Shown piece after piece: positions 1 through 64,000 of a stretch of DNA of 64,000 bases (position 1 is its first letter; each line of letters opens with the position of its first letter). The stretch is from an uncultured Coriobacteriaceae bacterium (lineage in GTDB: Bacteria; Actinomycetota; Coriobacteriia; Coriobacteriales; Atopobiaceae), in the NCBI GenBank assembly GCA_902779675.1, contig CACZCK010000002.1, positions 124,001-188,000 of the forward strand. Reading direction: 5' to 3'. The notes below the pieces were generated by a model that had not been told where the DNA came from, ran no database searches, and saw nothing but the letters and a program-made list of their open reading frames with translations. The translations under genes and the position numbers were made by a program.

Positions 1-250
1 TGCGCACATAGGGCTTGATCTCACCAAACGCCGACTGGCACACCAGCTCCATGGTGTCGCAGCAGCGCTCCGACGTGCTCGTGTAAAAGTGGTCGAACTC
101 TACGCCGCGCTTCGCAAGCTCCTCGCCGGCGATCCGGCACTGCTCGATACCGCGCGGCGTTATGGGAGAGTCGCACCAGCCTTGGCTCTTGTGCTGCACG
201 TTGAACAGGGTCTCGCAATGACGCATGGCGTACAGGAGCTTCTTTGACAC
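1..250 (-). CDS. Histidine phosphatase family protein, N-terminal part only
   Basis: The frame is open from a GTG at 250 to the left edge, giving the first 83 codons; the C-terminal part lies outside the window. The start of the phosphohistidine (phosphoglycerate mutase-like) fold is visible: R10-H11-C12-E13-T14 corresponds to the usual RHGET, with H11 the predicted phospho-acceptor, followed by WCDSPITPRG, typical of the family. The Gly of RHG is Cys here, which is unusual. A stop codon lies 12 codons upstream of the GTG and no ATG intervenes, which supports the GTG start; ATG at M9 would remove the beta strand before the catalytic His. The substrate cannot be inferred. Confidence 0.75.
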   Translation of the reverse strand, partial: MSKKLLYAMRHCETLFNVQHKSQGWCDSPITPRGIEQCRIAGEELAKRGVEFDHFYTSTSERCCDTMELVCQSAFGEIKPYVR

Positions 251-313
251 GGCTGCCTCACTCTGGTCGACGCTTGGATACGGTCATCAATTGTACCGCC
301 ACGTCATAGCAGA

Positions 314-354
314 AGCCCGCCCTGCGCCGGAATTGCCGGTGCGCAGAGCGGGCT
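314..354 (-). terminator. Hairpin terminator after the DUF362 gene
   Basis: AGCCCGC and GCGGGCT arms (314-320 and 348-354) plus inner GC pairs form a long stem just past the DUF362 stop at 399. The U-run on the minus strand is weak, so termination is inferred from position and stem strength. Confidence 0.5.
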
Positions 355-398
355 GTCGTCACCAAAACGAACGTCAACGCACGGACGCGAAGAGCTTC

Positions 399-1535
399 CT
401 ACCCCTCGAACGGCACCACGTGGGCCACCGCATCGGACAGGCTGACCTCGGTCTCGCCGTTGTCAAGGTCAAGCAGCTGATAGCGCCAGTTGCCCATGCC
501 CATCTCGTGCATGCACTCCAGCTGGCGGAAGCCATGGCGGGTGGTCATGCGCTCCTCGAGGTCGTGGTTGTGTACCAGACCGGCCTTGGTCATGGTCAGC
601 ACGAGGTCGACGCTGGCGGTATCGATGGCACAGATGTCGGTGGAGACCAGGATGCCCACGTTGGGCGTGACCACGGGTGCGGCGGCGGTGCCCTCGCAGT
701 CGCAGCTCACACTCATGTTGCGCAGCACGTTGATGTAGACCACGTGCTCGCCAAAGTGGTCGATGGTGGCCTTGGTCGACTCGGTGATCTTCTCCATCAG
801 CTCCTCGTTGACCACGCTCCACTGACTGCCCCAGCTCTCGCCGTTGTCGGACGTCTGGGTGTGGATCCACTTCTTGCCCTCCTTACCGGAGGCGCAGCCA
901 ATGCCGATGTTCTTGTTGGAGCCGCCGAAGCCGCCCATGGCATGGCCCTTGAAGTGCGTGAGCGTGAGCATGGAGTCGTAGTTGGCCAGGCTCGCGCCGA
1001 CGGCCATGGTGTCAAACCACTTGCCACCCTCGACGGGCCACTCAACATAGCCCTCGCTGTCGGTGATGTCCACTGGGCAGAAGGTCCAACCGTTGACCTT
1101 GAGGGTCTCGAGATGCTTCTCGGTGGTGTCGCGATCGCCAGCGTAGTAGGTGTTGGTCTCGACGATGGTCGCCTCGGGGAGGTCCTTGTCCACGAGCTCG
1201 GCCACCCACTCGCGCGGGATGATGTTGGGCCCGTGCTGCTCGCCGGTATGCAGCTTGATGGCCACCTTGCCATCGAGCTTGTCAGCCACCTTGGCAAAGG
1301 CCTTGCGCAGGCCGGCTGCAGAGAGGTCGCGCGTGAACCAGACGATGGACGCATCGCCGTCGCGCTGGTCAGCGGGAACGTAGACGTCTCCATTGGTTGC
1401 AGGTGTTGCGTTGTGAATGGCCATAGTGCCCTCCAGACTGGTCGATGGTGGCTCCGCGGTAGACGAACTCCGAGCGCAGGCCCCCAAGGCCAGCGCCTGA
1501 AGGCCCAAAAAGAAGGTCTCGCGACGCGTTAGCAT
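399..1535 (-). CDS. DUF362 domain protein with Tat-type lipoprotein signal
   Basis: 378 residues. The N-terminus carries a twin-arginine pattern (LTRRETFFLGL) and a lipobox (ALGAC, Cys20), so the protein is probably exported and lipid-anchored. The body matches the DUF362 family, with HFKGHAMGGFGGSNKN and GIGCASG motifs; no ferredoxin-type CxxCxxC cluster is seen. The ATG at 1535 overlaps the TAA of the upstream small gene (1529-1531), suggesting translational coupling. A second candidate start at 1424 (MAIHN) has a better ribosome site (GGAGGG) and would give a cytosolic protein; the signal-like leader makes me prefer 1535. The biochemical role of DUF362 is not established. Confidence 0.75.
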   Translation of the reverse strand: MLTRRETFFLGLQALALGACARSSSTAEPPSTSLEGTMAIHNATPATNGDVYVPADQRDGDASIVWFTRDLSAAGLRKAFAKVADKLDGKVAIKLHTGEQHGPNIIPREWVAELVDKDLPEATIVETNTYYAGDRDTTEKHLETLKVNGWTFCPVDITDSEGYVEWPVEGGKWFDTMAVGASLANYDSMLTLTHFKGHAMGGFGGSNKNIGIGCASGKEGKKWIHTQTSDNGESWGSQWSVVNEELMEKITESTKATIDHFGEHVVYINVLRNMSVSCDCEGTAAAPVVTPNVGILVSTDICAIDTASVDLVLTMTKAGLVHNHDLEERMTTRHGFRQLECMHEMGMGNWRYQLLDLDNGETEVSLSDAVAHVVPFEG

Positions 1536-1759
1536 GCAGGCTGCCCTTTGGTGGCGCGCTCCAAGTCGTAGATAGCCCAGTCTAACACGTCGATGGGACG
1601 CTGCGCCTCATGGAGGGCGTCCACCAGCTCCGAACGGTGGCAGCGCAGCATGCGCACGCAGGCATCCACCTCCCCGCGCTGCTCGAGCAAGAGATATCGC
1701 TCTGTCTGGGCTGCCGAAAAGCCCGTCGCCGCAAGCATCTCCCGTGTGTTCTGTGCCAT
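1529..1759 (-). CDS. Small helical protein of unknown function (76 aa)
   Basis: Start chosen at MAQN because GGAGG lies 8 bases upstream; a longer frame to 1786 has no ribosome site. The protein is predicted to be all helical (MLAATGFSAAQTERYLLL, then HRSELVDAL and DVLDWAIYDLE) and resembles the effector-helix region of MerR-type regulators without the DNA-binding part. It is coupled to the DUF362 lipoprotein by a stop/start overlap, so the two are probably co-transcribed. I do not recognise a named family. Confidence 0.6.
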   Translation of the reverse strand: MAQNTREMLAATGFSAAQTERYLLLEQRGEVDACVRMLRCHRSELVDALHEAQRPIDVLDWAIYDLERATKGQPAC

Positions 1760-1862
1760 GTGGCGCCTCCTCTCACCCCACAGCATACGAGAGCAGCGCC
1801 ATCCATAGCCAATACCTTGCTACAATGGCTAGCGATAACCTTCGAGCATTGTGGGGTCCCAT

Positions 1863-2750
1863 ATGGAGCTTCGTCACCTGCGCTACTTTTTGGCCGTCGC
1901 CCGCGAAGGAAACGTGACCCGCGCCGCCACGGCGCTGCACGTGACGCAGCCCACGTTGTCACGCCAGCTCGCCGACCTCGAGCACGAGCTTGGACGCGAG
2001 CTGCTGGTGCGCGAGAGCCGTGGGGTTACGCTCACCGACGATGGTATGCTGCTGCGCAAGCGCGCGGAGGAGATCGTGGCTTTGGCCGACCGCACCGAGC
2101 GCGAGATGCTTGCAGACGACTCGCAGGTGGAAGGCGACGTCTGGGTAGGCAGCGGCGAGTCGCGCACCATGGAGCTGGTGGCACGCACCATGACGCGTCT
2201 TGCCACCGAGCACCCTGGCATCAAGCTGCACCTGCACTCGGGCAACGCCAGCGACGTCGTGGAGCGCGTGGACAAGGGCCTGCTCGACTTTGGCATCATC
2301 ATCGGGCGCACCCCCGAGGCGCGCTTCGAGTCCATGGAGCTCCCGTCTCATGAGAGGTGGGGCGTGCTCGTCCTGCACGACGACCCGCTCGCGGCACAGA
2401 GCGTAGCCACCCGCGACGACCTTGTGGGGCGGCGGCTCATCATCTCCAACCAGCCCGCCGACGGCGAGGATGGTCTCTCGCACACCGAGAGGCGCCTGAA
2501 GCAACTCGGCGCCGACGTAGTTGCCACCTACACGCTACTGTACAACGCGTCGCTGCTGGTGGAGCAGGGCTTTGGCATCGCACTCTGCCTCGACGGGATC
2601 ATCGCCAGCGGAGAGGGCACGCCCTTTGCGTTCGTTCCCACCGACTTCCAGCCCGATATACATTCCTACATCATCTGGAAGCGCTTCCAGCCGCAGTCGC
2701 GGGCGGCCTCGACCTTCCTACGCGAGCTACGTAGGATCTGCGAACAATAA
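1863..2750 (+). CDS. LysR-family transcriptional regulator
   Basis: 295 residues, the usual LysR size. It begins MELRHLRYFLAVAREGN, the canonical winged helix-turn-helix start (residues 1-60, with TQPTLSRQLADLE as recognition helix region), followed by a periplasmic-binding-type effector domain (about 90-290). ATG at 1863 fits the family start; an in-frame ATG four codons earlier only adds MGSH. It is divergent from the small protein/DUF362 pair (start 1759), the usual arrangement for a LysR protein and its target, so control of that pair is a reasonable inference. The effector is unknown. Confidence 0.92.
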   Translation: MELRHLRYFLAVAREGNVTRAATALHVTQPTLSRQLADLEHELGRELLVRESRGVTLTDDGMLLRKRAEEIVALADRTEREMLADDSQVEGDVWVGSGESRTMELVARTMTRLATEHPGIKLHLHSGNASDVVERVDKGLLDFGIIIGRTPEARFESMELPSHERWGVLVLHDDPLAAQSVATRDDLVGRRLIISNQPADGEDGLSHTERRLKQLGADVVATYTLLYNASLLVEQGFGIALCLDGIIASGEGTPFAFVPTDFQPDIHSYIIWKRFQPQSRAASTFLRELRRICEQ

Positions 2751-2765
2751 CCCCCTGTGCGCGAA

Positions 2766-2799
2766 ACCGCCCCGGCGTCGTACGCAACGCCGGGGCGGT
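2766..2799. terminator. Bidirectional terminator between convergent genes
   Basis: Perfect 13-bp arms (2766-2778 and 2787-2799, ACCGCCCCGGCGT) with an 8-nt loop, followed on the plus strand by ATTTTTTCC. It separates the LysR gene from the convergent EIIB gene. Confidence 0.9.
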
Positions 2800-2822
2800 C
2801 ATTTTTTCCTTGTAGGGAGGAC

Positions 2823-3275
2823 CTACTTGTTCTTGCTGGCAACCCAGCGGCGATGGCTCACGTTGCGCGGCGCCGTCATCGACTTGGGCTCGTCGGGGAA
2901 GACCACCGGGTTGGGCGTGCCGTTGTTCCAGAGCTCGAGGACGTCCTCGGCCTCCTCGATCACCTGCTCGATGTCGATCTGGCCGTAGAGGCGCATGGGC
3001 AGGATGAACACCGGAATGCGCAGCTTGCCCTGCTTGACGGCATCCTTTGCCGGGTACTCGAGGTGCGGGCAGCACAGCGCCACGTCGACTTCGTCCTGGC
3101 GCTGGGTGACCCTACCCGAGCTGAACGCAGCCTGCTCGCCCCACAGCGCGGAGAACGGGATGAACTCCAGGAACACCTGGTCCTCCAGGCCCTTCTCCTT
3201 CAGCTGGCCGTTGAGATGAGCGGCCATCGTGCTCGACGAGAATCCTCCACCACAGCAGATAGCGATGCGAAGCAT
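2823..3275 (-). CDS. Orphan PTS EIIB, lactose/cellobiose type
   Basis: 150 residues from ATG 3275 with an AAGGGAAG ribosome site. It opens MLRIAICCGGGFSSSTMA, the phosphocysteine loop of the PTS IIB lactose/cellobiose family, with Cys7/Cys8 as phospho-acceptor candidates. The fold covers about residues 1-100; a 45-residue tail follows, longer than a typical EIIB. No EIIA or EIIC gene is adjacent, so it is an orphan component that either serves a permease elsewhere or acts as a phosphorylation sensor. It is divergent from an RpiR regulator with a palindrome between them, suggesting they form one regulatory unit. Confidence 0.85.
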   Translation of the reverse strand: MLRIAICCGGGFSSSTMAAHLNGQLKEKGLEDQVFLEFIPFSALWGEQAAFSSGRVTQRQDEVDVALCCPHLEYPAKDAVKQGKLRIPVFILPMRLYGQIDIEQVIEEAEDVLELWNNGTPNPVVFPDEPKSMTAPRNVSHRRWVASKNK

Positions 3276-3329
3276 GACGTACTTCCCTTCTTCCGTCCTC
3301 CCCTGGACCTTTGCCACCCTTAGTATGAA

Positions 3330-3355
3330 TGAAACAGAAGCGTAAGACTGTTTCA
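3330..3355. promoter_or_regulatory. Candidate RpiR operator
   Basis: Perfect inverted repeat TGAAACAG (3330-3337) and CTGTTTCA (3348-3355) with a 10-bp spacer, in the divergent region between the EIIB and RpiR genes. Some characterised RpiR/MurR-family sites contain GAAA/TTTC half-sites, so this is the most likely site for the adjacent regulator. Confidence 0.55.
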
Positions 3356-3462
3356 ATCCATTTCGCTTTTGGCGCTGGCAGGCGCCTTTTGCCTACCCGG
3401 CCGTTCCAAGCCGTTACCACCCTCAGCCATGCGCTACCGTCTTGGCAACGAAGGAGGCGGCC

Positions 3463-4401
3463 ATGAGTCACGACGAGAACCGAACCATCGACTTTGCACG
3501 CGAGGCGTCGCTCGGCATGCCTGGCTCTATCAAGCAGGTCGCCGACTTCCTGCTGAGCGAGGGAACCGGCATCGCTGGGATGACCATGCGTCAGATCGCC
3601 ACGAGCGCCTACACCTCTAAGCCCACGCTCGTGCGCTTTGCCAAACAGGCCGGCTATGCGGGATGGAAGGACTACCGCCACGACTTTCTGGTGGCTGCAG
3701 CCAGACTCGAGGAGGAGCAGTCCCAGAGGGCAGACGTAGACGTCAACTTCCCCTTTCAGGCAGGTGCGCCGGCAGACGAGGCGTTCGAGGGCATTGCCCG
3801 CATCCACCAGCTGGCCATCGACGAGGTGCGGCACTCGCTGGACCGCGATGCGCTCTCCCAGGCCGCCGACGCCATTGTCGGCGCACACGACGTCGCCTTC
3901 TTTGGCGCCATGCAGAACTACCACCTTGGAAGGGTGTTCGCCTCGAACCTCGGGATCATGGGCACGCTCTGTCGCACGCCAACGGGCGAGGAGGCGGCAG
4001 CGGTGGCCGGCCATCTCACACAGGGGGACTGCCTGGTAGTCGCTTCGTACTCGGGCGGCCTCACGGGCGTGTCCATGGCCCTCGTCCCCCAGGCCAAGCG
4101 CCGTGGCGCCACCGTTGTGGCCGTCACCAACTCGGAACGCAGTCCCCTTGGCGACCTCGCAGACCACACCCTGAGCTACGCCCCGCTCGAGCACCGGCAC
4201 ACAAAGGTGGGCACCTTCTACAGCAGCACATGCACCTCGCTCATCCTCAATGCCCTGTATGCCAGCTGCTGCGCCAAGCGCTTCGAGACGAGCGTCAAAA
4301 GCCGGTCATCGATTGTCAACAGCCTGCGTAACCTGAGACCCAACGACTTTGCCGACACGTTTGCCGACAAGACGGCGTGGCCCCAGGCAGACCGTCCCTA
4401 G
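3463..4401 (+). CDS. RpiR/MurR-family transcriptional regulator (HTH + SIS)
   Basis: 312 residues from ATG 3463, seven bases after GGAGG; a longer frame from 3442 lacks a ribosome site. Residues about 10-80 are the RpiR helix-turn-helix (MRQIATSAYTSKPTLVRFAK) and residues about 125-260 the SIS phosphosugar-binding domain (VAFFGAMQNYHLG, VVASYSGGLTGV, GATVVAVTN). RpiR proteins sense a phosphosugar through SIS. It is divergent from the orphan EIIB with a strong palindrome between them, so it probably controls that gene and itself. Confidence 0.92.
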   Translation: MSHDENRTIDFAREASLGMPGSIKQVADFLLSEGTGIAGMTMRQIATSAYTSKPTLVRFAKQAGYAGWKDYRHDFLVAAARLEEEQSQRADVDVNFPFQAGAPADEAFEGIARIHQLAIDEVRHSLDRDALSQAADAIVGAHDVAFFGAMQNYHLGRVFASNLGIMGTLCRTPTGEEAAAVAGHLTQGDCLVVASYSGGLTGVSMALVPQAKRRGATVVAVTNSERSPLGDLADHTLSYAPLEHRHTKVGTFYSSTCTSLILNALYASCCAKRFETSVKSRSSIVNSLRNLRPNDFADTFADKTAWPQADRP

Positions 4402-4441
4402 CCATCGGAGGCGCATCGCAACGCCGCCAGGGGCAAGGAGG

Positions 4442-4936
4442 CTAGATCTTCTCGAAGGCCAGACGCGGAAAGCGGTCCTCGTACACGTAGATGGTACCGC
4501 AGTGCACGAACCCCAGCTTGCGCAGCAGGTTCTGCATCACGACGTTGTCGGCATGGGTGTCGATGCGCAGGTGGCCGCACTGGGCAAATGCCCATTCAAG
4601 GCAGAACTGCCCCGTCCCGCGCACCGTGCCGTCAGACGCGATGCGATGCACCACGCCATAGGGACTCGCATCGAGCCATGCGCCATCGTCGATCTGCGCA
4701 TAGGTGGGTTCGACATCTGCGCCGCTGTCAAAGTAGAACACGCCCACGATCGCGCCGTCATGCTCGCACACGTAGCCCTTACCACAGGCCACGTCCTGCT
4801 CGACGATCGATCGCGGCGGCCAGTTGGTCGGCCCCCACTGGTTGGGGTTGCCCGTCTGCACCATGAATGCGCGCGCTCGCTCGTAAATCTGCATGATGCG
4901 ATCGATGTCACGCACGGTTGAATGCCGTATGAGCAC
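4442..4936 (-). CDS. GNAT-family N-acetyltransferase
   Basis: 164 residues. It starts MLIRHSTVRDIDRIMQIYERAR, the common GNAT opening, and has GTGQFCLEWAFAQCGHLRIDTHADN near the acetyl-CoA region, ending MQNLLRKLGFVHCGTIYV, the typical final strand-helix. It lies 12 bp downstream of the TetR gene on the same strand, so the pair is probably one operon and the acetyltransferase a target of that regulator. The acceptor substrate is unknown. Confidence 0.88.
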   Translation of the reverse strand: MLIRHSTVRDIDRIMQIYERARAFMVQTGNPNQWGPTNWPPRSIVEQDVACGKGYVCEHDGAIVGVFYFDSGADVEPTYAQIDDGAWLDASPYGVVHRIASDGTVRGTGQFCLEWAFAQCGHLRIDTHADNVVMQNLLRKLGFVHCGTIYVYEDRFPRLAFEKI

Positions 4937-4948
4937 AGCTGGTCCCCT

Positions 4949-5455
4949 TTAGCCAAGCAGCCCGTACACGAAGTCGGCAAGCGCCTCGGGACTCGGGTCG
5001 AAATCGGACACCGCCCACCTATACACCAGATTGTAGAGGCCGCCCGCAAGAAACGCCCGACGGGCGGACTCGCGCCTGTCGGGGCAGCCCACCCCAAAAG
5101 CGGTGTTGAACTCGGTACGCAGGACGTCAATGCGATCCGACCTGATGAGCAACTCGACCAGCCGCCGCTTGTCGTATATCTCACGCAGCATTGCCAGCAG
5201 ATACTCGTGAGGGTCATCTCGCCAGTAGTCGGGGCTCAAGCCCTCCAGCCATTCGCTGGCCATCTGGTGCACGGCACCCACCAGGACCTCGTCGAGGCTG
5301 TCGAAGTTGCGATAGAACGACACGCGCGCCACCTGCGCACGCGTCACGAGCTCGGTCACCGTAATCTCGTCGAGGCGCTTCTCTTCCAGCAGCTGCAGGA
5401 GCGCCTCCGTCAGGTTCCTTCGAACGACTCCGTTGGACTTGCGCGTCTTTTGCAT
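4949..5455 (-). CDS. TetR/AcrR-family transcriptional regulator
   Basis: 168 residues. The N-terminal helix-turn-helix is clear (LTEALLQLLEEKRLDEITV, then ARVSFYRNFDSLDEVLVGA, residues about 15-60), followed by a helical C-terminal ligand domain of the short TetR_C type. It is first in a two-gene operon with the GNAT enzyme. A perfect 16-bp palindrome lies about 75 bp upstream of its start, which would fit autoregulation. Confidence 0.9.
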   Translation of the reverse strand: MQKTRKSNGVVRRNLTEALLQLLEEKRLDEITVTELVTRAQVARVSFYRNFDSLDEVLVGAVHQMASEWLEGLSPDYWRDDPHEYLLAMLREIYDKRRLVELLIRSDRIDVLRTEFNTAFGVGCPDRRESARRAFLAGGLYNLVYRWAVSDFDPSPEALADFVYGLLG

Positions 5456-5529
5456 GATAGGTGTCCCTCGCCCTCAAACTCTCTGGCACGCGAATGTCTC
5501 ATATCCCGGCTACATTCTCACACCATGCC

Positions 5530-5545
5530 GTGCCATGTGTGGCAC
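5530..5545. promoter_or_regulatory. Candidate TetR operator
   Basis: GTGCCA TGTG TGGCAC, a perfect inverted repeat 75-90 bp upstream of the TetR start. On the minus strand a CATAAT -10-like hexamer lies just upstream of it, so a bound protein would sit near the transcription start. Assignment to this TetR is by position. Confidence 0.5.
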
Positions 5546-5611
5546 GCTCGTCCCCATTATGCACGATTGTCAGCAGAGTTGACACGTTCGCGTAGTCGGA
5601 CAAAACAGAAT

Positions 5612-5642
5612 CGGGACCTCCGCAGGTCATGCGGGGGTCCCG
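5612..5642 (-). terminator. Terminator after the ABM gene
   Basis: Arms CGGGACCTCCGCA (5612-5624) and TGCGGGGGTCCCG (5630-5642) pair with one mismatch around a 5-nt loop; the minus-strand 3' side continues ATTCTGTTTTG. It lies 29 bp past the ABM stop. Confidence 0.65.
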
Positions 5643-5670
5643 GAACTAATCGAGAGGATCACAGCTTGCG

Positions 5671-6312
5671 CTACCGCAGCGAGCCCTTGCTCGCAAGCGT
5701 GTCGGGGGTCAGCACGTGGAACTCCTTGTCGGCCACCAGGTCGTCGGTCGCGGCGATGTAGTCCTTGAAGTGCTGCGTGTCGCGATGGGCGGCATAGGCC
5801 TCGGCGTTGGCATAGACCTCCCAGAACACCCAGCGGCTCGGCTGGTCGGCCATAGTGGCCGCGTACATGACCAGCACGCCAGGCTCCACCTCGACGGCCG
5901 TGCGCATGTTGGCCGTAATGGCAGCCAGGAAGGCCTCCTCGCCACCGGGCTTGACGTCCACGAACACCAGATGCGGCTCGATAGCGCTGGGCTCGTTGAC
6001 CAACAGGCGCTCGGGCTTCTCGACCAGCAGCTGCGGCACCAGCTGATACACCGAACGACCCGTGAGCACCTTGCCGGCCATCTCGCCGAACGCCTTGAAG
6101 TGCGGCGAGGAGACGTGCGTGTTGTAGGCGTCGTCGTCGGCATAGACCTCAAAGACGTAGCAGGTCTTGGGGTCATCGGGGTCGTGGGTGGCATACATGG
6201 CCAGCGTGCCCGGCTCCACCTCGATGGAGGTGGTGAGGTTGTTGGCACCGACCTCGTTGTAGTACTGCTCCTGGGACATGTCGCGCTCGAGCTTGAACAG
6301 ACGGGTGATCAT
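5671..6312 (-). CDS. Tandem antibiotic-biosynthesis-monooxygenase (ABM) domain protein
   Basis: 213 residues from ATG 6312 (MITRLFKLE), preceded by GAGAGG. Two ABM-like ferredoxin folds are visible in tandem: residues about 1-95 (VEPGTLAMYATHDPDDPKT, YVFEVYADDDAYNTH) and about 110-205 (VEPGVLVMYAATMADQPSR, WVFWEVYANAEAYAAH), each ending with a HFK motif. ABM proteins act as cofactor-free oxygenases or small-ligand catalysts, often as dimers; the tandem form would make a one-chain pseudo-dimer. It follows the amidohydrolase gene by 52 bp on the same strand, suggesting a shared pathway, perhaps aromatic or quinone-like compounds. Confidence 0.82.
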   Translation of the reverse strand: MITRLFKLERDMSQEQYYNEVGANNLTTSIEVEPGTLAMYATHDPDDPKTCYVFEVYADDDAYNTHVSSPHFKAFGEMAGKVLTGRSVYQLVPQLLVEKPERLLVNEPSAIEPHLVFVDVKPGGEEAFLAAITANMRTAVEVEPGVLVMYAATMADQPSRWVFWEVYANAEAYAAHRDTQHFKDYIAATDDLVADKEFHVLTPDTLASKGSLR

Positions 6313-6364
6313 GATGCGTTCCTCTCTTTTGGTCGGATAGGTGATTTCTTGCCTTGCCCTTGGC

Positions 6365-7273
6365 CTACCCGACGAGCCGGCGGTAGTTATCCTCGAAGAT
6401 AGCCTGCTTGTCTTGGCCAGACACGTGCATGTCCTCGATGGCCTGCGAGATCTCGGCGGTCGCGCCGGCAGGCAGAATGCCCAACGGCGCATCAGTGCCA
6501 AACAGCACGTGCTCGATACCATAGAAGTCGGCAGCAAGGTCGAGGGCGCGGGGATTGCCCAGAATGGCCGTGTCGACATAGAACTTGCGCATGTCGGCGG
6601 CCTGCTCGGACGTCATGATACGGTCGATGCGCCCCGCAAAGAACGGTGCCATGCCGCCCGCGTGGTGCACGATCACCTTGAGCGTGGGGAGCTCCTTAAA
6701 GAGGTTGGCCTGAACCATCTGCAGCATGGCTTGGCTCAGCTCGTACTCCCAGCTAAAGACCAGATTGTTGTCGGGCTTGCGCAGGTCGAAGACCGGGTGC
6801 AGCCATGCGGGCGTGCCCGTCTGCGCAAGCGCCGCAAACAGCGGCCTAAACTCCTCGTCGGCGATACTCTTGCCCAGCGCGCGGGTAAAGATCTGGATGC
6901 CCACCACGTCGGGGTCTTCCGTCACGCGCTCGCGCACGATGCGCACGGCCTCGTCGATGTTGTTCATAGGCACCATAAGAACAGCAGCCTCAAACATGTC
7001 GCGGTTGGCACGCAGCATCTCCAGCAGCTCGTCGTTGCCCATAGCGCAGAGCTCGGCCGCGGTGGCCGGATCGACATAGTCTTCAGGCAGCGCGTTCACG
7101 TGGCTGATCACCTGGCGCGTCTGGCCGTCCCAATGCGAGCGACGCAGCTCCATGTCGGTGAGCACGGGGTTGTTGAAGAAGGCGTAGCGCTGGGGAATGG
7201 CTGGCTCGACCTCCTTCATGCGCCCGTAGAAGCGCGGGGGAAGCACATGGGCGAACACATCGATGCGAGACAT
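6365..7273 (-). CDS. Amidohydrolase-family (ACMSD/decarboxylase-type) protein
   Basis: 302 residues from ATG 7273 with AAGGAG at good spacing. The TIM-barrel signature of the amidohydrolase-2 family is present: MSRIDVFAHVLPPRFYG at the N-terminus, VIVHHAGGMAPFF near residue 200 and HVLFGTDAPLG near residue 260. The first metal motif reads DVFAH rather than the common DxHxH, so one metal-binding His may be missing. Family members include ACMS and hydroxybenzoate decarboxylases. It is upstream of the ABM protein in a probable operon and divergent from the LacI gene. Confidence 0.85.
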   Translation of the reverse strand: MSRIDVFAHVLPPRFYGRMKEVEPAIPQRYAFFNNPVLTDMELRRSHWDGQTRQVISHVNALPEDYVDPATAAELCAMGNDELLEMLRANRDMFEAAVLMVPMNNIDEAVRIVRERVTEDPDVVGIQIFTRALGKSIADEEFRPLFAALAQTGTPAWLHPVFDLRKPDNNLVFSWEYELSQAMLQMVQANLFKELPTLKVIVHHAGGMAPFFAGRIDRIMTSEQAADMRKFYVDTAILGNPRALDLAADFYGIEHVLFGTDAPLGILPAGATAEISQAIEDMHVSGQDKQAIFEDNYRRLVG

Positions 7274-7438
7274 GAGCACTCCTTCACACAAGTTAGACTC
7301 CACCGGCTCAAAGTATGCATCACAGAAAAGGAAGACCTCAATGCACAAACGGGCAACGGAATCAACAAGTGGACGATTCCGTGCAATCGTCCACCACGAG
7401 ACGAGCGAGGCAATTCGCATGCACAGAGCTGCCTTTTA

Positions 7439-7454
7439 TTGCATTTGCACACTT
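7439..7454. promoter_or_regulatory. Candidate LacI operator (lacI promoter copy)
   Basis: TGCA-TT-TGCA followed by CACT, about 70 bp before the lacI start. The 13-mer at 7441-7453 recurs with one mismatch at 16837-16849 in front of the sugar transport operon, pointing to one regulator binding both. A TATACT -10-like hexamer lies at 7493-7498. Confidence 0.55.
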
Positions 7455-7520
7455 CGACCATGCAAAGGGCAGGCGAAGGTGGTTGCCCATGTTATACTCT
7501 GCGCAGGGAAGTGAGGCCGT

Positions 7521-8573
7521 ATGAGTAACAGGGTAACCATACAGGACATCGCCGACGAGCTCGGCTTGTCCAGAAACACCGTCTCCAAGGCGCTCAACAA
7601 TGGCGAGGGGCTCGCAGATGCCACGCGCGAGCGCATCATCCGCACTGCCATGGACATGGGGTACAAGCAGTTCGCCATTGCCAGCTCGCTCATGGCGGGT
7701 GCACAGGGAGCCCTTGCATCCACAAGCCAGGTGGAGGACGAGCAGCCCAACGAGATCGCCCTCATCTCCGCCCAGTTCCTAGGAGGCTCGCACTTCGCCT
7801 CGCTGATGCTCGACGCGTTCCAGAACGAGTTTGCCCAGCTAGGCTATTCACTCACCATGCACCGCGTCAGCGATGCCAACATCGCCAGCATGACGCTGCC
7901 GCTCACGTTCCGGCGAGAGCAGACAGCTGCCATCATCTGCTTCGAGATGTTCGACCGCGCCTACGACGAGATGCTCTGCGCGCTTGACATGCCGATTCTC
8001 TTCGTGGACGGTCCCGCCCAGATCGGAGGCGCCACACTCCCCTCTGACATGCTGCTCATGGACAACTCGACGGGCGTCACCCAGCTAGTCAATCGCCTGC
8101 TTGCCGCCGGCAAGACGCGCATCGGCTTTTTGGGCAACCACCTGTGGTGCCAGTCGTTCTACGAGCGCTACACGTCCTTCCGCCTGGCCATGCTGCTTGC
8201 CGGCCAGGAGGTCGACGAGCGCTTCTGCATCTTCGAGAACACCAAGAGCATCCTCTGGGACCACTTGGCACAGATGGAGGAGCTGCCCGACGTCTTCATC
8301 TGCGCAAACGACTTCGTCGCGCTCGACGCGCTCGAGGCGCTGACGTCACGGGGCTACGAAGTGCCCCGCGATGTGTGGCTCGCCGGCTTCGACGACTCCA
8401 CCGAGTCGCGGCGCAGCGCCCCACCCCTCACCACCGTGCACATTCACACGCAGGTCATGGCCTATAGCGCAGTGCAACTGCTGCGCTCGCGCATGCGAGA
8501 GCCGTCCCTGGACTATCGTACGGTCTACACCGAGACCAACCTCATCTGCCGGGCATCCACTCCCTTCGACTAG
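7521..8573 (+). CDS. LacI/GalR-family transcriptional regulator
   Basis: 350 residues. The N-terminal headpiece is canonical (VTIQDIADELGLSRNTVSKAL, residues 5-25), followed by a hinge helix near residue 50 and a periplasmic-binding-type core (about 75-345) ending TNLICRAS. It is followed by the YesL-like gene (18 bp gap) and faces the fructan-type ABC operon convergently. The 13-mer shared by its own promoter and the permease promoter region makes it the probable repressor of that operon, with a carbohydrate inducer. Confidence 0.93.
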   Translation: MSNRVTIQDIADELGLSRNTVSKALNNGEGLADATRERIIRTAMDMGYKQFAIASSLMAGAQGALASTSQVEDEQPNEIALISAQFLGGSHFASLMLDAFQNEFAQLGYSLTMHRVSDANIASMTLPLTFRREQTAAIICFEMFDRAYDEMLCALDMPILFVDGPAQIGGATLPSDMLLMDNSTGVTQLVNRLLAAGKTRIGFLGNHLWCQSFYERYTSFRLAMLLAGQEVDERFCIFENTKSILWDHLAQMEELPDVFICANDFVALDALEALTSRGYEVPRDVWLAGFDDSTESRRSAPPLTTVHIHTQVMAYSAVQLLRSRMREPSLDYRTVYTETNLICRASTPFD

Positions 8574-8591
8574 CGCTGGAGGCGCGTACAT

Positions 8592-9251
8592 TTGGCCATA
8601 TTCACGCAAGAAAGCAAGTTCAGCCAGATCATGATGCGTTTGGCCTGGGGCTGCTACCTCAACCTGCTCTGGCTCGTCTGCTCGCTGCCCATCGTGACCA
8701 TCGGCGCTGCCACGACGGCGCTGTACTACGTCACCCTCAAGATCGCTGAGAACGAGGAGGGTGACATCACCCAGCAGTTCTTTCGCTCGTTCAAGGCCAA
8801 CTTCAAGCAGGCTACGGTGCTCTGGCTCATCCTGCTGGCCGTCGGTATCGTCCTGGGCACCGACATCTACGTCCTGCGCCACCTCTCCGCTGCCACGACC
8901 GGCGTCGTCGCCGTGCTGCTCACCCTCTGTCTCGCACTGGTCATCGTAGCCTGCGTCGCCTATGCAGCCGTGCTGTGCTACGTCTTTCCGCTCTTGGCAC
9001 GGGTGGACAACACCAACGTGGCCATGCTCAAGAACTCGCTGCTCATCAGCATCCGCTACCTCTCGTGCACCATCTGCACGCTGGCCATCCACGCCGCCAT
9101 GGCCTTTGTGATCATCGCCATCTTCACGCCCGCCTTCGTTCTGGGCGAGGGCGTCTGCGCGCTGCTCAGCTCGTACCTGCTGTCGCCCGTGCTCAAGCTC
9201 GTCACGCGCGAGGAGGGTGACATGGCCGAGTTCAATGGGCATGTCGGGTAG
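8592..9251 (+). CDS. YesL/DUF624-family membrane protein
   Basis: 219 residues from a TTG start with GGAGG about 10 bases upstream; no ATG or GTG fits. It matches the YesL (DUF624) family, with an amphipathic start, the conserved LLWLVCSLPIVTIGAATTA segment, FKANFKQA and five or so hydrophobic segments. YesL genes are usually linked to LplABC-type carbohydrate ABC systems, as here. The molecular role is unknown. It lies between lacI and a further membrane protein, with 2 bp to the next gene, so all three are probably co-transcribed. Confidence 0.85.
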   Translation: MAIFTQESKFSQIMMRLAWGCYLNLLWLVCSLPIVTIGAATTALYYVTLKIAENEEGDITQQFFRSFKANFKQATVLWLILLAVGIVLGTDIYVLRHLSAATTGVVAVLLTLCLALVIVACVAYAAVLCYVFPLLARVDNTNVAMLKNSLLISIRYLSCTICTLAIHAAMAFVIIAIFTPAFVLGEGVCALLSSYLLSPVLKLVTREEGDMAEFNGHVG

Positions 9252-9253
9252 CC

Positions 9254-9988
9254 ATGATTCTCTCTCCTGAGGAGAAGGCCGCCAACCGTGCCGCCTTCAG
9301 AGCCATGAGCCTGCCGCAGAAGGCGGAGTATGTCTTTGCTTACTACAAGCTTGCTCTCGTGCTCGCCCTGGTGGCGATCGTCGCGTTGGGGTCAGGTGCG
9401 CGGTACCTGCTGACCCACAAGAACCCGACGCTCTACTTTGCCTGCGTCAACGTGGTGCCCGACGAGAAGGCCAGCACCTCTCTCACCACAGGTTTCATCG
9501 AGCATCTGGGCGAGAGCCCCCGCAGGACGGAAGTCGTCTGCTACCCCGACCTCTATCTCTCCAGCAACGCCGACTCCCAGAGCCACCAGTACGCCTATGC
9601 GTCCAAGCTCAAGCTGCTCGCGTCGATCGACGCCGAGCAGCTCGACGTGGTGCTAATGAACCAGGAAGCGTACGACCTGCTTTCTGCAAGCGGCTACCTG
9701 CTCGACCTAGGCGAGACCTGTACGGGAGACCTTGCGCTCCCCTCGTCAGAGACGTACCGCCTGACCACCAACACCATCGTGCTCTCCGACAATATGGTCG
9801 AGGTGGAACTGGGCGAGGCGGACACATACGAAGCCGAGACCACCGAGGCGGCCAATGCGCTTATGGTGAGCGACCTCTCCCCCTTTGCCTCGCTGCCCGA
9901 CGACGAACCCCTCTATCTGGGCATCATCGGCAACACTCCGCGACTGCAGACGTCGGTTGCCTATCTGGCCTACGTGCTGAGCCTATAG
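9254..9988 (+). CDS. Single-pass membrane protein with a solute-binding-like external domain
   Basis: 244 residues. About 30 cytoplasmic residues rich in charge precede one transmembrane helix (residues 33-52, LALVLALVAIVALGSGARYL); the remaining 190 residues would be extracellular. That part (DVVLMNQEAYDLLSASGYLLDL and similar) recalls a minimal substrate-binding-protein lobe. It starts 2 bp after yesL and ends the lacI-yesL operon. I do not know a named family; similar genes accompany YesL in other Gram-positives, so a role in sugar uptake or sensing is likely but unproven. Confidence 0.7.
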   Translation: MILSPEEKAANRAAFRAMSLPQKAEYVFAYYKLALVLALVAIVALGSGARYLLTHKNPTLYFACVNVVPDEKASTSLTTGFIEHLGESPRRTEVVCYPDLYLSSNADSQSHQYAYASKLKLLASIDAEQLDVVLMNQEAYDLLSASGYLLDLGETCTGDLALPSSETYRLTTNTIVLSDNMVEVELGEADTYEAETTEAANALMVSDLSPFASLPDDEPLYLGIIGNTPRLQTSVAYLAYVLSL

Positions 9989-10016
9989 CGCTCTGCGTAC
10001 GCTGACCTCCAATCCG

Positions 10017-10119
10017 CTTATTGTCCGTCATTTTGGACAATAAGGGCTTTGCGGGGCGTTCCGCCGGGACGCAACGCCCCGCAATCCGCTTAATGCCGCA
10101 TTTTCAGGGCATTTAGCGG
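10017..10119. repeat. Cluster of three hairpins between convergent operons
   Basis: Three stem-loops sit within 103 bp: 10017-10044 (10-bp perfect arms, CTTATTGTCC), 10050-10083 (11-bp perfect arms, TGCGGGGCGTT) and 10086-10119 (12-bp arms, one mismatch). The first and third each begin with AATCCGCTTA and look like diverged copies. They lie between the ends of the lacI and ABC operons. No gene is seen in 9989-10255. Confidence 0.7.
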
Positions 10120-10191
10120 ACTCAGCCGATCGCCTGCCCCGCCAACGTACCGAACAAGAAGAACGTCATCCCGTTTGCCCCGCAAGCGAAA

Positions 10192-10224
10192 GGCGCCCGC
10201 TCCCCACGCACGGGAGCGGGCGCC
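10192..10224 (-). terminator. Terminator after the ABC ATPase gene
   Basis: Perfect 13-bp arms (GGCGCCCGCTCCC at 10192-10204 and its complement at 10212-10224), 32 bp past the ATPase stop. The minus-strand 3' side continues TTTCGC. Confidence 0.75.
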
Positions 10225-10255
10225 TCACGAAAGGGAGGTTATCCTCAAAGAGCCC

Positions 10256-11410
<1,155 letters not shown>

Positions 11411-11451
11411 GATGTCCCTTTCTTTCCGCTTGCCAGACGCGTCATGCCTGG

Positions 11452-12951
11452 CTAGGCAAGGTCGTATTTCTCTACGTCCATCACGACCTTGCCTCGTGCG
11501 AAGAACGTGATGGCATCGGCCGACAGGTCGGTCGGAATGGTCATGGTCATGGTCTGCGTTCCGCCGTTGACAAAGACCTCCACGCTGTGGCGGTCCATGA
11601 CGAGACGCAGGTCGAGCGAGGTGGGAGCGCCGGCAACGTCGCACTTGCGATGATGCACGTACGCACGGCGGCTGCCCGCATGGATGCGGTTGATCTTGAG
11701 CGTACCCGTAATGGGCCGATACCGCAGCGAGCAGTGGAAGCGGTCATCCTGGGCAAACCAGATGACGAACTCGTCATAGGTGCCGCCCTCCTGCTCGGGC
11801 CTGACAGAGACCAGAAGGTCGATCACGCGGCCGCGGACGCCCGGCAGCTCGATGGTGCCCTCCACGGGCACGTCGCTGTGCGCCACCAGATCGTGACGAC
11901 GCGCCTCGAGCTCGCGGACGGGCCACTGCACGAGATGCCCGTCACGCACGTGCAGCTCGCGCGGCACCGTCATCTGGCCGAACCAGCGGTAGGAGCTGCT
12001 CTCCGTCACGCTGTCCCAGTTCTGCATCCAGGCGACCATCACGCGGCGCCCGTCGGGCGTCAGGACGGTCTGCGTGGCGTAGAAGTCGATGCCGTGGTCG
12101 ATGGTGGCATGGGTCTGCTCCACCAGCCGCTTGTTCTCCTCGTCGTACGAACCCACGATGCAGAGCGTGCCGTTGCCGCTGTAGAAGTCATGGCCCTCGG
12201 GCAGCATGAACATCGGACTCGTCAGCAGCACGGTCTGGCCGTCCAGCTCAAAGAGGTCGGGGCACTCCCACATGGTGCCGTAGCGCCACTCGTTGGCGAC
12301 AAGCACGCCCAGCTTCTCCCAATGGAGGCAGTCCTCGCTGGCAAACTGCAGGATGAGACCACTGCCGTCGGAGTCCTGGCATGCCACCACGCAACGGTAG
12401 GTGCCGTCGTCGCAGCGCCAAACCTTTGGATCGCGGAAGTGCTCGATACTTGAGCCTTCGGGCAGCGCATCGGTACCGATGACGGGGTTGCCCTCGTACT
12501 TCTGGTAGTCCACACCATCGCCGATGGCTATGCACTGCACCTGGCAGTCGCTCATGCTGCCGTCCTGGCGGCGCGGACCCTGGCCAACGCCCGTGTACAG
12601 GAGCAGATGGCGGCCGTCGGGCAGCGTGATGGCGCTTCCCGAGAAGCAACCGTTGAGGTCGTCATACGGCTCGTCGGGGGCAAGAGCGGCCGGGAGATGC
12701 TCCCACGTCAGCAGGTCCTCGCTCACCGCATGACCCCAATGCATGGGCGCCCACGTGGCTTTATAGGGGTTGTACTGGTAGAACAGGTGGTACTTCCCGT
12801 CATGGAACGAGAAGCCGTTGGGATCATTCATCCAGCCCACACGGGGCGAAAGGTGAAAGACGGGGCGGCTCTCCGGATCAACGAACGTCTCCATGCGGCG
12901 CTCGTACGAACGTGCCTCGACAAGTGGCGCGCTCTCGATGAAACCCTCCAT
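11452..12951 (-). CDS. GH32 beta-fructosidase (sucrose-6-phosphate hydrolase/invertase type)
   Basis: 499 residues from ATG 12951, eight bases after AGGAGG; a GTG nine bases earlier overlaps the ribosome site. The three GH32 hallmarks are intact: WMNDPNG at 40-46 (nucleophile D43), FRDP at 172-175 (transition-state D174) and ECPD at 229-232 (acid/base E229). The five-bladed propeller is followed by a C-terminal beta sandwich. No signal peptide is seen, so it acts in the cytoplasm on imported substrate. In an operon with an importer rather than a PTS, unphosphorylated sucrose or short fructans are likely substrates. Confidence 0.93.
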
Positions 12952-13012
12952 GACCGGCACCTCCTTTTACGTGATCGAACTCATTCTCGACTCTCCCGTT
13001 CGGCCTCAAGGG

Positions 13013-13046
13013 GTGCCCGCCCCCGGGAGAGAGGAGGGGCGGGCAC
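13013..13046. terminator. Intra-operon hairpin between SBP and GH32 genes
   Basis: GTGCCCGCCCC (13013-13023) pairs with GGGGCGGGCAC (13036-13046). It follows the SBP stop by 17 bp and precedes GH32, so it probably lets SBP mRNA accumulate above the downstream genes by partial termination or 3' protection. Confidence 0.65.
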
Positions 13047-13062
13047 GTATCCCCAGCGAGGC

Positions 13063-14760
13063 TTACGCCTGGGCGTCGAGGTAATCGGTCAGGTAGCGCT
13101 GATGGATCTCGATGAACTCGTCGATGCCATAGGCCTTGAGGTCCTCCTGGAACTTGTCCCAAGCAGCATCGTCGAAGCCGTTCATGACGGCATCAGACTT
13201 GAAGGTGTTGATGCACTTCTGGATGTCAGCCATGAGGTTGGAGACCTGCTTGGTGTCATCGGTGGTCATGAACACGTTGGGGTAGCAGTACTTGCCGTTC
13301 ATGTCGGGCGTGTAGATGTCCTTGATCCAGTTGAGACGATACTGAGCGTCGTCCGGGCAGGTGACGTACACGTTGTAGTAGCTGTCCAGAATGGCCAGCG
13401 GGCCACCGACGCACTCGGCCTCGCGGACCTCGACCGGGGAGGCGTCGCCCAGCCAGCAATGCTTGAGCATCGGCTCGCCGTCGGCGTTCTCGCTCATCTC
13501 GAAGATGTCGAACTCGTCATCCTCGCCATAGGTGCCCCAGTTGTTCTGCGCGCTCTGGATGGGGTCATACATCTGGTCGAGCCACGCGGCGCACAGGGCC
13601 GGGTTAGAGCACTTGGAGGTGATGACGCAGCGACCACGATCGAAGCCGGAGGTGAAGGAGTTGGTCTGCGGCGTGATGTTCTTGGTGTCGGCCTGCAGTG
13701 CGGGGATGGGCACCCAGCTCTTGCCGGCGATCAGGTCGTCCATGGTCACCTGGGCGATGTTGGCGACATCCCAGCTGAAGCACACGCCATAGCGGCCGCT
13801 CTTGCCCTTGGCCACGTAGGTAGCCCACTCCTGGGTGAAGGCCTCCTTGTCGATCAGGCCCTCCTCATAGAGCTTGTGCAGCCACTCGGTGCCCTTCTTG
13901 AAGCCCTCGGTCTGGGCGACGCAGACGACCTCGCCGTCATCGGTCACGGCGATGTGCTTGCCGCGGTCGGGGTCGCCGTAGCCCTCGCCAAAGCCGTTGA
14001 TCAGGATGTAGGGATCCTGGTCGCCGTCGTTGAGGATGCAGGACATGGGGATGACGTCGCCGTCGATGTTGAACTGCTTCTTGAGGTCGGCCGCGTTGTC
14101 CTTGAAGGCAATGAGGACCTGCTCGAACTCATCGACCGTAGTGGGCATGTCGAGCTTGAGGTAGTCGAGCCAGTCCTTGTTGATGAAGGGCATGTCGCCG
14201 ATGGTCTGGATGGCGGTCTTCTCGTAGCCGAGCTGCTCGATCCAGGGCAGGGCCCAGATGTGGCCTTCCTCGTCCTCGCACATACCGCGGTACTCGGGAG
14301 CCTGCTCGAAGACCTTCTGCAGGTTGGGCATGTAGGTGTCGATGAGGCCCTCGAGGTTGAGCAGGGCGCCCTGGTTGGCATACTTCAGCAGGTCGGTGTC
14401 ACCGAAGCCGGCCGAGAAGATGAAGTCGGGCAGCGTAGAGGCGTTGGACATCTCGAGGCTGATCTTGTCGCCCCACTGGTCGGACTGGATGGTCTTCCAG
14501 TTGATGTGGACGTTGGTGGCCTCCTCGAGGCGCTTGAAGATGGTGCGGTTGTTGGGCTCAGACTCGGTGCCCACGGGGAAGCTGGTCAGGCCGGAGAGCT
14601 CGGCCTTCTCGGCCAGCGGGAAGGCGAGGGACTCGGGATCGACGGAGAGGTCGACCTCACCGGCGCCAGCACCGGAGCCGCCACCGCAGGCGGCAAGGGT
14701 GGTGGCAGCAGCAGCCGCGGACAGAGACAGGAACGAACGACGATTCATGTTGGTGCTCAT
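13063..14760 (-). CDS. Extracellular solute-binding lipoprotein (LplA/YtcQ type)
   Basis: 565 residues from ATG 14760. The N-terminus has a Tat-like motif and lipobox (NRRSFLSLSAAAAATTLAAC, Cys25), so the mature protein is membrane-anchored outside the cell. The body is a family 1 solute-binding protein of the long LplA class (TESEPNNRTIFKRLEE, EEGHIWALPW, WLDYLKLDMPTTVDEFEQ). It is in one operon with two LplBC-type permeases and GH32, so the ligand is probably sucrose or a fructo-oligosaccharide; LplA relatives also bind uronate oligosaccharides, so this remains an inference. Confidence 0.92.
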   Translation of the reverse strand: MSTNMNRRSFLSLSAAAAATTLAACGGGSGAGAGEVDLSVDPESLAFPLAEKAELSGLTSFPVGTESEPNNRTIFKRLEEATNVHINWKTIQSDQWGDKISLEMSNASTLPDFIFSAGFGDTDLLKYANQGALLNLEGLIDTYMPNLQKVFEQAPEYRGMCEDEEGHIWALPWIEQLGYEKTAIQTIGDMPFINKDWLDYLKLDMPTTVDEFEQVLIAFKDNAADLKKQFNIDGDVIPMSCILNDGDQDPYILINGFGEGYGDPDRGKHIAVTDDGEVVCVAQTEGFKKGTEWLHKLYEEGLIDKEAFTQEWATYVAKGKSGRYGVCFSWDVANIAQVTMDDLIAGKSWVPIPALQADTKNITPQTNSFTSGFDRGRCVITSKCSNPALCAAWLDQMYDPIQSAQNNWGTYGEDDEFDIFEMSENADGEPMLKHCWLGDASPVEVREAECVGGPLAILDSYYNVYVTCPDDAQYRLNWIKDIYTPDMNGKYCYPNVFMTTDDTKQVSNLMADIQKCINTFKSDAVMNGFDDAAWDKFQEDLKAYGIDEFIEIHQRYLTDYLDAQA

Positions 14761-14798
14761 TAGGTACTCCCTTTCGTAAGAGTGCGAAGTGGTTCCAG

Positions 14799-15704
14799 TT
14801 AGCCCTTGACGGCGCCGGCCATGATGCCGGAGTCGAAGTAGCGCTGGAAGAACGGGTACATGATCAGCAGCGGGATGCTCGAGATGATGATGGTTGCGTA
14901 CTTGAGCAGCTCGGCGAGCTGGGCGCGCTGCGCGGTGGACTGCGTGTCGGCAACCATGCCCGGCTCGGGCTGGCTCTGGATCAGGATGGAGCGCAGGACC
15001 AGCTGCAGCGGCTGCTTGGAGGCGCTGTTGAGGTAGATCATGGCGTCGAAGTAGCTGTTCCACATGCCCACGAAGTTCCACATGGCAATGGTGGCGATGA
15101 TGGGCGTGCAGACCGGCAGCAGAACGCGGAAGAAGTAGACCATCTCATTGGCGCCATCGATCTCGGCGGCCTCCTGCAGGTCCTTGGGGATGCCCTGATA
15201 GTAGGTGCGCGCGATGATCATGTTGTACACGCCAAAGGCGGGCGGAAGGATGACGGCCCACATGCTGTCGAGCATGTGCAGCTTGCTGATGAGCAAGTAG
15301 GTCGGGATCAGACCGCCACCAAAGAACATGGTGATCATGAAGATGAGGTTGAAGAAGCCCTTGCCCTTGAAGTCGTCGCGGCTCATGGGGTAGGCGGCAA
15401 GCAACGTGACCACCAGCGAGATGACCGTGAACAGGACAGAGTAGAGCAGGGCGTTCTTGAAGCCGATCCAGATCTGGCTGTTGGAGAGGACGCGCTGGTA
15501 AGCCGTGGTGGTCCACTTGCTGAAGTCGAACGTGAGACCCTGGTTCTGCAGGGTGACCGGGTCGATGAACGACGCCAGGATGATGTAGACCATCGGGATG
15601 ATGATGGCGAGGCAGAACAGGCCCAGGAAGATGTAACCGGCAGCGGTCATGGCCTTGTCTTCGGCAGGAAGCCTGCCAAACTCGCTCTTTTTCTTGGTTG
15701 CCAT
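14799..15704 (-). CDS. Carbohydrate ABC permease (LplC/YtcP type)
   Basis: 301 residues from ATG 15704 with GGAGGG upstream. Six transmembrane helices are predicted, and the EAA loop for ATPase contact reads QEAAEIDGANEMVYFFRVLLP (about residue 190). It ends YFDSGIMAGAVKG, a typical LplC C-terminus. The gene follows the partner permease by 13 bp and precedes the SBP by 38 bp. Confidence 0.92.
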   Translation of the reverse strand: MATKKKSEFGRLPAEDKAMTAAGYIFLGLFCLAIIIPMVYIILASFIDPVTLQNQGLTFDFSKWTTTAYQRVLSNSQIWIGFKNALLYSVLFTVISLVVTLLAAYPMSRDDFKGKGFFNLIFMITMFFGGGLIPTYLLISKLHMLDSMWAVILPPAFGVYNMIIARTYYQGIPKDLQEAAEIDGANEMVYFFRVLLPVCTPIIATIAMWNFVGMWNSYFDAMIYLNSASKQPLQLVLRSILIQSQPEPGMVADTQSTAQRAQLAELLKYATIIISSIPLLIMYPFFQRYFDSGIMAGAVKG

Positions 15705-15717
15705 GGTGCCCTCCTTC

Positions 15718-16665
15718 CTAGTACATGCCCTTGCCATCGTTCATCCTCTTGACGACCTCGTTCATCGAGATCAGGAGGATGACGTTGATGACGGTGTTGA
15801 ACAGGCCGACGGCGGTGGAGAAGCCGTAGTTGCCGTCGAGAAGACCGACCTTGTACACGTAGGTCGAGATGATCTCGGAGCTGGCGAGGTTGAGGTCGGT
15901 CTGGAGGGCGTAGGCCTTCTCGAAGCCGACGCTCATGATGTTGCCGACGCTCATGATGAACTGAATGAGGACGGTGTCCTTGATGGCGGGCCACTCGACG
16001 GCCTTGATCTGCTGGATGATGTTGGCACCATCGATGACGGCGGCCTCCTTGAGGTCCTTGCTCGCATTGGAGAGGGCGGCCGTGTAGATGATGGAGCCCC
16101 AGCCGGCGCCCTGCCAGATGCCGGACGCGATGTAGATGGTGCGGAAGGCCGAGGGCATGGTCATGAAGTTCCAGTTGGTGCCGAGCAGCATGTTGATGAG
16201 GCCCGTGGGCGACAGCAGGATGCGCACGATACCGCAGAGAACGATAACCGAGATGAAGTTGGGCATGTAGAGGACGAGCTGGATCTTCTGCTTGAGCTTG
16301 GTGCTCAGCACGCGGTTGAGCAGGAAGGCCAGCAGGATCGGCGCGGGGAAGCCCCAGAGCAGGCCAAAGACGCTCAGCTTGAGGGTGTTGGTCAGGTAGC
16401 GCATGAAGTCGGGTGACGACAGGAAGCGCTGGAAGTGCTCAAGGCCGACCCACTCGCTGCCCAGAATGCCCCTGAACGGGTTGTACTCCTCGAACGCGAT
16501 GAGAACGCCGCCCATGGGGATGTAGCGGAAGATGATCGTCATCAGGAACGCTGGCATGATGAACAGCGCATAGAGCTGCCAGTGCTGACGAATGTAGAGC
16601 ATCGTGCTGCTAAAGCCCTTACCTCCCCCCTTCTTCTGCGTACCGACCGATGGCTTGTTACTCAT
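15718..16665 (-). CDS. Carbohydrate ABC permease (LplB type)
   Basis: 315 residues from ATG 16665 with GAGGAGG upstream. It has a basic glycine-rich N-terminus, six predicted helices (first at about 30-50, YALFIMPAFLMTIIF), the FRGILGSEWVGLEHF element found in LplB proteins and the EAA loop KEAAVIDGANIIQQIKAVEWP. It is the first gene of the five-gene uptake operon and heterodimerises with the next permease. Confidence 0.92.
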   Translation of the reverse strand: MSNKPSVGTQKKGGGKGFSSTMLYIRQHWQLYALFIMPAFLMTIIFRYIPMGGVLIAFEEYNPFRGILGSEWVGLEHFQRFLSSPDFMRYLTNTLKLSVFGLLWGFPAPILLAFLLNRVLSTKLKQKIQLVLYMPNFISVIVLCGIVRILLSPTGLINMLLGTNWNFMTMPSAFRTIYIASGIWQGAGWGSIIYTAALSNASKDLKEAAVIDGANIIQQIKAVEWPAIKDTVLIQFIMSVGNIMSVGFEKAYALQTDLNLASSEIISTYVYKVGLLDGNYGFSTAVGLFNTVINVILLISMNEVVKRMNDGKGMY

Positions 16666-16725
16666 GTCGGATCCTCCTCTCTCCCTAGGGGATGACAAAC
16701 GCCCCAATCGTGCATCTGCCACATT

Positions 16726-16736
16726 TGCAATGTGCA
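16726..16736. promoter_or_regulatory. Candidate LacI operator O1 at the permease transcription start
   Basis: TGCA-ATG-TGCA within TTTGCAATGTGCACAA. It lies just downstream of the -10 element at 16750-16755 (minus strand), overlapping the expected transcription start, a classic repressor position. Confidence 0.45.
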
Positions 16737-16749
16737 CAAGCCTGATTTC

Positions 16750-16779
16750 AATCTAGTAACAATACATTGCAATTGTCAA
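16750..16779 (-). promoter_or_regulatory. Promoter of the ABC/GH32 operon
   Basis: On the minus strand TTGACA (16774-16779) and TAGATT (16750-16755) are separated by 18 bp, close to the housekeeping sigma consensus, in an AT-rich island. The start of the first permease gene is 85 bp downstream. Confidence 0.65.
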
Positions 16780-16804
16780 TATGAAATCGATAACAGTTGG
16801 CAGT

Positions 16805-16849
16805 TGCATTGGTGCATGGCAGGAAATCTAAGATGTGCGTTTGCACACT
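16805..16849. promoter_or_regulatory. Candidate LacI operators O2 and O3
   Basis: O2 is TGCATTGGTGCA (16805-16816). O3 is TGTGC-GTTT-GCACA (16834-16847), and its 16837-16849 segment GCGTTTGCACACT matches the lacI promoter site with one mismatch. Both lie upstream of the -35 element, about 80 and 110 bp from O1, which would allow looping. Nothing else is seen in the 16666-16979 gap. Confidence 0.5.
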
Positions 16850-16979
16850 CATAAAGCGACAAATGCTCACTATCCGTCATTCTTTCTCAGAAGGACCGCT
16901 CGGGACACCCGGCAGCCCTCCGCCGTGACGCTCGTGGCACAATAGATGTCAGACTTCGCGACGGTGCAAGGAGGGCGGC

Positions 16980-17915
16980 ATGGAGCTGAAGGCGTGGGAG
17001 TACGACGAGTTCCCGGCATTCGACGAGGATGTGGCCGGTGCCACATGGCTCGACACCACGGGTGACGAGACAGGCGTGCAGTACACCCCCAACGTGGAGT
17101 ACGAGTGCATAGGCGGCGTGAGCCGCGTGCTGCAGATTCTCATCCCCACCAGCAGGAACGCCAAGGCACCGCGCCCCGGGCGCGCCGCCTCGCGCACCTA
17201 TCCTTGCGTGGTCTATGTGCAGGGATCAGCCTGGATGACCCAGAACGTGTACGCCAACCTGCCATGCATCGCCCGCCTGGCGGCACGCGGGTACGTGGTG
17301 GCCGTGGTCCAGTACCGCGAGAGTGGCATCGGCGTCTTTCCCGACCCAGTGCGCGACGCGCGCAACGCCATCCGCTTTATGCGCGTGCATGCCGCCGAGT
17401 ACGCCATCGACCCCACGCGCATGGCCGTGATGGGCGACTCCTCGGGTGGCCACACGGCCACCTATGCGGGCATCCTGCATGACGACGACACCGAGCACAA
17501 CCTGTTTCCCGGCACCTCTGCCGAGGTGAGCTGCATCGTCAACTACTACGGCTCCACCGACTTCACCTTGGAGGACGCCAACCCCAGCACGCCCGATCAC
17601 AATGGCCCCGAGTCGCCCGAGGGGCGCGTCATGGGCGGTATCGACCTCAACGCCGACCAGAACGCGCGCGAGACGCTGACCGTCAAGTGCAACATCGATG
17701 GGCAGACCCAAATTGCTCCGGTGCTGATCATGCATGGCACCAAGGACCGTACCGTCAACACCAAATGCAGCGTCTACCTGCATCAACGTCTGGTCGAGAC
17801 AGGCCACGAAAGCCACCTCTACCTGCTGAGAGGCGCCGACCACGGTGGCCCGGAGTTTTGGGCACCCCAGACGCTCGACATTGTGGAGGCGTTTCTGCGG
17901 GAGCACCTCGGATAG
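16980..17915 (+). CDS. Alpha/beta-hydrolase esterase (HSL/BD-FAE-like)
   Basis: 311 residues, GGAGGG before the ATG. The alpha/beta-hydrolase triad is visible: nucleophile in GDSSGGH (Ser about 160), Asp in HGTKDRTVN and His in RGADHGGPEFW. The oxyanion region reads VQGSAWMTQN instead of HGGG, as in feruloyl/acetyl esterase-like members. It is probably cytosolic. It is divergent from the sugar uptake operon and precedes uridine kinase by 42 bp. A role in deacylating imported plant oligosaccharides fits the context but is inference. Confidence 0.85.
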   Translation: MELKAWEYDEFPAFDEDVAGATWLDTTGDETGVQYTPNVEYECIGGVSRVLQILIPTSRNAKAPRPGRAASRTYPCVVYVQGSAWMTQNVYANLPCIARLAARGYVVAVVQYRESGIGVFPDPVRDARNAIRFMRVHAAEYAIDPTRMAVMGDSSGGHTATYAGILHDDDTEHNLFPGTSAEVSCIVNYYGSTDFTLEDANPSTPDHNGPESPEGRVMGGIDLNADQNARETLTVKCNIDGQTQIAPVLIMHGTKDRTVNTKCSVYLHQRLVETGHESHLYLLRGADHGGPEFWAPQTLDIVEAFLREHLG

Positions 17916-18575
<660 letters not shown>

Positions 18576-18595
18576 GACAGGCGGCAGAAACGCAA

Positions 18596-18633
18596 AAGGC
18601 GCGACAGCCCCTTGCGAGGGGTTGTCGCGCCTT
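18596..18633. terminator. Terminator between udk and the FeS aldo/keto reductase
   Basis: 16-bp arms (18596-18611 and 18618-18633, AAGGCGCGACAGCCCC type, one mismatch) with a 6-nt loop. The minus-strand side ends TTTTGCG, so it can serve both convergent genes. Confidence 0.85.
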
Positions 18634-18671
18634 CATGTGCCAATCGGCAACGTATGGATGAGCGAGTCTTC

Positions 18672-19802
18672 TTACTCGAACTCGGCCGCAACCTCGGTGA
18701 GCAGCTGGCGAATGGGTAGGCCCTGCGGACACTCGCGCTCGCATCTGCCGCACTTGATGCACTCACTGGGCCTGGCGTGGCCATCCACCGTGTGCACGTT
18801 GCTAAAGTACCAGCCCGGGTTCCAGCCGCCGAAGACGCGCTTGGCGTTGAGGTCGCTGAAGAGCTCGGGAATCATGATGCGCTTGGGGCAGCCATCGGTG
18901 CAGTAGTGACAGGCCGTGCAAGGTATCATGCCCAGGCTTGCAAAAGCCTCGTGCACGTTGCGCAAAGCCTGCAACTGCTCAGCAGTGAGCGGCGCAGGGT
19001 CACCTGCCATGGCATGCAGGTTGTCCTCCACCTGGTCCATGTTGTTCATGCCGCTAAGCACCATGGCCACGTTGGGCTGCGTGGCACAGAAGCGCAGGGC
19101 AAAGCCCGCGTTCGAAAGCTCCTCGGGGTTGGGTGCTGCATCGAGTGCCGCCTGTGCTGCCTCGGGCAGGTCGACCAGCTGGCCACCCTTGCAGGGCTCC
19201 ATCACGATGACGGGCACGCCGTGCGCCGTGGCCACCTCGTACACCTCGCGGCTACGCACGCTGGGGCTGTCCCAGTCCTCGTAGTTGATCTGCAACTGCA
19301 CGGCCTCGATCTCGGGGTGCTCCGTCAGGATACGCTCGAGCAGCTCGGGGCTGTCGTGATAGCTGATGCCAAAGTGGCGAGCACGTCCGTCGGCCACGAA
19401 CTCCTTGGCCATCTCGAACACGCCTTGGCGCGTGTACATGTCGTAGTGGGCCGAGTTCACCGCATGGGCCAGCAGCAGATCGAAGTACTCGACACCGCAG
19501 GCGTCGAGCTCCTCCTGGAACACGCGGCGGATGGTCTCCGGGTTGCGGAACGTCCCATGCGTGAGCTTGTCCACCAAGAAGAAGCTCTCGCGCGGATGGC
19601 GCTTGACCAGACTCTCGCGCAGAGCAATCTCGGACTTGCCACCCAGATAGACGTGCGCCGTGTCAAAGTAGTTGAGACCCGCCTCGAGGAAGCGGTCGAA
19701 CATCTGGTTACAGAGCTCGAAGTCGGGCTCACCACCAGCCATGGGCAGACGCATGGCCCCGAAGCCGAAGCGGCCCTTGAACTCGCTGGTAGACAGTGCC
19801 AT
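18672..19802 (-). CDS. Aldo/keto reductase with C-terminal ferredoxin domain
   Basis: 376 residues. The AKR barrel occupies about 1-280 (FGFGAMRLPM, NYFDTAHVY with Asp and Tyr, VDKLTH with Lys), and the tail has two 4Fe-4S motifs: CTACHYCTDGCP and CIKCGRCERECP. The fusion is common in anaerobes and suggests ferredoxin-linked rather than NADPH-only reduction of carbonyls. GAGGAGG precedes the ATG. It is downstream of another AKR on the same strand (63 bp), in the redox island. The substrate is unknown. Confidence 0.93.
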   Translation of the reverse strand: MALSTSEFKGRFGFGAMRLPMAGGEPDFELCNQMFDRFLEAGLNYFDTAHVYLGGKSEIALRESLVKRHPRESFFLVDKLTHGTFRNPETIRRVFQEELDACGVEYFDLLLAHAVNSAHYDMYTRQGVFEMAKEFVADGRARHFGISYHDSPELLERILTEHPEIEAVQLQINYEDWDSPSVRSREVYEVATAHGVPVIVMEPCKGGQLVDLPEAAQAALDAAPNPEELSNAGFALRFCATQPNVAMVLSGMNNMDQVEDNLHAMAGDPAPLTAEQLQALRNVHEAFASLGMIPCTACHYCTDGCPKRIMIPELFSDLNAKRVFGGWNPGWYFSNVHTVDGHARPSECIKCGRCERECPQGLPIRQLLTEVAAEFE

Positions 19803-19865
19803 ATCCCCTCCTCACCTTACAAGTGGGCCACGACGCCCCCAGCCGCCGCAACCCCCGACCGTTGC

Positions 19866-20834
19866 TTACCTAAACCCGTACTGGGCGTGCGGCACGTAGG
19901 GCTCCTCGAGATAGGCCATCTCCTCGTTCGTGAGGTGCAGGTCGAGCGCGGCGATGGCATCGTCGATGTACTTGGTCTTGGAAGCGCCGATGAGCGGGCT
20001 GGTCACCACGGGCTTGGCAAGATTCCACGCCTGAGCGACCACGCTGGTGGACACCCCGTAGCGCTCAGCGAGCTCCCAGACGCGGCGGATGATCTCGGCA
20101 TCGGCCTTGAGCACATAGTCGTTCTGCAGCTTGGCCACGCCGTCGGTGCGCTCGTCCTCGGGCTTCTTGGCAAACACGCCGTGCGCCAGCGAGCTGAAGG
20201 GTGTGCAGGCGACGTGCTGGTCGAGCAGCATCGGGTGCATCTCCTTCTCCTCCTCGCGATAGACCAGGTTGTACATGTCCTGCATGGAGATGAACTTGGC
20301 CCAACCGTGCTGCTCGGCGATCATGTTCATCTTCAGGAACTGCCACGCATACATGGCCGACGCGCCGATGTAGAGCACCTTGCCGGAGCGCACGAGGTCG
20401 TTCAGGGCCTCCATCTGCTCCTCCATGGGCGTGTCGTGGTCCAGGCGGTGCGGCACGTAGAGGTCGATGTAGTCGGTCCCCAGGCGCTTAAGGCTCGCGT
20501 CGACCTCGCGGAAGAGGGTCTTGCGGGTGACGCCCTTGGCGTTGGTGCCGTCGTACATGGGGTAGTAGCTCTTAGTGGCGATGACCGCGTCGTCGCGAAC
20601 GCCCATCTCGGCGATGACCTTGCCCAGGACCTCCTCGGAGGCGCCGCGGCTGTAGTAGTTGGCCGTGTCAAAGAAGTTGATACCCGCCTCCCAGGCGTAG
20701 CGGATGACCTCACGCGCCTCGCTCTCGCCAAAGCGTACGTCGATACCACCGTTGCCGGGCTTGCCAAACCACATGCAGCCAAAGCAGATGCGGCTCACGT
20801 TGAGGCCGGTGTTGCCAAGTCGTGTGTACTCCAT
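19866..20834 (-). CDS. Aldo/keto reductase (AKR11/YghZ-like)
   Basis: 322 residues. The AKR tetrad is present: FFDTANYYSRG (Asp, Tyr), IATKSY (Lys) and YVPHRLD (His). The C-terminal NADPH-binding segment VTSPLIGASKTKYIDDAI is typical. It acts on aldehydes or ketones with NADPH. It lies 40 bp downstream of the disrupted carboxymuconolactone decarboxylase gene and upstream of the FeS-type AKR on the same strand. The physiological substrate cannot be inferred. Confidence 0.93.
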   Translation of the reverse strand: MEYTRLGNTGLNVSRICFGCMWFGKPGNGGIDVRFGESEAREVIRYAWEAGINFFDTANYYSRGASEEVLGKVIAEMGVRDDAVIATKSYYPMYDGTNAKGVTRKTLFREVDASLKRLGTDYIDLYVPHRLDHDTPMEEQMEALNDLVRSGKVLYIGASAMYAWQFLKMNMIAEQHGWAKFISMQDMYNLVYREEEKEMHPMLLDQHVACTPFSSLAHGVFAKKPEDERTDGVAKLQNDYVLKADAEIIRRVWELAERYGVSTSVVAQAWNLAKPVVTSPLIGASKTKYIDDAIAALDLHLTNEEMAYLEEPYVPHAQYGFR

Positions 20835-20874
20835 GGGTGTCTCCCCTCTCTCTTGCGTATGGTTCTAGTGCCTT

Positions 20875-21651
20875 CTACTCGTGCTTTCCCGTGACCTCCT
20901 CGATCACGGCAAGGGCGTTGAGGCTACGCGGATATCCAATGAACGGAACGTTGTTGCTCACCACCTGGATGAGGAACTCGCGCGTATTGCCGCACTGCAC
21001 GTTGGCGGCAGTGTGGCCACGCAGCTACGCCTCGCAGCCGCCCTGCGCCGCGATGTAGCAGAAGGTGCACATCTCACGCTCGGCGATGGTCAGACCGCCG
21101 CGCGTGTAGTAGTCGCCAAAGCAGTTTTTGACGAGCCACTGGGCGATATGCGGGTAGTCGGGGTTGCCACGTTCGGCGTAGCCGCGCATCTGTTCGCCAA
21201 TGGCTGCCACCTGCGCCTTCTCACCACCTTCGTAACGACTGGCCTCGTCGGGCGTCGTGGTCGCTTGCTCAACCAGCGGCAGCTCGATGCCATGCGCCTC
21301 GAAGAGCTCGTTCTTTGCCTTGAGGAAGGGGAAGACGCGGCCGATGCCCAAGTACGCGGTGGCCTGGTACACAACCTCCTGAATAGCCTCGGGCTCGACG
21401 CCCATATTGAGGGCAGCGTTGACCATGCCCCGGAACTCGTCGATGCCCTGGCAGCCCAGAAGCGTGGCCAGCCAGCAAAGCATGCGCGTGCGATCGGACA
21501 GCTCTCCGGTGCTCACCACCTCGTCGAAAGCAAAGTTGTCGAAGCGTTCGATGAACTCCGGGTCGGTACGCAGGAAGTCGGAGACAAAGCCAGGAAACAG
21601 GCGCTCGTGGAAGTCGCTGGCTGCCTCGGTCAACTGGGCGGTATAGGCCAT
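20875..21651 (-). pseudogene. Carboxymuconolactone decarboxylase family protein, interrupted by an in-frame amber codon
   Basis: The start at 21651 (MAYTAQLTEAASDFHERL) is supported by AAAGGA. Two CMD/AhpD-like domains are encoded. After codon 208 (AAQGGCEA) a TAG lies at 21025-21027, and the same frame then continues for 49 codons (LRGHTAANVQCGNTREF and on to VIEEVTGKHE) before TAG at 20875. The continuation completes the second CMD domain, so the stop is internal; a CAG to TAG change is the simplest cause. The truncated product would lack most of domain 2. It could be a real nonsense mutation, readthrough or a sequencing error. Confidence 0.85.
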
Positions 21652-21674
21652 GATAGGTCCTTTCTGTGGCATAA

Positions 21675-21703
21675 CGCCGCGGGGCCGAAGAATCCCCGCG
21701 GCG
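21675..21703. terminator. Terminator between SDR and CMD genes
   Basis: Perfect 10-bp arms CGCCGCGGGG (21675-21684) and CCCCGCGGCG (21694-21703) with a 9-nt loop, 32 bp past the SDR stop. Confidence 0.75.
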
Positions 21704-21734
21704 GGTTGCGTATGCGTTGGCGACGGGTCCGTCC

Positions 21735-22598
21735 CTACGACTGGGCCCAGCCCTCCTGCAAGTACTGCAGGTCGCCGTACCAGTAGGCAGCCGTGCAGCC
21801 GCCGTCGCAGAGGATGTCGGTGCCAGTGATGAAGGTGGCCTCCGGCCCCATGAGGAAGGCCACGAGGGCGCCCATCTCATCCACGGTGCCGGCACGCCCG
21901 GCTGGCATGAGGTCGAGCATCTTGCGATAGCCCTCGCCGCGCGGACCGTTGAGCTCGTCGAAGGCGAGTGGCGTCATGATGATGCCGGGGCTGATTGAGA
22001 AGACGCGGGCGCCGCGCTTGCCCCACTCGCAGGCCTGGCTCTGGACGCGCAGCACGTTGCAGCGCTTGGCGTACTGGTAGGCGTGGAGCGTCGTGCCAAT
22101 AGCCTCCTCGGAGAGGAACGGCAGGCTCAGCAGCTCCTCGGTAGGAGTCATGGCTAGTGCCCAGTTCTGCTCCTGGCCGAGGTCGGGCAGGCGGTGGCCA
22201 CTCTGGCTGGACACGACGACGCCCGAGCCGCCGGGGGCGATGACCTTGCCGAACTCCTCGAGCAGCACGCTCGAGCCGTAGAGGTCGACGCGCAGGATCT
22301 CGGCGATGGGCGCCTGGCTGGGGCTCACACCACCCGCGCAGATGACGTTGGTGATAGGGCCAAACTGCTGGCAGTGCTCGATGACGGCGAGGATGTCCTC
22401 GCGGCTACCCAGGTCGCAGGCCACGCCGGTGGCCTCGAAGCCGTCCTTCTGCAGGCTCTCGGCGATCCTGTCCGCCTTCTCCTGCGTGCGGCTGGTGACC
22501 ACCAGGTGCTTGCCCTGGGCCACGCGACGTGCGATTGCAACGCCAATGCCTCCCGCCCCCACGAGGGCGACGACGCCCTTCTGCCTCTGCTGTGCCAT
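21735..22598 (-). CDS. Short-chain dehydrogenase/reductase (SDR), copy 1
   Basis: 287 residues from ATG 22598 with GGGGAGAAG upstream. The Rossmann motif is GAGGIGVAIARR, the active-site Ser is in VVVSSQSGH and YQYAK supplies the Tyr-x3-Lys pair. The C-terminus TGTDILCDGG is classical SDR. It shares an unusual insert (CAGGVSPSQAP, then MTPTEELLSLPFL) with the SDR at 25771-26622, so the two are paralogs. The NAG motif is replaced by CAGG. It probably oxidises or reduces a hydroxyl on the substrate of the neighbouring ene-reductase. Confidence 0.9.
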   Translation of the reverse strand: MAQQRQKGVVALVGAGGIGVAIARRVAQGKHLVVTSRTQEKADRIAESLQKDGFEATGVACDLGSREDILAVIEHCQQFGPITNVICAGGVSPSQAPIAEILRVDLYGSSVLLEEFGKVIAPGGSGVVVSSQSGHRLPDLGQEQNWALAMTPTEELLSLPFLSEEAIGTTLHAYQYAKRCNVLRVQSQACEWGKRGARVFSISPGIIMTPLAFDELNGPRGEGYRKMLDLMPAGRAGTVDEMGALVAFLMGPEATFITGTDILCDGGCTAAYWYGDLQYLQEGWAQS

Positions 22599-22732
22599 GT
22601 CTTCTCCCCTCACACAACTTGTCTCTTATCGTGGCATCATCATATGAGTGGAGTTTCTTATATACAATTCTATTATCTGATAACACTTATTACTTGTTCT
22701 TATTCAATGTTAGGCATAGGACCGAACATGCC

Positions 22733-22768
22733 ACAGGCCCGCCGCAGCTCGAGCTGTGGCGGGCCTGT
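22733..22768. terminator. Terminator after the ene-reductase gene
   Basis: A 36-bp near-perfect palindrome (one mismatch) centred at 22750/22751, arms ACAGGCCCGCC and GGCGGGCCTGT. It lies about 50 bp past the ene-reductase stop; an AT-rich stretch (22620-22710) next to it probably holds the SDR promoter. Confidence 0.75.
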
Positions 22769-22819
22769 CCCTGTCTCATCGTTCCAGAAGGCCTACGACC
22801 TCCCAACCATGCCAGCCGC

Positions 22820-24772
22820 TTAGATGTCAAGTGCGGCGTGGTAGCCCCAGTACACGGCGTTGGTGATGGTGCTCACGCGAGCGGCGTCACCGATCACGCG
22901 CACGAAGGGGGCACTATCCTGCAGCGCCTGCACGGTTGCCGTGCGCGAACGCTGGCCAAGCGCGCAGATGACCGTAGAGCCAGGCACGAGGACCTCGTCC
23001 TCCCCCACCTTGCAGGTCACGCCGTCGGCGCCCACGGAGAGCGCCTGGTACCCCAACCGCACGTCGATGCCCAGCTTGTCGATCTGCGCCATGAGCAGCG
23101 GACGGTGCCGGACGTTGGCGTCGGGGGCCAGGGCGTCGCGCATCTCCACGAGGCTCACGCGCTTGCCCTCCTGAGCCAGGTGCACGGCACACTCGCAGCC
23201 CGCAAGGCCGCCGCCCATGACCACGACCTCGTCGCTCACCTTGTCCTTCTCCAGGTAGTAGTTGTTGACCACCACCACGTTGTCGCCGTCGATGCCGGGG
23301 ATGGGCGGCACGAGCGGCTCGGAACCCACGGCGATGATGAGTGCCTCGGCGCCCAGCTCCTCCACCAGCTCTGGCGTGGCCTCGGTCGAAAGCCGGATGT
23401 CCACGCCGGCAGAACGGCAGAAGCGCTCGTAGGTGCCCGTGAGCTCGTACATCTCGTGCTTGAAGGGCAGCGCCTGCTCGCTCTTGAGAATGCCGCCGAG
23501 CTCGTCCTCCTTCTCAAGCAGCACCACGCCGTGCCCGCGCCGCGCAGCCGTCCAGGCGGCATACAGGCCGCCGGGGCCACCACCGGCAACTACCACGCGC
23601 TTGCGGCGCTCGGGCGCCACGGGGATGACCTCGTCGCCCTCCATCTCGCGGCCGATGATAGGGTTGACGGTGCAACGACGGGTGCTCGTGGCCGCGCGCT
23701 CGGCCATGCAGGTGAAGCAGCGCAGGCAGCGCACGATGTCCTCGGGGCGTCCCTCCACCACCTTGCGAGGCAGGTATGGGTCGGCCAGCAGCGCGCGGCC
23801 CATGTAGATCACGTCCGCCTTGCCGGAGGCGATGATCTCCTCCATCTGCGCAGGGTCATTGATACCGCCGATAGTGGCAACCGGCACCTTGACGTGCTTC
23901 TTTATCTCTGCGGCGAGGAAGACGTTGCGTCCGTGCTCCTCGAACATGGAGGGATGCGTGATGCCGAAGGTCTTCTGGTAGGTGCCAGCGCTCACGTGCA
24001 GCAGGTCAATGTAGGGCTCGAGCTGCTGTGCGATGCGCACTCCCTCGTCCACGTCGTAGCCGCCCTCGCAGAACTCCGCACCGCTCAGACGGAACTCGAT
24101 GGGAAAGAACGGCCCCACGGCCTCGCGCACGGCCCGCAGCACGCGAATGGCAAAGCGACAGCGGTTCTCGAGACTGCCGCCGTACTCGTCGGTGCGATGG
24201 TTGAAGAGCGGGCTCAGAAACTGGTTGATGAGCCAGCCGTGCCCGCCGTGGATCATGAGCATCTCAAAGCCCGCACGCTTGGCGAGGCCCGCCACGTGGC
24301 CGTAGGCCGCCACGATCTCGTCGATCATCTCGTGCGTGAGGGCACGCACGGGCACGCCGTCGGCACGCGTCCCGTCACAGGGACCCCACTGCGCCAGGCC
24401 GTGCTGCTTGGACTTGTCGGTCATGTAGGTGCCGGCAAACTGGCCTGAGTGCGAGAGCTCGAGCGAGGGAATGGCGCCATGGCGACGGATGGCGTCGGCC
24501 GTGTAGGTGGCGCAGGCGAGCGAGTTGAGGATGGACTCGTCCAGGTGGTAGGCGTGGCTGCCGTCGGTTGCGGGATGCACCATGAGCTCCGAGACGGTCA
24601 CCGCCGCCGCACCGCCCTTGCCGCGCAGCTCGTAGAAGGCCGTCGACTTTGGCCCGATGCAACCGTCGTTGGCGATGTCGGTGCCACCCATGGGTGCCGA
24701 GAACATGCGGTTGCGGAAGGTTGTCCGTCCGATGGTGATGGGACTCGAAAGGTGCGGGTACTGTCTCTGCAT
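22820..24772 (-). CDS. NADH:flavin oxidoreductase / ene-reductase (2,4-dienoyl-CoA reductase-like)
   Basis: 650 residues from ATG 24772 (MQRQYPHL) with GGAGAGG upstream. Residues about 1-340 form the Old Yellow Enzyme FMN barrel (NRMFSAPMGG, HGGHGWLINQFLSP, NRCRFAIRVL); the 4Fe-4S cluster motif is CLRCFTCMAE plus the Cys in TRRCTVNP; the rest is a FAD/NAD(P) reductase (VVAGGGPGGLYAAWTAARRG, VVMGGGLAGCECAVHL). This architecture reduces activated C=C bonds (2-enoates, dienoyl-CoA, steroid or bile-acid enones). With SDRs and AKRs on both sides it is the centre of the redox island. Confidence 0.93.
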   Translation of the reverse strand: MQRQYPHLSSPITIGRTTFRNRMFSAPMGGTDIANDGCIGPKSTAFYELRGKGGAAAVTVSELMVHPATDGSHAYHLDESILNSLACATYTADAIRRHGAIPSLELSHSGQFAGTYMTDKSKQHGLAQWGPCDGTRADGVPVRALTHEMIDEIVAAYGHVAGLAKRAGFEMLMIHGGHGWLINQFLSPLFNHRTDEYGGSLENRCRFAIRVLRAVREAVGPFFPIEFRLSGAEFCEGGYDVDEGVRIAQQLEPYIDLLHVSAGTYQKTFGITHPSMFEEHGRNVFLAAEIKKHVKVPVATIGGINDPAQMEEIIASGKADVIYMGRALLADPYLPRKVVEGRPEDIVRCLRCFTCMAERAATSTRRCTVNPIIGREMEGDEVIPVAPERRKRVVVAGGGPGGLYAAWTAARRGHGVVLLEKEDELGGILKSEQALPFKHEMYELTGTYERFCRSAGVDIRLSTEATPELVEELGAEALIIAVGSEPLVPPIPGIDGDNVVVVNNYYLEKDKVSDEVVVMGGGLAGCECAVHLAQEGKRVSLVEMRDALAPDANVRHRPLLMAQIDKLGIDVRLGYQALSVGADGVTCKVGEDEVLVPGSTVICALGQRSRTATVQALQDSAPFVRVIGDAARVSTITNAVYWGYHAALDI

Positions 24773-24830
24773 GGAAGCCTCTCCTCTCCCGTTGGGCACA
24801 TCCCGACTATCGTAGGCCGCACCTGCATGC

Positions 24831-24865
24831 TGCTAGGGCGCGCATCGGTGACGCGCACCCTAGCA
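24831..24865. terminator. Terminator after the MBL-fold gene
   Basis: TGCTAGGG-CGCG pairs with CGCG-CACCCTAGCA across 24831-24865, 26 bp past the MBL stop. Confidence 0.65.
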
Positions 24866-24890
24866 GAGGATGAATGATTGATGTTGGCAC

Positions 24891-25607
24891 CTACTCGTCA
24901 TCACAGAGGAAGGTCGAGGTCCCCACGTCGTATTCGCGTATGGGTGTGCCGTGCATCTCGGTCATGGAGCAGGTCACCTCGCCGCGCTCGACCGCCTCCG
25001 CGCCAGCGATGAGCTCGCCAATCGTCTCCACGTCGACAGGGCAGGTCGCATGGCAGGGCCAGATCGACGTGATCTCGCCCACGCGTTGGCTCAGGCGCCG
25101 CAGGCTGTGGATGTAGGCCGCCATCGACCGCATGGGTCCGAACATGAAGATGCGTCCGTCACGCTGGATGGGGTCGCCCGCAAAGAGCATGCCGCTCCTC
25201 CGGTCGAGCAAGGCTGTCGAACCAGGCGTATGACCTGGCAGTGCAATGGCCTCCAGCTCTCGGTCGCCGAGGTCGATGACGTCCCCGTCCCAGACCGGAT
25301 GGGCGACACGCGCTTCGTGCGGCGCCGTCGGATGCACCAGCTCCATGGGGCTCACCCACACCTCGTCGAACTGGGCGTTGCTCCCCACGTGGTCTATGTC
25401 GCAATGCGTGTTGAAGAGCGCGATGGGCAGGTCGGTTAGCTCCTCGGCCAGGTTGCGCGCATTGCGCGTACGCATGCCGCTGTCCAGCAGCAGTGCGCGC
25501 TCGGACCCAGCCAGCAGGAAGAAGCGCACGCCTCCCTCGTCGTAGCACCAGGCGCGTTCGTCGATGGTCGTCCACTGTCCGATCTTCAGCTCCATGCGAT
25601 CTCCCAT
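24891..25607 (-). CDS. MBL-fold metallohydrolase
   Basis: 238 residues from ATG 25607 (MGDRMELKIG), preceded by GGGAGGG; ATG 25595 is an equally good alternative. The metal motif is NTHCDIDHVGS (HxxxDH), with further ligands in ALPGHTPGS and FAGDPI and a final His in WPCHATCP. The glyoxalase II-like layout suggests hydrolysis of a thioester or lactone. The first motif is HCDIDH rather than HxHxDH, so one metal may be bound differently. It lies between the ene-reductase and the second SDR. Confidence 0.87.
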   Translation of the reverse strand: MGDRMELKIGQWTTIDERAWCYDEGGVRFFLLAGSERALLLDSGMRTRNARNLAEELTDLPIALFNTHCDIDHVGSNAQFDEVWVSPMELVHPTAPHEARVAHPVWDGDVIDLGDRELEAIALPGHTPGSTALLDRRSGMLFAGDPIQRDGRIFMFGPMRSMAAYIHSLRRLSQRVGEITSIWPCHATCPVDVETIGELIAGAEAVERGEVTCSMTEMHGTPIREYDVGTSTFLCDDE

Positions 25608-25770
25608 CCTTCGCCCTCCCTTACACCCTAAGCCCACCTGATGCGATGAGAGCTTGACCTCTTCGGCAGATACCGGGACATGCACGGGCAGCGGTGAGCG
25701 CAGCCCAAATGCAAATCGAGGGCCTGCCGTTTCCGACAGACCCCCGAATGGCCAGTTGTGCCTAGTATCT

Positions 25771-26622
25771 CTAGCGCTCGCCGCGGCGTCCCACGTAGTT
25801 GCCACTCTTCATGGCCGCAATGGTACCACCGTCGATGAGCAGGTCGGTGCCCGTCACGAACGCGGCGCTCAGCATGAACTCGGCCGCGGCGGCAATCTCG
25901 TCGGGCGTGGCCACGCGCTGGCAGGCACCCGCCTCGATCATGTGCTGGTAGGTGTTGCCCGGCGCATCGAACTCGTCATAGGCGACAGGCGTCATGACGA
26001 TGCCCGGGCTGATGGTGTTGATGCGGGCATGGCTCGCTGCCCAGGTGGTTGCCGCAGCGGTGCGCACGCGCAGGTGGTTGGCGCGCTTGGCAACGACGTA
26101 GGCCTTGCCCGAGCCCGTCACCACGTCGGGCTGCAGCATGGGCAGCTCGCGCAGCTCGTCGGTAGGCGTGAGTGCAAGCGTGTCCTCTTCCTCCTCGGTG
26201 AAGTGGCCCATCCAGCCAGCCTGGCTGCTCACGATGAGGCCGGCGCTGCCGCGCGCCATCACGGGACCAAAGGCGTCGAGCGCATGGCTCGTGCCAATGA
26301 GGTCGAGGTCGATGATGAACTGCGGGGAAGCCTGGCTGGGGCTCGCACCCGCCGTGTCCACAAACCACATCACGTCACCAAGCTCGGCTGCCTTGGCGGC
26401 AAAGGCGTAGACCTGCTCCTTGTCCAGGGCATTGACCACCATGGTCTCCACGTCATAGCCGTTGAAGCGCATGGCCTCGGCCGCACGCTCGAGATTAGCC
26501 TCGCTCACATCGCCCAGCAGGACCTTTGCGCCGGCGGCGACGCGGCGCACGATGGCCAGACCCATGGCACCCGCGCCCAGAAGTGCTGCAACCGGCTTGT
26601 TCTCGTTGAAGTCAAGAATCAT
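25771..26622 (-). CDS. Short-chain dehydrogenase/reductase (SDR), copy 2
   Basis: 283 residues from ATG 26622. The cofactor loop is GAGAMGLAIVRR and the acidic residue in LLGDVSE suggests NAD preference. VSSQAG supplies the Ser, YVVAK the Tyr-x3-Lys pair, and TGTDLLIDGG ends the fold. It shares SPSQA and LTPTDELRELPML inserts with the SDR at 21735-22598, so a duplication within the island is likely. It lies 37 bp downstream of an AKR on the same strand, probably in one operon. Confidence 0.9.
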   Translation of the reverse strand: MILDFNENKPVAALLGAGAMGLAIVRRVAAGAKVLLGDVSEANLERAAEAMRFNGYDVETMVVNALDKEQVYAFAAKAAELGDVMWFVDTAGASPSQASPQFIIDLDLIGTSHALDAFGPVMARGSAGLIVSSQAGWMGHFTEEEEDTLALTPTDELRELPMLQPDVVTGSGKAYVVAKRANHLRVRTAAATTWAASHARINTISPGIVMTPVAYDEFDAPGNTYQHMIEAGACQRVATPDEIAAAAEFMLSAAFVTGTDLLIDGGTIAAMKSGNYVGRRGER

Positions 26623-26659
26623 CGCAGATACCTCTCTTCTCTTTACCTCGGTCACGGGG

Positions 26660-27508
26660 CTACTCGTGCACGCGGAAGGACAGCAGACGCTCCTCGTTGA
26701 TGGGATCCTCGGGGTCGTGCGTGCCCTTGCCCGTATCGAGGGCACGCAGGCTCTCCATCTCGTCGTCGGTCAGCATGAAGTCGAACACGTCGAGGTTGGA
26801 GGCAATGCGCCCGGGGTTGGTCGACTTGGGCAGCGTGATTAGGCCATCCTGGGTCTCGAAGCGCAGGATGATCTGACCTGCGTTCTTGCCGTACTTCCCG
26901 GCGAGTGCGGTGATGGTCGGGTTGGAGAGCAGCTCGGCGTTACCGTGGCCCAGCGGGTACCAGCACTCGAGCTTGACGCCCAGCGGGTCGAGCACGGCAC
27001 GCAGCTCGCGCTGCTGAAAGAGCGGGTTGCACTCCACCTGGTTGACGGCAGGCAGCGTCTTGAAGCCCGGCACCCACTTGTTCCAGATGTTGACGTTCAT
27101 GTTGGAGACGCCGATGGAGCGGATCTTGCCAGCGGCCTTGGCCTCCTCGAGCGCCGCCCAGGCCTCGTCGACCGGCCCGTAGGGCTGGTGCAGCAGCATG
27201 AGGTCGATATAGTCAAGGCCCAGGTTCTTGAGGGAGAGGTCGATGCCTGCCGGGGCATTGCCAGCGGCGTAGTCCTGCGGCCACAGCTTGGTGGTCACGA
27301 AGACCTCCTCGCGCGGGATGCCCGAGTCGCGCACCGCGCGTCCCACGTCCTGCTCGTTCATGTAGGCGGCCGCCGTGTCGATGTGGCGATAGCCCACCTT
27401 AAGGGCCTCGAGCACCGCCTCGTAGGTGGGGCCGTCGTTGGGAATCATAAAGACGCCAAAGCCGATGGCTGGGATCTTGTTGCCGTCGTTGAGCTGTACG
27501 TAGTCCAT
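26660..27508 (-). CDS. Aldo/keto reductase (2,5-diketogluconate reductase-like, AKR5)
   Basis: 282 residues from ATG 27508 with AAAGGAGGG upstream. Classical AKR motifs: IPAIGFGVFMI, YRHIDTAAAYMNE (Asp, Tyr), VTTKLWPQDY (Lys), LLHQPYG (His; the usual HWP reads HQP) and ITLPKSTNPGRI for NADPH. It reduces aldehydes and keto sugars. It is the first gene of the AKR-SDR pair. Upstream lies a structured 385-bp gap with hairpins and a tandem repeat. Confidence 0.92.
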   Translation of the reverse strand: MDYVQLNDGNKIPAIGFGVFMIPNDGPTYEAVLEALKVGYRHIDTAAAYMNEQDVGRAVRDSGIPREEVFVTTKLWPQDYAAGNAPAGIDLSLKNLGLDYIDLMLLHQPYGPVDEAWAALEEAKAAGKIRSIGVSNMNVNIWNKWVPGFKTLPAVNQVECNPLFQQRELRAVLDPLGVKLECWYPLGHGNAELLSNPTITALAGKYGKNAGQIILRFETQDGLITLPKSTNPGRIASNLDVFDFMLTDDEMESLRALDTGKGTHDPEDPINEERLLSFRVHE

Positions 27509-27638
27509 GGACCCTCCTTTACCTGCCGTTTTCTCTTGTACCAAGTATCCGCAGCCAGAAGCCACCATTCAATGGTCTGCCAAGCCACGAGAGTGACTTG
27601 TGCCACGCTTTGTGCGGAAGAGTTGCACAGCGCAAGCT

Positions 27639-27711
27639 GGGCCATTCGCGCACGTCGCCGCGAATGGCCCAGCAGACGTGAGCGCGCATCGGAGACTCCC
27701 CCGATGCGCGC
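27639..27711. repeat. Two strong adjacent hairpins upstream of the AKR gene
   Basis: GGGCCATTCGCG pairs with CGCGAATGGCCC (27639-27650, 27659-27670), and GCGCGCATCGG with CCGATGCGCGC (27682-27692, 27701-27711). Both stems are perfect. They lie between the start of the AKR gene and the end of the GH1 gene, so at least one may terminate GH1 transcription. Confidence 0.75.
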
Positions 27712-27743
27712 CTACACAACATGCTCTGTTCGAGACCTCAGTC

Positions 27744-29741
<1,998 letters not shown>

Positions 29742-30752
29742 CTACAGCCTGCTTCCAAAGAACGCCGCCAGCTTGGCCAGGGCGTCGTCCACCATGCCAG
29801 GGCGCCAGTAGAGATCCACGTGCGTGGCGCCGGGCACAACGTAAAGCTCCTTGTCCTCGGTACCGGTTGCCGCCTCAAAGGCGCTCTGCGACATGTACGC
29901 GGTGTCGGCCTTCTCACCCACCACCATAAGGAGCGGCTGGTCGACGAGGTACATGAAGTCGTCCGGGTCCCAAGCAAAGAGGTCCATAAGGTCACGCTGG
30001 GCAAAGCGCGAGAGCGCACGCGGGTGTGCGTGGGTCTCAACGTAGTACTCGTAGCCCTCGCGGTACATGTCGAAAGGCAGCTTGTGCCCCACCTCTGGAG
30101 CCATGTCGCCCATGTTGGCATTGTAGGTGAGCTCGCCAGTCTGTGCCTCGCGCGCACGGAGGTCGGCCACGTCATGCAGACGCTTGAGCACGCTGTCTGC
30201 CTGTGACTTCTGGAAGCCCTCGCGGCGCACCGAGCCCGTATTGAACATGGAGACGACGGCCACGGCGCGGAAGCGCTTGTCCATCTGGGCGGCACTGAGC
30301 GCATACCCGCCACCGCCGCAGATGCCGAGCACGGCCAGACGGGAAGCGTCCACGCCGGGGAACGTGGAGAGGACGTCGGCCGCCAGGCGGTAGTCCTCCA
30401 CACGCAGATACGGGATATCGCGGTTGCGGGGCTCACCACCACTCTCGCCCGTGGTCACGGCGTCGAAGGCGATGGTCACGAAGCCCTCCTGCGCAAGGCG
30501 CTGGGCATACAGGCCCGCCGCCTGCTCCTTGACCGCGCCGTTGGGATGGCCCACCACGATGCCTGCATACGAGCCGTCCTCCCAGTAGCACGCCGGGGTA
30601 TAGACATTGGCGGCGACGGTGACGCCAGCCGCGTCGTAGGAGATGGGATGCACGTTCACGGCGTCCTCGACGTTGGCCGTCAGCGCATCGCCGTAGACGA
30701 AGCCAAAGGGGTTGCCCTCGTAGGGCTCGGGCGTTCTGGGCTGGTAGTTCAT
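29742..30752 (-). CDS. Alpha/beta hydrolase with Cys nucleophile elbow (DLH-like)
   Basis: 336 residues. The fold shows FVTIAFDAVTTGESGGEPRN, a nucleophile elbow GICGGGG (GxCxG, Cys rather than Ser as in dienelactone hydrolases), LLMVVGEKADT and the catalytic-His region GATHVDLYW. It has no signal peptide. A close paralog with GICGWGG lies at 36305-37288. Such proteins are often annotated as acetylxylan esterase or DLH-like; the substrate is unknown. It lies 45 bp downstream of the cupin gene, probably in one operon. Confidence 0.87.
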   Translation of the reverse strand: MNYQPRTPEPYEGNPFGFVYGDALTANVEDAVNVHPISYDAAGVTVAANVYTPACYWEDGSYAGIVVGHPNGAVKEQAAGLYAQRLAQEGFVTIAFDAVTTGESGGEPRNRDIPYLRVEDYRLAADVLSTFPGVDASRLAVLGICGGGGYALSAAQMDKRFRAVAVVSMFNTGSVRREGFQKSQADSVLKRLHDVADLRAREAQTGELTYNANMGDMAPEVGHKLPFDMYREGYEYYVETHAHPRALSRFAQRDLMDLFAWDPDDFMYLVDQPLLMVVGEKADTAYMSQSAFEAATGTEDKELYVVPGATHVDLYWRPGMVDDALAKLAAFFGSRL

Positions 30753-30797
30753 GTGAATGCTCCTCGCTTCGTGGCCGTTTTGCTGCGGATGCGGACC

Positions 30798-31211
30798 CTA
30801 CTCAAGCCCGTCGTAGATCTCCTGCGGCACGGGCTCGCACCACTCAGCATGGAAGCCCTCGTGAGCTTTGCTGTAGACCACGATGTGACTGAACCAGCTG
30901 TCCTTGGCCGCGCCGTGCCAGTGACGGACCTCCACCGGGATGGCAATGGCGTCGCCGGGCTTCATCTCGATGGCGTCCTTGCCCTCCTCCTGGTACCAGC
31001 CGCGGCCGCCGGTGCAGATGATGGTCTGCTCGGAGCCGTGGTGGATGTGGTAGTCGTTGATGCAGCCAGGCGCGAAGGTGACCATCTGGGTCTGCACGTC
31101 GTTGCCCGTCACCAGGGGAACGAGCCACACGTCGCCGGTGAAGTGAGGGTTGTCCAGCTTGGGGCCGATGGGCATGGGCAGTGTAGCCTGGTACTCGTCG
31201 AAGGTCTGCAT
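30798..31211 (-). CDS. Cupin-domain protein
   Basis: 137 residues from ATG 31211 with GAGAGGAA upstream. One cupin barrel is visible: motif 1 CINDYHIHHGSEQTIICTGGRG (His, His, Glu metal ligands) and motif 2 PGDAIAIPVEVRHWHGAA (His). It resembles the small cupins found with carboxymuconolactone decarboxylases. It may be an isomerase or dioxygenase-like metal enzyme; no substrate is evident. It precedes the alpha/beta hydrolase on the same strand. Confidence 0.88.
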   Translation of the reverse strand: MQTFDEYQATLPMPIGPKLDNPHFTGDVWLVPLVTGNDVQTQMVTFAPGCINDYHIHHGSEQTIICTGGRGWYQEEGKDAIEMKPGDAIAIPVEVRHWHGAAKDSWFSHIVVYSKAHEGFHAEWCEPVPQEIYDGLE

Positions 31212-31342
31212 GATGGGTTCCTCTCTCCTATGTATCAACGGGAACGAGCCTCTCTTCTAGAGAATACTGTAATACCGGCACGCCCCACCAATGCTTGCAC
31301 CTTGCGTAGCTCACGTTGCGCCTCATGCATAGTACGAGTCAC

Positions 31343-31438
31343 GGGTACACTCGAGTTCCCGCGTTTTGTCTCGATGGGCACACCTTCGCGGCAATATGTG
31401 TACCCCTCGCCGCTTTAGGCGAGAAGCCGTGTGTACCC
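31343..31438. repeat. Phased four-box inverted repeat array, copy A
   Basis: Boxes GGGTACAC (31343), GGGCACAC (31376), GTGTACCC (31398) and GTGTACCC (31431): two forward, two inverted, with starts 33, 22 and 33 bp apart. Copy B at 34831-34926 has the same boxes at exactly the same distances, plus shared GTTTTG and GCGAGA segments at equivalent places. It lies in the 31212-31804 gap upstream of the cupin gene. All spacings are multiples of 11 bp, about whole helical turns. Confidence 0.85.
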
Positions 31439-31526
31439 GTCATCTCATTGACCCTAAGCCGCTGAACAAACGCGACCCGTATCGTCTGCATCGACTCCAT
31501 CAAGCCAGGAAGACCAGGCGACCTCC

Positions 31527-31722
31527 GTACAGTAAAACGACGAATCGATGCCATAAATTTCGACTTATCAGTAAATATGGGGTGTCATACCACCCCATAG
31601 GGAGTATCGGCACCTGCAAAAGGCGAGGTAGAAGGTACCGTCTAAAAAGGGTGCTCCAGAAGCACCCTCTGAAATCACTGAAATCTTAAAAATTATGGCA
31701 TCGATTCGTGAATTTGCTGTAC
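31527..31722. mobile_element. MITE-like element with ~29-bp terminal inverted repeats
   Basis: The left end GTACAGTAAAACGACGAATC (31527 onward, continuing to GATGCCATA at 31555) and the reverse complement of 31690-31722 match at 25 of 29 positions. The 196-bp interval is AT-rich, encodes no transposase and holds two small hairpins (TGGGGTG/CACCCCA and AGGGTGCT/AGCACCCT). No clear target-site duplication is seen. It may be a miniature element or an IS relic; the rest of the gap is featureless. Confidence 0.65.
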
Positions 31723-31804
31723 GACACTGAATGGTCGTGGTTGAGCGAAGACCGGCAACGCGGCCTCCGCTCAACCAAGAAGAAGGATGCCCAAGCCGTA
31801 CGGC

Positions 31805-33157
31805 CTACGCCCTGCGCTGACGTCCCAGCCAGCGCATGAGAGTCACGGGGCGCCCGTCGCACATCACACGGCTACCATCGAGGTCAAAAGCCACATCGTC
31901 GTTCAAGGCATGAACCCACGAGAAGTGCGGGATGTAGGTCCAAGGCCTCCCCTGCTCGTCCTTGAAGAGACCGCTTTGGTCCTCGATCTTCTCGAAGAGC
32001 GTCATGTGCACGTTGTCGTTGCCGGCCGCGCGCAGGCGGTTATAGAGCGGCAGTGGCGCGCTCTCGGGAGGCACCAGCGGGTCGTTCTCGGCCTGCACGA
32101 ACCAGATGGGCAGATGGCGCAGGTTGGCAATGTCGCGCTCGGAGACGCCGCTGTTACGATACGCCTCGCAGACCGGGAAGGCCGCGGCAAAGTAGTCGGG
32201 GTACGTGAGGATCATCTTCACCGTCATGAAGCCGCCATTGGAGCAGCCGCCCAGGTAGATGCGGTCGCGGTCGATGTCGGGGTGCTCCTTCACAAACTCG
32301 TCGATGCAGGCCTTGAGCGCCTCGGTGTAGCGGCTGTTGCAGTCGGTGAGGTTCTCGTGCGCCTGGGGGTTCTTTGCACCATTGTCCAGCCAGAACGTGG
32401 GCGCCTGCGGCGCCAGCACGTAGGCCGCCCCGCCCAGACGACGCTGGATCTCGGGCGTGGAGAGCGCCGAGACCTTGTTGCCCGTGTAGGCCACCTTGGG
32501 GTCGCTGCCACCCTCGCCGGCACCATGCAGCCAGATGACCAGCGGCAGCTTCTCGGGGAAGGCGTGCGCCCACTCGTCTCCATAGTGGCCGTCGTAGCGC
32601 CGGTGGAACGCACGGGCCGCCTCGAGGTCTGGCGTAAAGAAGCCGTAGCGCAGTGGCTGCGGCGCATAGTGCGAGACGCCGTGCGCCCAGCCCGCAAGCT
32701 GCGGGCACAGGTCGCCGGCGCGCTCGTCAAACACCAGTCCTGCCAGCGGCACCTCGTCGGGAATCTCGGCCACCTGCGTCACGCGGTAGCGGCACTCCAC
32801 AAACTCGTTCATGTTGTCGTTTTGCAGCGGGGCCTGCGCCTGGCCCAAGGGATGGATGGGGCCGTAGGGCATCTCGAGCGCCACGTGGGTACTCGCGTGC
32901 TGACGTCTGCCCTGCTCGTCGCAGGGATAGGCCGCCGTCACGGGACGGTAGCCGCGCGAGGGATAGATCTTGGGGCCACGCCACACGCGCGACGTCATGA
33001 AGACCTCGCCCGTGTAGTTGTCGATGCGCTCCACGTAGACCGAGAAGGTGTCCGTACCCACCTGCTCGGCGCGCACCTCCTGCGGCATGTCCAGGATGAG
33101 CTTGGCAATGTAGGGCCCGTTGTCGGTGCACTCGGTAAACGTACGGTAGCTCAGCAT
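31805..33157 (-). CDS. Prolyl-oligopeptidase/PHB-depolymerase-like esterase
   Basis: 450 residues. An N-terminal beta domain (about 1-170) precedes an alpha/beta-hydrolase domain: LPLVIWLHGAGEGGSD (oxyanion), GGCSNGGFMT (nucleophile Ser about 310), WFVQAENDPLVPPES (Asp) and a final His in IPHFSWVHAL. The layout matches COG4099-type predicted peptidases/feruloyl esterases. No signal peptide is seen. GAGGGGG precedes the ATG. The substrate is probably an ester of plant or dietary origin; that is inference. Confidence 0.85.
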   Translation of the reverse strand: MLSYRTFTECTDNGPYIAKLILDMPQEVRAEQVGTDTFSVYVERIDNYTGEVFMTSRVWRGPKIYPSRGYRPVTAAYPCDEQGRRQHASTHVALEMPYGPIHPLGQAQAPLQNDNMNEFVECRYRVTQVAEIPDEVPLAGLVFDERAGDLCPQLAGWAHGVSHYAPQPLRYGFFTPDLEAARAFHRRYDGHYGDEWAHAFPEKLPLVIWLHGAGEGGSDPKVAYTGNKVSALSTPEIQRRLGGAAYVLAPQAPTFWLDNGAKNPQAHENLTDCNSRYTEALKACIDEFVKEHPDIDRDRIYLGGCSNGGFMTVKMILTYPDYFAAAFPVCEAYRNSGVSERDIANLRHLPIWFVQAENDPLVPPESAPLPLYNRLRAAGNDNVHMTLFEKIEDQSGLFKDEQGRPWTYIPHFSWVHALNDDVAFDLDGSRVMCDGRPVTLMRWLGRQRRA

Positions 33158-33183
33158 GGTGTCCCCCTCAATGGCACGGTCTC

Positions 33184-33729
33184 TTAGCTGATGGGCGAAA
33201 ACGTGACGGTCGAGGTCCCCGACCCGCAGGCATCGGCGAGGCCCGTCGGGTCATCGACCTTTCCCACGCGCGCGTAGCTCCAACCACCGTTGGAGAAGGT
33301 CTCGTAGAAGAGCACGAGGCAGTCTGAGCCAAACACCATGAGGTCGCCCGCCTCAATCGTGTCGGGCACGTACGTTTCGCCACCAAAGGATTCGCCCGTG
33401 TAGCAGTACTTCTCGTTGCCGTGCAACTCCTCCATCGAGAGCGTGAGGGGCAGCCGCGCGAGCAGCTCCTGACCCGCAGCGGTGTCCTCGATGGTTGCCG
33501 TGAACGGCGTGTCATTGACTAAAACCTGAATCTGCATGGGTGTTTCCTCCTTGCCCGTGGTGTCTGGCTCGGTTGGCTGTGCGTTGTCGCGCTCTTGGCC
33601 ATCCTCGCGTGGCTCTGACACCGTACCCGATTCTGCCATTTGTTCTGACGTTGAGCAGCCCGCAAGACCGAACGAGAGCAGTGCACCTATGCCGTGCAAA
33701 AACGCACGACGCCCCAGCAGGGCGCTCAC
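33184..33729 (-). CDS. Cyclophilin-like-fold lipoprotein
   Basis: 181 residues. The leader has an arginine pair and lipobox (GRRAFLHGIGALLSFGLAGC, Cys25), then a Ser/Glu-rich linker and, from about residue 65, a cyclophilin-like domain (IQVLVNDTPFTATI, LLARLPLTLSMEEL, EAGDLMVFGSDCLVLFY, SYARVGKV). Its ATG overlaps the TGA of the flavodoxin-cyclophilin fusion by 4 bp, so the two are translationally coupled. The same domain recurs in the fusion's C-terminus. The function of this domain family is not established. Confidence 0.82.
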   Translation of the reverse strand: MSALLGRRAFLHGIGALLSFGLAGCSTSEQMAESGTVSEPREDGQERDNAQPTEPDTTGKEETPMQIQVLVNDTPFTATIEDTAAGQELLARLPLTLSMEELHGNEKYCYTGESFGGETYVPDTIEAGDLMVFGSDCLVLFYETFSNGGWSYARVGKVDDPTGLADACGSGTSTVTFSPIS

Positions 33730-34661
33730 GCCAATGCTCCGGCGCCTGCAGGCGCAACCCCGCCGACATACGGCTCCTCGAGGCTGAGCTCGATCGTCAC
33801 TTGCGGAGGCAGAGCCCGAATCTGCGCGTTCGCCTCGTCATCCAGATGGGCCACCACCATCACCCGGTAGCCCCGCGACTGGTCCTGCCCGCTGTGGAGC
33901 AGCGCAAACCATCCGTCTGCCACGCTCACGTCTCCGTCGATCCAGCCTTGCTGCTTCTCCGCCTCGTCGAAGGCACCTTCCTTCAGCTCGCAGCAGTAGT
34001 CGACGCCCGAGTCGGTGCCGCTCACCGTGAGCGGCAGGCGGTTCATGAGGTCGCGCGCGGCCTGCGTCTGGTTGAGCGGCGCCCGCACCTCGACGTCGCC
34101 CGCGCGGATGATGAGGTTGGCCACATTCCGCTCATCGGGATCCGCAAGCGCAGCACCGGCCGCACGCAGACGCTCGAGCAGCTCGGGAGCCTTGTTTTCG
34201 TCGCCAGCCGCAACAAAGACGCCCATGTCCTCAAGATGCAGCCACTCCAGGAAGGAGTGCTGATAGGTGTAGAGCGCCCCGCCATACACGTTGGGGCTCC
34301 CCGAGCTCAGCAGCAGCGCGGCCTTGCGCAGGCGGCGCGGATAGCCGGGAGCATAGATGCGATCGATGGCGCACTTGAGCTGCCCCGAAAGGCCGTGGTA
34401 GTACACGGGTGAGGCAAGCACGATCATGTCTGCCTCGTCAAGCACGGGATAGACCTGCTGCATGTCGTCCTTCTGGACGCAGGTGCGCGGGTCTTTGGCG
34501 TGGCAGTGCTCGCAGGCGAGGCAGCCCGCGATGCGCATACGGCACACGTCAAAGACGGTCACCTGGTGGCCCGCCTGTACTGCACCTTCTTGGTAGGCAG
34601 CAACCATGGCGGCTGTATTGCCATGGGGTCGAGGGCTCCCGTTGAGAATGACGATGTTCAT
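33726..34661 (-). CDS. NADPH-dependent FMN reductase-like protein fused to a cyclophilin-like domain
   Basis: 311 residues. Residues 1-180 are a flavodoxin-fold iron-sulfur flavoprotein/FMN reductase (MNIVILNGSPRPHGNTAAMV FMN loop, AGCLACEHCHAKDPRTC Cys cluster, ASPVYYHGLSGQLKCAIDR). Residues about 190-300 are a cyclophilin-like domain (VEVRAPLNQTQAARDLMNRL, DVSVADGWFALLHSG) homologous to the next gene. The Cys pattern could hold an FeS cluster. It is cytosolic, unlike its coupled lipoprotein partner. A redox role on small substrates is likely. Confidence 0.87.
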   Translation of the reverse strand: MNIVILNGSPRPHGNTAAMVAAYQEGAVQAGHQVTVFDVCRMRIAGCLACEHCHAKDPRTCVQKDDMQQVYPVLDEADMIVLASPVYYHGLSGQLKCAIDRIYAPGYPRRLRKAALLLSSGSPNVYGGALYTYQHSFLEWLHLEDMGVFVAAGDENKAPELLERLRAAGAALADPDERNVANLIIRAGDVEVRAPLNQTQAARDLMNRLPLTVSGTDSGVDYCCELKEGAFDEAEKQQGWIDGDVSVADGWFALLHSGQDQSRGYRVMVVAHLDDEANAQIRALPPQVTIELSLEEPYVGGVAPAGAGALA

Positions 34662-34830
34662 TGGCTTGACTCCCTTGCCAGAGGTTTGGCTACAGCTTCA
34701 TTGTCAGCTCCCAGCAGAACGACAACAAATACCTATCTTCTTTTGCTTGTCATAGAGAGCATGCATCGGTGAGGTGGGGTCTTGCCAAAGGGACCACGAC
34801 CTTGATGACGGCGCAGGTAGATGCTTCGAT

Positions 34831-34926
34831 GAGTACACTTGAGGTCTCTTGTTTTGCACCGACGGGTACACTTTCGACTCTCTTTGTGTACCCGTCATCG
34901 CATATCGCGAGATGCCATGTGTACCC
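34831..34926. repeat. Phased four-box inverted repeat array, copy B
   Basis: Boxes GAGTACAC (34831), GGGTACAC (34864), GTGTACCC (34886) and GTGTACCC (34919), with the same 33/22/33 spacing as copy A. It sits in the 34662-35030 divergent gap between the FMN reductase fusion and the HAD gene, so it could act on either promoter. Apart from the hairpin that follows, I see nothing else in this gap. Confidence 0.85.
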
Positions 34927-34935
34927 ATTGCGCGT

Positions 34936-34964
34936 GACTCAAAGGGGATACTCCCCTTTGAGTC
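34936..34964. terminator. Hairpin next to array B
   Basis: GACTCAAAGGGG (34936-34947) and CCCCTTTGAGTC (34953-34964), perfect 12-bp arms with a 5-nt loop, followed by ATAAAA. It lies 67 bp before the HAD gene and could be an attenuator or upstream terminator. Confidence 0.6.
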
Positions 34965-35030
34965 ATAAAAGAACGTACAATCGCCTATCATGGACGGGCA
35001 GCGGTACTCACGCAGACAAGGACCAATCCC

Positions 35031-36224
35031 ATGTCAGACACCCAAAGCACCAGCAAGCAGAAACCGCTGTCGCTGCTCGTTGCCTTCGCGCTGGGCGTGG
35101 CGCTCGCGGCCATCGTCTTTGCTGCGTGGCCCAATGCCAACGGAGCCACACAGCCCACGAACGCGCCCGCACAGGAACAGGCCGCCGCAGGTCAGGAGGC
35201 CGCGACGGCACAGAGCGATCCCCTCGACATCGCGGCAACCTTCCCCTCGTGGGACCCGGACAGCGCCTCGCTCGCCGAGCTCGTCGCCTTCGTGCAGGAC
35301 GTGACCGACCCCGCCAGCCCCAACTACCGCGAGCCGGCCGAGCGCATCGCCACCTTCGACATGGACGGCACCCTCATCTGCGAGAAGGCGCCCATCTATG
35401 TCGACCACATGCTGCTCCTGCACCGCGTGCTGGACGACCCCAGCTACAAGGCCGCGCCCGATGTTGTCAAGCTCTGCCAGGGTATCCGCGAGTATGCCCT
35501 GCGCGGCGAGAGGAACAGCGAGTTCGAACTCGGCGAGAGCGTCGCCATCGCCCACGAGTTTGTGGGCATGACCCCCGACGAGTTCCGTGCCTATGTGGCC
35601 GACTTCCTGGCAAACGAACCCGTCATCGGCTTCGACGGGATGACCTACGGCCAGAGCTTCTACAAGCCCATGCTCGAGGTGCTCGACTACCTGTGCGCCA
35701 ACGACTTTGACATCTGGATGGTCTCGGCCTGCGAGCGCGAGGTGGTGCGTGCAGCCATGGCGCCCTTCGGCATTGCGCCTGACCACGTGATCGCCACCGA
35801 CGTGGTCTACACCACCACCAACCAGGGCGACGCGGTCAACGACGACTACACCATGGAGCAGGACGAGCAGGTGGTGCTCGGCGAGCCGCTCGACGAGGTC
35901 GAGTGCGGCAAGAACGGCAAGGTGCTGGCCATTGCCCGCGAGATCGGCCGCCGCCCGCTGCTTGCCTTTGGCAACAGTTCGGGCGACTACGCCATGCTCA
36001 ACTACGCCGAGACGTCCGGCGGCATGGGGCTGCTCGTGGTGGCCGACGACCTGGAGCGCGAGTACGGCAACGCGGAGAAGTCCACCGAGCAATACGAGCT
36101 GGTGGGTAAGGAGTCCTGGACCGCCTTCTCGATGGCAGACGACTGGGCCACCATCTACGGCGAGGGCGTGGTCAAGACCGAACTCCCAGGCCTCGCCGAG
36201 GAGGATCTGGCAGAGGCCGCATAA
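35031..36224 (+). CDS. Membrane-anchored HAD-family phosphatase
   Basis: 397 residues. A basic N-terminus and one hydrophobic helix (about 14-33, LLVAFALGVALAAIVFAAW) form an anchor or uncleaved signal, followed by an Ala/Gln/Pro-rich linker (35-65). The HAD motifs are ATFDMDGTL (motif I), WMVSACE (motif II Ser) and PLLAFGNSSGDYAML (motif IV). The phosphatase domain would therefore sit outside the membrane. Its layout recalls phosphoserine-phosphatase-like extracellular enzymes. AAGGA precedes the ATG. The substrate is unknown. Confidence 0.85.
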   Translation: MSDTQSTSKQKPLSLLVAFALGVALAAIVFAAWPNANGATQPTNAPAQEQAAAGQEAATAQSDPLDIAATFPSWDPDSASLAELVAFVQDVTDPASPNYREPAERIATFDMDGTLICEKAPIYVDHMLLLHRVLDDPSYKAAPDVVKLCQGIREYALRGERNSEFELGESVAIAHEFVGMTPDEFRAYVADFLANEPVIGFDGMTYGQSFYKPMLEVLDYLCANDFDIWMVSACEREVVRAAMAPFGIAPDHVIATDVVYTTTNQGDAVNDDYTMEQDEQVVLGEPLDEVECGKNGKVLAIAREIGRRPLLAFGNSSGDYAMLNYAETSGGMGLLVVADDLEREYGNAEKSTEQYELVGKESWTAFSMADDWATIYGEGVVKTELPGLAEEDLAEAA

Positions 36225-36252
36225 GCTGCAGGGCCACAAACGATAGAGAAAG

Positions 36253-36282
36253 CGGCCCCAGCGCCTTCTGGCGCTGGGGCCG
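36253..36282. terminator. Terminator between convergent HAD and hydrolase genes
   Basis: CGGCCCCAGCGCC (36253-36265) and GGCGCTGGGGCCG (36270-36282), perfect 13-bp arms with TTCT loop. Confidence 0.85.
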
Positions 36283-36304
36283 ACCCGTCTCTGCGTCTCA
36301 GTTG

Positions 36305-37288
36305 CTACGCCAGGTTCTGCCCAAAGAACTCCTGCAGCTTGTCGAAGGGGATGTAGTCGCCCTCGCCGCCGTCGTAGAGGTCGCAGTGGTTGGCGCCCGG
36401 GATGATCATGAGCTCCTTGTTGTCGCCACGGAGCAGCTCGAACGCACCCTCGCCAAAGTAGCGAGAGTGGGCCTTCTCGCCATGGATGATGAGCACGGGG
36501 TTGTCGATCTCGCCCGCCATGGAGAGGATGGGCTGGTTGACGAAGAACATGGTGCCCGTCACGTTCCAGCCGTCGTTGGAGTTGCCGGAACGCTCGTGGT
36601 AGCCGCGCGGCGTCTTGTAGTAGGCGTAGTAGTCCTTGACAAACTGTGGGGCATCGTCGGGCAGCGGGTCCACCACACCACCGGCACGCTTGTAGCTGCC
36701 CGAGGCGTAGTCGGCCGTGCGCTGGGCAGCCCACGCGGCGCGCTGCTCGTCGCGTGCCTCCTTACTGTCGGCGGCGCCGTAGTAGCCCTCGCGGGCGATG
36801 CGCGTCATGTCATACATGGTGGAGGCGACGGTCGCCTTGATGCGCGGATCGAGCGCGGCGGCGTTGATGGCCATGCCGCCCCAGCCGCAGATGCCAATGA
36901 TACCGATGCGCTCGGGATCCACATCGTCGCGGCAGCTCAGGTAATCGACCGCCGCCAAGAAGTCCTCGGTGTTGATGTCGGGCGAGGCCATGCGCCGCGG
37001 CTCGCCACCGCTCTCGCCGGTAAACGACGGGTCGAAGGCAATGGTCAAGAAGCCACGCTCGGCCATGGTCTGTGCATACAGGCCCGAGCTCTGCTCCTTC
37101 ACCGCGCCAAAGGGGCCACTCACGGCAAGGGCCGCAAGCGTGCCCTCGGCACCCTTGGGCTTGTAGAGGTCCGCTGCCAGCGTGATGCCGTAGCGGTTGT
37201 GGAAGGTCACCTTCTGGTGGTCAACGAGGTCGCTCTTGGCAAAGACCTTGTCCCAATCCTGCGTGAGCGTGAGCTGTGCGTCCTGCAT
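36305..37288 (-). CDS. Alpha/beta hydrolase with Cys nucleophile elbow, paralog of the 29.7 kb gene
   Basis: 327 residues. It has the KVTFHNRYGITLAADLYKP opening, FLTIAFDPSFTGESGGEPRR, the elbow GICGWGG (Cys in the Ser position), PVLIIHGEKAHS (acid region) and PGANHCDLYDGG (His). It shares AVKEQ-GLYAQ-AERGF and TGESGGEPR segments with the 29742-30752 protein, so they are paralogs. AAAGGA precedes the ATG. No partner gene points to a substrate. Confidence 0.88.
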   Translation of the reverse strand: MQDAQLTLTQDWDKVFAKSDLVDHQKVTFHNRYGITLAADLYKPKGAEGTLAALAVSGPFGAVKEQSSGLYAQTMAERGFLTIAFDPSFTGESGGEPRRMASPDINTEDFLAAVDYLSCRDDVDPERIGIIGICGWGGMAINAAALDPRIKATVASTMYDMTRIAREGYYGAADSKEARDEQRAAWAAQRTADYASGSYKRAGGVVDPLPDDAPQFVKDYYAYYKTPRGYHERSGNSNDGWNVTGTMFFVNQPILSMAGEIDNPVLIIHGEKAHSRYFGEGAFELLRGDNKELMIIPGANHCDLYDGGEGDYIPFDKLQEFFGQNLA

Positions 37289-37402
37289 GGCGTGTCCTTT
37301 CTCCTTGGTCGTTACCTCAATTGTCGGCGCCTGGAGAAGGGATTACCAATACCTCTGACCACTAGCTATCCATAGTTCAATTGCATGCTTCAGATTGACG
37401 AA

Positions 37403-37441
37403 CCAGCCACGCGCGCGAGAACGCCTCACACGCGTGGCTGG
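37403..37441. terminator. Terminator after the 81-aa gene
   Basis: CCAGCCACGCG (37403-37413) and CGCGTGGCTGG (37431-37441), perfect 11-bp arms, 72 bp past the small gene's stop. Confidence 0.6.
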
Positions 37442-37512
37442 TGACGACGCCGCCGGCGCCTACAGATAACAGCGCGGGCGGCGGCGAGCTTCGGTGCGCG
37501 ACAGCGCCTTCC

Positions 37513-37758
37513 TCAGTACTCCGTCTCGAGCGTCTCGATCTGATAGGCCTCCTTGAACCGACGCTCGTCCTCCGCGTTGCGAAGGAGCATCACCTCGGTG
37601 AAGCGCCCATCGACCCTGCTCTTGAACCCGGCAACCCGCTCGCCGGTGCAGATGGAGGCACGAATGACGGGATACTGTAGTTCGGGGTCGTAGGAGACCG
37701 TTTGCTCGGGCTGATGCCGATGACGCCCCACAAACGCCTTCAGAGGCTCCCATGCCAT
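37513..37758 (-). CDS. Small hypothetical protein (81 aa)
   Basis: The protein starts MAWEPLKAFVGRHRH and has a beta-rich middle (PVIRASICTGERVAGFKSR) and acidic end (IETLETEY). It has no signal peptide or membrane helix, and I recognise no family. GGAG lies about 9 bases upstream of the ATG. It follows the alpha/beta hydrolase gene by 53 bp on the same strand and has its own downstream hairpin, which supports a real gene. Confidence 0.5.
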   Translation of the reverse strand: MAWEPLKAFVGRHRHQPEQTVSYDPELQYPVIRASICTGERVAGFKSRVDGRFTEVMLLRNAEDERRFKEAYQIETLETEY

Positions 37759-37811
37759 GGCGCATCACTCCTCTCCGGCGAACGATCCGCCTACGTGCCC
37801 CAACGACGTCA

Positions 37812-38624
37812 TTAGTGCTCGGCCACGAACTCTGCAACCAGACGGTTGAACTTCTCCGGCTCCTCCCAGAAGAGCATATGGCCCGAATCCTCGAAGAACT
37901 CGGTGCGCGCGCCCTCGATGTGCTCGCCCACCCAGGCGCTACCGTGCCAGTCGAAGACGTTGCTGTTGCGCGCCACGCACACCAACGTGGGCAGCTTGAT
38001 CTGCGGGATGAAGTCACGCCAGTCGAGGTTGGTATGGTCGCGCATGATCTCGATGCGCACGTAGGGCGGACACTTCATGATCTCGTCAGCGATGAACTTG
38101 GCGTCTTCAGGCGACGGCGTATGGTGCAGGCAGGCGCCCACGAGCCCCTCGGCCGCACCCCGCGGGTCGTACTTGATGTCGTAGCAGGTGCGGATGAACA
38201 TCTCCATGTCGTAGCAGCCCTTTTGGCCCCACACCCAATCCGGGCCGGTGTACTGCGCCGGCGACTGGTCCACGCATACTAGGCCACTCACACGATGGTT
38301 GCCAAAGAGCTCCAGGTAGCTCCACAAGATGGAGGCGCCCATCGACCAGCCCAGCACCGTCACGTCGTTTACGTCGAGATGGTCAAGCAAGTTCTTGACG
38401 TCCATCGCATAGCGCGCGATGCGATGGCTGTGCAGGACCTTCTCGGACTCGCCGTGGCCACGCATGTCCATGCAGATGACCTTGCAGGTCTTGGACAGTT
38501 CGGGCACGTTGCGCTTCCAGAAGTTGGTCGTGCAGGTCCAGCCGGGCAGCATGAAGAGTGGCCTGCCCTCCCCAGTGACCTCGTAGTAGATCTCCACGCC
38601 GTCGTTGGTAGTGAACGTTGCCAT
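37812..38624 (-). CDS. Alpha/beta-hydrolase (haloperoxidase/esterase-like)
   Basis: 270 residues. Typical one-domain alpha/beta hydrolase: GEGRPLFMLPGWTCTTNFW (oxyanion HG replaced by PG), VICMDMRGHGESEK, nucleophile elbow GWSMGAS (Ser about 99), acid in the NSNVFDWHG region and His in SGHMLFWEEPEKF. AAGGAGGG precedes the ATG. It is divergent from the GyrI-like gene and heads a pair with the 81-aa protein. The substrate is unknown. Confidence 0.9.
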   Translation of the reverse strand: MATFTTNDGVEIYYEVTGEGRPLFMLPGWTCTTNFWKRNVPELSKTCKVICMDMRGHGESEKVLHSHRIARYAMDVKNLLDHLDVNDVTVLGWSMGASILWSYLELFGNHRVSGLVCVDQSPAQYTGPDWVWGQKGCYDMEMFIRTCYDIKYDPRGAAEGLVGACLHHTPSPEDAKFIADEIMKCPPYVRIEIMRDHTNLDWRDFIPQIKLPTLVCVARNSNVFDWHGSAWVGEHIEGARTEFFEDSGHMLFWEEPEKFNRLVAEFVAEH

Positions 38625-38838
38625 AACGAGCCCTCCTTACACGCCTTCTACCTGCAATTACGTTATCATCGTAACATGCACAATGAAACCTCCTGGCACC
38701 TCGCCCCATGGGTACCGCAAGCGGTGGACAGAAGGCGGCGTCAGGCACGGCCGCACCTGTTGAATTGATGCGTACATATGTTCTATACTAGCAACCACAC
38801 GCATCCGGCAGAGGATGCGCCGGCGAGAGGAGGCGTCC

Positions 38839-39474
38839 ATGCCGTTCGACTTCAAGAAGGAGTACCGCGACCTCTACCAGCCCAAAGCCAAGCCATCCCT
38901 CATCGAGGTACCGCGCATGCGTTTTCTTGCCGTGGAAGGCTCGGGAGATCCAAACGAGGCAGGTGGCGCCTACCAGCATGCGCTCGAGCTGCTGTACGGC
39001 GTGGCCTATACCCTCAAGATGAGCTACAAGACCGACCACGTCATCCCTGGCTTCTACCAGTACGTGGTGCCACCCCTCGAAGGCTTCTGGTGGCAGTCCG
39101 ACGTCGCGGGTGTCGACTACACCAACAAGGCCGCCTTCCAGTGGGTGTCCGCCATCCGCGTGCCAGAGTTCGTGACCGAGGCAGACTATGCCTGGGCCAT
39201 CGAGGCGGCTACGGCCAAGAAGAAGCTCGACTTCTCACCCGTACACCTTGCAGAGGTCGACGAGGGGTTGTGCGTGCAATGCATGCACGTTGGCCCCTAC
39301 GACAGCGAGCCCGCCACCGTAGAGGCCATGCATGAGTTTGCCGCAGCACAGGGCTTTGAGCCCGACTTCTCCGCTACGCGCCGCCACCACGAGATCTACC
39401 TCTCGGACCCGCGCAAGGCAGACCCGGCCAAGATGAAGACCGTGGTGCGCCATCCCGTCAGAAAGACGAGCTAG
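38839..39474 (+). CDS. GyrI-like small-molecule-binding domain protein
   Basis: 211 residues from ATG 38839 with GAGGAGG upstream. It matches the GyrI-like (SBMB/YdhR-type) family seen as stand-alone proteins: MPFDFKKEYRDLYQPK, RFLAVEGSGDPN, GFWWQSDV, VQCMHVGPYDSEPATVEAMH and HHEIYLSDPRKADP. These proteins bind, and in some cases hydrolyse, small hydrophobic or cationic molecules. There is no DNA-binding domain. It is divergent from the alpha/beta hydrolase gene. Confidence 0.88.
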   Translation: MPFDFKKEYRDLYQPKAKPSLIEVPRMRFLAVEGSGDPNEAGGAYQHALELLYGVAYTLKMSYKTDHVIPGFYQYVVPPLEGFWWQSDVAGVDYTNKAAFQWVSAIRVPEFVTEADYAWAIEAATAKKKLDFSPVHLAEVDEGLCVQCMHVGPYDSEPATVEAMHEFAAAQGFEPDFSATRRHHEIYLSDPRKADPAKMKTVVRHPVRKTS

Positions 39475-39512
39475 CAAGCCGCGGGAGGCTGAGCCTCACC
39501 AGCAAAGGCTGC

Positions 39513-39926
39513 CTAAGCACGGTTGGAATAGAGCCAGCGCCCGTCAACGCGGTGCAGCCCCTGATGCACGTTGAGTGGGAAGGTCCCCCGGGCACCGTAG
39601 GCATTTGCCGTAAGGGCCACCACACCAGTCAGCACCGCCCAGTCGCCGTTTATATGAACAGAGACCTCGCGGATGTCTGAGTGATAGTACGTGAGCGGAC
39701 CGCCCACCTCGGAGATGAACTCCTCCTTGGTCTGGGTGGCGCCAGAGAGGTGCGTGAAGATCGTCCCCTCCTCCACGATGGCGCGCAAGGCGTCGTGGTC
39801 GGCGCTGACCATGGCCTGCTGCATAGCTTGGTAGGCCTCGAGCACCTCGAGCTGCTCGGGCGTGAAGTCGCTCACGTCCGACGTCACCACTGCCTTGCCA
39901 TCACGAATGTCGTCCGAATGGAACAT
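39513..39926 (-). CDS. SnoaL/DUF4440-like NTF2-fold protein
   Basis: 137 residues with GAGGAGGA before the ATG. It is a single NTF2-like cone: EVLEAYQAMQQAMVSADHDAL helix, FTHLSGATQTKEEFISEV, then strands HINGDWAVLTGVVALTA and HQGLHRVDGRWLYSNRA. This family includes ketosteroid isomerase-like enzymes and many uncharacterised proteins. It ends convergently with the GyrI-like gene, 38 bp apart. Confidence 0.85.
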   Translation of the reverse strand: MFHSDDIRDGKAVVTSDVSDFTPEQLEVLEAYQAMQQAMVSADHDALRAIVEEGTIFTHLSGATQTKEEFISEVGGPLTYYHSDIREVSVHINGDWAVLTGVVALTANAYGARGTFPLNVHQGLHRVDGRWLYSNRA

Positions 39927-40181
39927 GGTCGGTCCTCCTCACACCAAAGCCATCTCATGCTTCAAGTCTCCCGTAGAGACTGACCCCCTTCAACGGGCGC
40001 TTTGCCACACACGGTGACCTATGCTACGGTTTTGGCTCCAACGTGTCACAACTCCCAGACTGGCTCGACGCCCAAAGCGCCCGCGAGGCCGGTTTTGTGC
40101 CAACATGCTCTTGACGGGGAGGCTCTCTCTGCCTCGCCGGCAGGTCATGCGAACGGCGCATCCGGATGATTGGGGGGCATC

Positions 40182-41300
40182 ATGGCGGAGTGGTTTGGCA
40201 AGGACACACCCAAGCTGGGCTTTGGGCTCATGCGACTGCCCAAGCGCGGGATCGGCATCGACGTCGCGCAGGTGAGCGAGATGGTGGACCGCTTCTTGGG
40301 TGCCGGCTTCACCTACTTTGACACGGCACACGTCTACGCAGGGTCGGAGGCTGCCATCAAGAAGGCACTGGTCGACCGCCACCCGCGCGAGAGCTACACG
40401 TTGGCCACCAAGCTCTATGCGCCTATGGCCCCCACCGAGGGCGTCGCGCGCAAGCAGTTCCAGACCTCGCTCAAGCGCACGGGCGCCGGCTACATCGACT
40501 ACTACCTGCTGCATTCCCTCATGGAAAGCAATTACCAAAAGTACGAGCGCATGAACCTGTGGGGCTACGTGCGCGATCTCAAGCGACAGGGCCTGGTGCG
40601 GCACGCGGGCTTCTCGTTCCATGGCGGGCCCAAGCTGCTCGACGAGCTGCTCTCCCGCCACCCTGAGGCAGAGTTCGTACAGCTGCAGCTCAACTATGCC
40701 GACTGGGAGGATGCCAGCATCACCTCACGTGCAAACTACGAGGTGGCCCGCGCGCACGACGTGTCCATCGTGGTGATGGAGCCCGTCAAGGGAGGCCGAC
40801 TGGCCAACCCGCCGCGCGACGTGGCGGCCTTGCTACGCGAGGCCAACCCGCAGGCATCCGCCGCAAGCTGGGCCATCCGCTTTGCCGCGTCGCTCGACGG
40901 CATCATCACGGTACTCTCGGGCATGTCCAACCTCGCCCAGCTGGACGACAACATCTCCTACATGCGCAACTTCGCGCCGCTCGACGAGCACGAGCGCGAG
41001 GTCATTCGCCAGGCGCAGGTGCTGCTGGGCAAGTCGGCGGCCATCGGCTGCACGGCCTGCCGCTACTGCTGCGACGGATGCCCCATGCAGATCGACATCC
41101 CTGCGGTGATCGCCGCAATGAACCTCAGGCTGGCCAACGGCCAGATCGAGCAGGCGCGGGCGGCATACGCCCAGGCCATCGGGGCTCCCGGCGCCGGCTC
41201 CGCGGCCGACTGCATCGCCTGCGGGCAGTGCGAGGCAACCTGCCCGCAGCATCTGCCCATCATCCAGCACCTGGCGGACGCTGCGGAGCAGCTCGGTTAG
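40182..41300 (+). CDS. Aldo/keto reductase with C-terminal ferredoxin domain
   Basis: 372 residues from ATG 40182 with a GGGGGG ribosome site; an in-frame TTG at 40170 overlaps that site. The barrel has LGFGLMRLPK, FTYFDTAHVYAGSE, ATKLYAP and YYLLHSLM (His). The tail carries two 4Fe-4S motifs, CTACRYCCDGCP and CIACGQCEATCP. It is the same class as the 18.7 kb enzyme, so the locus has two ferredoxin-coupled AKRs. It stands alone between terminators. Confidence 0.93.
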   Translation: MAEWFGKDTPKLGFGLMRLPKRGIGIDVAQVSEMVDRFLGAGFTYFDTAHVYAGSEAAIKKALVDRHPRESYTLATKLYAPMAPTEGVARKQFQTSLKRTGAGYIDYYLLHSLMESNYQKYERMNLWGYVRDLKRQGLVRHAGFSFHGGPKLLDELLSRHPEAEFVQLQLNYADWEDASITSRANYEVARAHDVSIVVMEPVKGGRLANPPRDVAALLREANPQASAASWAIRFAASLDGIITVLSGMSNLAQLDDNISYMRNFAPLDEHEREVIRQAQVLLGKSAAIGCTACRYCCDGCPMQIDIPAVIAAMNLRLANGQIEQARAAYAQAIGAPGAGSAADCIACGQCEATCPQHLPIIQHLADAAEQLG

Positions 41301-41331
41301 CGCCCGCACCCCGACCTGTCCCGCAACGCAA

Positions 41332-41373
41332 GACGCCCCCAAGCCGCACATCATCTGCTGACTTGGGGGCGTC
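41332..41373. terminator. Terminator between convergent AKR genes
   Basis: GACGCCCCCAAG (41332-41343) and CTTGGGGGCGTC (41362-41373), perfect 12-bp arms. Confidence 0.85.
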
Positions 41374-41414
41374 GCCTATGGCGTCGCGGTTGGTCTCAGG
41401 CAGTCCCTCCCAAG

Positions 41415-42380
41415 CTACCTGCTGAACCCGCGATGACCATACACTTTGAGCTCGCCTAGCTCGGCATCGAGCGCCTTGAGCTCGTCGGCGGTCAGCTCGA
41501 CCTTGCTGGCGTCGAGGTTCTCTATGATGCGGCCCTTGTTCTTGGAGCCAGGGATGGGCACCACGTGGGGCCACTTGGCCAGCATCCACGCGAGGCTGAT
41601 CTGTGCGGGCGTGGCACCCTTGGCCTCCGCGTAGCGCATCACCAATTCCACGATGGGCTGGTTGCCTGCAAGATTGCGCTTGGAGAGCTGCGGCACCCAG
41701 GTGCGCACGTCGTCAAAGGTCTCAAACTTGGTCTTGGTCGTGACCTTGCCGGAAAGCAGTCCGCTCGCGATGGGCGAGAACGGCACAAAGCCGATGTCGT
41801 GCGCCTCGCAGTACGGCAGCACCGCCGCCTCCACGTCGCGCTCCACCATCGAGTAGATGTTCTGGATGGCGGTGAGGGGATATACCCGCTGCGCGCGGTC
41901 GATGATGTCCACGTCCACCTGCGAGAGGCCCCAGCCGTCGATGAAGCCCTCTTCCACAAGCTGGCCCATGGCCTCGGCAACGCGCTCGATGGGCGTACCG
42001 CTCACTCGATGCAGGTAGTAGAGCTCCACGTGGTCGGTCTGCAGGCGGCGCATGGACGCCTCGAGGTGCGCGCGCAGCTCGTCGTAGACCGAGCCTCCGC
42101 CAAAGCCGCCGCGGCCGAGGAAGAGCTTGGTGGCCAGCACCACGTTGTCGCGCACGTCATGCAACGCCTTGCCAACGATGCGCTCGTTGTGTCCGGTACC
42201 CGAAAGCCCCGGGCTGTACACCTCGGCCGTGTCGAAGAAGGTGCAGCCGTGCTCGTAGGCACCACGGATGGCCTCGATGCTGTACTGCTCGGGCGGAATC
42301 TGCCCATAGCCGTGGGAGAAGGCCATGCAGCCCATGCCCACCTCGGAGACCTCTAGGTTGTGCAGCATACGCGTCTTCAT
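41415..42380 (-). CDS. Aldo/keto reductase (AKR13/YajO-like)
   Basis: 321 residues from ATG 42380 with AAAGGGG upstream. Motifs: VSEVGMGCMAFSHGYG, TFFDTAEVYSPGLSGTGHNE, LATKLFLG, YYLHRVSGTPIE and the NADPH segment VVPIPGSKNKGRI. It is of the AKR type that reduces aldehydes and small ketones with NADPH. It is convergent with the FeS AKR; about 170 bp of upstream sequence holds its promoter. Confidence 0.93.
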   Translation of the reverse strand: MKTRMLHNLEVSEVGMGCMAFSHGYGQIPPEQYSIEAIRGAYEHGCTFFDTAEVYSPGLSGTGHNERIVGKALHDVRDNVVLATKLFLGRGGFGGGSVYDELRAHLEASMRRLQTDHVELYYLHRVSGTPIERVAEAMGQLVEEGFIDGWGLSQVDVDIIDRAQRVYPLTAIQNIYSMVERDVEAAVLPYCEAHDIGFVPFSPIASGLLSGKVTTKTKFETFDDVRTWVPQLSKRNLAGNQPIVELVMRYAEAKGATPAQISLAWMLAKWPHVVPIPGSKNKGRIIENLDASKVELTADELKALDAELGELKVYGHRGFSR

Positions 42381-42549
42381 GGGGAGCCCCTTTCTGGCAG
42401 CCAAGCACAGTTCCGCAGTTCAAGTTCCTCTTCGCTGCGCCAATGCTAGGGCACGGCAAAGACGCGAGACAAGGGGCATTGTTGGTATTGCCGATGCTTT
42501 TGCTACCATTGACGCTTTACGGTTGCACTACCCGTCCTCTTCCCCACCC

Positions 42550-43230
42550 TCAGAAGAGCCAGGGCACGAGACGCCAGCGCACGTGCGCACGATAGGCCTC
42601 GTAGCCAGGCAGCTCGCGCGCAAGCATGGCATCCTCAAGTAGCGTGCGCACCACGATGAGGACAGCCACGGCAAGAGAAACGCCTGTCACGGTCCAGCTG
42701 GGAAACACCACCACGATGGCCACGCACCACATGAGGATGGCGCTGTACATGGGATGGCGCACGTAGGCGTAGGGCCCCGAGCTGCACACCTGCTGGTCGC
42801 GTTCGGTCTGCACGCGCGAGACCGACTCGGCATAGGCGTTGGTACGCAGGGCCCAAGCCGTGAGCGCAGTAGAGAGCGCGTAGAGCATGATGGCAGCAAC
42901 GAACGGCAGGTCAAGGGGCTTGGTATGGTCCGCCGTGGCACCGGCCACGTAATACACCACAAAGTAGGCAAGCAGCCAGAAGAGCGCAAGGATGACCTTG
43001 TCCCACGTCGGCGTAGAGTCCTTGGTGGCGGCGATATTGGCTCGGCGCTCGAGCGTGTCGGCGCTCGTACGGTAGAGCCAGACCGCGGAGGCCACGCTAA
43101 CGAAGTAGGTCACAAACCAGACGAGAGCCCGCGCGCCCATAACCCCGTGCGAAGCCAGCAGGAAGAGGCCGAGCGCAATGGCGCGCTCCCCCGCCAGCCG
43201 CGCCGTGTACAACAGCATCCCCTTGCTCAT
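42550..43230 (-). CDS. Isoprenylcysteine carboxyl methyltransferase-family (PEMT-like) membrane protein
   Basis: 226 residues with five predicted transmembrane helices. The C-terminal half has the conserved GPYAYVRHPMYSAILMWC, then EDAMLARELPGYEAYRAHV and RWRLVPWLF, the SAM-binding signature of ICMT/PEMT-type methyltransferases. It would methylate a membrane-embedded acceptor; bacterial members mostly lack known substrates. It is the last gene after the esterase (32 bp gap) on the same strand. Confidence 0.87.
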   Translation of the reverse strand: MSKGMLLYTARLAGERAIALGLFLLASHGVMGARALVWFVTYFVSVASAVWLYRTSADTLERRANIAATKDSTPTWDKVILALFWLLAYFVVYYVAGATADHTKPLDLPFVAAIMLYALSTALTAWALRTNAYAESVSRVQTERDQQVCSSGPYAYVRHPMYSAILMWCVAIVVVFPSWTVTGVSLAVAVLIVVRTLLEDAMLARELPGYEAYRAHVRWRLVPWLF

Positions 43231-43262
43231 GGCTCAGCTCCCAATTGCGTGCGGTATTGCGC

Positions 43263-44093
43263 CTACAGGTCCTTGGTCACGTTGCCGCTGCCCATGCCAC
43301 CTTCCGCACGGCCGAGCGGCAGCCAGTCGATGACCTTCTTGATCTGACTGTCCCAGAAGTCCCAGTCGTGGCCGCGGTCCTCCTCGTCCCAGCTGACCGC
43401 GAAACCAGCCGCCTCGACGTCGGCGCGGAAGCTACGATTGACACCCATGAGCGAGTCCTGCGTGCCGCAGGCAAGATAGAACTCCGGTGCCGCGACTTCG
43501 CCCGCTGACACGCGTTCCTTCAGCTGCTCAAGCACCACGTGATAGTTCTTGTCGGTCTGGGCCGCCTCGGCCAGGCTGCCAAAGGCCGACTCCTCCCCCG
43601 CCACGCTCTCGTAGTTGGGGTCAAAGAAGTGGATAGCCGCCGAAAGGCCGATGATGCGGCTGAAGGTCTGCGCATACTTCATGCCGTTGCGAAGGGCGCC
43701 GAAGCCGCCCATGGAGAGACCTGCGATAAAGGTGTCCTCGCAGCGCTGCGAGAGCGGGAACATCTGGCGCATCACACGGGGCAGCTCCTCGCCGATGAAC
43801 GCACCGTAGTCGTTGTTGGCGGTCTGACCGTTCACGTAGAAGGAGTTGTCACCCGAGGGCATGACCACGGCCAGACCCGCGTCCTCAGCCCAACGCTGGA
43901 TGCGCGTGCCGCTGACCCAGTCGGTATAGTTGCCCAAAAGCCCGTGCAACAGGTACAGCGTGGGATAGCCGCCCTCAGGGGCGGGCAGGTAGTCCATGGT
44001 CTCGAAGCTGATCTTGTCCGAAGGAATGATGACGTTGACGGGCACGGTGCGGAAGAGTGCCTTGCTGAGGTAGTTGACCTGAATAAGTGCCAT
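43263..44093 (-). CDS. Esterase D/tributyrin-esterase-family hydrolase
   Basis: 276 residues from ATG 44093 with AAAGGAAG upstream. Fold signature: GGYPTLYLLHGLLGNYTDWV, nucleophile elbow GLSMGGFGA (Ser about 122), LACGTQDSLMG (Asp) and DRGHDWDFWD (His). It belongs to the S-formylglutathione hydrolase/antigen 85-like esterase family; cytosolic. It sits between the dehydratase genes and the methyltransferase on one strand, with a 107-bp gap upstream, so it may have its own promoter. Confidence 0.9.
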   Translation of the reverse strand: MALIQVNYLSKALFRTVPVNVIIPSDKISFETMDYLPAPEGGYPTLYLLHGLLGNYTDWVSGTRIQRWAEDAGLAVVMPSGDNSFYVNGQTANNDYGAFIGEELPRVMRQMFPLSQRCEDTFIAGLSMGGFGALRNGMKYAQTFSRIIGLSAAIHFFDPNYESVAGEESAFGSLAEAAQTDKNYHVVLEQLKERVSAGEVAAPEFYLACGTQDSLMGVNRSFRADVEAAGFAVSWDEEDRGHDWDFWDSQIKKVIDWLPLGRAEGGMGSGNVTKDL

Positions 44094-44200
44094 GGAGCTT
44101 CCTTTCGCCAAAGAGGAACCGCTTCTTCTCGGCAAAAAGACACCGCAGCAACACAACACCCGGTACCTCAACTGGGGCAACGGCTGTTCTGCAACACGCC

Positions 44201-45367
44201 TCAGATGACCGGTCCCAGGCAGTGGATGTCGATGGCGCTGAAGTAGCCGATGGCCTCGTTCTTGGTCATCTCGCCACTTGCCACGCGCAGGATCTTGGCA
44301 AAGACCTCGTCAGCCACCTCGTCAATGCTCTTCTCGCCCGTGATGACAAGGCCGGCGTTGACGTCCATGTCCTCTTCCATGCGCACGAAGGTGTACGGGT
44401 TGCCGCAGATCTTGATGACCGGCATGCTGGGGAAGCCCTGCGGAGCACCGAGCCCCGTGGAGAAGCACATGAGCTGCGCGCCCGTGGCCGCCATGCCCGT
44501 GAGAATCTCGGGCTCGCGACCGGGCGTGTCCTTGATCCAGAGGCCCTTCTGGTCCATGACAAAGGCGGGATAGTCAAGCACCCCCTGGATGGGACGCGAG
44601 CCGCTCTTGGCGATGGCGCCCAGGCTCTTCTCCTCGATGCTCGAGAGACCGCCGGCAATGTTGCCGGGCGTGGGCTGGCCGCGCCGCATGTCGCAGCCAA
44701 TGCTCTTGGCGCGTGTCTCCATGGCGTCCACGATGTCGTAGATGCGCTGCCCCACCTCGGGCGTCACGGCGCGACGCGCCAGCAGGTGCTCGCCGCCAAT
44801 GAACTCGGTCGTCTCACCAAAGACCACCGTGGCGCCCAGGTCAACGAGGCGGTCCGACACGGCGCCAATCACGCAGTTGGAAGCCACACCGCTCGTGGTG
44901 TCGGAGGCACCGCACTTGATGGACATGACCAGGTTGGAGATGTCGGCCTTCTCGCGCTGCAGGCCCGACACCTGTATGGCCAGACGCCGCGCGATGTCGG
45001 TCCCCACACGGATGGCCTTGGTCACGCCTCCCAGCTCCTGGATGTGGATGATCTCGACCGGCTTGCCGGTGGCACGCAGCTCCTCGTACATCCGAGCGTG
45101 ATCGGTGCCCTCGCAACCCAAGCTCACGATGAGCACGGCAGCAACGTTGGGCCCACGCCCAAGGCTGATCAGCGTGTCGGTGACCCGCTCGAGGTCGGGC
45201 GGCAACTGACAGCAGCCCTGATGGTGCAGGTAGGCAACCGTCCCCTGCACCTGGCGGTTGATGGCTTGAGCAACGTCGTTTGCGCAGGTCACACTAGGGA
45301 TGATGCCAACCAGATTGCGCGCGCCAAAGCGACCGTCGGGTCGCTTATATCCCATGAAGCTCGGCAT
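44201..45367 (-). CDS. UxaA-family dehydratase, large (C-terminal) subunit
   Basis: 388 residues from ATG 45367 (MPSFMGYKRPDGRFGARN); a GTG at 45376 overlapping the upstream TGA is an alternative. It matches the UxaA C-terminal domain found in altronate, galactarate and related sugar-acid dehydratases, with HHQGCCQL, SLGCEGTD, IKCGASDTTSG and FSTGLGAPQGFP carrying the likely Fe ligands. It pairs with the SAF-domain gene just upstream, so the enzyme is split in two chains. A 2-hydroxy sugar acid or similar acid is the likely substrate. Confidence 0.9.
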   Translation of the reverse strand: MPSFMGYKRPDGRFGARNLVGIIPSVTCANDVAQAINRQVQGTVAYLHHQGCCQLPPDLERVTDTLISLGRGPNVAAVLIVSLGCEGTDHARMYEELRATGKPVEIIHIQELGGVTKAIRVGTDIARRLAIQVSGLQREKADISNLVMSIKCGASDTTSGVASNCVIGAVSDRLVDLGATVVFGETTEFIGGEHLLARRAVTPEVGQRIYDIVDAMETRAKSIGCDMRRGQPTPGNIAGGLSSIEEKSLGAIAKSGSRPIQGVLDYPAFVMDQKGLWIKDTPGREPEILTGMAATGAQLMCFSTGLGAPQGFPSMPVIKICGNPYTFVRMEEDMDVNAGLVITGEKSIDEVADEVFAKILRVASGEMTKNEAIGYFSAIDIHCLGPVI

Positions 45368-45372
45368 TGCCC

Positions 45373-45684
45373 TCACGCCCCCTTCTCCAGGTCTCCCCTG
45401 CCCCGCATGCTGTCGAGGTTATGCACGTGCACATAGGCACCCTGCGCGATATCACGCGAGGCGACGCCAATCTCCTCGCCGTACTTGATGATGAGCTCGC
45501 CTTGCGCGATGTCGCACAGCGCAAACTTGTGGCCAAAGGGGATGTCGTCCGCCACGGCGTGAACGGTCCGGTTTCCCGCCGCATCCACCACGGTGACCTG
45601 CATGCCGGCCGTCACACCCTCCTCAAAGACGGTTGCCACGTTGTCCTTCTCGTTTGCCTGCAGGGCAAGCCGCTCGTCGCCCAT
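45373..45684 (-). CDS. UxaA-family dehydratase, small SAF-domain (N-terminal) subunit
   Basis: 103 residues with AAGGAGGGGG before the ATG. It is a SAF-domain protein: DNVATVFEEGVTAGM, HKFALCDIAQGELIIKYGEE and GVASRDIAQGAYVHVHNLDS, as in the N-terminus of altronate dehydratase. The His and Asn of VHVHNLDS are conserved in the family. It lies 5 bp upstream of the large subunit and 20 bp downstream of the larA-like gene, in one operon. Confidence 0.92.
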   Translation of the reverse strand: MGDERLALQANEKDNVATVFEEGVTAGMQVTVVDAAGNRTVHAVADDIPFGHKFALCDIAQGELIIKYGEEIGVASRDIAQGAYVHVHNLDSMRGRGDLEKGA

Positions 45685-45704
45685 ACGCCCCCTCCTTCAC
45701 GCAC

Positions 45705-46979
45705 CTACTCCGCAACCGCAAGCACGCTCACCCCATCGGGGATGACCACCACCCGCGCGTCGCTCCCCCGCAGCTCGCGCGAAATGGCCAGCGCCTCGTC
45801 AGGCGTGTGCGCGGGAATCATGTTGCAGCGCCTCACCGTCTCGTCGTCCAACCCGCTCACCAGCACCATCGGGTGCTTGTGCAAGATGCGCGCGTAGATC
45901 TGCGGACACCACTGCTCGGGTATGGTGGCCTTCGGCGCAATGCGCGACAAGTAGGCGTCAATCTCTTCGGGCGTGCCCATCTGGATGAGCTCGGCAAAAT
46001 GGCTTCCGCCCATGCCGTCGGCACAACCGCAGCACATGATGATGACGCCGTCCTCGCCCGCGCAGGCCTCGGCCGTCGCCACCGCCTTGGGGCTCTGGTA
46101 GAGGTTCTGGTCGAGCGGGTATCCGCCGTTGGTGGTGACCACGATGTCGCCGGTCACGGGCGGGCACTGCGACCATTGCCGCACGAAGGCGACGCCGGCG
46201 GCATGTGCCTGCTCAAGGTCGCCCGCCCATGCGCCAATGACCTGCTTGCGCGCGTTGAGCGCCACATTGAGGATGAACGCCACGTTCACACGCCGCGCCG
46301 CAACCACCATGTCCTCGTGGATGGGGTTGCGTTCGAGCACGCCGGTGAGCGCGAAGGGGCTGGCGATGGCCGGATAGGAATGGTTCTCCTTCACCGTCTC
46401 CTCTGCGCACACGCCTGGAAGAATGGACTTGCGCCCGCCCGAGAAACCCGCAAAGAAGTGCGGTTCGATGAAGCCCTCGCAGACGAGCAGATCGCAGTCG
46501 CAGACCAGCCGGTTGACCTTGAAGCTGGCGCCCGAGGGCAAGGTGCCCATGTCCATCATCTGCGCCTCGTCGAGACAGTCGTGCACCACAATGTGCTCGC
46601 CGTCCACGATGGCGTCGCCAAACATGCGGCGCTGCTCCTGCTCGGTAGTCGCACGATGCAGGCCCGTCGCAATGAGAATGGTGATGTCTGCCTGCGGATT
46701 GCCACGGCGGATCTCGGCCAGCAGCAGGGGGAGCGTGAGGCGGCTGGGCACCGCACGGGTATGGTCGCTCGTCACGACGGTCACGCGCCTCTTGCCGCGC
46801 GCGAGCTCTGCCAGCGGCTGCGTACCGATGGGGCTCTGCAAGGCTGCCGCGACCAGCGCTTCCTCGCTCGGGTCGGGCTCGAGGGCAGCCATCTCGGTCT
46901 CGACCAGCGCCTCCAGATGCTCGTCCTCAACGTGAAGATCCAAGGTGCCGGTATCGTATGGCAGCGGAATAGTTCGCAT
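45705..46979 (-). CDS. larA: Nickel-pincer-type lactate racemase family protein (LarA-like)
   Basis: 424 residues from ATG 46979 with GGGGAGG upstream. It is a full-length LarA (DUF2088) protein, with SDHTRAVPSR and FSGGRKSILPGV motifs. Counting from this start, H108, H174, K184 and H200 fall on the positions known in Lactobacillus LarA: catalytic His pair, cofactor-tethering Lys and Ni ligand. It should interconvert the C2 stereoisomers of a 2-hydroxy acid. LarB, LarC and LarE, needed to make the cofactor, are not in the window. Co-transcription with a UxaA-type dehydratase suggests an epimerase-then-dehydratase route. Confidence 0.85.
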   Translation of the reverse strand: MRTIPLPYDTGTLDLHVEDEHLEALVETEMAALEPDPSEEALVAAALQSPIGTQPLAELARGKRRVTVVTSDHTRAVPSRLTLPLLLAEIRRGNPQADITILIATGLHRATTEQEQRRMFGDAIVDGEHIVVHDCLDEAQMMDMGTLPSGASFKVNRLVCDCDLLVCEGFIEPHFFAGFSGGRKSILPGVCAEETVKENHSYPAIASPFALTGVLERNPIHEDMVVAARRVNVAFILNVALNARKQVIGAWAGDLEQAHAAGVAFVRQWSQCPPVTGDIVVTTNGGYPLDQNLYQSPKAVATAEACAGEDGVIIMCCGCADGMGGSHFAELIQMGTPEEIDAYLSRIAPKATIPEQWCPQIYARILHKHPMVLVSGLDDETVRRCNMIPAHTPDEALAISRELRGSDARVVVIPDGVSVLAVAE

Positions 46980-47185
46980 GGCCTTGCCTCCCCATTGTCG
47001 GCCAAAGCGTGTATAGACCCAGCTTTCCTGCATTGTAGGAGCAATCTTGCCCCTAAACGTGACGGTCTCGGCGAGGTGTCGCGCACGCCTACTCGTGGCA
47101 GCCGTGCGCGTCCCAGAGTGGTTCGAATTCTTTATCATCGAATCGTGCCCACCCAACCCCACAGCCACCCGTCACCGGAGTACCC

Positions 47186-48082
47186 ATGAACACCCACGCT
47201 CTTGATGAGATCACCAGCCCCTCGCTCAGCCCGCGGTGCATGCGCTGCATGATGGACAAGTATCTGGATGCCTGCCCGGCAGACGCGTCTTGGCAGACGC
47301 GTGCGGACTACCAGCGTCGGGTTCTCACCACGGTGGCAGAGGGCTCGCTCACCATGACCGCGCCGGAGATAGGCCACGAGCTCACGGGCGTACTGCGCGA
47401 CATGTTTGGCATCGAGCGCAGCTACACTCAGGTCAAACACCACTTCAATGAGCTGGTGCTGGGTCTTGAAAGCGAGCTTGCTCGGTGCGTCGTTCAAAGT
47501 GACGACCCGCTCGACCTAGCCGCGCGTCTCGCGCTGGCGGGCAACTTCATCGACTTTGGTCCCACCGGCGAGGTGAGCGAGGAGAAGCTCCTGCAGCTGG
47601 TCGACGATGCCGCCCAGATGCGGCTGGACGCGGATGCCCTCGCCGACCTCAAGGCTCGCATCATGCAGGCGCGCAGCATCACCTACCTCACCGACAACTG
47701 CGGCGAGGTGGTGCTCGACAAGCTGCTCATCGCCCAGATCAAGCAAGCAAACCCGCAGGTGGACGTCACCGCAGTCGTGCGCGGGGCCGAGACCTCCAAC
47801 GATGCGACCCTGAAGGACGCCCGCCAGGTGGGCCTCGATGCGGTCGCCCGTGTTATCGACAACGGCAGCGACATCGCGGGCACCTGTCCGGCACGGGTGA
47901 ACGAGCAGACGCGCGCAGCCCTGCGCGATGCCGACCTCGTCATATCCAAGGGCCTTGCCAACTACGAGACCCTCTCGGGCCGGGGGCAGAACACCTACTT
48001 CCTGTTCCTCTGCAAATGCGCCCTCTACGTGGAAGTCTTTGGCGTGCCCCTGTATACCGGCATGGTCGTGCGCGGGGTGTAG
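47186..48082 (+). CDS. DUF89/ARMT1-like protein
   Basis: 298 residues. An N-terminal four-Cys-like start (RCMRCMMDKYLDACP) precedes a helical region and the DUF89 catalytic domain: TYLTDNCGEVVLDKLLI, DNGSDIAGT and DLVISKGLANYETLSGR. The Asp/Asn metal site and Lys-Asn-Tyr-Glu motif are intact. DUF89 proteins are metal-dependent damage-control phosphatases on phosphometabolites. It is divergent from the larA operon across 206 bp, so it may clear side products of that pathway. Confidence 0.87.
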   Translation: MNTHALDEITSPSLSPRCMRCMMDKYLDACPADASWQTRADYQRRVLTTVAEGSLTMTAPEIGHELTGVLRDMFGIERSYTQVKHHFNELVLGLESELARCVVQSDDPLDLAARLALAGNFIDFGPTGEVSEEKLLQLVDDAAQMRLDADALADLKARIMQARSITYLTDNCGEVVLDKLLIAQIKQANPQVDVTAVVRGAETSNDATLKDARQVGLDAVARVIDNGSDIAGTCPARVNEQTRAALRDADLVISKGLANYETLSGRGQNTYFLFLCKCALYVEVFGVPLYTGMVVRGV

Positions 48083-48149
48083 GCGGCGGAGTCACGCATG
48101 AAAGCATTCTCTCTGCCTTTAGACTAATTGTTTAGCTGTAGTTGCCCAT

Positions 48150-48191
48150 AATTCCCCAGTAAGTGTCTTTTGACAGCATTACTGGGGAATT
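48150..48191. repeat. AT-rich inverted repeat after the DUF89 gene
   Basis: AATTCCCCAGTAA (48150-48162) and TTACTGGGGAATT (48179-48191) are perfect 13-bp arms, followed by TTATGGCATTGGGG. It could terminate the DUF89 gene, but the base composition differs from the other terminators here, and the outer TGCCATAAAATT echoes the MITE end at 31.5 kb. Confidence 0.7.
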
Positions 48192-48268
48192 TTATGGCAT
48201 TGGGGTGTCTATGGGCCTTATAGGTCGTAAGCGAGAGCAGGACACACTTGCACACTACCTTAGAAGTG

Positions 48269-49035
48269 CTAGAACTCGAGCACCTCACCGTCGGCGGGGA
48301 TGAGCACCCGCTCTCCCACACCCAGACGGTCCACGAAGGTGCGCAGGTAGGCGCGCGAGACGTTACCGTGGTTGACCGCCTCCATGTGGCTGGCAACCAC
48401 GCGCGTCCAAGGGGCCGCCTGGCATACCGCCAGCACGTCTTCCTCGTCCATGATGATGCGCCCGCGACTTGCGAGCGTCGCCCCGCAGCAGTTGAGCACC
48501 GTGACCTCGGGGCGGAAACGCTCGAGCGTGCGAGCGACCTCGGGATACCACACGGTGTCACCTGCCAGGTTGAGCGTGGGCTCGTCCGCAGCCGTGAGGA
48601 CCACACCGCTTGCGGGGCTACAGTCAGTCGCGGGCGTGAGGCCATGCTGGGCCGGCACGCGCGTGAGCGCAAGCGAACCAAAGGGTGAGCCTGCATCGGG
48701 AAGCACGCGCACGTCGGTAAAACCCCAACTTGCGATAGTTGCTGCGTCGGTCTCGTTCTGCGCGCACACCGGCAGCGCATGGTCCATGAGCGCCGCGGTC
48801 TTCTCCTCAAAATGATCGGGATGCACGTGGGTGACCACCACGGCATCCACGTCCGCAAGGACCTCCTCCACGGGGCACGGCAGCTCTACCAGCGGCGAGC
48901 GCTGCTCGTTGCGCTCGGCCAGGGGCTGGGTGCCAGCATCCCCGTGCCCGCCTCCTCGAGCCACGGATCCACGAGCAAGCGGCTGGCCGCATAGTCGATG
49001 ACCAACGTGGCATTGCGAATCTGGCGGATGCGCAT
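48269..49035 (-). pseudogene. MBL-fold hydrolase (UPF0173-like), frameshifted
   Basis: From ATG 49035 (GGGAGGG upstream) the frame encodes MRIRQIRNATLVIDYAASRL and LVDPWLEEAGTGMLAPS, the usual family start, but then hits a stop. The rest, from AERNEQRSPLVELP through VVVTHVHPDHFEEK (HxHxDH), NLAGDTVWYPEV and ASHMEAVNHG to the stop at 48269, is in another frame. The shift lies at about 48920-48930 in a CCCC run, consistent with loss of one base. Either the gene is decayed, there is a base error, or there is a -1 slip. Confidence 0.85.
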
Positions 49036-49145
49036 GGCGGAGTCCCTCCCTTGTATGGCGATAAGGGCACCATGGTATCAGGAGAAGCAGAAGGTAACTT
49101 GCACACCGAAAGCAGGGGGCAGGCTCAAAGGTTCCTAAATGCAAA

Positions 49146-49179
49146 AGCGCGGCACGGGAACAATCTCCCGTGCCGCGCT
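49146..49179. terminator. Terminator downstream of the SnoaL-like pseudogene
   Basis: AGCGCGGCACGGGA (49146-49159) and TCCCGTGCCGCGCT (49166-49179), perfect 14-bp arms with a 6-nt loop. The minus-strand 3' side continues TTTTGC. Confidence 0.85.
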
Positions 49180-49204
49180 GGGCGTGCTATCTGTGGCGTG
49201 TGAC

Positions 49205-49726
49205 CTACGCGTTGTAGGGGCGCTTCTCGGAGATGAGGAAGCAGGTGCGGCGGCGCTTGATGTACCAGCGGCCCTCGACCTTGACGTACTGGTCGGCGTA
49301 GCGCACGTAGTTAGTGGTGATGACGTCCTTGCCGTCCTCGTCGTTGACCAGCGTGGCCATGCAGTAGGCGGTACCAGTGGCGGACTGCAAGTCATCGGCG
49401 AGCTCCACAGCCTGCTGGCCGTTGGCGTGGTAGACGGCCTTGGCAGTGCTGTTAACGCCCACGGTGCGCTCGAAGGCGGTCACGATGGCGTCACGACCGG
49501 GAATCTCGTGCACCTCGCCCTCGGGACCCATCTGGAACTCCAGCACGGCATCCTCGGTAAAGAGCGGACCCTGGCCCTTGGCGTCACACTTCGAGCGTTA
49601 AGCGAACGTGCCCTCTGGCACGTTCGTAGCGAGAAGGCGCGAGCGTTGAGCGAGCGCTCGCTATGGGGAGAACTCGCTCACGAGCTCCTGGAGTTCCTGC
49701 TTGGCGATGAGCTACTCGACTGTCAT
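49205..49726 (-). pseudogene. SnoaL-like (NTF2-fold) gene broken by amber codon and palindromic insert
   Basis: The start at 49726 (MTVE, with AAGGGG upstream) is followed by TAG as codon 5 (49712-49714), then LIAKQELQELVSEFS in frame. After that an about 75-bp palindromic segment adds TAG and TAA stops. The frame resumes as CDAKGQGPLFTEDAVLEFQ and runs through the conserved NTF2 fold (GRDAIVTAFERTVGV, YVRYADQYVKVEGRWYIKRR) to 49205. Only the C-terminal 113 residues could be made from an internal ATG at 49546. The original gene probably read MTVEQLIAKQ. Confidence 0.85.
49591..49664. repeat. Palindromic repeat element inserted in the SnoaL-like gene
   Basis: It contains a perfect 10-bp hairpin (CGAACGTGCC-CTCT-GGCACGTTCG, 49603-49626) and the palindrome AGCGAGCGCTCGCT (49649-49662). 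On the minus strand AACGCTCGCGCCTTCTCGCT resembles AACGCCTCGCGCCTCGCT of the 78-bp repeat at 27.8 kb. Confidence 0.75.
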
Positions 49727-49821
49727 GATGTGCCCCTTCGACGAGGAATACCCTCCGTTACCTGTTGCAATCAGAATACGGGGGCAGCGTCGTGCCTACA
49801 ATGGCCATTATGACAACTAGC

Positions 49822-49844
49822 GGGACATAAGCAACCTGTGTCCC
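49822..49844. promoter_or_regulatory. Candidate TetR operator
   Basis: GGGACA (49822-49827) and TGTCCC (49839-49844) inverted arms, 11 bp apart, 30-50 bp before the TetR start and upstream of the SnoaL-like pseudogene on the other strand. Assigned by position only. Confidence 0.35.
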
Positions 49845-49872
49845 ATATTCGTGGCATAACGAGGAGGCACAC

Positions 49873-50439
49873 ATGCGCACCATGCCATCCAAGGACCTGC
49901 GCGTGACCAAGACGCTGGAGGCCATCGACACGACCTTCCGCGCCATGATGCTAGAGACGGGCTTCGAGGGCATCACCGTCAAGGCCCTCTGCGACCGCGC
50001 CCGTATCAACAAGAAGACCTTCTACCGTTACTACGAGACCCTCGACGACCTGCTCGCCGAGGTCATGGCCACCTATGCCGCCGCATGGCGCATGCGCACT
50101 ACGCGCCTCACCCCGCCCCAGGACCTCGCCGAGATCACGCGCGAGTTCTTCCGCTTTGGGGCGGAGCAGGACGAACTCTATGACGCCATCACTTGCGACC
50201 CGGCATATGACGTCATCCAGCGGCGTCTGCAGGACGACGCCAGCGGCGAGCACGCCGAGCTCGTGCCTGAGGGCTTCACCCCCGAGAGCTGGCATGTCTA
50301 CTATGCGTGGCAGACCGCGGGCACCCTGGCGATGTATAGGGCCTGGGTCGCCGATGGCAAGCACATGCCCGTGCGCGAGGTGTCCGAAATGGCCGTGACC
50401 CTACTCTGCACGGGCGTGGACGGGTTGCTCGCGCGCTAG
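49873..50439 (+). CDS. TetR/AcrR-family transcriptional regulator
   Basis: 188 residues from ATG 49873 with GAGGAGG upstream. The helix-turn-helix covers about residues 12-58 (VTKTLEAIDTTFRAMML, GITVKALCDRARINKKTFYR, YYETLDDLLAEV). The C-terminal domain is helical with a Trp/Tyr-rich pocket (ESWHVYYAWQTAGTLAMYR). It is divergent from the disrupted SnoaL-like gene, its likely former target. Its stop shares a CTAG with the stop of the convergent DUF3990 gene. Confidence 0.9.
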   Translation: MRTMPSKDLRVTKTLEAIDTTFRAMMLETGFEGITVKALCDRARINKKTFYRYYETLDDLLAEVMATYAAAWRMRTTRLTPPQDLAEITREFFRFGAEQDELYDAITCDPAYDVIQRRLQDDASGEHAELVPEGFTPESWHVYYAWQTAGTLAMYRAWVADGKHMPVREVSEMAVTLLCTGVDGLLAR

Positions 50440-50969
50440 GTCAGCGCCTCGACGAAGGCAAGGTGCCGGTCGATAACGCCTTGGTCGGTCAGGCAATACT
50501 GCACGCCCAGCATAGCCGGGTCGAGCGTGCGGGCAATCTCCTCCGCCGTCGCAAAGTCCACGCAGACCATCTCGATCTCCATGGTGGCCAGCCATGCCCG
50601 CACGATGGCGGGGCTTCCGAGCCTGGGAACCTCGGTCCTGCCCGCCCGACAGGCCTTGATGTAGTTTGCCCAGGCCACGATACCGGCCTCGGTCTCATCG
50701 AAGCGCAGGCCAAACGGTTGGTCAGCGTCTTCCGCGGGCAACACGGGTGCATCCTGCCCCCAGCTCGCCCAAGGCACGCAGCGCTCGTCAAGCTCAAAGA
50801 CCGAGACGGTCGCCACGCCACTCGTCTGCCGTGCGCGCATCACCGCGCGCTGCCGCGCAAGCCGCCCGTCGTCGGTGAGATAGAACCCACGGCCAAGGTC
50901 GGCAAAGCCCTCGTTGAGGGCAATCAGGGGCCTCGTGATGGCCACATCGGATCCGTGATACAGGCGCAT
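50436..50969 (-). CDS. DUF3990-like protein
   Basis: 177 residues from ATG 50969 (MRLYHGSDVAITRPLIALN) with GAGAGG upstream. The LYHGS, DLGRGFYLTDD and FELDERC segments match DUF3990, a family thought to have an ADP-ribosyltransferase-like fold; that fold assignment is from general knowledge of the family. The C-terminal half is helical (TAEEIARTLDPAMLG). Activity and target are unknown. Its TAG overlaps the TetR TAG on the other strand. Confidence 0.78.
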   Translation of the reverse strand: MRLYHGSDVAITRPLIALNEGFADLGRGFYLTDDGRLARQRAVMRARQTSGVATVSVFELDERCVPWASWGQDAPVLPAEDADQPFGLRFDETEAGIVAWANYIKACRAGRTEVPRLGSPAIVRAWLATMEIEMVCVDFATAEEIARTLDPAMLGVQYCLTDQGVIDRHLAFVEALT

Positions 50970-51155
50970 GGCAATCCCTCTCCTGCTCGCAGCGCTCAGC
51001 CACAAGCATCATCCCCTCTTGGTTTATTGCAAGTGTACGACAGGTTATATGTCGTCCTATAAGGTTTTGCGCCGCTCGAGTACCATCGCCTACGTGCTTT
51101 AGGCATCTAAAGCAGCTGGAACAACCGCCAGTCAGCGTAGGAAGGATTAAAACCC

Positions 51156-52649
51156 ATGCTTGCAAAGATTCTCATGATGGTCGTGTTCATCGCGGCCGTC
51201 GTCGCCATTGGCCTGCGCACGCGCAGCCAGGCGGGAAGCGTCGAGGGCTTCGTCCTCGGCGGACGCAACGTCGGCCCGTGGCTCTCGGCCTTTGCCTACG
51301 GGACCAGTTACTTCTCCGCCGTCATCTTCGTGGGTTATGCCGGCCAGTTTGGTTGGAAGTACGGCATCTCGGCCACCTGGATTGGCGTGGGCAACGCCTT
51401 TATCGGCAGCCTGCTCGCGTGGGTCGTCTTGGGCAGGCGCACGCGCCTCATGACGCACCGCCTGGGATCGGCCACCATGCCGCAGTTCTTTGGCTCGCGC
51501 TATGGCAGCGAGGCCCTGCGCGTGGCGTCGGCCGCCATCATCTTCGTGTTCCTCATCCCCTACACCGCCTCGGTCTACAACGGACTCTCGCGCCTCTTTG
51601 AGATGGCATTTGGCATCGACTACACCGTCTGCATCATTGGCATGGCCATCGTGACCTGCGTCTATGTGGTACTGGGCGGATATATGGCCACCGTGGTCAA
51701 CGACTTCGTGCAGGGCATTGTCATGCTGGTGGGCATCATCGCCATCATCGGATCGGTGCTGGGCGACAACGGCGGCTTCATGGCGGCCTACACCTCGCTC
51801 TCGCAGATCCCTGTCGAGGGCTCCGAGATGGCCGGCCCGCTCGCCTCGTTCCTTGGTCCCGACCCGCTCAACCTGCTGGGCGTGGTCATCCTCACCTCTC
51901 TTGGCACCTGGGGCCTGCCCCAGATGGTGGGCAAGTTCTACGCCATCAAGAGCGACGAGGCCGTGCGTCAGGGCGCTATCATCTCCACGTTTTTTGCCGT
52001 GATCGTGGCGGGTGGCAGCTACTTCCTCGGCGGCTTTGGGCGCCTCTACGCCGACCAGGTGGCCTTTAACCCCACCACCGGCGCGCCCGTGTACGACTCC
52101 ATCGTGCCCTCCATGCTCTCAACCTTGCCCGACCTGCTCATCGGCCTCGTAATCGTGCTGGTGCTTTCGGCGAGCATGTCCACGCTCTCGTCGCTCGTGC
52201 TCACCAGCTCCTCCACGCTCACCATCGACCTCATCAAGGGTCGCCTCATCAAGGACATGGACGAGAAGCGCCAGCTCGTGGTCATGCGCGTGCTGCTCGT
52301 GGCCTTTGTCGCGCTCTCCGCCGCCATTGCGCTGTGGCAGTACACCTCACCCGTCAACTTCATCGCCCAGCTCATGGGCATCTCGTGGGGCGCGCTTGCC
52401 GGCGCATTCTTGGGGCCGTTCCTCTGGGGCCTCTACAGCAAGCACGTCTCGCGCGCTGCCGTGTGGGCGAGCTTTGCGATCGGCGTCGGCCTGACCACCG
52501 CCAACATGTTCATCGGCTTCATCGCCAGCCCTGTCAACTGCGGCGCCATCGCCATGGTGCTGTCGCTGCTGGTGGTGCCCCTGGTGAGCGCCTTTACCCC
52601 GGCAGTCCCCTTCGAGCTCGACCCGCCTGCCGAGCCGCGCAGCCTGTAG
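51156..52649 (+). CDS. Sodium:solute symporter (SSS family)
   Basis: 497 residues with about 13 predicted transmembrane helices. Family features: SVEGFVLGGRNVGPWLSAFA at helix 1-2, FIGSLLAWVVLGRRTRLMTH, the MATVVNDFVQGIVMLVGII signature of SSS transporters and AFLGPFLWGLYSKHVSRAA. It couples Na+ to uptake of a solute such as proline, pantothenate or a carboxylate; sequence alone does not decide. It stands alone with a strong terminator behind it. Confidence 0.92.
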   Translation: MLAKILMMVVFIAAVVAIGLRTRSQAGSVEGFVLGGRNVGPWLSAFAYGTSYFSAVIFVGYAGQFGWKYGISATWIGVGNAFIGSLLAWVVLGRRTRLMTHRLGSATMPQFFGSRYGSEALRVASAAIIFVFLIPYTASVYNGLSRLFEMAFGIDYTVCIIGMAIVTCVYVVLGGYMATVVNDFVQGIVMLVGIIAIIGSVLGDNGGFMAAYTSLSQIPVEGSEMAGPLASFLGPDPLNLLGVVILTSLGTWGLPQMVGKFYAIKSDEAVRQGAIISTFFAVIVAGGSYFLGGFGRLYADQVAFNPTTGAPVYDSIVPSMLSTLPDLLIGLVIVLVLSASMSTLSSLVLTSSSTLTIDLIKGRLIKDMDEKRQLVVMRVLLVAFVALSAAIALWQYTSPVNFIAQLMGISWGALAGAFLGPFLWGLYSKHVSRAAVWASFAIGVGLTTANMFIGFIASPVNCGAIAMVLSLLVVPLVSAFTPAVPFELDPPAEPRSL

Positions 52650-52676
52650 GCAGCATCCAACCATCACGTTCAACAA

Positions 52677-52720
52677 GGGTCCGCCCCCGTTGGCACCACG
52701 ATGCCAACGGGGGCGGACCC
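52677..52720. terminator. Strong terminator between symporter and phosphatase genes
   Basis: Perfect 19-bp arms (52677-52695 and 52702-52720, GGGTCCGCCCCCGTTGGCA) with a 6-nt loop; serves both convergent genes. Confidence 0.9.
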
Positions 52721-52737
52721 TCGTCTATCGGGAGCAG

Positions 52738-53316
52738 TTATGCCCGCATGTCCAGCTCCGCGGGCACACCCCACGAGCCGTCGCATGCCTCAGCGGCATA
52801 CACCGCGCAGTTGCCTACGTACTTTGACCAGTAGCTGCCCTGCGACGCGGGCGTGAGGTACTCCAGAATGCCCTTCATGGCAATGGCGTGCGTGGACACC
52901 AAGATGTTGCCGTCGAGCGAGGCCACCTCCTGCGCAAAGGCGCCCGTGCGCCGCACCACCGAGTCGAGCTGCTCCATGCCCTCTGGCGCTGGGTTATGCA
53001 CGAAGTCGCTAAAGAACTCGATGATCTCAGGTGCAGGATTGCGCAGGTCGGCACCTTCGTAGGGACCGTAGTCCATCTCGATGAGGCGCTCGTCAATCAC
53101 GATGCGCGCACCTGGGGCAACGATCTGCGCGGTTTGCACGGCACGCTGCAGCGGGCTAGAGAACACGTGCGAAAAGCGTATCCCGTGCTGGTCAAGCCAC
53201 TCCCCTGCCGCCCGAGCCTGGGCAACGCCTGCCTCGTTGAGTGGCTGGTCACTACGACCCTGCAACGCGTGAGCACGGTTCTGCTGCGTCTGCCCATGGC
53301 GAATCACGTAGAGCAT
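52738..53316 (-). CDS. Histidine phosphatase family protein (phosphoglycerate mutase-like)
   Basis: 192 residues with GGAGGAGG before the ATG. It starts MLYVIRHGQTQQN (R6, H7 phospho-acceptor), then FSSPLQRAVQTAQIV, EMDYGPYEGAD (Glu) and VSTHAIAMKGILEYL (second His). All catalytic residues are present. It is the third gene after DUF4405 and the flavodoxin lipoprotein, 27 bp downstream. The substrate is unknown. Confidence 0.92.
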   Translation of the reverse strand: MLYVIRHGQTQQNRAHALQGRSDQPLNEAGVAQARAAGEWLDQHGIRFSHVFSSPLQRAVQTAQIVAPGARIVIDERLIEMDYGPYEGADLRNPAPEIIEFFSDFVHNPAPEGMEQLDSVVRRTGAFAQEVASLDGNILVSTHAIAMKGILEYLTPASQGSYWSKYVGNCAVYAAEACDGSWGVPAELDMRA

Positions 53317-53343
53317 CTGACCTCCTCCAAGCAGCCCGCACCT

Positions 53344-54051
53344 CTAGGCAAGCGCGAGACCCTTGGCCCAGTCAACCACCTCGTCGTGGGCGCCGTCAAC
53401 CGCCGTGCCGGCCACCGCGTAGCCGTCGAGGAAGCGCGCATCGGGAACGGCCGCCTGCAGGTTGGCAGGTACGCTGCCCAGACCCGACCCACCGTGGGTG
53501 GTAAAGGGCACGATGGTCTTGCCCGCCAGGTCCACGCCCTCCACAAAGGTGCGCACGATCATGGGCTCGTCGCCCCACCAGATGGGGCAGCCGATGAACA
53601 CGAGGTCGTAGCCCGAGACGTCAGGCAGTGGGTTGGCGATGGTGGGACGTGCGTCGTTACGCTGCTCCTCAAGGGCCACGTCACAGCAGTCGTCGTAGCC
53701 TTCGGGATAGGCCTCCGCAGGCACGATCTCGTACTGGTCGGCACCAAGTGCCTCGGCGATATAGCCAGCCATCACCTTGGTGTGACCCACCTCGAGCCAT
53801 TCGGTGCCGCCGTCGGCGTAGTTCTCATCGGCGCGGGAGTAGTAGGCCACAAGAATCTTGCCAGTCCCAGCCGCCCCTGGCTCTTCCTCGGCTGCGGGCG
53901 TCTCCGTGATGGCATCCTCCTCGACGGGAGCCTCGGCACCGGTCTCGTCGGACTCTGGCTCACCGCTTCCACCACAGGCGGCCAGCAGCATGGCTCCCAC
54001 CGTCGCACCTGCCGCCAGCACACCGCGGCGCGTCATCTTCCTTTTGGTCAC
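53344..54051 (-). CDS. Exported flavodoxin-like lipoprotein
   Basis: 235 residues from GTG 54051 with AAAGGA upstream; ATG 54036 is an alternative with too short spacing. The leader TRRGVLAAGATVGAMLLAAC has a twin arginine and lipobox, followed by an acidic linker. The flavodoxin domain begins ILVAYYSRADENYADGG, then DLVFIGCPIWWGDEP and PFTTHGGSGLGS, of the flavodoxin_4 type. Tat export would allow FMN to be carried folded. It lies 17 bp behind a DUF4405 membrane protein, suggesting extracytoplasmic electron transfer. Confidence 0.88.
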   Translation of the reverse strand: MTKRKMTRRGVLAAGATVGAMLLAACGGSGEPESDETGAEAPVEEDAITETPAAEEEPGAAGTGKILVAYYSRADENYADGGTEWLEVGHTKVMAGYIAEALGADQYEIVPAEAYPEGYDDCCDVALEEQRNDARPTIANPLPDVSGYDLVFIGCPIWWGDEPMIVRTFVEGVDLAGKTIVPFTTHGGSGLGSVPANLQAAVPDARFLDGYAVAGTAVDGAHDEVVDWAKGLALA

Positions 54052-54068
54052 GTTTTCTTTCCTTTCAG

Positions 54069-54767
54069 TCACTTTGCACGAAGCGCTTGGGCCTTTGCGC
54101 GCACCAGTCCATCGACGATTATCCCCAGCAGCACGAATGGCGAGGCAAGAGCGAGATGCAGTGCCAGCTGTACGCCGAGCGGCGTCATGCCGTCCGGAAA
54201 GCCCGGGGCACCTGCCAGTTTGCCGGCAACGCCCAGTCGCACAAAGGCCCAAGCGCCCAGCGCGAGCGCCGCGGCCAGTGCCGCAGCGGTCTTGGTGCGA
54301 TCTGAGGCCACCTGTCCGCGCACTCTGGCATACCCCCGCAGCACGCGCATGTGCATGCCCACGTGCAGCGACATGAGCATGAGGCCGAGGTACGCGCAGG
54401 TCCCGTGCAACTGGCGCACCACATGTGCCACCGCGGGAACCGTTGCCCAGGGCACCGCCGAACGAGACATGAGCACGCCCGTCAGCGCTAGGCCCGCCAC
54501 GCAGACCGTCAGCGCCACATCGCTCGCCAACACCAAGCGGGCTCGCATGTTGCCCGCACGCCCAAGGCGAAGCACCCATCCGCGATTGAGCATGTGATGG
54601 GTCACGAACAGCGCCGCCAGTGCAATGCCCGCAGCCTCATGTAGCGGGTTGCCCACCTTGCCGGGCGCCATCTGCAGCAGGTAGAGCACCGTCATCGACG
54701 CATCCACCACCGGTCGCAGCCAGCGCCTCGACCCGTCTCCCTCATGCCTTGCTACTGTGTCCGCCAT
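54069..54767 (-). CDS. DUF4405-like membrane protein (predicted b-heme)
   Basis: 232 residues from ATG 54767 with GAGGGTG upstream. Five or so hydrophobic helices are predicted. Paired histidines in LHEAAGIALAALFVTHHMLNRG and RQLHGTCAYLGLMLMSLH-VGMH fit the DUF4405 family, related to membrane cytochrome b subunits. It is first in an operon with the flavodoxin lipoprotein. Heme binding is inferred from the His spacing and family. Confidence 0.77.
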   Translation of the reverse strand: MADTVARHEGDGSRRWLRPVVDASMTVLYLLQMAPGKVGNPLHEAAGIALAALFVTHHMLNRGWVLRLGRAGNMRARLVLASDVALTVCVAGLALTGVLMSRSAVPWATVPAVAHVVRQLHGTCAYLGLMLMSLHVGMHMRVLRGYARVRGQVASDRTKTAAALAAALALGAWAFVRLGVAGKLAGAPGFPDGMTPLGVQLALHLALASPFVLLGIIVDGLVRAKAQALRAK

Positions 54768-55043
54768 GCGCACCCTCGACAACGGATGCACGGTTCGCAT
54801 CCCATACATCCCCTCACCCATGTTTACCTGCACCTATTGTACGGCCGTGACCAAATGTCAACCAATGCGCACCTCTTATGGCTGCTATGAGCACTGGTTA
54901 TGCAAGCAGATGAGGCAGACATGCAGAGCGGGACACCAGTACCCGCGTTGCAAAGTGGTCACAGGGTGTCTTGCGCTACGGTTCAATTCCCATGCATCTG
55001 CTATGATTTCGCACACCAGACGACACCCGATACGGGAGTGCCC

Positions 55044-55961
55044 ATGCCTGCAGCCAATCTCGAACGGCGCATCGCCGCCATCATGGACGGATACGAGGCC
55101 GAGGAGGCCTTCTTCCGTGAGCACAAGCGCATCTTTCCCCGGCGTGCCATCATCTACCGCCTGCTGGACGAGGTACGTTCGCTCATGTTCCCCGGCTACT
55201 TTGACGACGATACCCTGGCGGGCGAGAGCAGTGCGACGCTGGTGGGCGAGCGGCTCATGCGCATCGAGCGCGTGCTCTGCGAACAGGTGCGTCGCGCCTT
55301 GCTCTACGACAACTGGACGCTGGCAGACGAGGTTGCCCGCACGCGCGCCGAGGCTGTTGCCGACGAGTTCGTGGAGCAGTTGCCTCGCCTGCAGCGCCTG
55401 CTACTCAAAGATGCCGAGGCGGCCTTTGAGGGTGACCCGGCAGCCCAGAGCCGCGAGGAGGTCATCCTCACCTACCCCGGCATGTACGCCATCATGGTGC
55501 ACCGCATCGCCCACGAGCTGTACGTGCGCGACGTACCGCTCATCCCGCGCCTCATGAGCGAGTACGCACACGGTGCCACGGGTATCGACATCCACCCGGG
55601 TGCCACCATTGGCGAGTACTTCTTCATCGACCACGGCACGGGCGTGGTCATTGGCGAGACCACCCAGATTGGCCACCATGCCAAGATCTACCAAGGCGTC
55701 ACGCTCGGCGCAACCTCCACGCGCAAGGGCCAGGCGCTCTCGGGCACCAAGCGCCACCCCACGCTGGGCGACTACGTGACCGTGTACTCCAACGCCAGTG
55801 TGCTGGGAGGCGACACCTACATCGGATCAGGATCGGTCATTGGCGGCAGCGCCTTTGTAGTTGAGTCCGTGCCCGAGAACGGCCGCGTGAGCGTCAAGGA
55901 CCAGGAAGTCGTCATTCGCCAGGTGGGAGCCCCCGAGCCAGTCTGGTGCTACGAGATCTAA
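55044..55961 (+). CDS. cysE: Serine O-acetyltransferase
   Basis: 305 residues from ATG 55044 (MPAANLERRI), preceded by GGGAG; an upstream extension to 54900 lacks a ribosome site. An N-terminal helical domain (about 1-150) is followed by the left-handed beta helix with hexapeptide repeats: TGIDIHPGATIGEYFFIDHG, VVIGETTQIGHHAKIYQGV and TLGATS. The catalytic Asp/His of IDHGTG are intact. It makes O-acetylserine from serine and acetyl-CoA, the first step of cysteine synthesis. The long form resembles EpsC-type enzymes. No cysK is adjacent. Confidence 0.94.
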   Translation: MPAANLERRIAAIMDGYEAEEAFFREHKRIFPRRAIIYRLLDEVRSLMFPGYFDDDTLAGESSATLVGERLMRIERVLCEQVRRALLYDNWTLADEVARTRAEAVADEFVEQLPRLQRLLLKDAEAAFEGDPAAQSREEVILTYPGMYAIMVHRIAHELYVRDVPLIPRLMSEYAHGATGIDIHPGATIGEYFFIDHGTGVVIGETTQIGHHAKIYQGVTLGATSTRKGQALSGTKRHPTLGDYVTVYSNASVLGGDTYIGSGSVIGGSAFVVESVPENGRVSVKDQEVVIRQVGAPEPVWCYEI

Positions 55962-55977
55962 GGCAACCGCCCTCTTG

Positions 55978-56766
55978 TCAGAACAGCTCGCACAACATCT
56001 GCGCCACGCCGTCCTCCCAGACAGGCGCGCAGACGATGTTTGCCTCAGCCTTTACCTCGTCCTCGGCGTTGCCCATAGCCACGCCGCACCCGCAGGCACG
56101 AATCATCTCGAGGTCGTTAGTGCCGTCGCCAAAGGCGTAGGCGTCGGCCTTGGTTAGGCCCAGCCGCTGCAGCACCACCTCGACACCCTTGGCCTTGGAG
56201 ATTGCCGTAGGGTACAGCTCGAAGGTGCCCTCTCCCCCATGGCCGTCGCAGCTGATGAGTCCGCCAAAGTCCTCCCACACCTGCCTGGTCACGCGCGGGC
56301 GCTCCTCACGCGGGATGAGCGTCTCCATCTTGATGGCGCGCGACAACACCTCGCTCAGGTCGAAGTCGAGGTCAAAGATGCCCGGATGCGCCTCCTCAAA
56401 GAATGCGCGGATGGCCGTGTTGGTGCGCAGAGTGTAAATCTGACGAGCGCAGGCAATGAGGTAGGGTTCGCCCATGGACTCGAGGTAGCTTGCCAGGCGC
56501 CCTGCGAGATCCGCGCCCATGCGCTCCTCGTACACGGACTGTCCGTCCATCTCCACGTAGCCGCCGTTGGCAAGCACCAAGCCGTCCCAATCCACATCAA
56601 GGATATCGGGAGTGAGCAGCAGCCGCGGCCGCCCGCTGGAGAGGAAGATCTTGTGGCCAAGGCCCTGCACGCGCGAGAGCTCGGCGCGAACGGACGGCGT
56701 AATGCCGCGAATGCCGTGATAGCTGTCTACCAGCGTACCGTCCACGTCAAAGAACAATGCCGCCAT
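55978..56766 (-). CDS. Cof-type HAD-IIB family phosphatase
   Basis: 262 residues from ATG 56766 with GAGAGGGAG upstream. HAD motifs: MAALFFDVDGTLVDSYHG (nucleophile Asp7, acid Asp9), FLSSGRPRLLL (motif II), Lys in TAISKAKGVE (motif III) and AYAFGDGTNDLEMI (motif IV). The IIB cap lies between. These enzymes dephosphorylate sugar phosphates and cofactor phosphates in the cytoplasm. It is convergent with cysE, 16 bp apart. Confidence 0.92.
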   Translation of the reverse strand: MAALFFDVDGTLVDSYHGIRGITPSVRAELSRVQGLGHKIFLSSGRPRLLLTPDILDVDWDGLVLANGGYVEMDGQSVYEERMGADLAGRLASYLESMGEPYLIACARQIYTLRTNTAIRAFFEEAHPGIFDLDFDLSEVLSRAIKMETLIPREERPRVTRQVWEDFGGLISCDGHGGEGTFELYPTAISKAKGVEVVLQRLGLTKADAYAFGDGTNDLEMIRACGCGVAMGNAEDEVKAEANIVCAPVWEDGVAQMLCELF

Positions 56767-56832
56767 GCGCTCCCTCTCTCCCGCTTGCCCAAGGTAGTAG
56801 CTTATCTCAAAGCGGGAGGCATCGCGCAATGA

Positions 56833-56869
56833 GTGTTGCGCACAAGGGGTACTCCCTTATGCGCAACAC
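56833..56869. terminator. Long hairpin between UPF0303 and HAD genes
   Basis: 16-bp arms GTGTTGCGCACAAGGG (56833-56848) and CCCTTATGCGCAACAC (56854-56869), one wobble mismatch, 5-nt loop. It lies 9 bp past the UPF0303 stop; no U-run follows on that strand. Confidence 0.65.
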
Positions 56870-56877
56870 CGTTCTGT

Positions 56878-57411
56878 TTAGGCGACCGGAGCGTCCCAAC
56901 GCGGGGCCGCCACGCCGAGCACCTGCTCGAGGGCACGCACGATGACCTCGTGATCCAGGCCCTCCATCAGGCCGCTCACACCGATGGTGGCCACCCACTC
57001 GTCGCCCACGCGGATGGGGAAGGCGCCGCAGGCAGGCACCTCCTCGGGTACGTTGGCCCAGACCTGGCTCGCGTCACCGGCAACCACAGCCTCGAGCTGC
57101 GCCCACGGACCGGCGTGGCCCGCCTTGAGCGCGGAATGGCGCTTGCCGTCGGCAAAGAGCAGGTTACGCTCGCCCTTGCTGTCGTCGACCCACTGGAACA
57201 TGCGCACACCGTCCGCCTCGCGCGTGATGGTGATGCTGTACCCCTCCCCAAACTGGGGGATGAGGCCGATGGCAGCCTGTCCGAGCTCAAGTGCCTCATA
57301 GGCACCAAAGCTCTCCGCATAGCGAAGGATGCGTTCCTGCTCCAGCAGCACCTCCATGGCCTTGCGGGCGTCGTCGGCGGTCAGCATGGGAGCGGGGATG
57401 TTCTCGGCCAT
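56878..57411 (-). CDS. UPF0303/GlcG-HbpS-like (heme-degrading domain) protein
   Basis: 177 residues with AAGGAG before the ATG. It matches the UPF0303 family: LTADDARKAMEVLLEQERIL, GYSITITREADGVRMFQWVD, KRHSALKAGHAG (conserved His/Lys) and GAFPIRVGDEWVATIGVSGL. The fold is PAS/profilin-like and shared with HbpS and GlcG. Some members bind heme; the role of this one is unknown. It lies 52 bp downstream of the cytosolic flavodoxin, in a probable redox operon. Confidence 0.87.
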   Translation of the reverse strand: MAENIPAPMLTADDARKAMEVLLEQERILRYAESFGAYEALELGQAAIGLIPQFGEGYSITITREADGVRMFQWVDDSKGERNLLFADGKRHSALKAGHAGPWAQLEAVVAGDASQVWANVPEEVPACGAFPIRVGDEWVATIGVSGLMEGLDHEVIVRALEQVLGVAAPRWDAPVA

Positions 57412-57463
57412 GTGGGTCTCCTTCTATCGAAGCGGGTTTGACACGGTTGTGTTGGCTGATACC

Positions 57464-57979
57464 TTACGCCAAGGCCTTCTTGGCCCAGCTGATGGCACGA
57501 CCCGTGGAGCGTGCGGCATCGGTGCCGCGGACGGAGAGGCCCTCCACCACATTTGCAGCCGGATAGGTGCGGCGAAGGTCGCTCACGGAGTTACCCAGGC
57601 CCGAGCCCTCGTTGGTGCACAGCGGCGCGATGGTCACGCCCGTCAGGTCGCAACCGTCGAGGAAGGTCTTGACCGCCATGGGCATGGTACCCCACCAGTT
57701 GGGGTAGCCCAGCACGATGGCATCGACGCCCTCCATGTTGGGAAGCGGGCCCTGGATAGCGGGGCGAGCGTTTTCACGCAGCTCGCGCTTGGCCTGGTCG
57801 GTGGTGGCAAAGTAGTCGGTGGGGTAGGGCTCGACCGTCTCGATCTTGAAGAGGTCGGCGCCGAGGTCGGCCGCGATCGCCTCGGCCAGCACCTCGGTGT
57901 TGCCCTTGGGCAGATCGATGACGCCACCATTGCCATAGTTCTGACCGGCGCGAGAGTAGTAGGCAACGAGCGTGGACAT
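57464..57979 (-). CDS. Cytosolic flavodoxin (flavodoxin_4 type)
   Basis: 171 residues with AAGGAG upstream. It has MSTLVAYYSRAGQNYGNGG, LPKGNTEVLAEAIA (FMN phosphate loop GNT), DAIVLGYPNWWGTMPMAVKT and PLCTNEGSGLGNS. It is the soluble homolog of the exported flavodoxin at 53.3 kb, without signal peptide. It carries electrons via FMN. It is divergent from a LysR regulator with paired direct repeats between them, and precedes UPF0303. Confidence 0.92.
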   Translation of the reverse strand: MSTLVAYYSRAGQNYGNGGVIDLPKGNTEVLAEAIAADLGADLFKIETVEPYPTDYFATTDQAKRELRENARPAIQGPLPNMEGVDAIVLGYPNWWGTMPMAVKTFLDGCDLTGVTIAPLCTNEGSGLGNSVSDLRRTYPAANVVEGLSVRGTDAARSTGRAISWAKKALA

Positions 57980-58027
57980 GTGAGGACTCCTTATCCCTCG
58001 GGTTTCGTTGGTCTTATCTTATGTGCC

Positions 58028-58081
58028 GAATAACTGATAAACAATTCTGTTCAGTTGTCTTTTTAATTAGAATTACTGATA
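58028..58081. promoter_or_regulatory. Paired direct repeats in the flavodoxin/LysR divergent promoter
   Basis: GAATAACTGATA (58028-58039) and GAATTACTGATA (58070-58081), 42 bp apart (about four turns), in an AT-rich island. This is a plausible pair of LysR contact sites; assignment is by position. Confidence 0.45.
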
Positions 58082-58104
58082 GTTTGAACGTCGGAGGGAA
58101 CGCC

Positions 58105-60607
<2,503 letters not shown>

Positions 60608-60702
60608 GTGCCCGACCGCGGACCAGTAGCGCACACATCAAATGCTCCATGCCTCTTGTGGCAAACTCTCAGTCATGCAGCGTCTAAAGACGAGGAGAAC
60701 CC

Positions 60703-61365
60703 ATGCCCATCAAGGCAGTCATATTTGACATGGACGGTGTGCTCGTTGACAGCGAGCCCGCCCATCAGGAGCGCATCCGGCAGTTCTTTGCAGATCACGG
60801 CCTGGACGTGCCCACTGACCAGCTCAACATGCTGGTGGGCTGCTCGGGCGGCTACTTCGTGACGCGTGCCACCGAATGGTGGGCCCAGTCGCCGTGCAAG
60901 TCCAAAGAAGAACGCACGCTCGCCGTCATGGAGGCCTTCCAGCTCTGGAAGGACAGCCACGAGCCCATCGACTATGGTCCGCTGCTCAACCCGGGCGTCC
61001 GCGAGACCCTCGAGACGCTCGCCGCACGTGGCATCCGCCTGGCCGTTGCCTCATCCACCTCGCACGAGGGCATCAGGCAGGAGCTGGGACCAAGCAGCAC
61101 CCTGCCCTCGTTTGAAGTGGTGGTGAGCGGCGAGGAGTTCCGCGAGAGCAAGCCCGATCCCGAGATCTACCTCACCACCATGGCACGCCTGGGGCTTGGC
61201 CCTGACGAGTGCATCGCCGTGGAGGACTCCAACCGAGGCATTGCGGCAGCGCTTGCCGCCGGCATGCGGGTGGCCGTCAAACGCGAGCAGCGCTTTGGCT
61301 TTGCGCAGGAAGGCGGCACCTGGTACCTCGACCGCATCGACGAGCTGCTCGACATCGTGGCGTAG
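60703..61365 (+). CDS. HAD-IA hydrolase (beta-phosphoglucomutase-like)
   Basis: 220 residues. Motif I FDMDGVLVDSEPAHQ (D9, D11), motif II AVASSTS, motif III RESKPDPEIY and motif IV AVEDSNRGIAAA are all present, with a helical cap after residue 18. It may be a beta-phosphoglucomutase or a sugar-phosphate phosphatase. AGGAG precedes the ATG. It follows GH1 by 95 bp, which would fit handling of sugar phosphates. Confidence 0.9.
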   Translation: MPIKAVIFDMDGVLVDSEPAHQERIRQFFADHGLDVPTDQLNMLVGCSGGYFVTRATEWWAQSPCKSKEERTLAVMEAFQLWKDSHEPIDYGPLLNPGVRETLETLAARGIRLAVASSTSHEGIRQELGPSSTLPSFEVVVSGEEFRESKPDPEIYLTTMARLGLGPDECIAVEDSNRGIAAALAAGMRVAVKREQRFGFAQEGGTWYLDRIDELLDIVA

Positions 61366-61411
61366 CTGCGCAGACGCCACAACACCCGTACGACTCGCAA
61401 GGAGGACGCCC

Positions 61412-62212
61412 GTGAGACTCACCATGCTCGGCACCGGCAACGCACTCGTCACCGAGTGCTACAACACCTGCTTCGTCCTGGACGACGGAGGCCAGTGCCT
61501 CATGGTGGACGGTGGAGGCGGCAGCTCCGTGCTCGCCCAGCTCAAGCACGCGGGCTACGACTGGATGGACATGCGGCACATCTTTGTGACCCACAGGCAC
61601 GTGGACCACCTGCTGGGCATCGTGTGGATGGTGCGCATGATCTGCCAGTTCATGAGCCACGGCGCTTACCGGGGCGAGGCCTACCTCTACTCCCACGCCG
61701 AGGTGCTGGAGCTGCTGCGCGACATGGCGAACAAGCTTCTGCTGCCCAAGGAGACGCGTTTCATCGACGACCGCCTGCATTTTGTGGAGGTCACTGACGG
61801 CCAGACGCTCGACATCATTGGCCACGAGACCACGTTCTTTGACATAGGCTCAACCAAGGCCAGGCAGTTCGGCTTTGCCATGGAGCTGGACGAGGGCAAG
61901 CGTCTGGTGTGCTGCGGCGACGAGCCCCTCTCCGAGGCCGGCAGGCCATACGCGCAAGGCGCCGAATGGATGCTCCACGAGGCCTTCTGCCTCTTCTCGC
62001 AGGTCGACATCTTTGACCCCTACGAGAAGCACCACTCCACCGTCAAGGATGCCTGCGAGCTGGCCGAGGAGCTGGGGGTGCAAAACCTGCTGCTCTATCA
62101 CACCGAGGACCGCAACATCGCCCACCGCAGGGAGCTCTATGCCGCGGAGGGCCAGCCGCACTTCTCTGGCGCGCTGTGGATCCCCGACGATCTGGAGACC
62201 ATCGAACTCTAG
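61412..62212 (+). CDS. MBL-fold hydrolase (RNase Z-like subgroup)
   Basis: 266 residues from GTG 61412, five bases after GGAGGACGC; longer in-frame extensions run into the HAD gene. It has MLGTGNALVTECYNTCFVL, the metal motif IFVTHRHVDHLLG (HxHxDH), LVCCGDEP (Asp), WMLHEAF and HHSTVKDACELAEELG with a final LLYHTED His. The layout is that of RNase Z-like MBL proteins, but no long exosite arm is seen. It follows the HAD gene by 46 bp. Confidence 0.88.
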   Translation: MRLTMLGTGNALVTECYNTCFVLDDGGQCLMVDGGGGSSVLAQLKHAGYDWMDMRHIFVTHRHVDHLLGIVWMVRMICQFMSHGAYRGEAYLYSHAEVLELLRDMANKLLLPKETRFIDDRLHFVEVTDGQTLDIIGHETTFFDIGSTKARQFGFAMELDEGKRLVCCGDEPLSEAGRPYAQGAEWMLHEAFCLFSQVDIFDPYEKHHSTVKDACELAEELGVQNLLLYHTEDRNIAHRRELYAAEGQPHFSGALWIPDDLETIEL

Positions 62213-62344
62213 GTCTGTACATACCTAAATCGTGTCCCAACAGCCATCACTTGCCCGTGCCCGGAATGCTGCCGCCCCCTCCCCTTTGCACCGGAATCCA
62301 TGCGTTACCATGGGGTAACACCAGCGAAGAGGGACGAGGCACCC

Positions 62345-64000
62345 ATGACCACCAGTGACACCCCCACCGCGAAAGGCGCCACCGAGAACCTTGCCTACCT
62401 GCAGCTCCTCTCCGAGCAGTTCCCCACGCGCCGCTCCGCCTACACCGAGGTCATCAACCTGCAGGCTATACTCAACCTGCCCTGCGGCACCGAGCACTTT
62501 GTGAGCGACATCCACGGTGAACTCGAGGCCTTCACGCACATCCACAACAACTGCTCGGGCGTCATCCGCGAGCGCGTGCACGCCGTCTTCGACGACCAGC
62601 TGGACGACCGCACGATGGACGACCTCTGCACCCTCATCTACTACCCCGACGAGAAGCTCTCGCTCATGCGCCACTGGGGCAACCTGCTGCCCAAGTGGGA
62701 GCACACGATGCTCATCCACCTCACCAACTTTGCCCGCACGCTGGCCGACGGCTACACGCGCAGCCACGTGCGCAAGCTGCTGCCCGAGGACTACGGCTAC
62801 ATCATCGACGAGCTGCTGCACATAAGCCTGGGCGCAGACTCGGCCCACCACACCTACCACGAGGAGATCGTGCGCTCCATCGTGGAGATCGGGGCGGCAG
62901 AGGACTTCATCCGCTCGCTTACGCGCCTGGTCAAGCGCCTGGCCGTGGACCGCATCCACGTGGTGGGCGACATCTACGACCGCGGGCCGCGCGCCGACCG
63001 CATCTTGGACGAGCTCATCTCGTACGGCCGCGTTGACGTGCAGTGGGGCAACCACGACGTGGTGTGGATGGGCGCCGCAGCCGGCAGCGAGCTGTGCATG
63101 GCGCAGGCAGTGCGCACCTGCGTGCACTACGACACCCTCGACGTGCTGGAGAGCAGCTACGGCATCAGCCTGCGCGAGCTGGCGCTCTTTGCCGACGCGA
63201 CCTACGCCCACGAGCCGGGCGGCAAGCGCGTGCACCGCATCGAGAAGGCCATCAACGTCATCCTCTTCAAGCTGATGGAGCAGGCCATCGCACGGCACCC
63301 CAACTGGGGCATGGACGACCGCTGCCTGCTGGGCGCCATCGACCTCGAGGCAAGCACCGTACGCATCGACGGGCGTGACTGGCCGCTCTCGACCACCGAC
63401 TTCCCCACGCTGGACCCAACACATCCCGCCGAGCTCTCGGAGGGCGAGCAGGCCGTGATGGACGGGCTCTCCGCGGCCTTCACGGATTCGGACCGCCTAC
63501 GCAGGCACGTGCGCTTCCTCTTCGAGCACGGCTCGGTCTACAAGATCTGCAACGGCCGGCTGCTGTTCCACGGATGCATCCCGCTGGACCCGGACGGGGG
63601 CTTCTCCACAGTGGTGAGCGATGGCCACGAGCTGCGCGGACGATCGTATCTGGACTATGTGGACCGCATGGCCCGGCGCGCATGGGCCACTGGAGACCAG
63701 CTGGCACTCGACTGGATGTGGTACCTGTGGTGCGGCTCGCACTCGCCGCTGGCGGGACGCGTGATGAAGACCTTCGAGCGCGCCTACGTGGCCGACCCTG
63801 ACGCCTGGAACGAGCCGCAGGACCCCTACTTCGACCTCACGCGCGACCCCGAGGTGGCCGCCCGCGTGCTGGCGGAATTTGGCCTCACCGGTCCGCGCGC
63901 GCACATCGTCAACGGCCACACCCCCGTGCACGAGGTGGACGGCGACACGCCTGTGCGCGCCGACGGCCAGCTGCTGGTGATCGACGGTGGCTTCTGCCAG
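62345..64000 (+). CDS. fbp: Fructose-1,6-bisphosphatase class III, C-terminus outside the window
   Basis: The frame is open from ATG 62345 through the right edge, 552 codons; family members are about 640-670 residues, so roughly 90-120 are missing. The phosphoesterase motifs are VSDIHGELEAF (GDxHG-like), IHVVGDIYDRGPRAD, VQWGNHDVVWMG and HIVNGHTPVHEVDGD. Class III FBPase makes fructose 6-phosphate in gluconeogenesis in Firmicutes and some Coriobacteriia; it has a calcineurin-like metal centre. GAGG precedes the ATG. Confidence 0.93.
   Translation, partial: MTTSDTPTAKGATENLAYLQLLSEQFPTRRSAYTEVINLQAILNLPCGTEHFVSDIHGELEAFTHIHNNCSGVIRERVHAVFDDQLDDRTMDDLCTLIYYPDEKLSLMRHWGNLLPKWEHTMLIHLTNFARTLADGYTRSHVRKLLPEDYGYIIDELLHISLGADSAHHTYHEEIVRSIVEIGAAEDFIRSLTRLVKRLAVDRIHVVGDIYDRGPRADRILDELISYGRVDVQWGNHDVVWMGAAAGSELCMAQAVRTCVHYDTLDVLESSYGISLRELALFADATYAHEPGGKRVHRIEKAINVILFKLMEQAIARHPNWGMDDRCLLGAIDLEASTVRIDGRDWPLSTTDFPTLDPTHPAELSEGEQAVMDGLSAAFTDSDRLRRHVRFLFEHGSVYKICNGRLLFHGCIPLDPDGGFSTVVSDGHELRGRSYLDYVDRMARRAWATGDQLALDWMWYLWCGSHSPLAGRVMKTFERAYVADPDAWNEPQDPYFDLTRDPEVAARVLAEFGLTGPRAHIVNGHTPVHEVDGDTPVRADGQLLVIDGGFCQ

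Follow-up and report, generated by a model that had tools for sequence, protein, structure and literature searches.

Arrays of GGGTACAC boxes in a Coriobacteriaceae genome belong to a dispersed palindromic element and may be related to repeats that flank genes for putative Vsr-like nucleases

Two intergenic box arrays and their copies in the genome

The window analysed here is a stretch of 64 kb (C2:124001-188000) from the genome of an uncultured Coriobacteriaceae bacterium, which is assembled as 2.9 Mb in 45 contigs. It contains two arrays of four 8-bp boxes, A and B, that are both intergenic. Array A is located upstream of a cupin gene, and array B is located between divergent flavodoxin-like and HAD-phosphatase genes (Table 1). 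The latter gene is missing between its neighbours in three related genomes (G002, G015 and G016). The original prediction had placed the boxes of both arrays at exactly these positions, and the steps of 33, 22 and 33 bp that it had reported were confirmed in A as well as in B. Of the eight boxes, six match GGGTACAC/GTGTACCC exactly, and the other two are one-base variants (box 2 of A is GGGCACAC and box 1 of B is GAGTACAC). These six exact boxes in the window compare with a mean of 1.29 in shuffled sequences, and six or more were reached in 0 of 100 shuffles. A second palindrome of this dispersed type is also present in the window, with the inverted ends CGTACAG...CTGTACG and with related copies on contigs C6, C7, C25, C21, C34, C12 and C37. 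The copy on C37 lies directly upstream of a gene for a nuclease-like protein of a family that we refer to as T, and this second element is one of the T-linked repeats of the genome.

Table 1. Positions of the arrays, core motifs, second element and neighbouring genes in the window.
Feature	Position	Strand	Description
Array/element A	31343..31438	-	Four 8-bp boxes at 31343 (>), 31376 (>), 31398 (<) and 31431 (<)
Array/element B	34831..34926	-	Four boxes at 34831 (>), 34864 (>), 34886 (<) and 34919 (<)
Core motif GCGTTTTG, left arm of A	31361..31368	+	From sequence and motif enrichment
Core motif GTTTTGC, left arm of B	34851..34857	+	From sequence
Second dispersed palindromic element	31526..31723	.	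198 bp, 88 bp from A
Cupin-like gene	30798..31238	-	Context only; 5' end about 105 bp from A
Flavodoxin-like gene	33726..34661	-	Context; 5' end 170 bp from B
HAD-phosphatase-like gene	35031..36224	+	Context; start 105 bp from B

The whole-genome scan for the four-box pattern that had been proposed, run with the steps of 33, 22 and 33 bp fixed and up to 3 mismatches allowed, identified nine places, compared with none in a reversed control. A profile built solely from the sequences of nine copies of this genome and one copy of G015 detected 11 full copies and one partial copy, thereby adding C27:15383, C3:234696 and the partial array C22:32853, and all 12 loci are intergenic. Arrays A and B, both of which are part of the model, match this profile with 87 bits (G000:C2:155340-155442, minus strand, E 1.4e-24) and 84 bits (E 1.4e-23), respectively. 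Extra half-units are present next to C5:31108 and C3:173546.

The element has a length of about 96 bp (roughly 100 bp) and consists of an outer box, 25 bp, an inner box, 14 bp and then the inverted inner box, another 25 bp and the inverted outer box. The 25-bp filler is non-random: it includes TCTCG and CGA(C/T), and most arms contain GCGTTTTG or its complement. Next to the outer box, ATGGC or ACGGC is often found in one arm and TCG in the other. Most elements therefore have an orientation and, since the A-type arm is at the right side of array A, the orientation of this element is minus. The conserved phase with diverged filler that had been noted at A and B is thus real and genome-wide, and A and B did not arise by one recent duplication. 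The suggestion that the arrays represent a short coding repeat was abandoned, because the 22-bp step, which cannot be divided by 3, and indels disrupt the reading frame: the copy on C27 has a spacing of 33/21/32, and a distance of 31 bp separates some of the extra units.

Related arrays and the nuclease-like genes flanked by repeats

Among 17 congeneric genomes, the GGGTACAC form was found only in G015, with one copy. The architecture as such is carried by five congeneric species, usually with a box sequence of their own. Besides G015, these are G003 (boxes CGTGTACAC, profile E-value 6.4e-12), G005 (outer boxes TGGCACA and inner boxes GGGTACA, 7e-10), G007 (GGGYACAA, 8e-5) and G016 (GTGTACAT/GTGTACAC, 0.009); matches in G006 and G012 with E-values of 0.05-0.08 were treated as noise. 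Across species, the distances between boxes vary by no more than about 2 bp and the middle spacer measures 13-15 bp, while the sequence of this spacer is changed. The exact three-box pattern was not found in GTDB contigs, among which close records may be absent. One gene at a tRNA-Val locus has the partial C22 copy upstream of it in the genome under study and the G003 element upstream of it in that relative. At the trk locus, the single element of G015 contrasts with two in the genome under study, which flank a 163-aa gene and each half of which aligns to the G015 copy. The latter locus had suggested integron-like cassette sites. This idea was rejected as a general rule: A has no cargo relative to G002 and G014, relatives have the HAD gene of B in a different position, and none of the loci compared with relatives showed a clean empty site for an insertion event.

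Two near-identical elements of G016 (94% over 144 bp) enclose a T gene for a protein of 374 aa, and two elements of G003 (97% over 87 bp) enclose a T homologue of 381 aa, the two proteins being 53% identical. Searches with this type of protein, and subsequently with a 21-member alignment, yielded about 140 matches in 18 genomes of one genus. Pfam, NCBIfam and PADLOC lack a model specific to the T family. In a few members, matches to the Pfam families MTES_1575 (E 1.9e-5) and DUF559 (E 2.9e-4) were detected, and the T profile gave a weak match (E 0.0074) to the mobile intron protein of PDB entry 3r3p, which we take to be I-Bth0305I. Furthermore, the near-invariant residues of T (SPxE, N, D, EY, D and R) look like those of a PD-(D/E)XK/EDxHD-type core. 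These profile matches, which are weak but consistent, suggest a putative Vsr/EDxHD-like nuclease core; the predicted structure, computed from a 4-row alignment, is poor (pLDDT 38), and the fold is therefore only putative. The N-terminal region of about 200 residues had no match. In a Pfam search of 21 T proteins, there were 0 matches to PF01797 (Y1), and only MTES_1575, DUF559 and one spurious match were returned.

T proteins were not found in plasmids, phages or viral contigs. A narrow query of GTDB with a T gene of the genome under study matched 5 MAGs assigned to Atopobiaceae, Coriobacteriaceae or Coriobacteriales. The closest named records are MAGs of Atopobiaceae and Coriobacteriaceae, one of which, from water deer ileum, shows 88% protein identity, and the window therefore most likely originates from a gut bacterium of Atopobiaceae type. 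Several relatives share the position of the T gene on C7, which, in this one case checked, has therefore apparently been inherited in place.

To quantify the association, a matching repeat in both 700-bp flanks was searched for 71 distinct T genes for which both flanks were readable, and for controls, namely 101 genes from these genomes that encode proteins of 250-500 aa. With a cut-off of E<1e-4, paired repeats were present at 40 of the 71 T genes versus 1 of the 101 controls (Fisher p-value of 1.7e-18), such that about 31 T genes had no paired repeat at this cut-off. With E<1e-8, the counts were 31 of 71 versus 0 of 101 (Fisher p-value of 9e-15). Sixteen loci were positive in a subset of 33 T loci that had been fetched blind to repeats. 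The T-linked repeats are palindromic, mostly 70-300 bp long, and they differ between T lineages. Repeat similarity of more than 35 bits was observed for 13 of 33 T pairs (39%) with above 45% protein identity versus none of 562 other pairs; the global Mantel test of T protein against repeat similarity was not significant (rho 0.06, p-value of 0.21).

The T-linked repeats are also dispersed. For 7 of the 8 repeats of the genome under study that were searched, further genomic copies were detected, with a maximum of seven for a given repeat. The GGGTACAC copy on C1 has a copy of the C14-family repeat beside it, and the one on C27 has a copy of the C2b-family repeat nearby. Among 35 paired T-linked repeats, the 7-mer with the strongest enrichment was GCAAAAC, which occurs at 11 loci versus 1.6 expected; CCGCAGG was present in 8 of these 35 repeats versus 0.7 expected, and AACCGCA was also enriched. 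The arms of the GGGTACAC elements carry CGCAAAACGCGAGAG, and GCGTTTTG in array A is the complement of the CAAAACGC core that is common to the nuclease-linked repeats. The element in the window therefore bears the T-linked signature, although no T gene adjoins it. Indeed, no T gene was found beside the GGGTACAC copies in the genome under study or in G015, nor beside the element copies in G005 and G007. For this reason, the link of the GGGTACAC repeat to T rests on the arrangement in G003 and G016 and on the shared core.

A dispersed element and its possible alternatives

Our favoured interpretation, to which we assign a probability of roughly 55%, is that the arrays belong to a system of dispersed elements that resembles REP/RAYT but is built on a different nuclease, namely T, which would drive their spread. 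In this reading, the GGGTACAC arrays are dispersed copies, without coding function, of the roughly 100-bp palindrome, and elements of this type make up both flanks of genes of the Vsr/EDxHD-like T family, which is abundant in the genus, with a repeat sequence of its own for each T lineage. The recurrence, the architecture, the flanking of T genes, the dispersal and the common core motif are observations, while binding, cutting and mobilisation are inferred. Single repeat copies would have spread to intergenic DNA, the T genes probably staying put, as in the case that was checked. The T protein or its ancestor may bind the box array as double-stranded DNA, and the recognised unit in each arm would comprise two boxes and the GCAAAAC core, positioned in phase on the helix. 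Nicking or cutting of the DNA at the element by T could lead to the copying of the element to other intergenic sites; that T mobilises the elements with which it is associated is deduced by analogy with RAYT genes. If the T protein and the box sequence change together, this would explain why the boxes are species-specific and the spacing is constant. Lastly, the T gene of the GGGTACAC family has apparently been lost from the genome under study.

As an alternative, the arrays could be operators or sites of a nucleoid protein that regulate neighbouring genes or organise the chromosome, with T genes merely located between two such sites. This view is in agreement with the helical phasing, with the spacing that is constant across species despite diverged filler, and with the positions of A and B close to gene starts. 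It would also fit the pairing of the GGGTACAC arms, which amounts to 15.4 of 25 pairs within copies and 16.1 between copies (p-value of 0.95). Since the arms pair no better within than between copies, the palindrome appears to be maintained as a consensus instead of a hairpin, and this lack of within-copy covariation agrees better with double-stranded DNA that is bound by a protein. However, the GGGTACAC copies are located between convergent, divergent and tandem genes with unrelated functions, and a tRNA or RNase P RNA gene is present within about 225 bp of four loci. The mixed gene orientations and unrelated neighbours therefore indicate a dispersed element rather than a regulon. In addition, no fixed position relative to the promoters of a coherent gene set was found among the GGGTACAC copies, copies are missing or placed elsewhere in relatives, and the box sequence varies by species. 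Regulation of neighbours would also leave the excess of matched flank repeats at T genes over controls unexplained. We therefore consider this explanation unlikely. The view expressed in the original prediction that the array is bound by a protein is compatible with the non-covarying arms, but the array is a dispersed repeat, of a type that flanks nuclease-like genes in relatives, and probably not an operator of its neighbours.

Another explanation would be that the elements are MITEs of an ordinary DDE transposon, in which the 41-bp arms represent transposase-bound terminal repeats and T is a passenger. Inverted arms with repeated binding boxes and dispersed intergenic copies would be typical of such elements, and 3-bp direct repeats adjoin 3 of about 10 GGGTACAC copies, namely those on C1 (GAC), C5c (GTC) and C27 (TAC). 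Nevertheless, no target duplication was found at the other GGGTACAC copies, nor in the second element family, of which both ends are visible. A profile search of the 45-contig draft for an autonomous element with the same ends returned only arrays and half-arrays, the genes within 2.6 kb of GGGTACAC copies are unrelated, and no transposase with GGGTACAC ends was seen in this genome. Moreover, the length of the centre is constant (13-15 bp) between species but its sequence is not, and a MITE would not need this. We regard the MITE explanation as quite improbable.

An RNA or single-stranded DNA hairpin, such as a terminator, an attC-like site or a REP-type hairpin, is the least plausible explanation: the folding z-scores, which range from -5 to -8 among GGGTACAC copies and reach -12 in the G016 copy, as well as the compensatory arms of the C8 repeat family (34.0 of 40 pairs within copies versus 31.1 between copies, p-value of 0.0006), would be in its favour, but the GGGTACAC arms do not covary and an Rfam search of the loci gave nothing beyond tRNA and RNase P.

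Comparison with known repeat systems

REPs and their RAYTs are the textbook example of dispersed bacterial palindromes that are tied to a nuclease gene, and the mode of their spread is debated. If the T-linked elements indeed spread through T, a second, unrelated nuclease family would follow the same genomic logic, which would imply that this arrangement has evolved more than once. The family would then also represent a collection of naturally diversified nuclease-target pairs (about 140 matches in one genus), the target being readable from the flanks, and it would account for much of the repetitive DNA between the genes of these gut bacteria. In the open-access literature, to which our search was confined and which leaves novelty unproven with regard to subscription papers, we found no account of the T family or of this repeat arrangement.

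MITEs and the ERIC and RU elements (PMC2759123) are, like the elements described here, palindromic, intergenic, dispersed and about 100 bp long. The GGGTACAC-type elements differ from them in being tied to nuclease-like genes and in lacking clear target-site duplications. EDxHD homing endonucleases (I-Bth0305I, PDB 3r3p) and the Vsr, DUF559 and MTES_1575 proteins show a weak but consistent likeness to T over the putative nuclease core. However, T has an extra N-terminal region that has no match and, unlike the situation with homing endonucleases, there is no intron, and the T gene leaves its site unsplit with whole repeats on both sides.

The closest resemblance is to the REP/RAYT system (PMC2817692, PMC3116915). 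RAYT genes are flanked by two REPs and co-occur with dispersed REP copies (PMC2817692). Similarly, the T gene is of a nuclease type and lies between two palindromic repeats, repeat copies are dispersed through the intergenic DNA of the same genome, the repeat is specific to the gene lineage, and the gene is apparently inherited in place, as judged from one case. The differences are nevertheless substantial. Instead of the Y1 domain of IS200/IS605-type transposases (PF01797 in Pfam), T shows weak Vsr/EDxHD-like matches. The T-linked repeats are 70-300 bp long and contain box arrays, whereas REPs are hairpins of 20-40 bp with a GTAG/CGTC head; no such conserved tetranucleotide was observed outside the outer boxes in an alignment of ten GGGTACAC copies. 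Each T-linked repeat has about 1-8 dispersed copies, as opposed to tens to hundreds for REPs, and there are many T genes per genome. Lacking both the tyrosine transposase domain and the GTAG/CGTC head, the T system is not a member of the REP/RAYT group. We tentatively propose that it could represent an undescribed class of parasites or domesticated replicators of Coriobacteriia, in which a large family of Vsr-like nucleases would be combined with their own co-evolving box-array repeats, which would flank the nuclease genes and spread through intergenic DNA, as an independent, non-HUH counterpart of REP/RAYT.

Loci compared between genomes

At the trk locus, one congeneric relative (G015) carries a single GGGTACAC element, the dispersed palindromic four-box array, with trkA on one side and an adenosine-deaminase-like gene on the other, whereas the same place on contig C5 of the genome under study holds two elements with a gene for a 163-aa zinc-ribbon-like protein in between. 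The corresponding interval in two further relatives, G001 and G005, measures only about 10 bp. For the interval with the HAD-phosphatase gene and element B, the window's second array, the bordering genes are adjacent in G002, G015 and G016, lying 14-22 bp apart. Compared with the window, the HAD gene of G003 is placed at the opposite side of the flavodoxin gene.

A tRNA or RNase P RNA gene was found within about 225 bp of 4 of the 12 elements of the genome under study, and tRNAs are also close to elements of G003 (L177) and G005 (L180, L183).

Coordinates of the loci and repeats compared
Feature	Position	Remark
trk locus	C5: L056 9240-10209	compared with L061 (G015)
HAD-phosphatase gene and element B	window 34662-36304	
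C8 repeat family	L271 928-1029	copies L357-L362
Short intergenic tandem repeat	window 27721-27924	repeated peptide blocks in ORF list
Second dispersed palindrome	window 31526-31723	inverted ends CGTACAG...CTGTACG
Elements near tRNA or RNase P RNA gene	L055 9551-9710; L057 8858-8945; L187 4697-4796; L060 9737-9832	

Other repeats

The tandem repeat separates the gene of an aldo/keto reductase from a beta-glucosidase-like gene. Copies related to the second palindrome, for which no target-site duplication was seen, are located on contigs C6, C7, C25, C21, C34, C12 and C37.

The C8 repeat family has two arms with compensatory changes (permutation p 0.0006). The GGGTACAC family differs in being without such changes, and the form that is recognised may differ between the two types of repeat.

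Follow-up and report, generated by a model that had tools for sequence, protein, structure and literature searches.

A conserved gene pair for a DUF4405 membrane protein and an exported flavodoxin, very probably a transmembrane electron-transfer unit and seemingly able to do without covalently bonded flavin

Covalent attachment has been taken as the bacterial means of keeping flavins on proteins outside the cell, and in the MsrP-MsrQ system, a heme b membrane protein feeds a Tat-exported oxidoreductase. The closest described relatives of the locus analyzed here are the apbE-DUF4405 gene clusters of Huang et al. (2024), which often hold a flavinylated Flavodoxin_4; that work demonstrates heme b in an Oscillospiraceae DUF4405 protein and flavinylation by ApbE of two Flavodoxin_4 proteins that have an inserted motif, remarks on signs of flavinylation in extracytosolic flavodoxins, and presumes that the DUF4405 cytochromes take part in electron transfer outside the cytosol (PMC11334425). 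It also compares MsrQ with DUF4405, finding low sequence similarity, and describes the FMN in the structure 3KLB as non-covalently bound (PMC11334425). DUF4405 was placed in the cytochrome b family in 2015 (PMC5898192), and the genes named as preserved in a dehalogenation region include a DUF4405 gene and, in the available portion of that article, no flavodoxin gene (PMC8865925). A phrase search of the literature on exported flavodoxins returned the 2024 work and one unrelated use. The pairing of DUF4405 with Flavodoxin_4 in general is already published (PMC11334425), and the pair described here is a variant of it.

The window is the whole stretch of DNA that was analyzed, 64,000 nucleotides at positions 124001-188000 of contig C2 in the 2.9-Mb genome of an uncultured Coriobacteriaceae bacterium (G000), whose nearest named relatives, judged by the flavodoxin, are MAGs labelled Atopobiaceae or Coriobacteriaceae, and several of these came from the gut of roe deer, water deer, or sheep. 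On the minus strand, the DUF4405 gene (54767-54069) is followed by the Flavodoxin_4 gene (54051-53344), and the 17 bases between them (54052-54068) agree with the spacing given in a sequence-only reading of this DNA, which had proposed that the pair could pass electrons from the membrane to an external flavin carrier. Our analysis supports that proposal: the pair very probably serves transmembrane electron transfer and, unlike the published version, seems able to do so without a covalently bonded flavin. The features on which the argument turns are the following, in window positions.

53344..54051, minus strand: exported Flavodoxin_4 lipoprotein, 235 aa, GTG start at 54051 (PF12682)
53974..54051, minus strand: twin-arginine leader and lipobox, TRRGVL ... 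LAAC, C26 (from sequence, conservation, and TatC in the genome)
54069..54767, minus strand: DUF4405 six-helix membrane protein, predicted two-heme b-type cytochrome, 232 aa (PF14358)
54639..54641, minus strand: H43, predicted outer-side heme ligand (invariance in alignments)
54597..54599, minus strand: H57, predicted inner-side heme ligand (invariance in alignments)
54405..54407, minus strand: H121, predicted outer-side heme ligand (invariance in alignments)
54363..54365, minus strand: H135, predicted inner-side heme ligand (invariance in alignments)
56878-57411: HbpS-like gene (counterpart in locus L064)
57464..57979, minus strand: cytosolic Flavodoxin_4 paralogue, possible inner-side partner (PF12682, 87.2 bits)
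58021..58998, plus strand: LysR regulator, divergent from the cytosolic flavodoxin (PF00126, PF03466)

Profile searches of the whole genome gave five matches for Flavodoxin_4, one for DUF4405, one for apbE (on another contig), and one for FMN_bind, and TatC is present. No match to a promoter or terminator was found near the pair. The histidine phosphatase gene at 53316-52738 was considered as a third operon member and rejected, as it turned up in L063 alone of 11 related loci, at a distance of about 1.7 kb from the flavodoxin. A DUF3990 protein at 50436-51005 (PF13151, 54.1 bits) is unrelated to the pair.

The DUF4405 protein matches PF14358 with 34.5 bits, above the curated cut-off of 26.7, and has the features of its family, with six helices in the AlphaFold model (mean pLDDT 90.0) and four conserved histidines in the alignments. 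With the helix ends assigned manually, counts of loop lysines and arginines place both termini in the cytosol. The His pairs that had been read as suited to b-heme are present as H43/H57 and H121/H135; all four residues are found without exception in aligned family homologues (14 of 14) and in wider ones (23 of 23; the sets overlap), and the spacing within each pair is exactly 14 residues in every alignment row. Two-heme cytochromes b have this 14-residue histidine spacing. Heme b binding by the window protein is predicted, the homologue with heme b being the Oscillospiraceae protein. Foldseek returned no significant structural match for the model, and on top of the VIA structural list was E. 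coli superoxide oxidase (5OC0), with 135 residues at 3.2 A and a Z of 9.8, too low to be relied on for helical bundles. Heme A synthase, formate dehydrogenase gamma, STEAP4, and the NOX5 membrane domain appear lower down, and because they are mixed with unrelated helical bundles, these neighbors are suggestive only.

The flavodoxin scores 104.5 bits against PF12682 (cut-off 24), and its N-terminus, MTKRKMTRRGVLAAGATVGAMLLAAC, contains a twin arginine, a hydrophobic stretch, and a lipobox. The Tat-type leader and lipobox of the sequence-only reading are borne out by TRRGVL and LAAC in the sequence, by conservation of the leader across relatives, and by TatC in the genome, and the protein is predicted to be a Tat-exported lipoprotein on the outer face of the membrane. 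Twin arginines are found in 26 of the 27 exported Coriobacteriia flavodoxins with a visible leader (one Coriobacteriia protein, L107, has a Sec leader), a count that is partly hand reading, as the leader classes came from a script and 18 rows were corrected by eye. The start of L049:4515 is not visible, and it was omitted from this count and retained in the count of 28 used for the flavinylation motif below; L123:3650, cytosolic in one classing and exported in another, is doubtful and was placed in the non-Coriobacteriia group. Near-duplicates L088 and L135 were dropped, and L162 and L163, which hold the same genes as L065 and L064, were not counted.

The modelled fold of the flavodoxin is that of 4ICI, 4J8P, and 3KLB (TM by target 0.77-0.81), and the candidate FMN-loop residues S72, G89, T91, W158-W159, T185, and G188-G190, through which the protein is predicted to bind FMN, show no variation across 20 sequences. 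A tree of 164 flavodoxin domains, made by a quick method and with many weak forks, needs only 6 changes between exported and cytosolic forms, compared with 33.5 in shuffles; with so few changes, the exported forms look like old lineages rather than stray leader predictions. The flavodoxins that neighbor DUF4405 in Coriobacteriia fall into several separate clades on this tree, namely the window's own group, an SWSGNT group, the FGE fusions, a group of L050, L072, and L110, and L040 with L042.

Conservation of the pairing was examined from both genes. The PF14358 search of the order covered 297 genomes and gave a match in 140, of which 17 belong to the window's family (the window's own genome included); loci were fetched for 14 of these, and an exported flavodoxin lies beside DUF4405 in 12 of the 14, the exceptions being L043 and L045. 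Conserved linkage, whose absence the sequence-only reading had named as refuting it, is therefore what we find. The arrangement varies, with the two genes convergent in L040 and separated by about 730 bases in L047. In L038 (5359-6063; G273, of the same genus), an in-frame TAG separates the leader part of the window flavodoxin's orthologue from the remainder, marking either a pseudogene or an error in an incomplete assembly; L038 is paired in the count of 12 and lacks an intact exported flavodoxin in the 49-locus count given below.

The pairing is also found in Eggerthellaceae, clostridia, Treponema, and Methanobrevibacter. Within the class of the Lachnospiraceae genome G316 (the clostridial set), the DUF4405 alignment matched 21 places in 19 of 291 genomes, and 20 of the places were fetched. 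An exported flavodoxin is within about 5 kb in 11 of the 13 fetched six-helix DUF4405 proteins of at least 140 bits, and within 400 bases in 8, the 140-bit line having been chosen after the hits were seen; among the seven fetched loci below that line, L153-L158 have no flavodoxin and L159, with a 37-bit DUF4405 fragment, has two. The flavodoxin-centered scan yielded 79 loci, with DUF4405 above 120 bits in 23 (including L089, L094, and L109 of Methanobrevibacter and L081, L103, and L119 of Treponema) and none above that score in 56. Altogether, 43 of 49 DUF4405 loci have an exported flavodoxin, 38 of them within 800 bases, and 20 have a cytosolic Flavodoxin_4, figures that are not an unbiased rate because DUF4405-centered and flavodoxin-centered scans are mixed in them.

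Four DUF4405 loci from another family of the order (L051-L054) and 30 loci, each about 3 kb long, from other families (L007-L036) yielded no flavodoxin match, which shows that not every DUF4405 is paired in this way. Loci L064, L065, and L164, which carry close orthologues of the window flavodoxin, contain no DUF4405, suggesting that this flavodoxin may have other partners. The genomes of L064 and L065 (G295 and G263, matched by identical apbE places) have DUF4405 beside another exported flavodoxin (L039 and L048), and the source of L164 (G285) gave no DUF4405 match anywhere in its genome.

Exported flavodoxins are found in other settings as well. For those without DUF4405, 174 same-strand neighbors were found and 88 scanned, among them 10 DUF362, 8 SDR, 8 hexapeptide, and 7 aldo/keto reductase proteins. 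By reading, an exported flavodoxin in L117 (4095-6389) runs in frame into an apparent aldo/keto reductase, and L128:638-2536 and L123:5738-7735 are multi-domain exported flavodoxins with tandem flavodoxin domains and an apparent flavodoxin-DUF362 fusion. The protein at L126:3267-4304 joins a flavodoxin with a cyclophilin-like domain and carries the flavinylation motif, and a Treponema reading frame (L125:3843-5492) continues from a GGDEF-like membrane protein into a Flavodoxin_4 domain, either as a fusion or as an assembly artefact. Selenomonadaceae-type loci (L090, L097, L098, L112, L134) encode two exported flavodoxins separated by a few kb, of which one has a Tat-type non-lipoprotein leader and the other a Sec lipoprotein leader; no DUF4405 was found in these loci.

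One natural fusion joins the two families of the pair. In L146 (3504-5672; G463, clostridial set), a single 721-aa ORF contains DUF4405, FGE-sulfatase, and Flavodoxin_4 domains, all three above their Pfam cut-offs, with one extra hydrophobic stretch read from the sequence between the DUF4405 and FGE domains. With this additional helix, and with both ends of the membrane part in the cytosol as predicted for the window protein, the FGE-like and flavodoxin parts would be outside. FGE-flavodoxin proteins without a membrane part adjoin DUF4405 or share its locus in L039, L041, L044, L049, L101, L145, L147, and L149, and the Coriobacteriia ones with a visible start (L039, L041, L044, L101) have a twin-arginine lipoprotein leader of their own. 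By reading, there seems to be no Cys in the stretch of these proteins that we take to correspond to the active-site cysteine stretch of FGE. Literature searches found no report that combines flavodoxin, a formylglycine-generating domain, and cytochrome b, and none of a fusion between flavodoxin and a sulfatase-modifying factor. Fusions of the L146 type would allow direct electron transfer between domains to be tested in one polypeptide.

The cytosolic homologue of the flavodoxin that had been placed near 57.5 kb was located at 57979-57464. Loci L066 and L038, as fetched, contain such a paralogue together with the pair, and L064 contains one with the exported flavodoxin alone; in all three loci a LysR gene adjoins the cytosolic flavodoxin. 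A third, canonical Flavodoxin_4 (216.8 bits) is just left of the window (G000:C2:121604-122059), so that a span of about 60 kb holds three of the five matches in the genome.

The flavinylation motif, searched with the pattern D..[ST][GAS]A[ST] in the loop after the first strand, is absent from the window flavodoxin, and the same pattern does detect it in L126, L140, L142, and L143. Near the first strand, it is found in none of the 28 exported Coriobacteriia flavodoxins and, outside Coriobacteriia, in 6 of 98 flavodoxins classed as exported, of which 3 have a DUF4405 gene no more than 800 bases away; the near-motifs of L142, L144, and L145 were left uncounted, and because alignment A1, used to scan the genome contigs, favors window-like proteins, the motif-less share is biased upward. 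There is no apbE in the gene cluster of the window, the only one found being on contig C1 while the pair is on C2, and the FMN_bind protein of the genome is another likely substrate for ApbE. Flavinylation of the window flavodoxin was rejected on the absence of the motif and the location of apbE. A strict rule by which a Tat leader replaces flavinylation was also rejected, as Sec-exported flavodoxins outside Coriobacteriia include 84 without the motif and 6 with it, and L107 has a Sec leader. The ApbE of the window genome (L057, G000:C1:70813-71631) itself begins with a twin-arginine lipoprotein-like leader, ITRRGLLRAG...LLAAC.

The presence of apbE was taken from PF02424 searches, since the in-locus ApbE profile was built from four close sequences. 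By this measure, apbE was undetected in 7 of 25 genomes of named loci (G299, G303, G305, G307, G308, G310, G312), in G072 and G253 of the family set (the locus of G253 was unfetched), and in 5 of 12 clostridial-set genomes (G576, G331, G472, G406, G587), two of which (G472 and G406) lack a flavodoxin in the locus. Of the apbE-less genomes, 12 were searched for FMN_bind, and only G305 and G331 gave a match, leaving 10 without. The pair was seen, with both apbE and FMN_bind undetected, in nine genomes (G072, G299, G303, G307, G308, G310, G312, G576, G587), three of them Methanobrevibacter and one Treponema. Single absences are weak, as many of the genomes are MAGs (G587 has only 1.2 Mb), but the three Methanobrevibacter genomes and the nine double absences taken together are not weak evidence. 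The clostridial-set genomes with motif-bearing flavodoxins (G523, G355, G570) all have apbE, which in G355 is about 6.5 kb from one DUF4405.

We consider it likely that the two proteins form one electron-transfer unit, consisting of a two-heme DUF4405 conduit and a Tat-exported lipoprotein that binds FMN non-covalently, with flow most likely outward and with no need for ApbE to attach the flavin covalently. The computed basis is the conserved pairing, the leader, the histidines, the missing flavinylation motif, and the natural fusion, and the cofactors in the window proteins, the heme pairing, the direction, the donor, and the acceptor are inferred. The DUF4405 cytochrome would hold two b hemes stacked across the membrane, with H43 and H121 as ligands on the outer side and H57 and H135 on the inner side. 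The flavodoxin would fold around FMN in the cytosol, leave through the Tat channel, and be tethered outside by a lipid on C26, and the outer heme would face the lipid-anchored FMN protein. Electrons from a cytosolic donor or menaquinol would pass through the two hemes to the outside FMN, most likely in the outward direction, and from there to extracytosolic reductions. Outward flow is taken because a cytosolic flavodoxin is often nearby and because related cytochromes have been read as serving extracytosolic electron transfer. Tat export of a flavodoxin already folded around FMN could make covalent attachment dispensable, although it cannot be the whole story, since Sec-exported forms without the motif are common elsewhere.

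The published arrangement, in which ApbE would attach FMN covalently to the exported flavodoxin and DUF4405 would feed it, shares both families with the window (PMC11334425), and the window genome has one apbE. Motif-bearing cousins are beside DUF4405 in L140 and L143 and further off in L142 and L131, and the genomes of L140, L142, and L143 have apbE. We nevertheless regard this arrangement as highly unlikely for the window pair, because the motif is missing here and in all 28 exported Coriobacteriia flavodoxins, apbE is on another contig with an FMN_bind protein available as its substrate, and pairs lacking the motif are present in genomes where apbE is undetected. That the two genes are chance neighbors is scarcely credible: the orthologues in L064, L065, and L164 that lack a DUF4405 nearby would fit, but the pairing is conserved across bacteria and archaea and the families are naturally fused.

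Two further explanations accept the partnership and change its purpose. Electrons could flow the other way, gathered outside by the flavodoxin and passed by DUF4405 to the quinone pool or the cytosol, as in superoxide oxidase, which tops the VIA list; sequence leaves the direction unfixed, but a possible low-potential donor, the cytosolic flavodoxin, is found in 20 of 49 DUF4405 loci, and extracytosolic electron transfer is the presumed role of the published cytochromes (PMC11334425), making reverse flow quite unlikely. Alternatively, the exported flavodoxin could itself be an enzyme, a quinone, azo, ferric, or heme-iron reductase that DUF4405 merely re-reduces. WrbA and azoreductase folds are among its structural matches, and the HbpS-like gene at 56878-57411, also found in L064, hints at heme or iron, but HbpS-like genes were found in just 1 of 11 related loci examined, and we hold this explanation to be unlikely.

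Beyond the window, the outward electron-transfer unit may be one instance of a general ApbE-free mode of extracytosolic flavin electron transfer, which we offer as a tentative and possible extension. Its exported flavodoxin would bind FMN non-covalently, before Tat export or, in Sec lineages, outside the cell; DUF4405 would drive it, often with a cytosolic flavodoxin inside, and the FGE-like/flavodoxin fusions would be dedicated outer modules, across Actinomycetota, Bacillota, Spirochaetota, and methanogens. If true, this would be a flavodoxin-heme-heme-flavodoxin wire, and it would cut against the published generalization of flavinylated extracytosolic flavodoxins. A conserved motif-less pair, partly without detectable apbE, suggests a second solution for flavins outside the cell, and the pair comes here chiefly from gut and rumen bacteria and from methanogens, for which disposing of electrons outside the cytosol is important.

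Compared with known systems, the DUF4405 model has its best VIA neighbor in E. coli superoxide oxidase, a cytochrome b561 (5OC0), with a Z-score that is not decisive for helical bundles, and 5OC0 is a four-helix protein whereas the window DUF4405 has six helices. To our knowledge, superoxide oxidase has no flavodoxin partner. The window pair resembles MsrP-MsrQ in its predicted combination of a heme b membrane protein with a Tat-exported oxidoreductase, but the paired gene is a Flavodoxin_4 and not the molybdoenzyme MsrP. The window flavodoxin has its fold and FMN loops in common with 3KLB, 4ICI, and 4J8P, and differs from them in having a leader for export, a lipobox, and an extended loop following the first strand. 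Finally, the apbE-Flavodoxin_4-DUF4405 clusters of Huang et al. share with the window both families, an exported flavodoxin, and a six-helix, four-histidine DUF4405 (PMC11334425). Unlike those clusters, the window has no flavinylation motif and has its apbE outside the cluster, and its wider group is set apart by pairs in genomes without detectable apbE, by the Tat leader in nearly all Coriobacteriia counted, and by the FGE-like fusions of its relatives.
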